From Rhododendron vialii (taxonomy: Eukaryota > Streptophyta > Magnoliopsida > Ericales > Ericaceae), in NCBI RefSeq assembly GCF_030253575.1, contig NC_080559.1, positions 33,537,501 to 33,601,500 on the forward strand: a DNA stretch of 64,000 nt, written 5' to 3'. The notes beneath the pieces are model-generated. The model saw only the letters and a list, made by a program, of their open reading frames with translations, did not search any database and was not told the DNA's origin. This document shows, one piece after another, positions 1 to 64,000 of the stretch; the first letter of the stretch is position 1, and each line of letters starts with the position of its first letter. The position numbers were made by a program, and so were the translations under genes.

Positions 1-140
1 AGGAAACCCATAAAACTATTCCAAAACTAAATTCAATGGGCTAAAGTGAAATAATATAAATGATGATGTGTAATTAAGAAAAAAAAAACTCCACACTCTA
101 ACCCTAAAATAACTTAACCTAAAAAATTAAGGGAATTTAA

Positions 141-274
141 TTATAATGTCACTCCTCAAATTTATAATGTCACTCCTAAAAAGGGAGGGCAGTTATTAAT
201 TTGGAAAATTCATATAGGGATCTTACATATAGGAATCTGGGGGGTGACATTATAAATTTGGGGAGTGGCATTAT
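141..274. repeat. Small foldback element
   Basis: The left arm (about 141-177) carries two copies of a motif containing AATGTCACTCCT. Its imperfect reverse complement lies at 241-274 (GGGGTGACATTATAAATTTG and following bases). This makes a roughly 134-bp inverted repeat with a short central spacer, as in non-autonomous MITEs. No clear target-site duplication was found. Confidence 0.55.
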
Positions 275-888
275 CGATGTCCAAAATCAAAATTAGTCTT
301 TTTTCGTACTCCATATGCAAAAACTTCATTTACTATAGTTTTTGTTATGTTATTTTATTTTTTCGTGGAGTCGATGACTATTAATATTGTAATGCATCCT
401 TTTATTTTTATAATATGCATTTCGCCACTGCTAAGATAAAATTCTGGTTTCGTCCCTAGTTGGATTAGCATTGTTGTTTCTAGAAACCAAAGAGCTGATT
501 CAGTGAACCGGGGCAAAAAAGGAGAGAGAAAGAACCTGCCAAGGGGTGGGGAACCACCACATTGAATGAGGGAAAAAGGTCGTCGTTGGAAGTATGTATC
601 CCTCCCCTCCCCTCCCAAAGGCCAAATCCCCAAACGAACCTTTTATAACACAAGAAGACGAACGATTACTTTTTTCACAATTTGAATGAGTGTGAACCTC
701 ACCAACTGTCCTACGCCACCTCTCTACAGCGACCTTTTCCATTATGTTTGTCCTTTCTTTTGGCTCTAGCTAGGGTCCACTTGTAGCATGACACAGATCA
801 TCCTTTTGTCCTCCCTTTTATTTTATATTTTTTTCTCATTTTTTAGGAAGGAGAAATAGCAATAGTAACAAAGAAAATTAATTAAATA

Positions 889-1101
889 CTCCCAAATTCT
901 TGGTCCTTTACGATTTTACGTGTAATTTTCAATGATCTATATCTCTTAAAATATGCAATATGAATTTTATTTGATAGATTTTAATTATTTCTATAAAACA
1001 GTGTTTTCAAAAACATAAAAAATAATATACATTAAGAGAGATATAGACAATTAAAAATTGCACGTAAAATCATATAGGACCAAGAATTTGGGATGAGGGA
1101 G
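889..1101. mobile_element. Stowaway-like MITE
   Basis: The element begins CTCCCAAATTCTTGGTCC and ends with the matching inverse GGACCAAGAATTTGGGATGAGGGAG. The arms remain complementary for about 60 bp each, including the internal ATATCTCTTA/TAAGAGAGATAT. TA dinucleotides flank both ends (887-888 and 1102-1103), the target site typical of Tc1/mariner-derived Stowaway elements. Confidence 0.75.
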
Positions 1102-1424
1102 TAGTAATAGAAAGTAGAAATTACCCACACAAAAAAGTACGATAAAAACGTCATGAAAAAATGAAGACAAAGTGTTGAAACTTAGATGCATGTCATGAAA
1201 CTAGTTTGCAGACAAGATTTGCATCAATTTAAAGCACAAGTTGTCTTGTCGCTGGTTGCCTGTTGTTGTAGTCGAAGTCGCCACCGCTATTATAGACTCA
1301 TCCTGAACTATGGATGTACAATCTAAAAATAGGTGAAATAGAGAGGAGAACAAGAGCTTTCTCTAGCGGGAAGATGCCCATCTAGGCAACTACCTTACAA
1401 CCAACATGAGGAGAGTGAGGGACA

Positions 1425-1545
1425 AGGATGGAGCCACTGGGGGGCTAATAGGGGCTTTTGCCCCTAATTTTTTTGATAAAAAATTTTCATTGTATATATT
1501 TGCCTCCCCTACACAAAAATTCTTGTTCCGTCTTTGGTGAGGGAT
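1425..1545. mobile_element. Probable transposon remnant
   Basis: The stretch reads GATGGAGCCACTGGGGGGC, then GGGGCTTTTGCCCC, then TTGCCTCCCCTACA. It resembles a degenerate dispersed repeat seen in many eudicot genomes, recalled rather than searched. No termini or coding sequence are visible, so the class is undetermined. Confidence 0.3.
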
Positions 1546-2112
1546 GCATAAACAAAGATGAAGGAAGAAAATGGAACAATAGTCAAAAAAGGAGATGCAA
1601 AAGAGCATCGTCTCTATAAAAGGAGAGACGCTAGCTCGTAGAATTCTATTTCAGGGAGCATGTCAAAAATTCACACATTCATGTTTCATCAATCTTAAAT
1701 GTATCAAGTTTGAACATATTTTGTAAGCTTGCAATTCACTACTAGCTCCAAAGCTAATTTATCCAAACATACGATGCTGCCTAAATATAAGAAAGCCACT
1801 GAAGTAGCTAGTATAAAATGATGAGGAGAGTAAAGAAGGAAAAGTGTTAATGTTCCTTAATTCGTAGTGCTTTACTAATTAAAAGTATCTTTCTCATTTT
1901 GTGATTTTTTTTTTTTTGCCGAATAAAATAAATGAGTCAATTATTTTCCCCTTTCACCTTTCCAACTTGAATCCACCAAAGAAAAAACACATGCAATGTC
2001 ACCATCAATTTTTGAGAATCCCCCCTTGAAATTTGGTTTAGCCAAGGGCCAGACATAATCCTAAACAAACTCCATGTGCTTATCTACTAATAATCTCCCT
2101 CCCTTTTTTGCC

Positions 2113-2119
2113 TATATAT
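2113..2119 (+). promoter_or_regulatory. TATA box of DLK2-like gene
   Basis: TATATAT lies about 170 bp upstream of the ATG at 2282 in a T-rich setting. This would place transcription start near 2145, leaving a roughly 130-base leader made of CT and CA repeats. The assignment rests on position and motif only. Confidence 0.45.
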
Positions 2120-2128
2120 CTTCATATA

Positions 2129-2171
2129 ACAGAGGCCAAACAAACCACAACTACTCCAAACACTCTCTCTT

Positions 2172-2208
<37 letters not shown>

Positions 2209-2242
2209 AGAGGCCAAACAAACCACAAAACTACTCCAAACA

Positions 2243-2250
<8 letters not shown>
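2129..2250 (+). repeat. Duplicated 5' leader with CT microsatellite
   Basis: A segment of about 42 bases (ACAGAGGCCAAACAAACCAC followed by ACTCCAAACACTCTCTCT) occurs at 2129-2170 and again at 2207-2250, separated by (CT)n. A (CA)n run follows at about 2255-2279, just before the ATG. The duplication probably arose by slippage and lies in the predicted 5' UTR. Confidence 0.8.
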
Positions 2251-2278
<28 letters not shown>

Positions 2279-2281
2279 ACC

Positions 2282-5195
2282 ATGCAGGTCCAGGGAAAAA
2301 CACACTCCCTCTCCACAGACATGAACGCCAGACTCGTAGGCTCCGGAAGCGGCACCGTCGTCCTCGCGCACGGGTACGGAACGGACCAGTCGTTGTGGGA
2401 CAAAATCCTGCCCGACCTGGCCCGGCGCCACCGGGTTCTGGCGTTCGACTGGATCTTCTCGGGCGCCGTGAAGGATCCGGACATGTTCGACCCGGTTAAG
2501 TACTCTTCGTTTGATGCCTTTGCCGATGACTTGATTGCCCTCATGGAGGAAGTGAAGCTGGGGCCGTCCGTGTTTGTAGGGCACTCCATGTCGGGCATGA
2601 TTGGATGTATTGCTTCCATTAAAAGACCTGAGCTTTTCAAGAGGATTGTTCTCATTGGAGCTTCACCCAGGTATATATAATGATGAGATTAGCTTCACCC
2701 AGGTATATATAATGATGAGATTGTCTTATTCACGAAGCAACCATGAATAAGACATTCACGGAGGCATGCGATATGGACTGTCCGTTCCGGCTTTGGATGA
2801 TCCGGATTTAAATAAAATATCTTCCCTAGAAAAAGTTTTATTTAAATCCGGACAGTCCAAAGCCAGAACGAACGCACGCGATTCACCTCCGTAAACCCCT
2901 GAATAGGAAAGCTCCGTTAAATTTTTTTTTCCATATATAATATATGCATATTGTTTGGGTACATCAGAAATTATATATAAATATATTCATCCCCATAGGA
3001 AAAGTCTTCAATACACATCCTTTCAAGGTGTATACCATATGCACCTATTGTGTGGTTCATATTGTGCCACTTCATAAAAATTTACTTGTAGGACCGGTCA
3101 TTCATAACATTTTATTTCGTATCGTAACTTTTATACTAAAAATTCGTAACTTTTATACTAAAAATTCGTAACTTTTCAACAATATGATTTGTAACTTTTT
3201 AGCAATAGATTCGTAACATTTTGGGATTCATAACATTTTAGTGTATTTTAACGAGGGTGCATATGATACACACCTAAATAAGGGGTGTGTATTGTAGCAC
3301 TTCCCATATTCATAAGGGATATATACATCTATGTGTGGAGATTCTTTGTATAAATTAAGGGGCTCAAGAGTAGCGGACACAGAAATTTCTCAAAAAGTGG
3401 CACGAAATACAAAACTATTTGAAGTGTGGAGAGATCATGGTAAAATAAATTAAATTTTCAAAGGGTGAAACTGAAATTCTTAATGCCTTGTTTGGATGAT
3501 GTTTTAAAAAATTGAGTTTGATTTTTGGGTAATGAGTGGAGGGAGAAAATATGGGTAATGAGTGAAGAGAAATGAGAATGATGATTGGAGAGATGAAAGA
3601 GAAATAAGAGTAATAATTGAAAGTAGGAATAATGAGTATTTTTTGAATTGAATTTTTTTTTTCTCCAACTGCCATCCAAACAAGGCATAAATTTTGAAGG
3701 CACCAAAACAATAGAGTACATTATTCTAAGTATTGAAATGGAGACTAAAAAATTGAAGCTATACCATATACCAGAGTTTGGAGTGTCGTAGCCCCCCCGG
3801 CTGCATCACCTCATCCATCTCTGGGGATGGAGGGTCGAGTTTGAAAATTCTGTTCTATGTATTGTGTACTATGTCGTGGACGAATTTTGAATGCAACACA
3901 AATGGTTTATGTATTTTGTGTGTTGTAACTTAGAGAAACATGTCGATACGACATCGATATCATGACTTTCTACAACAAATTTTGTTAATTTGAGTAGTAG
4001 TACTATAATTCAAGTATTGGTCCAAGATATACGAAATAAGCAAATACTCCTAGTCAAACATAAGTACTACATGCAGTACTAATTAGTATATGAGGGTAAT
4101 TAAGAGCTATCAACCGGCCTAAAAAATCAAACCGAATTAAGGACGTGATTCCATGTGCCTTATCTCTAGCTGGGCTTTCACGGTCCCCACATGGTTATGG
4201 GAGATTGTAGGATAGTAAGAGAATCTGGTTTTGAACTAAAGCTCAAGAACGGCCGCTTTATGCCGCCAAAGATTTTACTAATTTTAGGGCCACTCTTCTT
4301 TGGTGCTACCCTTACAATAGCACGACAAAAAGAGCCTCATTAGTAATTTTCGTTTTAGGCCCCTAAAAAGTCAATATCGGCTGTAAAGATAGATCATTCG
4401 AAAAAGGGAAAAAAAAAAAAACCAAAAATGGATAGATCATGGGGAGTGATTTTTGTACTTTTCAAATTGATTTTGGCACTCTCAAAGGGAAATGCTGTTA
4501 TCAATTTGAAGAGTGTCAAAATCAATTCCCTAGATCATAGTCAGAACTAGGGCCTTGTTTGGTAAACTAACTGTTGCAATTGGCAACTGCATAGTACTGT
4601 TCATCTATTGGACCCGCATGGGACCCGTATATTTTATCTGTCACCGTCGCACTGGATGGTTTGAACACGTCTGTGCTCATTGTGAGTGCGTAAACTATAT
4701 GCCGAGACTTTCAGGCCGCTTTTCGAATTAACCAAAAAAATTTCCTCATGGATAATCAGGTACATAAATTCTGAAGACTATGAAGGGGGATTTGACATCT
4801 CAGAGGTTGAACAACTCTTGTCAAGCATTGAATCCGACTTCCACAGCTGGGCCTCCAGTTTTGCCCCACTTGTCATGGACCCAAACGACCCTCCCTCCGT
4901 CACCAAGTTCGAGACTTGCCTCAAGAGAATGAGGCCAGAAACTGCTCTCTCGGTCGCCAAACTCATTTTCCTGGGCGACCAGAGGGACATGCTGGAGAAG
5001 GTGACGGTCCCGTGCACCTTCGTCCAGACCACCAACGATATTGTGGTCCCGAATTCCGTTCCCGAGCTCATGGCGAAGAAGATCAAGGGCAAGTCGACGG
5101 TGGAGGTGATAGAGATAGATGGCCATTTCCCCCAGCTGACCGCTCACCTCCAGCTCCTAGAGGTGTTGCGCGATGTTCCGGATTTCGATCTCTGA
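2282..5195 (+). CDS. DLK2: DLK2-like alpha/beta hydrolase (D14/KAI2 family)
   Basis: Two exons, 2282-2670 and 4760-5195, encode 274 residues. This is an alpha/beta hydrolase of the strigolactone/karrikin receptor family (D14, KAI2, DLK2). The sequence fits DLK2 better than D14 or KAI2, with DWIFSGAVKD and SEDYEGGF present. The catalytic triad is intact: Ser102 in GHSMSG, Asp223 in TTNDIVVP and His252 in DGHFPQL. The intron (2671-4759) splits the Arg130 codon as AG|G, giving SPR-YINSED, the usual position in this family. Length is normal (family about 265-275). DLK2 is a paralogue whose transcript in Arabidopsis responds to strigolactone and karrikin-pathway signalling; its ligand is less certain. 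The start is the first ATG after the leader. The donor is copied 32 bp downstream (see repeat), and use of the copy would stop translation after 132 residues. Confidence 0.93.
2659..2722 (+). repeat. 32-bp tandem duplication containing the splice donor
   Basis: Bases 2659-2690 are repeated exactly at 2691-2722. The unit spans the last 12 bases of DLK2 exon 1, the GT donor and 20 intron bases, so a second identical donor sits at 2703. Splicing at the second copy retains 32 bases and reads AGG TAT ATA TAA, a premature stop. Confidence 0.95.
2751..2897. repeat. Imperfect foldback in DLK2 intron
   Basis: The core arms pair GGCTTTGGATGATCCGGATT (from 2789) with the inverse of a segment reading AATCCGGACAGTCCAAAGCC, around a short AT-rich loop near 2818-2833. 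Weaker complementarity extends to CACGGAGG and CCTCCGT on the outside. It looks like a small decayed MITE. Confidence 0.6.
3123..3188 (+). repeat. 22-bp tandem repeat in DLK2 intron
   Basis: Two full and one partial copy of a 22-base unit starting CGTAACTTTTATACTAAAAA occur at 3123, 3145 and 3167. Further diverged CGTAAC copies continue to about 3235. No function is suggested. Confidence 0.8.
3484..3687. mobile_element. Tourist-like (PIF/Harbinger) MITE in DLK2 intron
   Basis: Terminal inverted repeats TGCCTTGTTTGGAT and ATCCAAACAAGGCA bound a 204-bp non-coding element. Both sides carry TAA (3481-3483 and 3688-3690), the 3-bp target duplication of PIF/Harbinger elements. Confidence 0.8.
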
Positions 5196-5771
5196 TTTCG
5201 AAAGCAAAGTAGAAATTACCGATGGTTCGGAAACCAACGGCTTGCAATATCGCATGGTTGTTAGGGTTCCTGAATCATTGAGCAATTTCTCAAAGTAGAC
5301 GAATTAGTAGTTGTAGTTATTTGTTTTTTCTTCTTTATTTTTGTATTTTTCTTGGTCCTTTTTTTGTATTTGTGACTTCTTTGGGATGATGACTATGGGG
5401 AATGGTTGTTATGTACTAGAGTGCTAGGTTTTGTGGGTGTTTAATAGTAGTCTGTAGCTTATTCCAAGTAAGATTTGCAAGAGCTATTGTGGACATATGG
5501 AACTTGGTGTCCAAATAGAGATATTGTTTGTTTGGCTTATATATATGTTAATTGTCGAATGTTCTTTTAATTAGGCTCCATTCTGCTAAGGTTCTTATTT
5601 TTTTAATATTTATTTTTTACTTTACGAGAGAAGTCATTCTCTCACACAATGCATCACTTTTAATTCAAAAAATAAGTACTTATTTGATATTTTAGTTAGT
5701 GAAATTTCATTTTACAATTAACAAGGTTAACTTTCGCTGAGGGAAAAAAATTGTAAGGGAAAATGAAAGCC

Positions 5772-5883
5772 AATGACGTGTTTTGATAATTAATACCCAC
5801 CAATGATATTTTTAGCATTAACAAATGTTCTTCGCATGTCCTTGACGAATATTAATTATCAAAACACGTTTTGGGACGTCATT
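5772..5883. repeat. 112-bp foldback
   Basis: The left arm AATGACGTGTTTTGATAATT pairs with AATTATCAAAACACGT and an outer ACGTCATT on the right. A small MITE or hairpin is likely; no target duplication was identified. Confidence 0.6.
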
Positions 5884-6545
5884 TTTCCATTGATGACCGA
5901 TCCGATCACATACTTTCAGGTATAAGGCCCAACGGTTCGGGCTCAGCCTTTCTTTAAAAGGTAGTCCAATCACCGAAAGTGAGTTGGGCTTTGGTAAGGC
6001 CCATACTGAATTCACTTCAAATGGTTCATTTTTGTAGGATATCTTGTATGTGAGCAACGTTTGCTCTGGAAAATAAAACGATCACCACAAATTATTTAAT
6101 TTTTTGAGGTGAACCGCTAAATGATTGGTTCAGTGACTAAGTACCTCGCTTTTTTTTTTTTTTTTTTTGAAAATCACTTAAGTAGCTCGTTCAATCATTG
6201 AATTATTCAAATCTTCATGGTCGCTTGGTGAAGGTAAACTTACTCTTTAACACTAAAGGCCCGACTGTGGAATCTTTACCTTTCTTTTTTTTCTTTTTTT
6301 GGATTAACAAAATCTTACCTTCAACTCTAAAAATAAATGCGATGGGTTCTAGTTATGACTTTTGTGTGCTAAAAGTAACGTTCCTGAAATTTGCATTGTC
6401 GTTTGTAGAAAGTCTACGTACACACCCTCAAAATAAAACTCTGGACGCGATTCTGTCTAAAACCATCCATTTGATTCCGCACGCAGTTGTGTATGTAGCA
6501 TTGCTCGTTGGTTCTTCTATGCACCAACAAATGAACTAACTTAGG

Positions 6546-6594
6546 TGGGCCTAAAACAGGGCTCATTGTGCTGAAGAGCCCATCAACAAGCCCA
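6546..6594 (+). promoter_or_regulatory. Site II-like promoter cluster of HIBCH-like gene
   Basis: TGGGCC at 6546-6551 and two GCCCA motifs (the inverse of TGGGC) at 6578-6582 and 6590-6594 lie 100-150 bp before the ATG. TGGGCC/T site II elements are typical of plant housekeeping, mitochondrial and ribosomal genes. No TATA box is evident. Confidence 0.4.
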
Positions 6595-6694
6595 AAAGCC
6601 ATTTCACTCTATCGGAGGAGTAAAAAGATTGGAAATACTCTCACTCAAGTTGTCTGTTTCTCTCTCCTCTTTCTCTATCTAAAAAGAAAAAGAC

Positions 6695-7068
6695 ATGCGA
6701 AGTCTGTTTGGTGCTTCTTCTCAGCTCCTGAGCCGATCCTTCACTCACTACTTCTTCCCCAACACTAGTCGGAGTCACTCTCTCTCTAAGCATCGTCACC
6801 ATTTCTGCAATTTCTCTCTCCAAAACACCTCCCGATCTCTTCGAACATTCGCGATCATGGCCGCCACTGAGGAGCTCGTCAAGGGCAGTGTCCTCCCCAA
6901 CGGCGTCGCTCTCATCACTCTCGACCGCCCCAAAGCCCTCAACGCCATGAACCTAGGTCTCTCTCTCTCTCTCACTGTCTGCATATCTATGAATGCGTAG
7001 GCACTTCAATCGAATCAGTGAATTAGTTGTTGCTGATGTAAATTGGTTGAAGTACAGCTTCGATCATC

Positions 7069-7129
<61 letters not shown>

Positions 7130-10100
7130 ATATGTATGTATGCGTAGCCAATTCAGTAGAATAGGTGAATTAGTTGTTGAAGGAAAACTTGGTTGAAGTA
7201 CAGTTTTGATGATCTGATTAAGTTATTATAGACGGTTGTGGTTAAAATTTTGCAACGGAAAATGAACTTTGAGTTATATTTGTTTTTTCGTGTTTTAATT
7301 TTAGTAGGTGCTAAGGTAATTTGGTGCATTTTGCTCGACTTCTCCACCTTATCTTCTCTCCATACTCGTACACACGCGCACTAATTCACACGCTAATAGT
7401 TATGTGAAGATTGAGCACATACGGAAGATTTGAGTCCTAGTAATTTGCGTGATACAAAATTGTGGTTGATGGCACACTTGAACGTTTAAATGTCAGGATT
7501 AGAACTGTGAATCAGCCTAACTTTGGGGTTAATGTGTATTTCACTTTCTTTTCTTTTCTTTTTGTGTGATTCTTTGCTCTTGCATTTTGCATCTGATTGT
7601 ACTGAATGGTATGCCGCTACCCTGCAGACATGGATATCAAGTACAAAAGTTTTCTTGACGAGTGGGAAGTGGATCCTAACGTGAAATGTGTTCTAGTTGA
7701 GAGCAGTTCACCTCGTGCCTTTTCAGCAGGTGACAATAAGAATAAATGGGATTACTCCTTTAAGCCTTTTGTTTCATTCAAAATCGTTTTAGAGTGAACC
7801 TCTTAATTTGCTTTAATCCATCTTTGTTGAATGTTGGGGTTTATTTGGAGTGTTATGTGTGGTTTTGAGGGTAACCACTCATGGCCAATGCAGGAATGGA
7901 TATTAAGGGAGTTGTTGCTGAAATTCAAAAGGAAAAAACTACACCTCTTGTCCAGAAGGTTTTTTAAGATAATTCAATTTTTTTCCTGCTTCATGTGTCT
8001 GTCTTGTATGGGTTAATTCTTGTTTATTCTTGTTGTTGCTGTTCTATGAATGGCCCTGTTTCATATTTGGTTTTGGTTGTTTCATCCGCGTTTTATTTTT
8101 ATAATTTGCGGAATTGGTGTTTCTAGTGAGATTTAGTCAATGCTTGCCTAATTGATAACCCAAGTCTTAGTTCATCTGCAGGTGGTGATGTGAAGCAGAT
8201 CACGACCAAAAACCAACTGTCAGATATGATTGAGGTTTTTTTTGTGTTCTTTTAACTTAGTATTGGCAAATTCAGCATACGCACCTCACTAAGTTCAACC
8301 TATGGCAGATAACGCAACTTATTATTTGCAATGATATTATAACTCTTAGTTTAGAATGATGATTTCAACCACTGACCCACCCATTCTCCGACTACACCAG
8401 TTTGTCTCATTTATACAGCCTTTGATCTGTGGTGGTTCACACAAGTTCATATTCCAATAAAGATATCAGAAGCATTTATACCCCTCATTCACTTTTAAAA
8501 AATGTGATCTTACAGAATAGAGAGAATACTGAACAAAGTGGTCCCTATTAAAGTGGAATTTCTAAATTATATGAAAATTTTCACTCATTAACAAGTATGA
8601 ATCATCTTGTAAGCGTAAATGTCAGTTGTATAATACAGTTGACACAGGTCTCAGGCACCAAGTACCAGACATGCAAGTCATCACGGGGCAAGATACTTTG
8701 AATGGGATAGATATCGCAAATTATGCATGTTTGTGCTCCACAGTGCATATTTGCTCTTAATTAGTTTTAGTTATTTGCAAGAATCTGGTACAAGACAATT
8801 TGATGACTCCTGGGATGTGATTGTTGCTTCTGTTAATATCATTTTCCCTCATCAGGGCATGAATTTGCTGTTTCATTTTGCAATTGTGATACTTAATTTT
8901 GAAGCACCATTTTACTGTATTTGGTTGCTCATTTTACAGTATTTGGACGCTCATGTGATTCATTTTTAAAGGATGCTTATATCAGTCAATAGTCTTTGCA
9001 CCGGATGGATAAAATAGCACTTTCACTTTAGCTATCGCATGCAGCAAATATTACGTGATTGTTTACTATACTCAGTTTTCTAATTTCGTGTCTACAATGT
9101 TTGCTAAAGTCTAGTGCTTATGATGCCAAATTGTTTGGCAGGTATTTACTGCAGAATATTCTCTAATATGTAAAATTCACGAATACCAAAAGCCTTATAT
9201 ATGCTTCATGGATGGTATAACAATGGGCTTTGGAATTGGCCTATCTGGTCATGGTCGCTACCGGCTCATTACTGAGGTTATTACCTTCCCTATCAGATAT
9301 GATTCATTTTATAGCTAAAAACACTATGGAAGCGAGTCATTTACATGCACAAGTTTATTGCAGAGGACGATGCTTGCTATGCCAGAAAATGGGATTGGCC
9401 TATTCCCAGATGTGGGATTTGCTTATATAGCAGCACAAACTCCCGGAGAAGGATCAGTTGGTAGTGTTTCTATCCCTTAGAAAGTTCAGTTGGGTTTGCT
9501 GGAGGGAATGTTTTATGATGTTATCTTTCTCTTGTTTGTTCGTTAAAGGTTTCTGGTATCAACTTTAAATTTACATGAATATTTTCATTTGTCTGCTCTC
9601 TGTCTTAGTATTTATGCATTCAAGACAGTTGATTTCCCTGTGTCATGGATTTTTGTAGCCTTGATGTAGGTAGTTGTTGTCCTATGTTTTCTGTTTTTTT
9701 CAAATTAGTATAACAAGTTTGTGTTTCTGCAGGTGCGTATCTTGGAATGACTGGAAAAAGGATTTCTACACCTGCTGATGCACTATACGTAGGTCTTGGA
9801 ACACATTACATACCATCTGGGAACTTGGGTTCATTGAAGGAGGCGCTCTTGGCAACCACCTTGTATATATCTCATATCATCCTTCAGTTGATAATGAGTA
9901 TCTGTGTTTCGGTGGAACTGAACTGTTTGTGTTTTATCAGAATTGTCATATCAGGAGTGGGAAAATGATACCCCACTCCTCTTTCCTCAGATACTCCCTT
10001 TCTTGATTTTGGCCTTCTCACAAGTCGAGTGGGAACTTAAAAAATGGAATGAGTCATTCATTAGAATCATTACATACCTTGTGTTTTCAATTGCCTAATG

Positions 10101-11596
10101 TGTTACCGAACCCCATGTTCACTGCCCAATATATTCTACTGAAAACTTAAGTAATGTTCTGTCGTAGTCTTGAAGTGGTCCACTTATTATTTTGTCCAGT
10201 TATTATATGTTCCTAGAGATGGGCTGTGAACATGCATGCGACTTATATTACCGGTTGAGGGAACTTCACACGTGTTGACATCATGTAGAAACATTCTTCT
10301 GCCGGTGGGCTTTTCTGTGCAACTTGAAGAGATGTTTGATGTTTCCATCTATTTACATCATCTTATTGCCATATGTTTCGTGTTTGTACAGTTCTGACGA
10401 TCCAAATGAGGACATCAGTGCACTATTGGCAAAATACAGCAGTAACCCCGAGTCTGAGCCCCAGCTGAAGTTGCTTTTACCTCTTATAGCTTCATCCTTT
10501 GGTGGAAACAAATCTGTTAATGAAACAATACAAGAGCTGAAAAAACACCAGCTGAGCACTGATGCCACAGGTGATGTACTAAATGCTAGATGTCTACCAA
10601 ATATCTGCGAAGGTTGTAGTTTGTTTAGTGTAACTTATTTCTATTTATGCATAAGCATAGTTTAGCCGGCTATTTGGTTACTTTCTTTCCTCTATCTTTA
10701 GTGGTCATTACTGATAGTCCCAGTTTCTATGAGCAGTGACAGAGTGGGCCAAGGAGGCCCTTACAGGGCTTGGAAAAGGTGCCCCCTTTTCTCTCAGCTT
10801 GACAAAAGAACATTTCTATAGAGTGGCATCCGCACGCGCAAATAATGACAATGCTTTATCCAGTGTGAGTCGGGAGTTTGAATTTTCATTCACTTCTGAA
10901 CAAGCCTTTATGATCGATGACCATTAACATTTGGTCTTTTTCTGCATTTGGTGTACCCAGTTAAGTGGCGTAATGAAAACTGAATATCGAATTGCTTTAA
11001 GGTCCTCCCTCCGAAATGATTTTGCTGAAGGTGTTCGTGCAGTCTTGGTGGACAAGGATCAGGTTTGTTCTTAACTCCTGCTAGTTTCTTTAACTAGGTT
11101 TTACCTCTTTGATGGAAGCCTGTTCTTTGTCTTTCACTTAATTTTGTGGATTTGAATTTTCAAAGAAAAAAATGGAAACTCGGCATTATCTTTTTGGGAA
11201 AAAGGTTATGCAGTTTTTGTATTTTTCGGAAACTGTTCTGGCAAAAAGAAAAAGTAGACAATTGTTTTTATTCTCGAAAACACAAAATGGTGAAAACTAA
11301 AAGTGAAAACCACAACCTGACTTTGAACTAGTCTGCACGTATGTTGTGAACTTAGATCTGTCGATTAGAGATGGAATGGCTGTTCTGTTTGAAATGATGT
11401 TCTCTTTCATCATTTTCTTGAACATTTTTTGTTAGATCGTTCAGATGTTTTAACAGCCTTTTCTCATTGCTGTTCTGGTTTATGTCATTTGCAGAACCCT
11501 AAGTGGAACCCCCCAAGTCTCGAGGATGTTAACCCAAGAGAGGTGGAAGCGCTCTTCGAACCACTGGCCCCCCAAGTTGAGGAACTGAAAGTTTGA
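6695..11596 (+). CDS. 3-hydroxyisobutyryl-CoA hydrolase-like protein, mitochondrial
   Basis: Exons: 6695-6956, 7628-7729, 7894-7958 or 8182-8234 (alternatives), 9142-9276, 9364-9460, 9733-9862, 10392-10570, 10737-10864, 10961-11062, 11495-11596. The product has 433 residues with the first alternative and 429 with the second. It is a crotonase-fold protein of the HIBCH-like class, expected to act on a CoA thioester in valine/branched-chain catabolism. The N-terminus (about 55 residues, rich in Ser, Arg and aromatics, few acids) looks like a mitochondrial presequence. A second in-frame ATG at residue 55 (MAATEEL) begins the mature-like part. Landmarks are [11 protein letters not shown] (about 76-86), oxyanion-hole segment AFSAG-D-K (about 118-126), GITMGFG, and [13 protein letters not shown] with Glu196 and Asp204 in the catalytic positions. 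The end ELKV is not a peroxisomal PTS1. The exon 1 donor is weak (GTCTCT) and runs into CT repeats. Confidence 0.93.
7073..7127 (+). repeat. (CT)n microsatellite in HIBCH-like intron 1
   Basis: Uninterrupted CT dinucleotide run of about 55 bases inside intron 1. A shorter CT run already begins at the exon 1 donor (6957). Confidence 0.95.
7894..7958 (+). other. Alternative exon 3a of HIBCH-like gene
   Basis: This 65-bp exon is bounded by CAG and GT. It enters in phase 1 and leaves in phase 0, encoding [12 protein letters not shown]...PLVQK (22 residues counting the split Gly). It completes the oxyanion segment as AFSAG-MDIK. It can replace exon 3b without a frame change but cannot be joined to it. 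Confidence 0.85.
8182..8234 (+). other. Alternative exon 3b of HIBCH-like gene
   Basis: This 53-bp exon has the same entry and exit phases as 3a and encodes [18 protein letters not shown] (18 residues). It completes the same segment as AFSAG-GDVK. Joining 3a to 3b reads GTG GTG ATG TGA. Skipping both reads through to TAA within exon 4. Only one of the two can be used in a productive mRNA. Confidence 0.85.
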
Positions 11597-12848
11597 ACTG
11601 CATGCATCTTGTCATAATGTCTTTATTTTCGGGCTCAAATTTGTTTCTCATAGTTAGAAATATGTTTGACGTAAAATAAGCCAATTTGACATGATCATAT
11701 GCAATTGGTCTCCTGGAAGGTTTTAAACCTCCTTAATATCTACTCCATCTATTCAAAGGGTAGAGTCGCTGAGCTATTAGGGTTAGGTATTCCTATGAGG
11801 GTGGCCTGTCACAGGCCTTACCCTACCCGAAAAGTAAGGGACCAGAAACAGGTGGTGCACCCATTATCGCAAGTGTGTTGTAATGAGAGTTTTTCACATG
11901 CAAACCAAGTGGCTGTGTAGACCATATTTCGAGAACTAGTGAAATCACTTATTTTGATTTACTGTTGTAGTTTGAAGATTGATTTGGGAGTTTTCCTTGA
12001 TTTTTTTGTTTCCAGAAAACACTCTTGTTACTTGTTCTCGTTTTGATTTTCATGCTAGAACCGCAAACTTTGTTTTGATTTTTCCTGAAATTTTCAGAAC
12101 ATTTTTCCGACTTCCAGAAACATGTTTCGGATTCCTAGTATGTCCCAATTTAAGTCTCGTAGAAATACCTCGGGTCATGCAACAATCTGTTCGAGGTACA
12201 ACGTTATTTCCAATATTTCAAACAAAACTTGCATCAGATTTACAAATGCAGGATTACTCCGATTTGGCTATTGAAAGATCGCTCAAATACCAGCTTCACC
12301 TCAAAACTTTCAAGCACCAAAGGGATAGGAAACTTCCGTGGAAGTACTTAAGATTTACTCCCGCAAGAAAACTCACCAGGCTTGTTGCCTGCGTAAATAG
12401 ATAATTGATTCTCCTCCCCCTTCTCCAAAGAAAAGTTAAAAAACAGTACATCAGGAGCAATCTCCACTCCTCAAACTCTGGAGTAGCTTCAAGTACCCGA
12501 ACTCTTCGGGTCGAATAAACCTGGATATTCATAAAAAAATAAAAAAATAAAAAATTCAAGAGATGTGTGAGAACAATAACGTCTGTTTTATAGAAAGCGA
12601 AACACAAACAACTAGTTAACTACATCTAATTTAAAAGATGGGTTCTTTCAATAGGTGCCTTCAGTCGACAACTATCAACCAAGACTCTTTAATTGTTCCT
12701 TATCAATTTATGCTACGTATCCGCTATAACTTATTTTGTTCTATGTTTACGGGTTTGCAGTATGAGAAGAGGAGAGAAGGCGGTATGTTACATAATCCTG
12801 CATAAGGCGGCTGGAGGGGTCACTTGGACATGCATGTGAGTCATGGTG
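11597..12848. other. Convergent 3' flanks of HIBCH-like and Nudix genes
   Basis: No gene is supported. The two flanking genes converge here, so the stretch should contain both 3' UTRs and terminators. Frames of up to 141 codons exist but have no recognisable domain or plausible composition. Confidence 0.5.
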
Positions 12849-15800
12849 TCATAATTCCAGCTTTCCCAACAGTTTCACATATCTGAGACGAACACAGGAG
12901 ACATAGGCACTCTCCTCGAAGTGATTTTATGAAGTTCTAACCACAAGCATTTGAGTGAAGCGTAACATAAAAGGGAACCAGGGAAAACAATTGTCAAGAC
13001 CTTGAAGTATACTCTCATGCAGGTGTTACTAATAGTGGTCAAACTACCCCAAGAACTTAACTGGAATGCCTAGAATACATATTTAAGATGGTATCTTCGG
13101 GAACAGGTACGTTGATTATCGCCCCAAGGCCTGACAACAGTGCCGATTCTACCGAATTTTAATGCTAGTGATTCCAGAGTCTAAGAGCCAAAGCTTTTCC
13201 TTTTGTCCCCTGGGAACTAGGTCTCCAACCCCATAAACTGACAGGTGCCAAGATTTCTGGAGTACGTCCGTCCGAGCCTAAGTCCACATGTCAACACTGC
13301 TATAGAGGAGTTAACAAAGCGTCCAAACCCATGCACTCCAAGGAACCTTCAACTGACGAAGCTTTTGCAACACTTACTTTAAGTTGTACTTGAGATTAAA
13401 CCAAATAGGCTTAAGTGTTTTAATTAGTCAGCCTTGGTGTGTGGAAAGAAGAAAAGTGGCTTTTGGTATTAGCATCTTATTATGGAACAGGGACGACTTG
13501 GACGCGGTAATCACATATAATTGTACTAATGTGGGACAAACGACTATGAAAGAAGCGTCAAAGAAGAAAATGTACCCATGTCGAAACAGGAAATCAATGA
13601 TGACAAGATTGCAATTTGGTTTGAAATACCCCGTTTTCCGTATGACATTAGCAACGTCTGCTACAGGTATCAATTTGAAGCTCTCAACCTCTCCATCTGC
13701 CACATGAAATAACTAAGCGAAACAAGAAGGAGCTTTGCAGAAAATAATGCCATATAAAATTGGAACAAAAACTCCAGTGTTGAGATGCGTACTCCAATTG
13801 ATGACGCAATAAAAGGTTAGGTTATTTCAGTGGCTGAAAGAGCTATACTTAATTTTTTTCGTTGTTTATGCATTTACTGACATCTCTATTTTCGTTTTCC
13901 TTCTCCTCCCTAATAGACGAGGAGGCAGGACAGAGGGTTAGCATTGGGGCTTTTAAAGGGGATACCTTGATTCTCGGGAATAAAACCTTCAGGAAGTTTC
14001 AAATCGTAACAGAATAGAACATCTCTCTTGTATCTGTACCCATCAATGTCCATGTAGGAGACAGCACCAACAGGTATAGCCCTGTGACATAAGAACTTCA
14101 GATTCCATCGGCATACAGGCCACAAAGAACAAGATAAAAGCACTTATTGGTGGCAGAATCATCTTATACACACATATTCTGCGACACAGTTCCCTCTTCC
14201 AGGACCATAAGAGGTGTAAAAGCTTACTCATTAGAAATGGAACTGGGTATCCCTGCTTCCTCTTCACATTCCTTTACAATATTGTCCCCACATGCAATTC
14301 CATGAGGCTGTTATAATAAGAGCCAAAAGATTGAGAGGTATCCAAATCAGCTACTAAAAATAAGAAGGAAAAAAAAAAGTCCATGACAATAATAATTCCA
14401 CAAATCCCGAGGTAGATTCATCATGAACGAAAATCCTTTGACAAAGGCATGCATAAAAGTTAAAATCCGGCAAGGTCATTTGTTACAGATGTCCAGCAAA
14501 AACCAATAAATCAGTCATTTATGCGTATTCAGTGAGGGGAAAACTATCAATAAGTAAACCTAGGCCAAAATGTATGAAAGGCTGCCACTTGCCACTGGTG
14601 AGGAAATCCCTAGACAAAAGGGATAGGTAGAGAAAAAAGTGGCAGGGCAATTTATGACTCACAACAAAAGCAATGCTACATTATTCTGATTTATCTGCAC
14701 ATTAAGCGAGAGGAAAACGCCCAATTAAACTCGAATTTAGAAACAGTGACTGACCAGTCCTCCAGCAACTAGATGATCAAGCATCCCAGGGTAGGTTTGT
14801 TTCCCTTCACTTCTCTTTCCGATCCACAGATATTTCTGTCCAGCTCTTTCAACATAGCCATTCATGTGAACTCCATACGCCTATAATGGAACAGTAATTG
14901 AGAAAGGGAGGAAAAAAAAACACGGAGAGAGAAAGAAAGGGAGTATATTGCTCAGCAATTCAGCGGAAATAGCATTATGAATGCCAGCATGTAACAGTAG
15001 AGCCTTTTGTTAAAAAGATAGCTAGCTGCACATAGGAGCGTGAAATTCATGTCTTGTATTTGCACACTCGAGGCTGTAATAGTACAAATTCTGAACTACA
15101 CTTACCTCCAATTCCAATGGATAGGTGTCAGACTGCAAATGCAGTACATGGATACTTTTCAAGCTGGACAAATAAAATCATTTTTCCTTCACCCCAAAAA
15201 GGAGGGCAAGAATGTATAATAAGCCAACAATGCCAATGCCACAGTAATACGACACCGCAAATTGACAGAATCAATCCCAAAACCAGTACATCTAGAGGTT
15301 ATGCAGGCAGAATGCTTGACTTTTCAGTCATAAGTATCTAAACAAACACTAACGAGTAACGTCAAATCTAGTGTGCCCATTTATACATCACTGTAACATC
15401 CACAGTGCAGAAAGATAACTAAAACTGTAACGTAGAATACTTTGACGGCATAGATAAAAAGGTTGTGTTTATCGTTACCATAAGTACTTTAGCAACCGAT
15501 TAGCTACAACTTGCGATTAAGGAACAGATGGTTTACCAAACAGGTGCATTTATGGTATTTGCAACATAATGGAACTCTGCGCTATATGCTATCTGATCAG
15601 CAAAACAGCCCATTTAGGTGATCTTTTTTGTTAATCGTGTTATTACGCAGTTGCATGTCCAAATTGGCATCCCTTTCTGATCATCATCTACGGATTTCAA
15701 AACTCATGTCCAATTTATTCCCAAAGACACCATACTTAAATAAAAGTTCAAAATCAATAGTAATAAAAATCGGGAGTGTGTCATCATGAGCAAGGATAAA

Positions 15801-17330
15801 CCACACCTTTATCCCAAAGTAAGGAGCTGCTGCACGTTCTAGCGAGAAAAATACTGGTGTCCCGAAGGAGGAGGTGACGGGGTAAAGCTGTTGAAAGTCA
15901 ACGTATTCATAGTTAACCTCAAACCAATGACATGTCACGAAGCAAGAACCCAAAAAGATACTTCAGAAAATGCAAAAATCACACATACGCCCAATGGCTA
16001 AAAAAGAGATCAACATGTCCTTAAGCGTTGACAATATGTACCTCATTCCGTATACCTGGAATAAGTTCTTCCCCTAGGCATCTAACTACGTCTGCAAGAG
16101 CTGTCGTCCTCTGATCGGGTGTCATCAACATTGGATGAAGCATGACGTGGTTGCCAGCATGGTGGCTGTGAGAATTGTTTTGGTGGAAAACAAATACATC
16201 ACAGAACTTCTGCAAATGGCCAGCAAAACTGCACAAAGTTGGAATGAACCAATCAATACACGGGGCATACATCAACACTAGGGGAATATCCCATGGATTA
16301 GAAAAATGGATAAGAACCTCATAAGAAGCAAGTGAGGGCCATCCAAACGTAGCACTTACGAAGAACTTTTTAAAAAGAAAAGCTATAAAATGTCAGTAGA
16401 GCAACAAGGGACTCCCAAAGACTGTTCGGCTTGTGAAGCCTAATTCGATTTGGGTCGTGTTTCGCTCGGTAACTGGCAATGTAAACCCTAGGTTGTAAAT
16501 ACTGTCTATACGTAGCTGGGCGATGTATCTTGTACTCTCTTCATTCGATTACATAGTAGAAATTGATGTGAGCTATAGACGTACTCAACTACACAGTTGG
16601 GGAACCATGTACAAATCTTTGTGTCTTGCATTCTTGTTTTTTGTTCTTGATTATTCTTTGCGCTTTGTGTGTTTGCTGGTTTGGTGATTTCTCAACAAAG
16701 ACAACAAAACTTGAAAAAGTGGCCGAGGCAACCAGCGAACACGAAAGCAAAACATAGACAGTGAAAATAGAATCACACTATTACACAGAAAACAATAGCA
16801 ATCCAGATCAAATAACCTCAGTGCATCAATCATATAACCAGCAAATTAAACATATTAGTAATAAGAATTTTCAAGGGGACGAAATTACTCCTCGTGTACA
16901 TAGCCGACGATTTGGTCGTTGACAAAAAACGGCATGAACTCGTGCTGCTTATCCTGCAATAAACCCTAATTTAATTCAAATATACCTATACACAGATACA
17001 TACATGCACATATATTTAGAGAGAGAGAGAGAATTTTACGGAGCCGCGATTGCAGAATGTGACTCGGTCGAAGAAGCCACGGAGATCAGGCGAGTCATGT
17101 GGCGAGTTTGCGATTTTGAAAACGTCGTCCCAAGTGAAACCGCTCGCCGATACAGTCCTCCTGCGGCTAGAAGTAGCTCCGATGGTGATGGAATGGTGAG
17201 ATGGAGGGCGTGGAGAAAATTCGAGCGGTCTCTTTGGAAGAAGGAGAGGATGAGAGATTGGGGAGTTGTTGAGAGAGAGGAATGAGGCCCGGAATCTTAG
17301 TAGAGAGAGAGAATGGGGATTGAAGGCCAT
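12849..17330 (-). CDS. Nudix hydrolase, NUDT20/NUDT24-like, chloroplastic
   Basis: Exons in coding order: 17330-17040, 16953-16889, 16228-16042, 15887-15807, 14880-14755, 14307-14228, 14081-13966, 13696-13576, and a tentative last exon 12909-12849; about 375 residues. The product resembles Arabidopsis NUDT20/24, whose N-terminal DUF4743 region precedes a Nudix domain. The start is the first true ATG in frame (17330). Residues 1 to about 60 are Ser/Arg/Pro-rich and fit a plastid transit peptide, followed by SGFTWDDV. Conserved blocks are [36 protein letters not shown] and [10 protein letters not shown]. The Nudix box (about 248-270) ends KECEEEAGI, with Lys in place of the usual Arg and Ile in place of the first Glu, the Ile being usual for this subgroup. 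The enzyme would hydrolyse a nucleoside-diphosphate-linked substrate using metal held by the EExE glutamates. The last exon has a weak acceptor and diverged sequence. Confidence 0.88.
16440..16690. mobile_element. Possible Copia-type LTR fragment in Nudix intron 2
   Basis: The segment ATAGACGTACTCAACTACAC, then GGGGAACCATGTACAAATCT and TTGTGTCTTGCATTCTTG resembles the R/U5 part of plant Copia LTRs. This is recalled, not searched. No second LTR or primer-binding site is visible. Confidence 0.3.
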
Positions 17331-19716
17331 GAGAGAGGTTCGAGTTGAGCACGAGAATGAGCAATCAACCAAGGAAGGAGCTTGCGATGTGGTAGTTTGG
17401 TTTCTCCTGAACGAATCGGGTCGGGCGTCATCACGAGGAGGCTGTAACCGTTCGGCGCCACCCCTAGACCGGGTACGTTTGGCGCCACCCCTAGCCTCTT
17501 AAATGTAGCAATGATTATCTTGAGGCAAAATTCACTCGGTCGAGTTTGCTCTTTGGAGCTCCTCCATTTACCAGGTTGAAAATTCAACTCTCACCACTCC
17601 CTGCTCCTAAAGTAGAACGCATATGTTAGAAGTTACTACCTTGTTAAAAAAAATAAAAGAGAATCTCGTATGATTTTAACATCTTGTAACTGAAAATCAC
17701 TTGACACGCGAGTACACCAAAAGCTGGGTTCATAGGATTTCTGGTTGAATGCAAAAGATCCATATCCTATCACGTTTAAGAAAACCGTTATAAAAATTTT
17801 GTCAGCAGAGCACAATATTTCAATACAAATCTTCGTGGCAATTCATTGACTAGATTTGCATAGTCCAGTTTCATGGGTCCTAATAAAGTAGTAATCAAAA
17901 GTGCCTATTAATAAAGCCAAAAGTGAGTGAAGGGTGGAACGTTAACTACTCATCTTTTGTCTGTACTGGACTATGGACCAACATGGTAGGAAATTTCCAA
18001 CGTTGTTACAAACCCATATATGGACTTCAATAGAAATGAAGCGAAGGAGTATCTTTCCAGTGACAAAGCCAACCAACTAATGCAGATTAAATTAAAAAAA
18101 AGGGAAAGAAAAGAAAAGCCAACCACCTAATGCCTTCAGCCCTTCTAGATTGCAACCCCATGCCAAAATATTGTCTGCGCCCAAAATTTAAAAAAAAAAA
18201 AACATCACCAACCAAGATACTCCAATAAAACAATCACCAACCTCTTCACTTTCATCATCAAATTAATGATTTGATCATCTAATCTTGCTGTCGGACTGAT
18301 TTTTTTAACTAAATTTACGGGGCACTCCGGACCCAACACTTAGGATTCTCCATGCAACGCAAATTTAAATTCACTAGGAAACGATTCGAGACCTTAGTTT
18401 TATCGGTTTCCACATATAATCTCTCTCTAACTTTTTCCTCTCCCTCCTCTTCTCCCTCTCCCCCACATCTCCTAGATCTCTCATTAGTCGGTTTGCTCAC
18501 CGTTTCCCCACCCTCATCCGTGTAGCTTATATTTTCGTTTTTCTTGACCCAGTGGTTCGGCCTCCCGTGGCAGTTCCCGTCTGAGTTGTCTGGCGCTTTT
18601 ATGGTTAAGATCGGAGCAAGGAAGGCGGCGAGTGGTGGTCGGATGAACGACAGCTGAAGGTGCGGCTAATAAAGGGAGATGCAATTTTTTGGGGAGTGAT
18701 TTTTTTTTTCTCTAGTTGGTTTTTCCTATCCGTGTGGCTGTCCCGATTTGGTTTCCCTACATTCAGTGGGTGATGGTGGTGGGCTAATAAGTTTCTTTGT
18801 TTTCTGTTGCGTTTATGGTGATCAGAGTGGTATATAGCTTTTGCCGTGGTCGCGCAGCTAGCCGGTTTCTCCGGCGTTTGCCTTCCCGCGTCCAGGGCCT
18901 GCCATGACAGTGAGAGTTTGCACCGAACTGGCTTCCTTGCTCATGGCAGCGAAAGGGTTGTCGACATTTTTCGACGGCGGTTGTTCTTCTTCGTCATGAG
19001 CTGCTGGCGTCTGTTTGTGTTGTGAATAACGGTTATTGAGTTTGTCCCTCCGTTGGTGGATGTCTTTAGGTCGCAGCGATTGGCCTTTTCCGTAGATGCG
19101 TCCTACATCATTTGTTGTAGAGATAGTAATGACCAGAAATAATAACTTGTCCATAACAGTTTACGAACATTCATCACCATGTAAATAATGGGCGATCAAG
19201 TCCAATTTGAGTGATGGCATCTTGTCAGTAAATTTCATTGGAAAAAAAAATTCAAATCGGTGAAATGATTCTGCCTTGTTTTTTTCACAATTCAAAAAAA
19301 AAATTTCAAAAAATTCCTCCTAAATTCTCCCTAATTCTAACTTTTATTTCTCTTTATTTATTACCCTTACTATTTTTCAAAAAAAATTTCAAATTTCAAT
19401 CCAAACAAAGCAGAAATAATCATTTGAGATTTTCTAAGCAGGAGAATCCCTTAAACACAAGACTCGAAATCTCACTTGGCACATGGTTGCACTTAAAAAA
19501 GAAGAAGAAGAAAAGTGCAGAGAACTTTGAGCCTTTGTGTTCGGCCGTAATTCATGGGCAAAATGTTGAGAGGGATGGGACTCGCATGGAGTGGACCTCA
19601 GACCCTGGTTGGTATGTTAATTGTAAACTTTATTTTTGTTTACGAAAGTATTTTGTTTATGAAATTTTTGCTTATTTTATTACTCAAATAGAAATGGTTA
19701 TGGGGAGCATTTTCAC
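17331..19716. other. Upstream flank of Nudix gene, no gene seen
   Basis: The first few hundred bases should hold the Nudix gene promoter and leader. The rest has scattered purine and pyrimidine tracts and a GC-richer patch (18540-19110) with short frames on both strands. That patch could be a decayed transposon, but I recognise no domain. Confidence 0.45.
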
Positions 19717-19719
19717 TAA

Positions 19720-20248
19720 GGCTCCGTTTGGTTGGACGTAAAATATTTTACATGAAAATACAAGTTTTACAATTGTTTTTGGGTGTTTGGTTGAATTGTA
19801 ATTGTACTATTACACAAAATAATAACTAATCTAATTTGCATGGAGTAGTACTTGATATTTGGAGGAAGTCGAGGAGAGAGATGAAGGCCATGGGCCCATG
19901 GTGTGCCTAGGAAGCAAGTGGGTAGAGAGAGAGTCTTGAAGTTAGTTAGAGAGAGAGAGAGGGAGGGAGGGAGAGGGGACCTTTTTCCATGTGTGTATTG
20001 ACGTGGCATGAGGGAATACGAGAATCCCTTTGTCGAGCAGTTGTTCAATAGAGGTGACGGTCGAATGTGGAAAGGGTGCGTAGCGTAGGAAATCGACTTA
20101 CCGGTTTTTCGGCTGTAAATTTTTTTACGGCCAAAGGTGTCAAATATTTTCCAAAAAAATTTATTTTCCGTGCATTTGAACAACCAAACAACGGAAATTA
20201 CGTAAAATATTTTTGGTAAAAATATTTTACGTCCAAACAAACGGAGCC
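19720..20248. mobile_element. Tourist-like (PIF/Harbinger) MITE, 529 bp
   Basis: The ends GGCTCCGTTTGG and CCAAACAAACGGAGCC are inverted repeats, extended internally by GTAAAATATTTTAC motifs on both sides. TAA is duplicated at 19717-19719 and 20249-20251. The interior has no convincing coding sequence. Confidence 0.82.
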
Positions 20249-20830
20249 TAAGTTTTTGGTGGAAAACGTAGGTCATTTTATCATCTTGTTCACATTAACC
20301 AATAAATTTTGGCATTGTAACTTGTTCACACTAACTAACAACTTGTCAACAATAATTTTTTTCTCAACAATTTTTTCACTTACATATCCATCTTTAAATT
20401 ATTCATTACCGGAAATAATTTGAGATTTCTTAACAACTTTTTCATTACCGAAAATAGCTAACAATTTGATTACAACAAATTTTTTCTCAAAATTTATTTA
20501 CTACCGGAAAACGCCCCCAAAATTTTGCAACAGTTCTACATGCACAATATATAAACACAACAAGAAACACAGTTAATCTCTAGCAGTCCATTATTGTAAT
20601 TAATGGTCAGTTTTCACTTAAACTTTTTCTTCGAAAAAGTTGTCTTTTCCGTGAAAAGAGTTTTTTTTTTTTTTTTAAATCTGAACTGTCTAATCCCATC
20701 TTGACGGCCATAATTAGTTACACAACCATTGTGTAGTTTGTGCGGGTAGCATTTTGGTAAATTTTGTTCCAACAATGCTACTATGTGTTGGCCCCATATG
20801 TATGTAAGAGGGTGTTTTGTGTTGTGTAGA

Positions 20831-21065
20831 GAAATTTTTCAATGTTGAGTGGGCACCAACCACGTGGTGCCGAGCACTCATCTCGGCTATCCAAATGTAT
20901 TTTGGACAGCCCGGATCTATTTTAGGCTTGAGGAGGTGTTTTGATAATTTTATACTTAAGAATTACCCAAACAGAATTTGACCTTTCAAAATACATTTGA
21001 ACAGTTGAGATGGTGCTTGGCAGTCGGCACCACGTAGCCGGTGCCCACCCGAAACTGAAAAACTT
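20831..21065. mobile_element. Foldback MITE
   Basis: The left arm GTGGGCACCAACCACGTGGT ... CATCTCGGCTATCCAAATGT matches the inverse of the right arm, which contains CATTTGAACAGTTGAGATGG ... CACGTAGCCGGTGCCCAC. The arms are about 80 bp each around a short centre. The family was not identified. Confidence 0.7.
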
Positions 21066-21475
21066 CTTTGTTGCTGTGAGTATCATTTTTGGTTTTTTTC
21101 ACAAACCAACCATGGCTCCCGTACCCAAACTGTCAGGAAACGTCCAATCAATTCCACGTAGTTAGAGGATAAGGTGGGACCCACACGGGAACGACGCGCC
21201 GTATTTTGTCCGGAGTTCACACTCAAAATCTCCTGCGCGAGATTATCGCAGTCATCGCGACACGATTTATTTGGTTCTCCTGCACGGTACAAAAAGCCTG
21301 CGTTCTAGGAGAGATTATTCCATGCCTCTAAGGCATGGTTATGTGGGGCCTCGGGGCTCTATGCATTACACAAATATATGGCCCACATATATTTGTGTGG
21401 TGCAGAGAGCTTTTGAAATATCACATGACCATGTTCCAAGGGCATAGTATAATTTTTGGCGTTTCAGTAATGAGC

Positions 21476-21866
21476 TGTGCTATCCACACAGATTTCTGTG
21501 CACAGATTGTGCACAGATTTTATTGTGGGGCCCACCACGGGTCCCACACAAATCATCCAAGCCGTTCATTAAATGTAAAACATTTTTTCAAGAGTCCCCG
21601 TAAAAAATAAGCTCAATCCAATACCTATATGTACTTCATCCAACCATCTAACTTTTCATATAGATTTTCGGATAATGAAAAATTATACGATTGGATCGAG
21701 TATCTATAGGTATCGGATTGAGATTATTTTTTACGGGGACCCTTGAAAAAATATTTTACATTTAATGAACGATTCGGATGATTTGTATGAGATCCGTGGT
21801 GGGCCCCATAATAAAATCTGTGCACAATCTGTAAACAAATTGTATGTGTGTGTAGACTTTCTGTTC
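21476..21866. mobile_element. Foldback element, family A copy 1
   Basis: The long arms begin with CTGTGCACAGATTGTGCACA and contain GGGGCCCACCACGG, AAGCCGTTCATTAAATGTAA and CCCCGTAAAAAATAAGCTCA. The right half (about 21680-21850) is the inverse of the left. The same architecture and motifs recur at 35994-36302. Confidence 0.75.
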
Positions 21867-22225
21867 AGTAATAGGATGTCGGCCCTGATTTGGTGTCGCG
21901 AGATAACGTCACAAAAGTGGGTACTACTCCTATCCAGTTAGGAAAACGTGATGGAATTGAAGTCAAATCGGAAAGTGATTCGTGGCGACTTTGGGCAAGG
22001 AAGCAACGTGGGGCTGTTTGGCTTGTTTGCCGTTCGACGATTCCCACACGGCTCTCCTTTGGTCCCCCCACAAAGATTGAGATTACTAAATTACCCTTCA
22101 TGACCACCCTTTGTATTTGTTGGGTTTTTGTTTTTTGATAAATCTACCTGGTTCTGTGTTTATTTTTATTTTTTTTTGATCCGTAGTTCTGTGTTTACGT
22201 CATTAGCATGATATTGTTGCTTATC

Positions 22226-22360
22226 AAAAGGGAAGGGGAAAATTGACTGGAGCAATATCGAAAATGCAGTCTGCACACGCACCTGAATACCCATCAAGTG
22301 CGTGTGCAGACTGCATTTTCGATATTGCTCCAGTCAGCTTTAGAAAAGGGAAGGGGAAAA
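22226..22360. repeat. Perfect 39-bp hairpin flanked by 17-bp direct repeats
   Basis: Bases 22244-22282 and 22298-22336 are perfect reverse complements (39 of 39) around a 15-base loop. An identical 17-base direct repeat, AAAAGGGAAGGGGAAAA, lies at 22226-22242 and 22344-22360. The layout is that of an insertion with target duplication or a very recent rearrangement. No protein is encoded. Confidence 0.93.
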
Positions 22361-22576
22361 AAGACCAATCTCGATAGAGACATGGTGTTAAAATTGTGCT
22401 TTTTTATTTTTACGTAGTTTTATTTTCTAGGAGAATTATACTATTCTTTTTTCTGACCTTGAATATATAGAAATACAATAATTTTTACTTTTTCTAGACT
22501 TATTATGAATAATAGAAAAGTCATTTTTCGCTGGGAGGAGGTTCTACTTTTTCATGTACTAGTATTGAAAGAAGAG

Positions 22577-22743
22577 ATTAAATTCTTTATACCGCCGGTA
22601 TAAATATTTGTTTCCTTCAAATCAATTATATTGCGCTACGTCGCCATGTTCTATTGATTGGGACCACTGTTTTGCAACTTAGCGCGATGTAATTGATTTG
22701 GAGAAAACAAATGATTATACCGGCGGTATAAAGAATTTATTCT
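22577..22743. mobile_element. Foldback element, family B copy 1
   Basis: The arms AATTCTTTATACCGCCGGTA and TACCGGCGGTATAAAGAATT bound a 167-bp element. Inner arms pair CAAATCAATTATATTGCGCT with an inverse copy. A related but more decayed copy is at 58621-58813. Confidence 0.75.
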
Positions 22744-22973
22744 TTTGAAAGAAAACCTCTACCTCCCTTTCTGTAGCAACAAATAAAATAAGCTTTTATA
22801 ACATGACCAATAAGTTTGAGTTCTTTTTGGTAAATGCCAATAAGCTTGAGTTTTTGTGAGTAAAACTTTAGTCAATATCATCATCTTGTCTATTTTGAAA
22901 AAACTTTCACAGCAACGCAAATACATTAGATTTTTTCGTTCATAAACTTTAGAACCGGGTTTTTTTTTTTGTT

Positions 22974-22996
22974 GGGGGGGGGGGGGGGGGGGGGGG
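22974..22996 (+). repeat. G23 homopolymer
   Basis: A run of 23 guanines follows a T10 tract by three bases. It could form a G-quadruplex and lies about 330 bp upstream of the RTFL/DVL gene. Its exact length is prone to assembly error. Confidence 0.85.
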
Positions 22997-23221
22997 TTAT
23001 TTTTATTTTTGAGTTTTTGAGAGAGATTTTTTTTTTTTTGATCCGAGTTTTTGAGAGAGATGGAACACGGGATTTTGAGCTTTTTTGGAAATTTAGAGAG
23101 AGAGAGCCTGGGGATATTTACGTCATACCAACAAATCCGGTTTCCGTGAAAAAAACCAAAGATCCAAAACGCGGGGGCCACAGCTATTAGCATTCGACTC
23201 GATCTCTTCAATCCCTGTCCC

Positions 23222-23228
23222 TATATAT
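23222..23228 (+). promoter_or_regulatory. TATA box of RTFL/DVL gene
   Basis: TATATAT ends 99 bases before the ATG at 23327, with a pyrimidine-rich region between them. Spacing fits a TATA promoter with a leader of about 70 bases. This supports the small downstream frame being a real gene. Confidence 0.5.
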
Positions 23229-23326
23229 GACCAGACCAAATTACCCTGGCTTTCCAAACTCAATCCTACCGCCGCCGCGGCCACCACCAACACCGAGATA
23301 CTACTCTGTGCTCTGTTCTGTTAGAC

Positions 23327-23503
23327 ATGGCAGGTACCTCTCAGTTCGTCCAAGCCTCCAATACACGCCGGAGAAAGTGTCGGAAAACCGGTTTTCGGAG
23401 GCGGTGCTCGTACGTGTACAAGCAGCAGAGGGCTAGGTTCTATATCATTGGGCGATGTGTGTCCATGCTTCTGTGTTGGCACGAACATGAGCCATCGGAC
23501 TGA
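23327..23503 (+). CDS. ROTUNDIFOLIA-like/DEVIL (RTFL/DVL) small peptide
   Basis: A single 58-codon frame with no intron. The C-terminal half, [18 protein letters not shown] followed by [14 protein letters not shown], carries the RTF/DVL domain hallmarks: an early Cys, the basic/aromatic QQRARFYII core, RCV, and the closing CW. The N-terminal third is basic and low in complexity ([14 protein letters not shown]), as is usual in this family. RTFL/DVL peptides are plant-specific, associate with the plasma membrane, and restrict polar cell proliferation; overexpression in Arabidopsis gives short leaves and altered fruit. The start is the first ATG after a plausible TATA box at 23222. Family length is typically 40-150 residues, so this looks complete. 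It stands alone, about 6 kb from the Nudix start and 2.3 kb before TRM5. Transcription is inferred, not shown. Confidence 0.87.
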
Positions 23504-25481
23504 ATAATCCGATGAGAATCGATATGGTTGGTCCAATTGGTGGGCGGCACGTGCCCCTCCAGTTTCCGGAACCAGTTTGCGTACGTTCACCTCTTCAATC
23601 AAAGGGTTGCTTGGGTGCCTTCGATGCGGTGTATTGACAGGGAGGAATCGGAAGAAGGCGCAGCTTTTTAGAGAGAGAAGAATTCGTTCAAAGAGCAGAG
23701 GATTTTCTTTTATCTGATCGAAGAGCAGAAGGATGGAAAGTTGAAACTCATGGAATTATCTATTCATGTGTTGCAGGGGAGAAACCCTATGGTGCATACT
23801 GATTTAGGAAAATATTGAAAATATTGTAAATTCAGATAGGGGAATTCTAGAGATCTCATAAGGAATATTATTTCTACATTGTTCTTTTAGGTAATTTCAT
23901 AAATTTTGTCTTCTTTTTTTGGGTACTTCGGAATATATTTTTTGTCATTTAATGGGCTTTGAGAATTGAATTGTGTGGAGTTCTCGTTAAATAACAAAAC
24001 TTAGAATAAATTTACAAATAAGTTTATTCTCTTATAATATTGCATAGAGGAAAAGTGAAAATTGTATTTTTTAAGATGTGTTGCTGTAATGCGCGGGATC
24101 AATCTCGTTTACTGGGGTAGATATCATATACTTTTCACACATTTAACTGGGATTCAATCTCATTTATTCTTTTAGATGTGTAGCCGAGTAATAGATATCA
24201 TATACTTTTCACACATTTAGCCGAAGTTCAATCTCGTTAACTACAATTAACAATAGTGAATTTCACCGAGAAGGAAAAACCCTTCCCCCTCGTCTTCTGT
24301 TATTTTTTTTATAGGGTGCATTGTTTTTTTTTTTTGTTGATCCGCATAGGGTGCATTGTTTGACACCACTACTAAGGGTAAAAATCACCACACTTCGAAG
24401 AGGGGGAAAAGATTATTTAGTCAGGCAAATGACATCAATATGACAGTAGTCACAGGGGTCAAAAATAGGCATCCCTTCGCCCTTAAGTCTTTGACTCTTG
24501 AGTAGGCATTGTTATTATAGTGACAATACGTTGACAAATAAAGGATACCTTGCCTCAAAAAAATTCTCTTCTTCTTGTATTAAAAAATGCATAATGCATT
24601 TTTGGTTGTAGGGTAGTAGTATAATTCAAATTTGCTACTCCATCACATGAAGCAATTGCCACTGTATGACGACAAAAATTTTGTTGGTACACAGAATAGC
24701 TGACCGAGTATATATTGAAGGGAATGATTTTTCGTTCTCCCATTTTATTCGGTTATACTCATTTTCTTATTTTTTTTTATCAGCGTGAAACTTCTAATTT
24801 GCCTAAACACGTACTCTCACAAGCTCAAGAAGATAATACACAAAAAGAAGAGGAACAAGCACGTTTAGTTCATATGCCCTGGTATTTGGAGTCTTGACGA
24901 ACTTTGCTTGATAAGAGTAACAAACAAACAAACAAATTCCTATCCATTGCTTAAATTTACAACAAGGTCTTGGGTTTTCAAACATTTACACCTTCCACTA
25001 GGACAACAACAACATAACATAACACATCTAGTCCCTAAAAAGAAAAAAAGAAAGGGATACTGTAACAGCCCTTTGGATGGAGGGGTTATATGAGAAAAGA
25101 AAGGAAAGAGTTATGGTTTATTGTGAAATTCTCATTTGGATTGAACATTTTAGTGAGAAATGGGGAGAAAAGTAAAAAAAGGAAATATTTTGATTGACTC
25201 TTCCTCTTTCTCATCCAAAATGGTGAGGTTTGGTGAAAAATGGCTCCATTTTATTATCTCTCCCTTTCTCACAATTCAAACGAGCTAACTATATAATTGA
25301 AATTTGGTTTGGATATTCAAAAATTACACGCGAAAATACTTAATTTGGACATAATTAAAACTGCGAGACAGAGGAGTATGTTTTAAACTTCTAACAACGG
25401 CCATGAACATTTCTGTTCAGAAAAAAAACAGAAAAGAAATAAATAAAATACTGCCATGGACGGGGCACCCGCTTCTTTACT
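23504..25481. other. Intergenic gap between RTFL/DVL and TRM5
   Basis: No further gene is supported. It holds the RTFL/DVL 3' flank and a pair of diverged direct repeats built on AGATATCATATACTTTTCAC (24118-24165 and 24196-24240). AT-rich sequence follows. Confidence 0.5.
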
Positions 25482-25557
25482 TGGGCCAAAGCCCATTGCA
25501 ACATCGCCTTATTACGAGGGATTCTACAGGTTCGATATACAGTAATAGTGTTGGGCC
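25482..25557 (+). promoter_or_regulatory. Site II-like elements upstream of TRM5
   Basis: TGGGCC occurs at 25482-25487 and 25552-25557, with an inverse copy GCCCA at 25491-25495. Such elements mark promoters of plant growth- and translation-related genes, which fits a tRNA-modifying enzyme. No TATA box is evident. Confidence 0.45.
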
Positions 25558-25606
25558 ACCATAAAAACACTTCCCGTTTCCTTTCGCTCTCTTGTACGGT
25601 TCTGTT

Positions 25607-25607
<1 letters not shown>

Positions 25608-25654
<47 letters not shown>
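25608..25654 (+). repeat. (CT)n(GT)n microsatellite in TRM5 leader
   Basis: A CT run of about 38 bases followed by about nine bases of GT, roughly 120 bases before the TRM5 ATG and probably within the 5' UTR. Confidence 0.9.
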
Positions 25655-25774
25655 AAAGGGTTTGCGGGAAACTTGTTTCTATGGAGTAGTTATTAGTTAA
25701 GCCGAATTTCGAGCATTCAGGCTAGTGACAGATTTCGCGGCGGATTTGGAAATTGCTGCTGCAATTTTTGTACG

Positions 25775-34034
<8,260 letters not shown>

Positions 34035-35990
34035 AATTTGAGTCCTTGGCGTCATGGTTGATCCTACGGTGGGGATTGTGTAATTCTTCTACCTAACTTA
34101 ACGCCTAAGCGAGGATTGAAAAGGTAAACGGAAAAGACATAGGAGCGTAGGTTAGAAGAGAAACACTGATCTAATTTATCGTTTAAATTCTCCTTCTCTA
34201 GTATTGGACTGGAAGTGTATTCTACCCTCACCAGATGTGTAGTTTTGGACTGGAATTTTGGTTGTAGTGCTTGATATTAGAACAGTTGCTTAGTTCCGCG
34301 TTTGACGTTGCAGATTGCACCTTTAATCGTGTTTTGAAGTGGATATTTGGTTTTTATGAAGTGGAAGGTTGAAATTGATTTTTTGACAAAGTTGATGGAT
34401 GACATCATTGTAATCCGTTAGGTTTCTCACGGTGGGTTAACAGATGGGGTTATATTTTAACGGAATCATAAAGCTAACGGAGCGGGTTGTAATTTCTAGG
34501 ACCCTCAGGGGTCTTAGTGGCTTAGTCAAGAACCTCAGGGGACCGGGAGGTTGGTGTAATTTACCCTACCTAATAGAAAATCATGATTTATTTTTGTTGC
34601 AACTTACCTTACCTAATAGAACAAAACAAATAAACATGAAAATTCTGGTGGAGGTAGGATTTTCTGTGCCGAAAATTGATATCTCTGTACCGAGGGGTAT
34701 TTTAGTCGTTGAATTTAAAACATCTAAAAAAATCACACAATCTAATGACCGAAAAACCTCTCGGTACAAGGATTTTCGGAATAAAGAAAATCGGAATGAC
34801 CCCTCCTGAAATGCATATCCTTACTAGGAATTGCATTACAGCTCTAAACTAACTTTGTCTTTTCTTTGCAACCATGACACCTTTTTTTGGTTGTTGATCG
34901 GATCCACGACATTGATGACAGATATAAAAAGCTACAACTTCCACACGAAAAAGGCAAAATTAAAGAAAGAAAGAAAAAGTGCATGAGAATGAAACACGTA
35001 TATTCATGCTGGAAAGTCTTGAATTCAAGAAGAATCTTATCTTATTGTCAAAAAAAAACAAGAAGAATCTTATCTATCTCCTCTCTCAAAAAGCAAATCA
35101 ATGGCTGGTCTGCAATTTTTCTGGGGTCCACCCCTTTGTCCTCCCACTTACGTTTTTGGATTGGATCATCAAGTGGCAGGGGTTTTGTAAAGAGAGTGAA
35201 AAAGAAAATATATTTCACCATCAAAAAGTCTAGGAACACAATTTTCGGATATAACTTCGGGTACAATTGTGTCCAAAATCGTCCGATATGCATGGAATCA
35301 AGTGCATCGAATGACTTCAGAAGCAATTTTATTCAAAGTATTCTTTTAAAGTTGTGCTCTTAACACTGCTCGTCCGCCGTTAGTTCACATCATTTGGCAA
35401 GATTTTAAATGTCTCTTGTGAGTTTCATTTCCATCAGAATTAAGCCTAGCACTTGATTTCCTTTTCCCCCGATTATCTTACATTGTTATTCTAAGCGGAG
35501 CGGATATAATATACGTGGAAAACTAGAAATATCAAAATGGGAGACGGTTGAAATATAGAGATCACTCGTGTAATGTTGTGAAAAGCCAGATGTGACTTCT
35601 AGCCCATCTGGCATGTATCCCTTGACTTTCAAGGAGGAGGTCCGGTGTTCTATGTCTAGGTTCGAGTATATGGAGAGACATCGAATCCCATTTAACTATT
35701 AACATACTAACTTTCCACTAACCCCAAGGTCCCCAACTATCTACTCCATACAATATTGGCAGAAAAAAATGTTGTGAAATGAATCATGTAGCGATACATA
35801 TAATTTTCTCCGTTTGTAATTCTAGCAAAAGATGAGTACATTGCAAGTTGCATCCAGTCCAAATGGGCTAAAAAAAATGGATAGCATTTAGGAATTACCA
35901 TATACTTTATAGACTTATAGTTCAAGTACTTGTAGATATAAGGACAGACTTACAATTTTGTGGCACAAAATTACATGTTTATGATAAGGA
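34035..35990. other. Intergenic gap between TRM5 and the GH17 gene
   Basis: No gene is supported. It holds the TRM5 3' flank and, from about 34806, sequence that recurs in diverged form downstream of the GH17 gene (43195-43490). Frames near 34444-34809 and 34887-35363 are AT-rich and match nothing I recognise. Confidence 0.5.
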
Positions 35991-35993
35991 ACC

Positions 35994-36302
35994 GTTCTAC
36001 TCACACATACTACTTTTACACATACATTGCATAGATTTTTTTGGGGCCCATTATGGGGTCCCACAAAATGATTCGAGCCGTTCATTAATTTTAAAATATT
36101 TTTTAAGGAACTTCGTAAAAAATCAGCTCAATCGGATACATGTAAATGCTTGAACCAATCTTACATGTATCCAATTGAGCTGATTTTTTACGAGATTCCT
36201 TAGAAAATATTTTAAAATTAATGAACGGCTCGAATCATTTTGTGGGACCCCATAGTGGGCCCCACAAAAAATCTGTGCAATCTATGTGTAGAAATAGTCT
36301 GT
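35994..36302. mobile_element. Foldback element, family A copy 2
   Basis: The arms share GGGGCCCATTATGGGGTCCC, GAGCCGTTCATTAATTTTAA and CGTAAAAAATCAGCTCAATC with their inverse on the right half. Motif order and wording match the copy at 21476-21866. It ends about 360 bp before the GH17 ATG, so it sits in that promoter. Confidence 0.75.
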
Positions 36303-36508
36303 GTTGGAAGTGTTTTCCTATGATAAGTACGTAACTGAATAACTGCTGCATTAAGAAAGGAATCTTCCATTCTTTTAATTTCCCCACTATCCCCTGTCCA
36401 ATCCCTTTCCACATTTTTTCACCTCCCTCCTTAGCTTTCTTTCCCTTTCTCAAAAGCCAAGCATCAAAATTCCGAGAGAGAGAGAGATCTCGTTCTTCTT
36501 TGTGTGTG

Positions 36509-36516
36509 TATATATA
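36509..36516 (+). promoter_or_regulatory. TATA box of GH17 gene
   Basis: TATATATA lies about 150 bases before the ATG at 36668, between a GA-rich tract and a C/A-rich leader. The call rests on position and motif only. Confidence 0.5.
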
Positions 36517-36667
36517 CCCACTACAAACAACAAGAAAATTCCCCTTTCCTTCCTTTTCTTCCACCCCCCAACTGTCTCAAATCAATCCTTATTGATTCAT
36601 TCAACAAAGATTGAATCAAGAAAGATTCAAAGTCACCCCCATTGAAATACCCAATAAAGGAAAAGAA

Positions 36668-39278
36668 ATGGTGGACTCAAAATCCCAGTACAGCAGCTAT
36701 GATCAATTGCCACTGATCTTTTGGGTCATTTTCTTGACAGAATTAGTAGGGAGTGGGTATGGAGTGGGAGTGAACTGGGGAACCATGGCAACCAACCAGC
36801 TGCCGCCGGAGAAGGTGGTGGAGATGATGAAGGCAAATGGGTTTGACAAGGTGAAATTGTTCGAGGCAGATGGGAGGATTATGCAGGCATTGATTGGGAG
36901 TGAAATTGAAGTGATGGTGGCAGTGCCTAATTACATGTTGCAGAAGATGAGTGAGGACCCTGGTTTTGCAGCTGCTTGGGTTGAAGCCAATGTCACTAGT
37001 TATTCCTACTCTGGTGGTGTCAATATCAAGTAAAAATAAGTTTTAATTTTATCCCAAATCTATATATATCTAATTTTTATTTACAACTCATTTGTTCAGG
37101 CTAGCTTACGAGCACCTCAACTAATTTTGGGAGCCCAATTCCACCACCCACTTTTTTTTAATCGGCAATTCACCGCCCACTTGCAGGGAGCCTAATTAAA
37201 GCCAGAGCTTATGGGTTGATGATTGTTTTACCCCAATCCATGTTTTTTCTGGTTCCTTAAACCCATTCTTGTCCTAAATTGACTTTGGGTGGAGTTTTGG
37301 TTTCTTTCATACAATTGTCTATCTTCTTCCTTCCTTCCTTCCTTCCTTCTTTATTTACATTCTTTGTTGTTCAGATTTTTATCTGTTGAATTCATGCTTT
37401 TCGCGCTTCGTTTGGATCTTCAACTTTCTCTTTAGGTTTCCGATTCCCGTCGATTTCTTTTCTTTCAATTCTTTCTTTGAGTTATTCCTATGTTTAATTT
37501 TCATTTTACCAACTTTATGCTTATGTAATTTTGATCATCACTTTCTTTGATATGTGCTGTCCATGTACGTACTATTAAGTTTTGATAAGTACCTGATGTA
37601 TTTTCCAACTTTATGCAATTCTCATTCCATTTCTGACATATCATATGCTTATAGCTAGTTTGACTAGGTTTATCCAGTTTTCGCTACCTAATAAAGACTA
37701 TAGTAGGGCAGCCGTTTTTATCAAAATCATATAACCCATTATCTGTGGTTTGAGCAGCTTGCCTTTTCCCATACCCACTAGATCGATTTTTCTATTTTTT
37801 TGAAAGTAAAAACAAATATAGGTCTAAAAGCCCTCTAAGGTTGAATGAAAACTGAAAATACCCACAGACCAATAAAATTGTTATTTCTTATCCTTTCAGA
37901 TTCGACTTTTATCTCCATTTTGGTCCGGCCCGCCCTTAGTTAATTGATCAATCACAACCTCAATTTAAATTTAGAAGAGAAAAGATGGAAGAAGAAAACC
38001 TTTATATCAAGTTAAATTTTGTCTACCATCAGTCTGTTGAAAGAAAAAAAAACTCTTTATAGAGAGGGTCAAATTAATAGTGGGGCAGATACCATTTGTA
38101 CTGTAGACCTACAAACAATTAATATCCATCAAAACTGTTACGGTGAAATGGAATGGAAAAAAGGCAGATGAAAAAATAAAATACTTTCCCTTATTAAAGA
38201 CAAACCAGACAAGACTGTTTGAACCCAGTTTTACTCGATCAATGAGCTATGCAAGACCAAAGTGAAACTCCACAAGTTTTATAATATCTATCCAAGTTTT
38301 ATATGGTTAATTTAAAATAAGTCTTATTAACCCATTTTAAGTCAAACATGAGTGAGTAAGAGCATCTCCAGCCTTGATCCAAATTTTTTCCCAATTTGGA
38401 GGTCAAAATTTGGGTAAAACCCCATTTTGAGTCAGGCTCATTCCAATGTCAAAACCCTATATTGACTCAATTCAATGGCATAGAGATAAATAAAAGAGAG
38501 GAGACAATCAGTTCGACAAATTCTGGTGAAGTTCAGCAGCTCTGACAAGGTAAAACTTCTTCTTCGTCTGTACTTTCGTATAGAACTTGGATCGCTGCAC
38601 CTTCTTCTTCGCTGAACCTCGATCGCCATACCTTCTTCTTCGTCTGCAGTTTCTTCTTCTTCTCCGGCTAGGTACAACCTTCTTCTTCGTCTGCACTCTC
38701 TCTCTCTCTCTCTCTCTCTCTCAAGAACAGTTGGGAAAAAAATGGGTTTGAGCCTATCTTGTCCCAGAATTGGATAAAAAAAATAGGTAAAACCCAAATA
38801 TGAGAAATGGTTTGGGGTCATGATTGGAGAGGACTGAGGAGTTTTTGAGAGTTTTGCCCAAATTTTGGATTTGGGTTTTGAAATGAGTCAAGAAGGTGAA
38901 GATGTTCTAAGCAACAATACTCGAGCGGTTAAATATGAAAATATATTATTCGAATTTAAAAAATTCAAATTTAAGTTTTTAGCTAGCGTCTTTTACACTT
39001 TGAATTGACTTATTTGATGAGATTAATAGTAAAAGAATATAATTTAATAGAATATATAATCTCATTAGACTAATACTAGTAATGAGATTAATAATATCGC
39101 ATCCCTTTAACCTTTGGCATACCCTACCGATTTTAACAATTATATGTTCAAAACATATGAAATGATTACTGTATGTTTTAATAATTAACATAGTAGAACT
39201 GAGATGATTATTTGATCAAAAAAACAGATAATTTTGAATCTCCATGTAGAACTGAGATGATTATGTTTTGAATCTCTC

Positions 39279-39344
<66 letters not shown>

Positions 39345-42300
39345 GTTTGTTTTGCAGGTACGTGGCCGTGGGCAACGAGCCCTTCCTCAAAACATACAAC
39401 AACACCTACCTCCCCTACACCCTCCCCGCCCTAAAAAACATCCAGCAAGCCCTAACCCACTCCCACCTCTCCTCCACCGTAAAACCCACCGTCCCTCTCA
39501 ACGCCGACGTCTACTTCTCCCCCGACTCCTCCCCCGTCCCCTCCTCTGGCGACTTCCGCCCCGACACCAAACCCGCCACCCTAGAAATCGTCAACTTCCT
39601 CCACTCCATCGACGCCCCATTCACCGTCAACATCTACCCCTTCCTATCCCTCTACCAGAACCCCAACTTCCCCCTCGACTTCGCCTTCTTCGACTCCCCA
39701 TATAAGCGGCTGCGAGACGGGGAGAACGGGTATGATATTGTAGGACAAGAATATACTAAAGGGTTATAAATGGAAACTTTATTTTAGTATTAACTTGTAG
39801 GACAAGATATTGCGTAGGGCTGATAAACGAATCAAATTGTTCGTGTTTGCTTGTTTGAGATCTTTTTGTTATATCGACAAACCGAGTTTGAACATGTTTT
39901 TTAAGATTGTTAAGCTTTTGAACAAGGCGACTTCAGGATTTTTGTTCAGAGGTGACAAAAACATAAATTAGTTATTTGTTTAAAATACTATGTAATAAAA
40001 TAAACGTATTTAGTTTGGTTGAAATTTGTTGAGCCTAGTTTTGTTTTGTTGAGGATTTAAGAATTTTAAATGAATTTTCATTTACTTTGACTGCGTATCA
40101 ATAATTTTGTCTCGAAAATATTAAAAAAATAAAACTGCCTGTAAAGAATTCGAAATTATTGTGCAGCCAGTTGATTGGCTCGTTCGACTTATAATGTTTA
40201 AAAAATGTAAGTTACTCAGAGAATTCGATTAAAGTTCGTTTGAGATTAGTTCTTCTCATAATCAAACCAAGCAAGAACTCACATATATATTTTTTCTTCT
40301 CATAATCAAACCAAGCAAGAAGTCACATATATATTTTTAAAGCTCGTGAAGCTTTCAAACCAATCTTAAGCAATCAAAATCTAACTGTTCGGTTCGTTCG
40401 GTACATTCATCAGCCCTATATTATGGGTTTAGTTAATCTATTCAAACTGTAATTTTGTGCCACTTGTTTGACATCGAACAGGTACGCGAACGTGTTCGAT
40501 GCGAATTTCGACACGTTGGTTTGGGCGTTGAGGAAGGCCGGGTATCCGGACATGAGGATCGTGGTGGGGGAAGTGGGGTGGCCGACTGACGGCGATGTGA
40601 ATGCGAATATGGAGAACGCGAGGAGGTTTAATCAGGGGCTGGTTAGGCACGTTTTAAGCGGGAATGGGACTCCGGCCAGAAAAGGGGAGATTGAGGTTTA
40701 TTTGTTCAGCTTGATTGATGAGAATGCCAAAAGCATTGCCCCAGGTATCTATATATTTCTTCTTTCCCACACCCTATATTGTTTTATTTTATTTTATTAT
40801 AACTTAGAAATCCGGGCGAGTTTTTGTCGTATCAAATTTCTTGGACTAATAAGCATTAGTCTTGATGAACGGAATCTAAAAAGTATAAAAAAAACTATGA
40901 TGTAAAGCCCCCGAAAACATTTTTTTAGAAAAAGACTATTTCACTGTCTTTTTGGTCGTTTTATCCTGGCTTTTTTCAATCTCAATTCATTTTTCAATCT
41001 TTTTTTTTTCATTTCTCTCATCTCGAATGATTAATCTCAGAAATTTTGGTGAAAAGCTATAAAAAAAAAAAAATCAATAGTAGTCACTGTTTTTTGAAAA
41101 AAAAAAAGTTAAGCGAAATTCAGCCTTAATGTTGTGATTAAATTATTATTTTCTTCGATCATTCTTAATTTTATAAAAGGTGTTCCCTTTAGCTTAATTA
41201 AAGTTTAAAGTACGTAGAGGTTTGATGGCTATTATTACTAGGCTCCCATAAGGTCTTAAGAATTTATGGAAAGAAGTGATCTCCAAAAAAGGGAGTGTAA
41301 TTATTATGATGATAAAGGAGGGAAAAATCAGAATAAGATTCTCGCGGAATTTTATAATTTTGGAGAATTGATAAGAAAGTTAAAAGGATATGAATCTTAC
41401 GAGTTTCCTACTAATTGAAAAGTTCGAGTACGTATGAAAGTTGAAATTATTGGCACTTCTATATTTCTTTTCTTTTTCTTGCCATGTGAGTGAGTCAGGG
41501 ACGTTGGTCTAATTGATAACTTTAGGCGTTAAGATTTTTAGTATCATTCATTTGCATTTACACAACTTTATCCATCGCATAATGTTGGTCCTCTATTCCA
41601 TCTTCAGATTCTCCAAAGTATTATTCCCTCCGTCTCAAAATGTTTGTCCGGTCCGTAAAATGGGGTGTTAAAAATAATACAATTTTTGCAAAAAAAAATC
41701 AAAAGTTTTTTAACAACTTACTAGATATCAATGAGTATTTTTAATTTGTGAAAAAAGTTTGAATTTTTTCTTGAAAAAATTGCATTATTTTTATCACTCC
41801 GTTTTGTGGACCGGACAATCATTTTGGGACGGAGGGAGTAGTTCTATTGGAAAATCAACCACAAAAGTGCGCGAATTTTCAAAATTTACACTTTATAAAG
41901 AATTAAAAACAACTTCATAAGTGGGATTCAAGGGATAGTACTGAAAATCAATGCTCATTTTGAAAGGAGACGTGAATTTTAAAATGTTAAAAATTCTCAA
42001 AAGGTAACAATATTGGGGATAGGAGGCACATATATATATTTAGTACTGTATATCAGTTGGAACTCCGGGAGACGACTTATGGTTTTATAAGACTACAATT
42101 TCCGTTAATTTTCGTGGTTTTCAAGTTCACAGTCTTCTTTGTTATGTAATTTGAACACATATATATGTGCCTAAAAACACTAACTCACCAGGCAACTTCG
42201 AAAGGCATTGGGGCATATTTGAGTACGATGGGAAGCCAAAGTATGACTTAGATTTAAAGGGTTTGGACGAGAACAAGGGGCTAGTCCCAGTGCAAGGAGT

Positions 42301-42676
42301 TGAATACATGTACAGGAGATGGTGTGTTCTGAACCCACATGTGAAGGATCTGGGAGAGCTGCCCAAAAGCCTCAACTACGCTTGCAGCTTGTCCGATTGC
42401 ACCGCTCTGGGCTACGGCTCTTCTTGCAGCCATTTGAGCGAACAAGGAAACGCGTCTTATGCTTTCAACATGTACTACCAGTTGCAAGGCCAGAACATGT
42501 GGGACTGCGATTTCAATGGCTTGGCTACGGTGACGGAAGAGGACCCGTCCGACGACAAGTGCCGGTTCCCGGTGATGCTTGCTCGTGTTCGTCCGCTGGT
42601 CCTGCATAGGACGGTTGTTGGGATGTTGCTTGTCGTTCTTGAGGGATGTATAGTATTTTTGCTCGTCGTATCCTAG
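36668..42676 (+). CDS. GPI-anchored glucan endo-1,3-beta-glucosidase (GH17 with X8/CBM43)
   Basis: Exons: 36668-37029, 39358-39729, 40482-40744, 42192-42676; 493 residues. The enzyme cleaves beta-1,3-glucans (callose) at the cell wall or plasma membrane. It resembles the Arabidopsis group of endo-1,3-beta-glucosidases that carry an X8 domain. Seen: an N-terminal hydrophobic signal ([17 protein letters not shown]) cleaved before GVNWGTMA; the GH17 barrel with catalytic Glu128 in VAVGNEP and Glu275 in VVGEVGWPT; then FERHWGIF; then an X8 domain from Trp376-Cys377 containing [12 protein letters not shown] and [10 protein letters not shown] with paired cysteines. The C-terminal stretch ([18 protein letters not shown]) is hydrophobic and fits a GPI-attachment signal. 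The start is the first true ATG; upstream in-frame codons lack ATG. Exon 2 is very C-rich, unlike the neighbouring exons. Its acceptor is preceded by a long CT microsatellite that supplies the polypyrimidine tract. Confidence 0.93.
38358..38911. mobile_element. MITE in GH17 intron 1
   Basis: The left end AGAGCATCTCCAGCCTTGAT and the right end, whose inverse reads TTAGAACATCTTCACCTTCT, are imperfect terminal repeats. GAGCATCTCCA is a common start of plant non-autonomous DNA elements. The interior contains TTCTTCTTCGTCTG-type repeats. Confidence 0.6.
39273..39340 (+). repeat. (CT)n tract forming a splice-acceptor pyrimidine tract
   Basis: About 68 bases of CT with one interruption end 17 bases before the AG of GH17 exon 2 (39357). 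The microsatellite is therefore the functional polypyrimidine tract of that acceptor. Confidence 0.9.
40250..40337 (+). repeat. 44-bp tandem duplication in GH17 intron 2
   Basis: Two copies of a 44-base unit beginning TTCTTCTCATAATCAAACCA start at 40250 and 40294 and differ by one or two bases. Confidence 0.9.
41624..41838. mobile_element. Stowaway-like MITE in GH17 intron 3
   Basis: The ends TTCCCTCCGTCTCAAAATG and CATTTTGGGACGGAGGGAG are inverted, with inner GTCCGGTCC/GGACCGGAC pairing. TA dinucleotides flank the element. Confidence 0.8.
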
Positions 42677-43642
42677 TTTAGGTGCCGGATCCTTTGTCGT
42701 TGAAATCTTCGTTCATCGATCTGCTCTACATTATTCAACATTGATGTACACCGCATTGCGCAATTGAAAGTGGTTTGTCGCAGGGAATGTTATTTTTGTG
42801 ATGACACTGGATCTTAGGCATAGTTTAGCTGGAGGATGTCTAGGAGTCTATTGACTATGGGTTAGAGGCATGTGTAAATTACAATTTGGGTACTGCTAAT
42901 GAGATTGTAGTGTAAATTAACTGCTTTTTTTCCCCTTTGGTTTTGAAGTCATAGAAGGTTATCCTTTCGCATTGCTTTGTGCCTTTTAATTTCCATTTTT
43001 AGTGGTTTCTTCAATCTCCTCTCCTCTGTCAATAAAGCTGAATCTTTTTTTATATAACCAGATGCCCGGGCCAACCTACGGCTTGCGCGCAATTGACTAA
43101 TTCAAACTCCTAATATTTGCTAAAATAAGAATCGTACAAGATGCATATCTTGTTCGTCGAAGAAAAAAAAAAGAAGCATGTCCTTGACGTTACTTGGAAT
43201 TTAATTACAATTACAGCTGTATAGCCCTTCATTTTGTTTTGTAACCATGACAAAATGCAAAAACCATAAATTCCACACAAAAAATAGGGCAGATTAAAGA
43301 AAGGAAGAAAATTTTTGCATAACTGAGATCACACGTATAATTAGCCTGTAAAGTGAAACTTTAAGTTCAAAAAGTAAGTCATTGGGTTTGCTCACGGGTC
43401 ATGCTGGAAATTTCCCTTCGTTTTCCTCTCCTCCACCTCCTTGCATTTCAGCTTCATCTCTCTTGATTTGAGAAAGATTCAAAGCCAACCAGGGGCGGCT
43501 TCACCATTATACGAGGAGTTCAAGCGAACCCCTAGATCCAAAAAATGCATTGCAAAGTTCCTTTTGAGATTCTAAATTTACTATTCAATCTTAGAACATT
43601 AGCGTCTTTCCACAGGATTATATCACAATTCACAACAATGTG

Positions 43643-43683
<41 letters not shown>

Positions 43684-43866
43684 CGCACAAAAAATGGATC
43701 TCAGATTAATTTCCAAGAACTTTTAAGTCGTTTTTCCTCGGGTCACTATTTCTACACATGGACAAAACCTGCGGCCAAACATAAGCACCAAAAGAGACAG
43801 ACAGACTGAATTGACAATGCCTCGGACAAAAACTCATCTATTAGTAAGATACCCATTTGCATCTTG
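42677..43866. other. Gap between convergent GH17 and eIF2B epsilon genes
   Basis: This holds both 3' flanks and a CCCGGGCCAACCTACGGCTT transposon-like scrap near 43065. It also holds a diverged copy of GH17 upstream sequence at 43195-43490 and a probable transposon fragment beginning AGGGGCGGCTTCACC at 43491. A (GA)n run follows at 43646-43679. No gene is supported. Confidence 0.5.
43195..43490 (+). repeat. Diverged copy of the GH17 5' flank
   Basis: Motifs in order (ATTACAGCT, GCAACCATGACA versus GTAACCATGACA, ATTAAAGAAAG, TCAAAAAG, then GAGAAAGATTCAAAG) parallel those at about 34830-35100 and 36615-36637 upstream of the GH17 gene. The copy breaks off into transposon-like sequence at 43491, before any coding region. 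Confidence 0.5.
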
Positions 43867-46800
43867 TCAATCTTCTTCCTCAGATGCCTCATTGAGCCAC
43901 TGCATGAAAAATCCATGCGCAATTTTTATAAGGTACGCGTATATGGTGAGCAGAGCTCGATTGAGAACTTTTCTTTTTGAACCTATCCTATCGGTTGAAG
44001 GAAAAGAAAACCATTCTCCCACAACATTTCAGATGGGAGTAATACGATATTGTAGTCTGTAGTGAAAATGATAAGTATTTTAGGGAATACAAAGATCGAA
44101 AGGCTTACCTTGATGAATATTTCCGACTGCTTGAGAAAAACTTTATCAGATTCATCTGCCCCTTCTTTTTCAGCGGCCCAGTTAAGAATAGCTTCTTCTT
44201 GTAAAATTTCTATATCATACAGATGGTGCAAAACCTGTGGAGTATTGATGATCCCATAAGTGCAGGAAAAGCAGAAATAGATTACTGGTCGTTTGCTTTA
44301 TAACCCAAAAAGAAAATGCATGATACGAAATATCATGTCATGTCGCTGGAATTCAAAAGAATGCATCTCACATACACGAAGAATTTACTCAAAATAATAT
44401 ATCCATCACAAAAGGTGTCCAACAACTCCAACTACTAATGCGGCAGACCTTTATTGTACCATAATGGCCTGTTTGTTTAGTAAATTCATCTTGAATGGCA
44501 TTATGAGATCTTCGTCATACAATCTCCATCAAAGCCTCCTTAACACTTGCTTGAGTTTTCTGGAGTCAGTCAGGTGCAACTCTCTCTGAAGTGCTGATAC
44601 ATGAATTGACTATCACTGGATACATGGCATTGGAAACCGGAGATGGTGGTCGATATCTCAGGTGACAATTCTTTGATGCCAAAGAATAGGAAAAGGAGAG
44701 GAACATGGCTGGCATGGGGCAGGAGCTTAATTACAACGTTTACTGACTTCATAATTCGCAACAAGGAAAAGATTTAGGTTTCCCACTCCATTCTATCACT
44801 GAATTCTATTCTTTCTGTAACAAACAAACCCAAACCGCAATAACCCTTGTTTCTCAATGCTTTATTTGGGTATGGTATAGCAAGAGACGATTCAGTTTCA
44901 TGTACAATGGAATGGGTAAACCTAAATCTTTGTGCGCGAACAGATAAACCTATATCGTGCTTTTGAAGAAGAAAACAGTGGTAATAAAATGCTGAAGTAC
45001 ATTTCCATGTAAATATATAGAAGGATGCATTAACATGTTACAATTTACAAGCTGATGCTTAAGAACACAAAAAAATTACACTGATGAGTGACGACAAACA
45101 TACCTTTGCAAATAATGAAGAGAATTCTTTAGCAGATTCCAAGCACATTTCTTCAAATTTCAATATCACTTCAATCTGCAATTGTCCAATACGTGAATCG
45201 CAATTGTCCAATAAGTGAATCGCTACATGAAGTCACAGAATGCAATCTAATATTTAGGACCATCTTTTTGCTTTTGAACAGCAACAAAGAGAACTAAAAA
45301 TTACTCCCACAGAAAGATACAATGGAAGATGAGAAGTCCACCAGAAAGCAAGAAAATGAAGAGGAAAACAAATATTACACAACTCCAATCTCAAGACAGG
45401 AAAAAAAAATTAGGGGCTCCCCTTCAAATAAGATGAGACTTGAGCTCAAAAAGAACTTCCAGAAGTAACAAACTCTGTCCAAAAAATTCTAAGTCTTCAA
45501 CTTATCCTAAGACGTTCTCCATCCAAATCACACACAAAATAGCACGAGTCATACAAATAGTGTATAAATTCGCATTAAGGAAATGACTACGAAAGTCAAA
45601 AAGAGCCAAGGCCATCAACATATACAAACCTCCTCATCTAGGCTGGGCAAGTAAGACTTTAGCACTCTTTTCCACGTGCCAATTACACTTGTAGCATTTG
45701 CAAACAATTCACCTATTGGCAAGCATCAAACAAAGGATCAGATAAATAATAGTATAATACACACATGTAGTGAGATCAAGACACAAAATAGCATCATAGT
45801 CATTATACAAACAAGCGCACATTTACTTTGAAAAAAAAACCACCCTTCCTTCTACCAAAATGACCATCTAAAGCAGCACCCCACATGTAACGCACTGGTT
45901 CTGAAAGCAAGACCAGTTTTGAAACACCTGCCAGTTTTACAAATAAATTTGGCGGCAAGGAAACAATAGTGGATATAGAGAATTTGCGGACGATAAGCAA
46001 TCAACAAATTAAGTGTTGGGCAAATCAGACCAAACTTTCTAATGTATCATTACGCTATCAGCACATAAACAACAAGAAGGAAGTGCTAAATAACAACAAA
46101 TAAGAAAGACAGAAAAGAGAGGTACTATGAAATCTCAAAAACAACAGCAAAAGATAAAAGTGTAAATCTATCATTCGCAGAAAAGGTAGAAGTTGGATGA
46201 AGGTGACGGTAAGTAAAAAATTAGAAGAAAGGAGGAAAATGAAAAGAGGAAATGTACTGCAAGGACGGTTCAAAGCAGAGTTTCAACTTCCAAGTCTCTT
46301 AACCAAATGAAAACACAACAGATACAGAATCAAGCTTTGTTGAACACCAAGAGGAAAAAATGAGTGGACTGGTAACATGACAGAGAATCTGGGCAGCGGA
46401 TCCCAGCCTCTCAAGAATCTCACAAGGCCACAATTGAAGTAGAACCACTACCCTCGCAGCAGAAAATGGTATAGAATCTCATGAAATAAGAAAATATTAC
46501 AAGGCAAGTAGTCCGTGGATATATAATGTAATATGATGGCAGTTAGGGAGTTGCACTATACTAACTATTGGCACGCCAAAATTGTGGACCCTCCCCATCT
46601 TCGTATGAAATTGAAGCCCATGGGTCAACTCTGTTGCTTAGCTACTTGAAAAGATAATGCTGATGAAAAGTGAAGTGCCCGTAGAAAGGAAGTGTCTAAG
46701 ACAGAGGTGAGCAAGAAACTATTGTTGGTAGGGGCTAACATTCCATACGGAAAGATCACATGATTTGTTCAAACAAAAGGAAGTAGAACGAAAAATGAAG

Positions 46801-49800
46801 ACCTCAAACTACTTGGATTGAGGAACCAATACTAGACAATATGCTGTCTGGTACATAAGCAGCAGAACAGGTTAACATAGTACAATTAAGAAAGTTAAGA
46901 ACATCTGGCTAAAGAAAAAGAATACACTTGCAGCTTAACTACTTGTAGCATGCAAAACATATCAAGGTGTTGAAACAAAACCCACTTGGAATTGACCTTA
47001 CATAAACTTCAAACAAAGTTTACACTTTACAGGCAAGCACCTTTATATAGGGGGAAATTATACAAGAAAACAAAAAGCTGCGCTACATTCTAAGCAAGAC
47101 ACTTCAGCCCCCCATCAAGGGAGTAAACCATTACTTATTAGCTTTAATATCATAAGTTAAAACTCTCTCTGTCCCAAATTACTTGCCCTTTTTGGAAAAC
47201 CATGCATTTTGCATGCGAAAAATATTGTATAAGCAGGAATTTTTTTCAAAAATTTACACCAAATTTAAATATCTCATTGAGAAGGAAAAAATGGTGTAAA
47301 TCTTTTTCAAAAAGAATTCTCATAAACATGTTATTTTTTGCATGCAAAATGCACGATCCAAAAGAGGCAAGCAATTTGGGACAAAGGGAGTATCATAAAC
47401 TGCACCATTTCTTGTTGAGTTACTAAACTGTTCAATAGATGGACAGAACATAAGAAAGCAGACGGCCTACATTCATGGATGCAATCATACAATCTTCAAG
47501 TCATGCTGTTCATAGGGCAAACTGTTTTCTATGATATAATGTTCATCAGATGACAATAATCTAGCTGATAAAATATATAGAACGTGAGACAAATGGAAAT
47601 GTATGAAATACTTACTAATTGAACTATGGGGAGTTTCTATTGCCAATTTCATCATAGAATAGAATAATGCCCCAGCACAATCCACTGAAGTCTTATTGTA
47701 TGACAACCTGATGCATAGGAACGACAACAAATGATATGGTACAATATCTCTGAACAACAATCCCTCAAAAAATACATACGAAGTATCACATCAGTAACTA
47801 AATAGAGACTAGTTAGGCAAAAAAACTGGGAAAGAGATTGAACCCATTAAACAGTTAGATCAAAGGCAAAGTTAATGACTTCAACTACCGAAGACGAGGT
47901 AGAAAAAATGTTTCTGATGGGTCCATCAAGAACATGAAAACAGATGTCGGCGACACTGAGAAGGAATGATTCAGTGCAAGTAGGAGTGCAAAGAGGAAGG
48001 AGAAAGAAGGACAAAGATATGATATCCGTGATTGGACAAATGACAGGCCTATAAGAAATATAGGAAGACAAAGGATTCTTGACACAGTGTCGTTGCATCA
48101 AAGGCCTTGTGAGCTTATTCGGGGCAGTGATAAGTGCTCCACAGGTAGCCCCACTTAGTTTCTGGGGATAGTCATCAGTCCTTACCACAGGTAGCCTCAC
48201 TTAATTTCTGAGGATAGTCCTCAGTCCTTACCAACCACCTGTTTGCAGTCAACATGTAGAAGAACGAAAGAGAGAACTCTATCCTAGCTCCTGGAGGAAG
48301 GGGAGCAAAGAACACTGCTGTGAGCTAACTAGCAAACTACAAAACCTCTCCTCAACAAAGGCCCTAGGAGGAGCTGAAAAGAGGAGTCAAGAAGGAACAG
48401 AATACCTGCAAGTATGTTACATGGACCCTTCTAAATGCATAAGTACCCAGATTGAATGCTCGACACTTTCATATGTTCGGACAGGTGCAGTTGGACATCT
48501 ACCCAACAAGCATATTTAGTTATTTCAGTTTACCAGGTATCTGATATAAGTATCTACAAAACCCCGTTTAGGTACAATATGTCCTAGAGTACCTTCAAAA
48601 CAGCATTTTAGAGCAAAAAATATAACAAAAAATATAAAGATTGTGTGTCCGCGTGTCATTATATATGGGAATTAGACACTAAAGGCAAAAAACCTGCACC
48701 CAATACATGTACCCGAGTCCATGAAACATAGCTTGCAAAAAAGCTTCAACTTGGGAATCTCTGTGACGAAAATTGTCCGGCCACATACAGCACTCACAAT
48801 TCATTGCAATATGGGTCCTTTGTGAAAGCCTATGGCACTCAGTGCATTGCACCAGACATAATGTCAAAGAGAAGAGTGTCCTTTAACCGAAAAGTCGTCA
48901 CACAGATAGGTTCCTCACCGGCTGCACAAACATTTTTAAGAAGAAAGGCTTCCCTAACTCTCTCCCTCTCTTTCTCTCTCTCCCTCCCTGCCTCCTCCTC
49001 TGGAGTGTCTTTTGATGGTTGTTAACTTCATATCGTCTATTATATTCCTAAGAATCCTAACTCCCGAGGCATAGATCACGTTGTTGCCAGTCTAGAACAA
49101 AACCTTATCAAAAGGGAAGGTCACTCAGCCAATCATTCAGTCGCTGCACAACATGGCCTGACTGAGACATTACAAGGCAACCATCTAAGGAGTGAAAAAT
49201 GACCCATCCTACTGTTTGACTATCCAATGCAAAAGAAGTGATGTCAACAGTGCCTGACCCAAATAATCAAGGGTAACATGGATCTATGTGTGAGGTATCT
49301 CCACTTGCAGCTTGTGGATTTTAAGAGAGAATGAAGAAAGTGAACCTAAAACAAAATAGGTTAGTATTTCGGCTTGCATGACAATTTTAATCTATAAATC
49401 GTGGATACCACAAAATATGTGTCTTCCAAGCGATCTACCCATATGTAGTTATACTGAATGCCAAACTTGGGTTGAAGTATAAACAAGATTGAATGGACAG
49501 TACCAGGCAGTCGTAAGACACAAGTGTGTCTCAGAGTCCCTAAGCAGCTAAGTTATATATAACCCACTTAGTCCAACACAAAATATGAACAACCTACCGC
49601 AGTGAGTTCACTTCTAAAATAACATGGTCCTCTTTAACATCTTCATGAACAGCCCTCAGAAAAGTTGCTTCAACCTACAAAGAAAAACAAAGATAAATGA
49701 AAGCTGAATACCAACAAGAGGAGTGTCAATCAACAACATCATAATGCCGTGTAAGAAAAAAAAAATCATAATGCAACAATACCTCCTTTTCAAAGAAGAT

Positions 49801-52450
49801 ATAGTCATCCCTGTCCTCAATATTATCTTCAGAATTAAAACTATTAGAGTCAGGCTGCAGCTCGCCTGAAGGCGGCAAAGTATTACCATCTTGGGCAGAC
49901 ATCTCCATTTCATCATTAGCAACTTCGATAATCTCAGCAAGTTTATCAGCAGGAATGGGCGCAACTGAATGCCTTAATTCTTCTTCAAAGTCTCCTTCAC
50001 CAACTGACCAGAGGTAACCAACTCCACCAGCACCAACCTGATTAATTAATGGTTAAAATAAACAAATTTAAAGGTTCAAATTATCAACATAATTAATTGT
50101 AGAGGGACAAAATTGAGACTTTGATGAAACTAGCAGAACGATTTTTTTTTTTAATATACCCTATAAATAATAACACATCGGGTCAAGAGTCATAAGGCAA
50201 GATCTACCTGGATTTTCCCACTACTATCAAAGAGGAAAGATTGGACTTGAAAATATGCCCAATACAATCACAATTCAGAAAGCTCGTCTAAAGGGCAAGT
50301 TTCTAAGCAGAAAAATTGCAATGGACGAACTATATCAAGCCTTGCTTAAGCACATACATGCTAGACATCTTCGGTTGATCTAATGAATCCAGTCATTTTC
50401 TATTGGCACCAATCATATTGCCACTGCGAGCATAATACTCAATACATACAAATCAATTTTTAAATGCATAAGCCAGAGGATAAGAGGTTTGGAATCGAAG
50501 AACACCAAGGAAATCTAACCTCAGATATTGCCAACCGTTGCACCTCAGATAAATCAGATGTTAGTTTTGCTGATGTACTGTTAGTTGCTGCATATAACAC
50601 AGCTTACAGTCAGAGTATATGACAACTGCAAAGCCTTACATCTCGTACAAATAAATAACCTGAGGACATGCATTGACATATACACATGAAGTTTTTATCA
50701 ATACCACAGCCTCGTAGCCGTATAAGTTCTCGGCCTCTCGCTTTCCATTGCCCATATAGTTTTTTGTTAAAAGTAATAGAACTCCAATGCATACAAAGGA
50801 TCTCTCATTTTCGCCCCATAAAAATAATACCAGTGCCACCTCATATTATGAAGATTCCCTGATGCTTTTATTTTTCAGTACAGACTGACTAAGAATATTT
50901 AGGTTCTTGTGATTATCTCCAGAAACTTCTGCAAGCATATACACTACTCAATGACGAATATTTAAGTGGGATGTGCTATCGATTATGGTTAAATATTGTC
51001 AAGGTTATGATTCATAAGCGCCCCGGCACCTCTATGTTAAATTCCAGGATCCACCATTGTTTGAGGTTTAGGATTATTATTGCCTCTCGGTATTTCTTCC
51101 TTATCCTTTATTTACTGTACTCTCACTTATCATGGATCATCAAGTGTCATGACCCACTGTAAAGGCCAATACGGCAATTTAGTTTCTTAAAGAGCTCATG
51201 TTGGCCAAGACAGATTATCTCATTACAACTTTATTTTATATCATGCTCCTGTCTTTAAAGAGAATGAGAAGTTAGATTTACACAAGAATCAATAAAAAGG
51301 ATCCGAGTAGTCTTTTTTCGTAAGTATCCAGAACCGATAGAATAGAAGTTACATGGAAATTCTGCAATCCCACTGCTGTCATCAGCATATTCCAGCTCCT
51401 CGTCACTATCTTGCTTAGTTGGCTGTTGAAGTAATGATACCTTAGAGTATGAAGGCACAACAAATTGTTGTCCAATTCGCACCTGAAGAGCAAACGATCA
51501 TGAGACACCTAATTAGCCTCAGTTGAACGGGAGAGTGTTTTTTAACTGACCATCTTTGATAAACCACAACAGCGAAAGTACTAAAAACAGTAGAAAGACA
51601 TGAATTTCAGCTTTAATTTCAATATCCCAAGGCAAATACAAGATTGAGCAGGCACACAAGAAGTATCTGAGGAGAAGAATACACGACCAAGTTTACACTA
51701 AATAGGTTATGCAAGTTATGTAACTTGACAGAGGAAAAGTCCTAGTTCCTATCACTACGATACCTTGAGAGACCCAAAAGAGAAAACCAATACTCCATTA
51801 GCTATTGAGAAAGGGAATAAAGGTGCATCATAACATACCTTGAAAGACACAACTGCACCAGGTTCCAAAACTGCTCCAGACTTTATTATCACACCATCAC
51901 ATACTATTGCATGTCTTAATGTACAGCCATCTTCAATGGTGACATTGTGCCAAATATAAGAACCCTCTACCGAAACATTTGATCCAATCTTACACCCATC
52001 TCCAACAACGGAATTTGAAATTCTTGTGTTGTCCCCTATTGTAGTGCCATTTCCAATTACCGTAAATGGACTAATTTGGGCAGAACGTGATTGGATTATC
52101 CCTGAGGGAAAATTCAAAATGTAAGAATTCCTGTAATAAAGATTTTCCAGAACTCGCAGGGTTGGTCTCTCTATAAAGACTGGATGTTGTCCCACAACGG
52201 TGTATAGTGAACATTGTTGCTTAGATGCTACTTTGCTATAGTAAGCTATCAAACACTGAATCAGGGGATGAACTATTCACAACGTAACATCAGTATACTA
52301 ACAAGCTCCAAATAATAGAGAAGACCTGCTGTTATCCAAAATCCACGACAGTGTGTTGTAAAACTCTATTCCGGTTCATAGAACACTTCGTGAGAACACA
52401 AGTTAATCAGAATCAGATAAAAGGGCCTATCAGTGCAATATTCCTCTTAT

Positions 52451-52519
<69 letters not shown>

Positions 52520-54926
52520 TGTTACACAAAAATCCCGCAATATTGTTTTCCAAGACATGGCACGCACAAACGGAATAGCAGCAAAATAAGAACATCTCCA
52601 TGGATGAAGTTAAGGTTGAAAGTAAATTGCTTTTTGCGATCCTTACCTGATGCTCGGTACATGCCAAGTCTTTCAAGTTTAGTTGTGCTATTCCCAGTAA
52701 ATTGGACATCTGGCACGAACGGGTACGTCCATCTTTGGATAATATCCTTGCTAATAGCGTCATAGCTTCGAAAGTTATCAATTCTAGCGGCATAACTTGA
52801 GTAAATTTCATGGGTGAAAATTTTATAACCCATTATCTGAAAGCAAAAGAATGATAGTTCATGGAGGAAACATAAGAGTATCCATAACAAATCTTACTTT
52901 AGTGCAATCATTAATGAAGGATCCAGTGTAATATTACTGAAAAGACTAAGGAAAACAATTGCACGTGGCAACAAGTTATATACGACCTTACACCCAAAGC
53001 AAGACAATGAATTTGAAAGACCCAAATGGATGAAGGGAGAAGGAGAAGGAGAAGGAGAAGAAGAAAGAAGGAAGAGAAGGGGTGGTGGGTGGGCATAGTT
53101 AATGCATCTACACAATCACTGAGTTACAAATAAAAATCTTTAATGTGCAAAAATGCGAAAAACCAATGCAATTAGGTATTAAAGAAGAATTAAGGCCCCG
53201 TTTGATAAACGGATTGGAGGTTGGGATTGGATTGGTAAGGTGATGGTAGTAGTAATACTTTGTTTGGTTTCCAAAATTGGTCCGGATTGGTAGTCCCATG
53301 GGATGAACAATCCGGCCAATAGGGGGTATTAGCAATACCCCTTGGGATTTGGTATTCGTAGTCCAATTCCAATCCCTTCTCATTACCAATCCCTACTCAT
53401 TACCAATTTCTTCTATCAATCCAATTTCATCATCTAATCCCATCTCAAACAAACATGATATTAATAATCCCATCATCTAATCCCATCCTAAACAAGCATA
53501 CTCAATATCAATCCCTTCTCATTACCAATTCCAATCCTAATCCCATCTCCTAACGAATCCCATCCATCTATCACTGTTATCAAACGGGGCCTAAAGATTT
53601 ATCATCCAGCTTTGCACACATTCTTTCTTCAACAAAATAGTCCTATAGTTCCTCATCAGAGAATTTTAATCTCCCAAAACAAAAGAACCATATTGATACA
53701 ATGAAATGATGACTTTGACATTGAACTTGTTGAAGAGTTATAATGGGGAGAAAAGCTTTGGAGTCAACGTTTCGACAAGAGCTATCACCACCAGTCCTAA
53801 GACTACACACATTTAGCTTGTCAACAAACGTGCCATTCACCCCATCAAACTGGGATATCATTGGTGCATGAAACATACAAATGTTTTCAGCCAAGGGACT
53901 TCTAAACACCACCACAATTTTGAATTAGCTCTGGCGATTGGTCTCAGCCCTACCACAACCCCCACCCCACCAAAACAGGGCAGCATTAGCACTACTCAAA
54001 CACCATTCTTTTCTTTTATGTTCTTTATTTTTTTCTGATAGGAATGTAATATCATTTAAGGCGCCCCTTTTGTTGTTCACAAAAACAAAACCAAATTTTT
54101 CAAAGGTCCTTAGTATCTATAGGGATGTAAAAATTGCCAAAACACCAACAAAAGAGTTGAAAACAAATGGACAATCATTTCTAAGCCAAGAGGAAAGAGA
54201 GCAAAGTGCCACTCCTTTCAAATTAGGAATGGAGCACGCAATCCCTTCAGAAGATATTTAAAAAATCTGTTATTTAATTAGTAAATATCACATGCAATTT
54301 CATTATTCATGAATGCACCGCAATATAAGGTTTTTCCGTCTCGTAGTAGCACCCATACACAAGTTTATGGTAAATAGGGGGAGACTCCAAGCACAAAATA
54401 TTAGCAGGGGCCTGAAAAAAGCTACCTATAACAAAAGGCTAATGAGAAATGAACAACAGCAACGAGAACTTTGTACAACGAAAATAGATTCAAAAGTTGA
54501 GTAATGAGTAATGACTGATAATTCATTCACAGAACCATAAATCAGAAGAGAGACTTTTCTTAGTAGAACATACACACATTCGGAAAAAGTTCTTGAAGCT
54601 ACAGTACGGATGTTGATCTAAGGTAATCCACAATGCATTCTCCAATGGCTAATTAAAAGCTTAACAACATAATATTTTGCCATAACTTGCAGTGAGAGGA
54701 GCACAGCATTTAACAATTGGAAAATAAAGTCCAACAAAGAAAAAAAAAGCCACTACAGCCAAAACACCAAAGTATGACGCATGTCCACGAAATCACAGGT
54801 AGATAAAAATTTACCAAGACCCTATATGGTAATGCACACACCCACATTCTTATATGCCTTCACACAGAAACAGTATTCAAATGGCAGACATTAACACGAC
54901 ATAGTTTTTTAAGTTCATTCGTATCC

Positions 54927-54981
<55 letters not shown>

Positions 54982-57900
54982 TTTCAGTGGTATCTAAATT
55001 TGTAAGACATAAAAGGTTCAAGACATACGTCATCAACAAGCAATCCCTTGACAAAATGTCGGCGCAGATGTTGATAGTCAAAATTGTCAGTAAAAAGACT
55101 CAACACCTCTGGAGAGCAGATGTCAATATAGCAATCCTGCAAAGAGCACATTCGATTATTAGGGAAGAAGTATCTCAATGCAATAGTGTACACTGTACAG
55201 GAAGAAATAGAATGACAGCCTGTTGGTAAATAACTACCGACTACGTAGCTAGTACAGTGGTAGAGCCAAAAATTCATATCTGGGAGTCATTCAAGGATCA
55301 GCTCAATTCATACCTGGTCAATAGGCCAGGTCCACTAATTAACCACCTTGTCATAAGATCAGCTCAATTCCATCAACACTTAATGCTACCTCTTCATGAA
55401 TTATACAACATTTCACTAGGCCAGGTCCACTAATTGAACTAGAAAGTGCAAATTCTAAGATGCTGAAAGTTGCCAACATTTATGAAAAAAGCCATCATGT
55501 GAACTGCATGATATCTCTCCTTTACTAGAAGTACGTGTAACTTATCAACCAATAATGAGGGGAAGTCAGCGTATGAAAAAATAAAGCACACAATCAACAA
55601 CATAAAACTATGTATTAAACTATTAATAACCAAAAGACACAAAACTTGAGGGAATTATTGAATCGAAAGACCTGCTTGTCGTTGTGAACAGAAACAGAGG
55701 ATTTATCAGCAAGTAACATCTTGTCAAGAGATATTGTCCCTTTTAAATGGTCAGCCTTATCCTCATAATATAAAAGCTGTTTTGTTTCAGGATCAATGGC
55801 CATAAACAACTCATCAGTACCAAGCCGAGATTGGCGAGTAAGCGGTGAAGGCTTTGACTTCCTGATAACCATGGTCATTACAGCATTACTATCTTTTTTC
55901 TTTCTCTCCTTGTGTTCTTCAAGTGCATGCGTCAGAGACATGTTACTCAATGTATCTCCACTTATAAGAACGAAATCTCCATGTATCTTCAGAAGCAAAC
56001 GAAGAAAAATGAGATTCTGATATTATAAATCAAGGTAGGAATGATGATGAAGAATCTAAACAGATCAAGAACATAGCCAATAGCAGCATCCATCCACAAA
56101 ATCCAGTATACATAAGCTAAGCTTGCATGTTCAAAACTATTTTTTACCTATAAGCAACAGGAATTTTAACAGGACAAAGTTCAGAATATTTTAGGACACC
56201 TAGGTGCTCTAATAATCATAAGAGTAAAACTAAATTGGTTGGCTGTTTTTTTCTTTTTTACACTACATTCCAAAGAAAATGTCAATCAATTGGAGCAATA
56301 TTCTCCTTTATCAAAGAGATTGTTCTCTTATCATGGACAAGGGCTGTATTATTGATAATAAAAGGTACCAAATGGGCGAAACATTACAGACAAGATGTAG
56401 ACAAACCAAATACTGACTACTCTGGTACACAAGTTCCAAAAGAATTCTCACCTCCCGCAAAAAATAATTTCCCCCAAACATGTCAAATCAAGCAAAGGCT
56501 GTTCACCAACAATGACATCCTAAATGAAGAAATACCATACCTGAACCACTTCCTCCAGATTAGCCTAAAGCCCATCATCTCCACCACATAATCATGAAAT
56601 ACAGTGATCGTAAGCCTTTCTAATGTACAATTTGCAAGTAACTCTGGGCACACTACTCGTTTGTCTAGAGTACACACTCTCATTCACCACCAGTCAAGCA
56701 TCTAATATTTGCGCTATCCCAAGGTCCTACTAGTTGAACAAAGCTCTCACACATGAAACAGGAAACTAAATCACGGTATCCTTAGCTACTTGAATTGACA
56801 ATTGGATTTTGAAAAAACAAGTGGGGTGCTTCTCCTTCCAAATATATAACACCAGCCAGTCCATCTTTCAAAGAAAGATCCTAGTACTTTTAACAATCCC
56901 CCAAAAACTAATTTACAACTACATAAAAAGCCTAAGCCGCCAAAGCAGACGCCAAGAGACTACTTTAAATATTTAAAAGGGAGAAGAATATGCGAAAAAA
57001 TACAAGAAGGGATCTTAACATACCACATGCTGCTCATAAATCAAACGCAGTGCGTCTCCAGCACTAACAGAGTTGTGAGATTCTATTGTCTTGATAGAAA
57101 AGTTTGGCTGATTGAACCACTTGGAATTAGTTAAGTAATCAATCACTTGCCCAGAATGAGCACAACAAAAGACAAAAACTTCTTCAACCCCAGCTGATTC
57201 AAGCCATGCTAAGGTGTAATCAATCATAGGGATGTTGGCCAACGGTAATAGTACCTTCAACAGAAAAATGGTATGTCATCACAGAATTGCCATTATAATT
57301 ACCATAAGAATGAAATTAAACAATTCCATAAGAATGCACATAATAACACTTGACAATCTGATCAGCGTGATGTGTGTCCGTAGTTGCTAATTTCCAGAAT
57401 GTGCCTAATAACACATCGAATCGATCCGATCGTTGTTGTGGGTGTTGTTGCTAATGTACCTTGATCACCAAATAACATGTCAGCGAAAACGCTTATAAGA
57501 AGAATCCATTCAGGTACTATTATTTCTCATTATAGATACAAGATGATCTCACGCCCCAATTGACTATAGCTGAATATCACCCCCCAAGGATGCGGTATAG
57601 CCATAGGAATGTCAGTTAGGAAAACCAGCCAAATTGGCCCCTTATCATTACTTGTACGAGCTATTAGATAGCTTGATATAACATTGTTGGGCCCACTTCC
57701 TAATGGCTTAAGCTTTTGGGACAACTAGCAACTTAACATGGTATTAGAGCTCTGGTTGAGCGATATCTTGGGTTCAAGTCCCTCTGTTTGCATTTGGTCC
57801 TCGTTTGCATTCTTTTTCTCCCCTTCGTATTCTGTTTTGCTCTATCTATAAAAATTTGCATCTCCACGTGTGAGACAGGGTTGCGCGTGAGGGAGGGTAT

Positions 57901-58397
57901 TAGATAGCTTGATATACACTGTTGGCCCATTTCCTAACAGCTTTGGGACAACTGGCGACTTAACAAGAGCATTCAAATAGATACCGAAAACGATTGCCGC
58001 TATCTAACTTCAATAAGTTTCACAATCCAAGTGATGATACTTGTTTGAACATTCTGTGAACAACCAACTTGTACTAGTCTCAAATAAATTAAAACGAAGA
58101 AAATTCGCCATCAGAGCTCCACTGCGCCATCCAAAGATAAAATCATGACAGTAATTACCTCTTTGTTCAAAAATTGACTGCAAAAACATGATACATACGC
58201 ATAGAGAATACACTATTAGCAATTACATGTAACCGTAGAGAGAGACATAGAGAGAGGAATACTTTGGGACGCTCGAGTGTGATGGGGCGGAACCTCTGAG
58301 CGAAGCTATCAGCCAATAGGATGGCTTGCAAAGGTACACGAGCCAATTCCTCTACTGTATCTTCCGAAACCCTAGTCGTTCCCTTCTTCACTCCCAT
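43867..58397 (-). CDS. Translation initiation factor eIF2B subunit epsilon
   Basis: Fifteen exons in coding order: 58397-58263, 57254-57024, 55986-55672, 55136-55029, 52836-52647, 52101-51839, 51482-51353, 50587-50520, 50037-49783, 49674-49598, 47707-47616, 45712-45630, 45175-45104, 44234-44109, 43899-43867; 725 residues. This is the catalytic subunit of the eIF2B guanine-nucleotide exchange factor that recharges eIF2 with GTP in the cytosol. Seen: a nucleotidyltransferase-like domain ([36 protein letters not shown]); left-handed beta-helix hexapeptides (about 327-414, with [22 protein letters not shown] and [12 protein letters not shown]); an acidic, poorly conserved linker ([14 protein letters not shown]); and a C-terminal W2/HEAT region ending with an aromatic-acidic box, [10 protein letters not shown]. 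The start is the first true ATG in frame. All junctions are GT-AG and the total CDS (2178 bp) is in frame. The 68-bp exon 8 in the linker was placed by phase and splice sites alone. Confidence 0.94.
47163..47390. mobile_element. Stowaway-like MITE in eIF2B epsilon intron 10
   Basis: The left end CTCTCTCTGTCCCAAATTACTTGCCC is matched by the inverse GGCAAGCAATTTGGGACAAAGGGAG on the right. Inner GCATTTTGCATGC motifs also pair. TA follows the right end. Confidence 0.75.
52452..52514. repeat. (GT)n(GA)n compound microsatellite
   Basis: A run of GT of about 24 bases is joined to about 40 bases of GA. It lies in the intron between eIF2B epsilon exons 5 and 6. Confidence 0.95.
53194..53591. mobile_element. 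Tourist-like (PIF/Harbinger) MITE in eIF2B epsilon intron 4
   Basis: The ends GGCCCCGTTTGATAA and TTATCAAACGGGGCC are perfect 15-bp inverted repeats. TAA is duplicated at 53191-53193 and 53592-53594. The 398-bp interior is built from repeated CCAATCC/GGATTGG-like motifs. Confidence 0.88.
54929..54979. repeat. (GA)n microsatellite
   Basis: About 50 bases of uninterrupted GA in the intron between eIF2B epsilon exons 4 and 5, about 50 bases beyond the exon 4 donor. Confidence 0.95.
57662..57965 (+). mobile_element. Miniature LTR element (TRIM) in eIF2B epsilon intron 1
   Basis: Two direct repeats, 57662-57738 (77 bp) and 57898-57965 (68 bp), both begin TATTAGATAGCTTGATATA and end CGACTTAACA or CAACTTAACA. 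Directly after the first repeat is TGGTATTAGAGC, close to the TGGTATCAGAGC primer-binding site (initiator Met-tRNA) of plant LTR elements. Directly before the second is a purine tract, GAGGGAGGG. The interior of about 160 bp has no coding capacity, so the whole matches a terminal-repeat retrotransposon in miniature. GAGC flanks both sides, possibly a target duplication. Confidence 0.82.
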
Positions 58398-58620
58398 TGC
58401 TGCTTCTCTCTCCTCTCTCTCTATGAAGCCAGGTGATGCGAATCGACCCACTTTTGAAGACGACTGATAATCCTGTTGCCGGACAAAGGTTTGGAGGAAG
58501 ACGCGCTGGGGTTCTGTAGGCGGCCTTTTTTTTTTAATTAAGAATGGAAATTAAAACTCGCGTATTGAGGACGCAAGGTTTTTTAAGGTCCGTGAAATGC
58601 AACAACGTTTTTTATCTTCA

Positions 58621-58813
58621 GAGAATAAATTCTTTACATTGCAATACGTATCAAAATAGTGATCCCAATTAATAAAACAACGTGGCGAACATGTCAAAAT
58701 AGTGGTTCAAAATAGTGGTCCCAATTAATAAAATAACGTAGCGACGTGACGCAATTCAATTGATTTGAAAGAAACAAATATTAACGCCAGCTATGTAAAA
58801 AATTTATTATTCT
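58621..58813. mobile_element. Foldback element, family B copy 2
   Basis: The ends GAGAATAAATTCTTTACA and the inverse of GTAAAAAATTTATTATTCTC pair. Inner motifs (AGTGGTCCCAATTAATAAA, CAATTCAATTGATTTGAAAG) parallel the copy at 22577-22743. One internal segment is duplicated. Confidence 0.55.
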
Positions 58814-58948
58814 CTTCTCGTAAACCTAAGACTGCAAAAGGGTCCCACTATTTACAATTGCGAATTTATTGTACGTAGCCTGTTTTAAATAAACCACTTT
58901 CGAACGAAAATACCCTTCAAAAAATAGACAAAAATACCCTTAAAATTA

Positions 58949-59186
58949 CTCCCTCCGTCCCACTTTGTTCTGCCTGTTTCCTTTTTTGGACATTCTAAAA
59001 AATTATATATATTTCACAATCTATAATATTTTATATATTCAATATGGATCTTGTTTGCTAGATCTCAATTTATTTTATTAAACAAAGTTTTTGAAATCAT
59101 AAAAAACATTATAGATTGTGAGATATAGACAATTTTTTGAGATGTTCCAAAAAGGAAACAGGCGGAACAAAATGGGATGGAGGGAG
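58949..59186. mobile_element. Stowaway-like MITE
   Basis: The ends CTCCCTCCGTCCCACTTTGTTC and GAACAAAATGGGATGGAGGGAG are inverted repeats, extended by CCTGTTTCC/GGAAACAGG. TA flanks both sides (58947-58948 and 59187-59188). Confidence 0.85.
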
Positions 59187-59551
59187 TACTTAACACAATC
59201 CTCCCATCTTCCTCCCTCCTTCCTACCGGTTCCATCATAGCCACCCATGTTCCTCCATCTCACCCATCTTCCTTCGACGAAAGAAAAGGAAAACAATTTT
59301 GAACAAATTTACCCAAAAAATGGAAACGTTTTTGAACAAGTTTTTCCTCAAAAAAGGGAAACGATTTTGAACAAATTTTCCCAAAAAAATGCACTCAAAT
59401 ATTTGTAGAACTCTCGTTTTCTTCGCCATTAACAAGAGCAAAACACCTATTTGACCGTAGAATATTGTTGTTATTTGAAAATTTTTAGATCGAATAATAT
59501 CAAACATTAATTTCAGAAAACAGCCACTAATTCGGTCATTACCTTCCGACA

Positions 59552-59661
59552 AGAATTCGGAAGTTAGAGTTCATCATGCATGCATGAAATGCATTTACGG
59601 GTATTGGATTGTGTTAAAACGCATTTTGTGAATGCGCGATGAACTCTAACTTTCGAATTCT
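59552..59661. repeat. Hairpin of about 110 bp
   Basis: The left arm AGAATTCGGAAGTTAGAGTTCATC pairs with GATGAACTCTAACTTTCGAATTCT, with one mismatch over about 24 bases. Unclassified. Confidence 0.75.
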
Positions 59662-61430
59662 ATGAATAATTTCAGAAATTAACTTCCGATTTTTGTAGAT
59701 ATTTTCGGGACCGGATATCCGATTGGAAGTTCTAAAGAAAAAAATTATCAACCTCGTTGAACTCTGTTTGCCACGATCGGCTTTTCGTTGACCATGTAAC
59801 TTCCTCTTTCAACAGAGAGTGTAAATTTTCGTCGACCACAATTTAGGGAAAGTTTATAAGTTTTGGTGTTGGGTGATGGTGTGAGTGTGTGGTGGTGGTG
59901 GTGTTAAAAGGAGAAGAGAGAATGGGGGGAGAGAAGGGGAAGGGGAGGAGAAGGAGGAAGATGACCGGTGGTGGTGGTGTGTTAAGAGAAGAGAAGACAG
60001 AACAGGGAGAGAGACAAGGGGAGGATGAGGAAGATGACTGGTGGGGTGGGAAGGGTATTTTGGAAAGTTTTTGGATATTTGTTAGGGTTTTTTTTTTTTT
60101 TTATCCGCTATTTGTTAGGTTGTATATAACAAATTGTTATAAGATTTGGATGATTTATTTAGTACAAGCTACATACAGTAAATTTTGTAGTTGCAAATGG
60201 TCTGACTCTGAAAATCGCTGGGTCAAAGAAACTTCATTGACTTAAATCAATAGATGCCTCCGGTACTTATGTGACCATCGATATAATTAAAAAGATTTGC
60301 ATAATATGCAGTAAGACAAAGTTTAAACCACACCAAGTTGTCGTGTACTCGAGCTATTGTTATGAGAATTTCCAAAGTAGAAAAACAAACAAAACTATGT
60401 TTATGAATCATTGAGTTTAACTTGAGAATTTATTGCTACAAAAACAGACGCATTCGATTATTGTGTAAAATAGAGAGAAAAAAAAAGGAAAGTAAAAGCA
60501 AGGGAGTTAAGTTGGATTTAAACGGTATATATAATAAATTTATTTTTCGTTATTAGTGTTTTCTCTTGTATCTTTGATCATATATTTGACTTTTCAAAAT
60601 TGTCTTAATAGGGGGAAAAAAATTATGGATGAGTTAAAAAAGGAAAATAATTTTAAAATCTGCCATTTATAGACTATTTTAAATTAGTTATTAATTAGTA
60701 TTTAGCCAAAAATTTATTACTCCAATCTTCCCATCGAGATAAATATATAATTAACAAAATTAGCCCGTTTTTTCAAAGTACTTTTTATAATAATAGAAGC
60801 CTATGAAGTTTTGGCATCTATTAACGAAATGCACTTATCTCCACATTTTTGGGCTCTCACTTTTTTTTGGCCTTTGCATGTTGTAACCCCCCCAAAAAAA
60901 AAAAAAAGTGTGAAACAATTATTCTATTTCTACTCACAAACCAATCTTGAAAACACAAAGAGAAGAAAATGCAAAAAATTCACACAACTACAATTTTAAT
61001 TACCTATTCGATATGTGCACGCTGTATAGTAAAGAAAGGGAAAATTACCCCCGAGATTTCTAAAAATTACAGATCACCCATGGTCAGACAAATCGTCGAA
61101 TTTCCTAGCAGCTACTGTACATTACAACAAGGGAGTAAGTAGTTATGTGACATGAGGTATTTTATACACGTGAGGGGCAATCTATTATTTTAAAAAACCT
61201 TAGGTATTATTTTGGTAATTTGCCTTTAAAAATAGTAATTTCTACACAATTACAATGGGTTTAGCTCGTAGGGACATGTTCTATAATAAAGCAAGGTTTT
61301 ATGAATCTCTTAGTCCGAGCATGAATGCATGCTTTATAATTAAACCAAAGACAAAATTAGTAGAGATGCGCGTGAGTTAACTCAAACATCCTGACTGCCA
61401 TAAAAGAAAAACGTTTTCGAATCCTTAACC

Positions 61431-61962
61431 TCGTCTTTGCACAATTTGTTCTTGATATCCTTACCGACTTTATCTTTAATTTCCCAAGACAATTGTCTAA
61501 TTTTTTTCTGACAAAATTCATTCTCCATTCATATCGTTACAACAATATAATTAAAAAAATTCCACATACTTTCATCGTATCTCAATTGCTGTCTACGATG
61601 TATTTTTGCTTAATCTATTCAGTTATACATAGCTACTGAAATTGAATTAGCAAAACATATTGTTGTTCTTTCTAATCAATATAGACAAGAAAAGGAATTT
61701 TTATGTTTTTAGTATAATTTTTTTGGTGCGAAGAAAAAAGGGGAATTTTCACTCAACCTATCTAAACCCTAAAATTACGTATCCCACACACGCACGCTAC
61801 CTAGTATAAATAGCCGTTTCTGGCTCCTTCGTCTCCTGTTTGCACAATCTGCTCTTGATCCTCCTGCGACGTTATCTTCAGTTTTCCTTAGAAAATTCTA
61901 TCATTTTCCCGAGAAAATTCAACCCCCATTCCTCCCGTCACAATCCGATTAAAAAATCCCTC
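61431..61962 (+). repeat. Diverged direct duplication of a 5' leader
   Basis: The segment at 61431-61562 (CTCGTCTTTGCACAATTTG, CTTGATATCC, TTATCTTTAATTT, AATTAAAAAAATTCC) recurs at about 61833-61962 as TTTGCACAATCTGCTCTTGA, TTATCTTCAGTTT, GATTAAAAAATCC. The second copy lies in the leader of the gene starting at 62278. The first is a diverged upstream copy. Confidence 0.65.
61805..61812 (+). promoter_or_regulatory. TATA box upstream of the 62278 gene
   Basis: TATAAATA precedes a pyrimidine-rich leader by about 30 bases and the ATG by about 470 bases. A leader intron or long 5' UTR would be needed to connect them. The call rests on motif and setting. Confidence 0.5.
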
Positions 61963-62277
61963 TCTACTCCTATCCGAATCCACAATCTCCTCTCCTTCGT
62001 ACTATCATCACTTTCACCAGTCCAATCTGTTCGATTGCCCAATAAACTCCATCTTAACCTCACTTAGCCTCGTGCCAATTTTATCTTTCACATCAGTGTA
62101 TCTATTTATTTTTCATTTGATTGCCGTGCGTTTTGAATTGCTCGAACTTCGATCTTCGCTTGAGATATCCATAACGATTCGTTCTTTGCGGTTTTGTATA
62201 TATAAGAAGGTATATATTTATATAACTGTATTTGGAATCGGAACGAAGTTTCGTTTGATCAGATTTGAGTGGAGAGA

Positions 62278-62622
62278 ATGGTGGGAGGAGGAAACAGGAA
62301 GGACGACTCGTTGGTTCTGAACAGCTCGAACGTGTTTGCGGCTCTCGGAACCCTAAGGAAGAAGAAGAAGTCCGACAAAGAGCAACAAGGCTCGTCGAAG
62401 AGCAAGAGCGGTTTGAAGAAGAAGCAGGAGGAGGAGGAGGAGGAAGAGCGCAAAAAGCAGCAGGTTTTCTGGGCTCCGACGCCGCTCACGGTGAAGTCCT
62501 GGGCCGATGTTGATGACGAGGATGATGACGATTACTATGCCACCACGGCTCCGCCTCAGGCCGTTTGGGCCGGTGCCGCGGATCTGGAGCCTAAGGCCAA
62601 GGATAGCTCCACCCCGGTAGAG
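62278..62622 (+). CDS. First exon of a charged, uncharacterised plant protein (partial)
   Basis: The exon runs from the ATG at 62278 to a GT donor at 62623, phase 0, 115 residues; later exons were not found before the right edge. The product starts MVGGGNRKDDSLVLNSSNVF and contains AALGTLRKKKKSDK, a long Lys/Glu run (about 35-60), then VFWAPTPLTVKSWADVDDED and YYATTAPPQAVW. This arrangement matches a conserved plant family of unknown function, often annotated only by similarity to NST1- or caldesmon-like coiled-coil proteins; I recall it and did not search. The basic and acidic low-complexity composition suggests a nuclear or ribosome-associated protein, but no catalytic domain is visible. 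Intron 1 carries an LTR-like element. Confidence 0.72.
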
Positions 62623-62727
62623 GTGCGGAATCTTTGGATACTATATGCAAATGTGTTGAGACTCTACTGGGTTTCTATCTGTTTAAGGATTGCAACTGTT
62701 TGTGGGACTGAATTACACCATGCATTT

Positions 62728-63201
62728 TAAAAGAAATTGGTGTTAGAGGGCTTCAGTCTTGAGTAATATTTCACATTGCACCCGCATAAGTGGATATAGG
62801 AACTAGGAAGGTCATTGAGTACACAACCGTCCCTCCCGCCCTAACGAAAGATTAATAAATGCTCAGGGGCCTTTCTCCACCACCAAGCGCGTGGATGCCA
62901 CATTAATGTGTGGTGGAAAAAGCCCCTGTAGCACATGTGGCAGTGCTTCGGAGCACTGGATAATCACTCCTCGCTCAGGCTCCCCCATGAAATCCGGCTC
63001 TGATACTATCAGACATGAGTTTCACCATCCCTCACGAAACCATTTGGTGTTATGAGGTGCTTCACCACAGCCTTTATGGCATGGGAATTGCGCCTGACAT
63101 TGTGTACCCAACAACTCTTCCCGGTTTTCATACCCACAACTGTCCTTGTTAACACCTGTTTTTCACCATCCCTCCTAAGATAAATTTGTGTTAGGAAGGA
63201 G
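62728..63201 (-). mobile_element. LTR-retrotransposon-like fragment in intron 1 of the 62278 gene
   Basis: Read on the minus strand, a repeat containing TAACACCAAATGG-type sequence and GAGGGATGGTGAAA is followed by TGATAGTATCAGAGCC, close to a TGGTATCAGAGC primer-binding site. Related segments occur at about 62728-62745, 63023-63058 and 63166-63201. The inner part has CACATGTGCTACAGGGGC and CACACATTAATGTGGCATCC. There is no coding capacity. It may be a second TRIM-like or truncated LTR element. Confidence 0.5.
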
Positions 63202-64000
63202 ACGTTGTATAGGCATCAGATGTTGCACCATTCACCATGAATGTTACCCAACAGTATTGAAGACATGTAACATGTCCTGCCCATGGTTGTATATGACTGT
63301 TTTTTGAGAACTAAAATTGGGGTAGGACAGTTTGTTTGTTCGTTTTCCATATCCATTCCAATGTGAAATGATTGCGTTTTGATTGGGCACGTGCATTGAC
63401 TTTCACTGGCTCTTTGTCAATGCTAACAGAATGACAAATGCTTTCCTGGAATTTGAGAACATCAATTCCTTGCTGGCACAATTTCCTTAACATATCATTA
63501 AATATGACAGTTATAACAAAGAATCAATTAGGAGTTGTTCCTATTTTTCGTTATGTGTTTCTAGGATTATTCTTATCGGTTATGTTTTGTTTTGTCTTTT
63601 TGTTGCGGGTTCGAAAACTTTAGTTTGTCTGACAAGTGGGTCCTAACAAGTCGACACGTGATTAGTGACCAAGTGATGGTAAGTTAAACTTCATGCGGTT
63701 ATGAGGATAGTTATCTGCTTGCTGTGGCGGATCCTCATTTTATGTTTTAAATGGCCTGTTTTGCTTCTCCCGTAGCAATTAGTTAGTTTTGCTCAGCAGT
63801 GGTGGACGCAGGATGTATACTCAGGAGGGGCCCGAATCATATGTATTTTTACATTTAATGACCAAAAATGTAGTCTATAATATAAATACTGCCACTTACT
63901 AGTTTTGAGAAGAAGATGAGATTTTCTACATATTCATGAGCGCATTTAATTTCATTGCCATGACCGAAAATAGTCGATAACTTGAAATTTTAGGGGGGTT
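63202..64000. other. Right edge, intron-like sequence with a transposon scrap
   Basis: No exon could be supported. The segment GTGGTGGACGCAGGATGTAT with GAGGGGCCCGAATCATATG (63800-63840) resembles a dispersed plant repeat. The rest is AT-rich and is probably intron of the 62278 gene. Confidence 0.4.

Follow-up and report, generated by a model that had tools for sequence, protein, structure and literature searches.

A HIBCH-like gene of Rhododendron vialii carries an alternative exon pair at its oxyanion-hole segment and is probably a further copy of a conserved plant arrangement

A HIBCH-like gene (PF16113) of Rhododendron vialii, located on the + strand at positions 6695-11596 of the 64,000-nucleotide stretch of plant-type nuclear DNA analysed here (the window; contig positions 33537501-33601500), contains two adjacent alternative exons, of which either one alone gives a full-length protein. 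With a probability of roughly 90%, this gene is the orthologue of Arabidopsis At3g24360, rice LOC_Os06g39344 and Medicago AC145449_47, and carries the conserved either/or pair that gives two oxyanion-loop versions of one enzyme. We infer the orthology from gene anatomy, family membership and the published description of the Medicago gene in part of Wang et al. 2008 (PMC2277414), because the exon number, the exon order, both exon lengths and the difference of four amino acids agree with the published gene. The exon pair as such is thus already in the literature and, as far as the relevant part of that paper goes, the R. vialii gene adds one more instance to an arrangement known to be conserved.

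Eleven exons were recognized on the + strand when the two alternative exons, 3A and 3B, were counted separately. Exon 1 (6695..6956), delimited by joining of its open frame, has the donor TAG/gtctct and offers two candidate starts, the first in-frame ATG at 6695 and the second at 6857. The intron behind it harbours a long CT microsatellite at about 7071-7127 of the window. Exon 2 (7628..7729) ends with ...PRAFSAG in phase 1, as read from the spliced frame, and is followed by 3A (7894..7958; 65 nt, AGMD form) and 3B (8182..8234; 53 nt, AGGD form), both of which were identified by their reading frame together with the chance control described below. A tandem 22-nt direct repeat is present at 8908-8951 in the intron before exon 4, its copies being 86% identical. 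The constitutive exon 4 (9142..9276; VFTAEYSL...LITE) was placed by the spliced frame and by alignment to human HIBCH (3bpt), and exon 5 (9364..9460), which contributes the same conserved acidic residues to forms A and B, was likewise supported by the spliced frame and alignment with human HIBCH. The spliced frame also yielded exons 6 (9733..9862), 7 (10392..10570), 8 (10743..10864), 9 (10961..11062) and 10 (11495..11596), the last of which holds the stop codon.

The original prediction held that the gene must use one exon or the other, and splicing in silico confirmed this logic; the coordinates and the lengths of 65 and 53 nt were as claimed, and so were the AG/GT borders and the phases of both exons (1 at entry, 0 at exit). 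When the other nine exons were joined from the ATG at 6695, inclusion of 3A gave a protein of 431 aa and inclusion of 3B one of 427 aa, neither being interrupted by a stop. The two forms hence differ, as had been proposed, by four residues and in Met (AGMD) versus Gly (AGGD). Joining of 3A and 3B brings a TGA at 8191-8193 (+ strand) into frame and ends the product after 146 aa, and omission of both exons leads to a TAA at 9171-9173 (+ strand) and a product of 131 aa. Because both of these combinations carry early stops, the reading frame itself would remove such splicing mistakes. An old exon duplication, suggested earlier as the origin of the pair, was not demonstrated; the only similarity between the 3A and 3B peptides is G-x-D-[IV]-K plus one stray residue. 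Another likeness was seen between the starts of exon 2 (7623-7641) and 3A (7889-7907), which, acceptors included, share 84% identity across 19 nt (TGCAGACATGGATATCAAG and TGCAGGAATGGATATTAAG) and in both of which MDIK comes right after the junction; this resemblance may be a coincidence.

The chance occurrence of such exons was estimated for the 1412 nt between exons 2 and 4 (7730-9141), using 2000 dinucleotide shuffles and counting AG...GT segments of 30-120 nt with a length of 2 modulo 3, open in phase and starting with G-x-D-[ILV]. The real sequence contains exactly two qualifying acceptors, those of 3A and 3B, each with one alternative GT. In the shuffles the mean was 0.03 qualifying acceptors, two or more were found in 1 of 2000, and none of the 2000 had two acceptors with the stricter G-x-D-[IV]-K. 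The two motif-bearing open segments are therefore not due to chance.

Membership of the gene product in the HIBCH family follows from the full-length scores of both forms, which lie above the curated cut-offs. For this scoring the spliced proteins were read from the second ATG at 6857 (373 aa for form B, 377 aa for form A), and matched PF16113 with 352.5 bits (form B) and 352.0 bits (form A) at a cut-off of 27.2. The NCBIfam model NF004127 (3-hydroxyisobutyryl-CoA hydrolase) gave 316.5 and 315.2 bits for the two forms (cut-off 274), and human HIBCH (3bpt) was the top match among solved sequences for both, with 199.6 and 199.4 bits. Family resemblance to the human enzyme extends across almost the entire chain, and the human AGxD, GITMG, MPE and FPD stretches align with those of the R. 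vialii protein; the human enzyme differs in having a single AGGD form, where the R. vialii gene can encode AGGD or AGMD. In these alignments the swapped stretch is two residues longer than the human one in form A and two residues shorter in form B, so the human length falls between the two forms. The acidic residues of MPE and FPD, present after the GITMG stretch and aligned to human HIBCH, are those we take to be catalytic in HIBCH-type enzymes.

In crotonases one half of the oxyanion hole is the backbone NH of residue x in AGxD, and in rat enoyl-CoA hydratase the oxyanion-hole residues are Ala98 and Gly141. The swapped segment of the R. vialii gene starts within this AGxD motif, and the residue that varies between 3A and 3B is its x residue; the earlier assignment of the exons to the oxyanion-hole segment thus fits the family. 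Leu71 is, we infer, the x residue of AGxD. Exon 4 is expected to carry the second oxyanion Gly, and the wordings of the Arabidopsis exons presumably match those of 3A and 3B.

When the x residue was compared among bacterial HIBCH-type loci, Gly was found in 14/15, Ala in one (AGAD) and Met in none. These 15 loci comprise those listed matches that score higher than the cut-off of NF004127, three from a set of 10 genomes and 12 from a set of 56 (65 genomes in all, one being common to both sets); the larger set covers E values up to 1e-90 only, a limit that would leave out weaker members above the cut-off, and two of the 15 loci have one internal stop. Printed alignments of solved HIBCH-type sequences gave Gly in six of seven distinct sequences and Ala in the seventh, where the seven come from nine HIBCH-type entries without 3ju1 and 6xyw, and two of them look like the same yeast-type protein. 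AGMD was accordingly absent from the 15 listed bacterial loci and the seven solved sequences, and, judged from these sequences, AGGD of form B is the family-typical motif. More variation was seen among 43 crotonase-like loci chosen less strictly (15 + 28): 28 of the 43 yielded a crude motif, with 13 Ala, 10 Gly, 2 Ile, 2 Met and 1 Cys, and the remaining 15 gave no motif. The two Met-bearing loci look near-identical, at least one locus of the set (L039) matched a neighbouring gene, and 15 of the 43, mostly distant crotonases, came from a contig scan with two N-terminal peptide patterns that has no bearing on plants.

The proposal that the two exons are mutually exclusive was borne out by transcripts of homologues with identical exon lengths and order. 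In the part of Wang et al. 2008 (PMC2277414) concerned, AC145449_47 is described as an 11-exon enoyl-CoA hydratase/isomerase gene of Medicago in which Exon3, of 65 nt, and Exon4, of 53 nt, exclude each other and give proteins of 418 and 414 aa. Four named ESTs contain Exon3 only (two from Medicago, one from Lotus and one from lupine) and five contain Exon4 only (four from Medicago and one from Lotus); within this account no EST holds both exons, and one Medicago EST is without either (PMC2277414). Because this EST skips both exons, splicing does not impose the choice without exception. The same either/or pattern is given in that part of the paper for Lotus LjTC_2465, rice LOC_Os06g39344 and Arabidopsis At3g24360 (PMC2277414). 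At4g13360, counted with the closest homologues, carries just the 65-nt exon, with no trace of the 53-nt exon in the description consulted (PMC2277414); not every gene of the clade thus requires the 53-nt exon.

The R. vialii gene and AC145449_47, as the latter is described in that part of the paper, have in common the number and order of exons, with a 65-nt and then a 53-nt exon as the third and fourth of 11, both exon lengths, the difference of four amino acids and, presumably, the either/or use. They differ in the size of the proteins, the R. vialii model being 13 aa longer (431/427 versus 418/414 aa), and in that the Medicago gene is known from ESTs and the R. vialii pair from DNA alone. 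With At4g13360 the R. vialii gene shares the 65-nt exon and differs in the 53-nt exon, which that gene is described as lacking. As the published transcripts are those of homologues and not of R. vialii, the either/or reading holds here by orthology. The presence of the pair in legumes, Arabidopsis, rice and R. vialii indicates long-term retention.

According to the mechanism that we propose, the spliceosome would take in one of the two alternative exons, 3A or 3B, after exon 2 and before continuing with exon 4, direct joining of 3A to 3B being disfavoured. Products containing both exons or neither would stop early and would probably be removed by nonsense-mediated decay. The two remaining mRNAs would give one hydrolase-type crotonase in two forms that differ in the first oxyanion-hole loop and in the residues that follow it, form A having AGMD and four more residues and form B having AGGD. 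The most likely effect would be that the two forms differ in acyl-CoA preference or turnover.

Alternatively, splicing in R. vialii could have ceased to include one of the exons, which would then be a relic, only a single form being made. At4g13360, a gene of the same clade, manages without the 53-nt exon (as described in part of PMC2277414), and the acceptor of 3A, with 18% T, has the lowest T content among the ten acceptors of the gene. Drift would be expected in a relic, however, and both exons keep an open frame, their borders, the published lengths and the motif; moreover, their donors match the consensus at 5/9 positions each, compared with 4-7/9 for the other eight donors of the gene. 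We consider this possibility quite unlikely. The same donor scores, lying within the range of the other donors, do not support exceptionally weak donors of 3A and 3B. Steric exclusion by a very short intron was likewise rejected as the sole cause of the either/or use, since the 3A-3B intron measures 223 nt and crowding would be insufficient to block the joining of 3A to 3B.

The two exons might also have been partitioned between paralogues, the present locus being one of several differently spliced copies. Such a partition, envisaged in the original prediction, holds in part of Arabidopsis, where At4g13360 has the 65-nt exon only (PMC2277414, in the part concerned), but was not visible in the R. 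vialii genome. The whole assembly (532.6 Mb, 13 contigs) was searched by exon-by-exon reading with scoring of the best candidates, the query being the N-terminal 129 aa of a draft of form B in which the junction of exons 1 and 2 was misread (MNHMDIK for MNLDMDIK). Five places were found among the best candidates, four of them within this gene and the fifth only 29% identical with an E value of 0.005; there was no second gene of this type among the best candidates obtained with this N-terminal query. In eight other regions that match ECH_2 (L009-L016), the peptides of 3A and 3B matched only the AGxD region or matched weakly, with E values above 0.3. For the R. vialii genome, the genome search and this comparison lead us to reject the partition between paralogues, which we regard as highly improbable.

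In L009, L010 and L011 the frame continues through AGGD with no intron at the split position, and the intron that splits AGxD is therefore not common to these paralogues. The cassette is made possible by this split within AGxD, which is not shared with the three. In L009, an HIBCH-type paralogue, the FPD region at about 5143-5220 reads TPEASIGHHTDCG, the usual Phe-Pro before Asp being changed.

How the choice between 3A and 3B might be made was approached by RNA folding. The predicted fold of 7720-8250 was more stable than that of shuffled sequences (z -3.27 and -4.05 in two runs), and the subregions 7759-8010 (z -0.9) and 7959-8181 (z -0.31) were not. The extra stability is likely due to a predicted pairing of 26 bp, G-U pairs allowed, with a duplex energy of -27.5 kcal/mol, between two candidate arms on the + strand, one covering the last nucleotides of exon 2 together with the adjoining 5' splice site (7724..7752) and the other lying within the 3A-3B intron (8017..8044); this exploratory helix would loop out 3A. 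Its energy was reached by 1/200 shuffled targets, by 2/134 other anchors in the gene and by none of nine other donors. It was the best of 12 site-by-direction tests (0/60 shuffles, the next best being 4/60 and 5/60), and in a plain inverted-repeat test 16/60 shuffles held one as good. Since the helix was picked after inspecting the fold with z -3.27, comes from a single species and is accompanied by an unremarkable inverted-repeat count, it is treated as a lead, and its looping out of 3A is weakly supported by these predictions. That RNA structure governs the choice, with the helix looping out 3A and steering or delaying the donor of exon 2, seems unlikely to us. The arrangement would be like the docking/selector structures of mutually exclusive exons in animals, as described in part of PMC6071210, in that long-range intronic pairing could loop one exon out; it differs from them in that the candidate consists of one helix in one species with weak statistics. 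If true, a plant would exchange the oxyanion loop in a CoA enzyme by means of a docking-type structure resembling those of animals.

To our knowledge, there are few mutually exclusive exons in plants that rewrite the active site of an enzyme. A single gene that makes an AGGD or an AGMD enzyme would offer a natural test of the role of the oxyanion-loop residue in the choice of acyl-CoA. In the literature, as represented by the article parts consulted, we found no comparison of the two enzyme forms. Exon skipping of rice Os06g39344 differs between treated and control samples, the exon being unnamed in the part concerned (PMC6927115), and a knock-out of At3g24360 altered several metabolites, oxylipin-related compounds being up to 11 times higher (PMC6314165, in part). 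The same portions of these two papers hold nothing on the two isoforms, and those of PMC2674458, PMC4419537, PMC3017808 and PMC11276498 nothing on the exon pair.

Upstream of the HIBCH-like gene, another gene on the + strand ends at about 5001-5195, reading ...VVPNSVPELMAKKIKGKSTVEVIEIDGHFPQLTAHLQLLEVLRDVPDFDL-stop. Its end matches the C-terminal part of Pfam Abhydrolase_1 with an E value of 0.0063 and 16.6 bits, below the cut-off of 25.8, and because of this weak match to the end of the family the gene probably encodes an alpha/beta-hydrolase.
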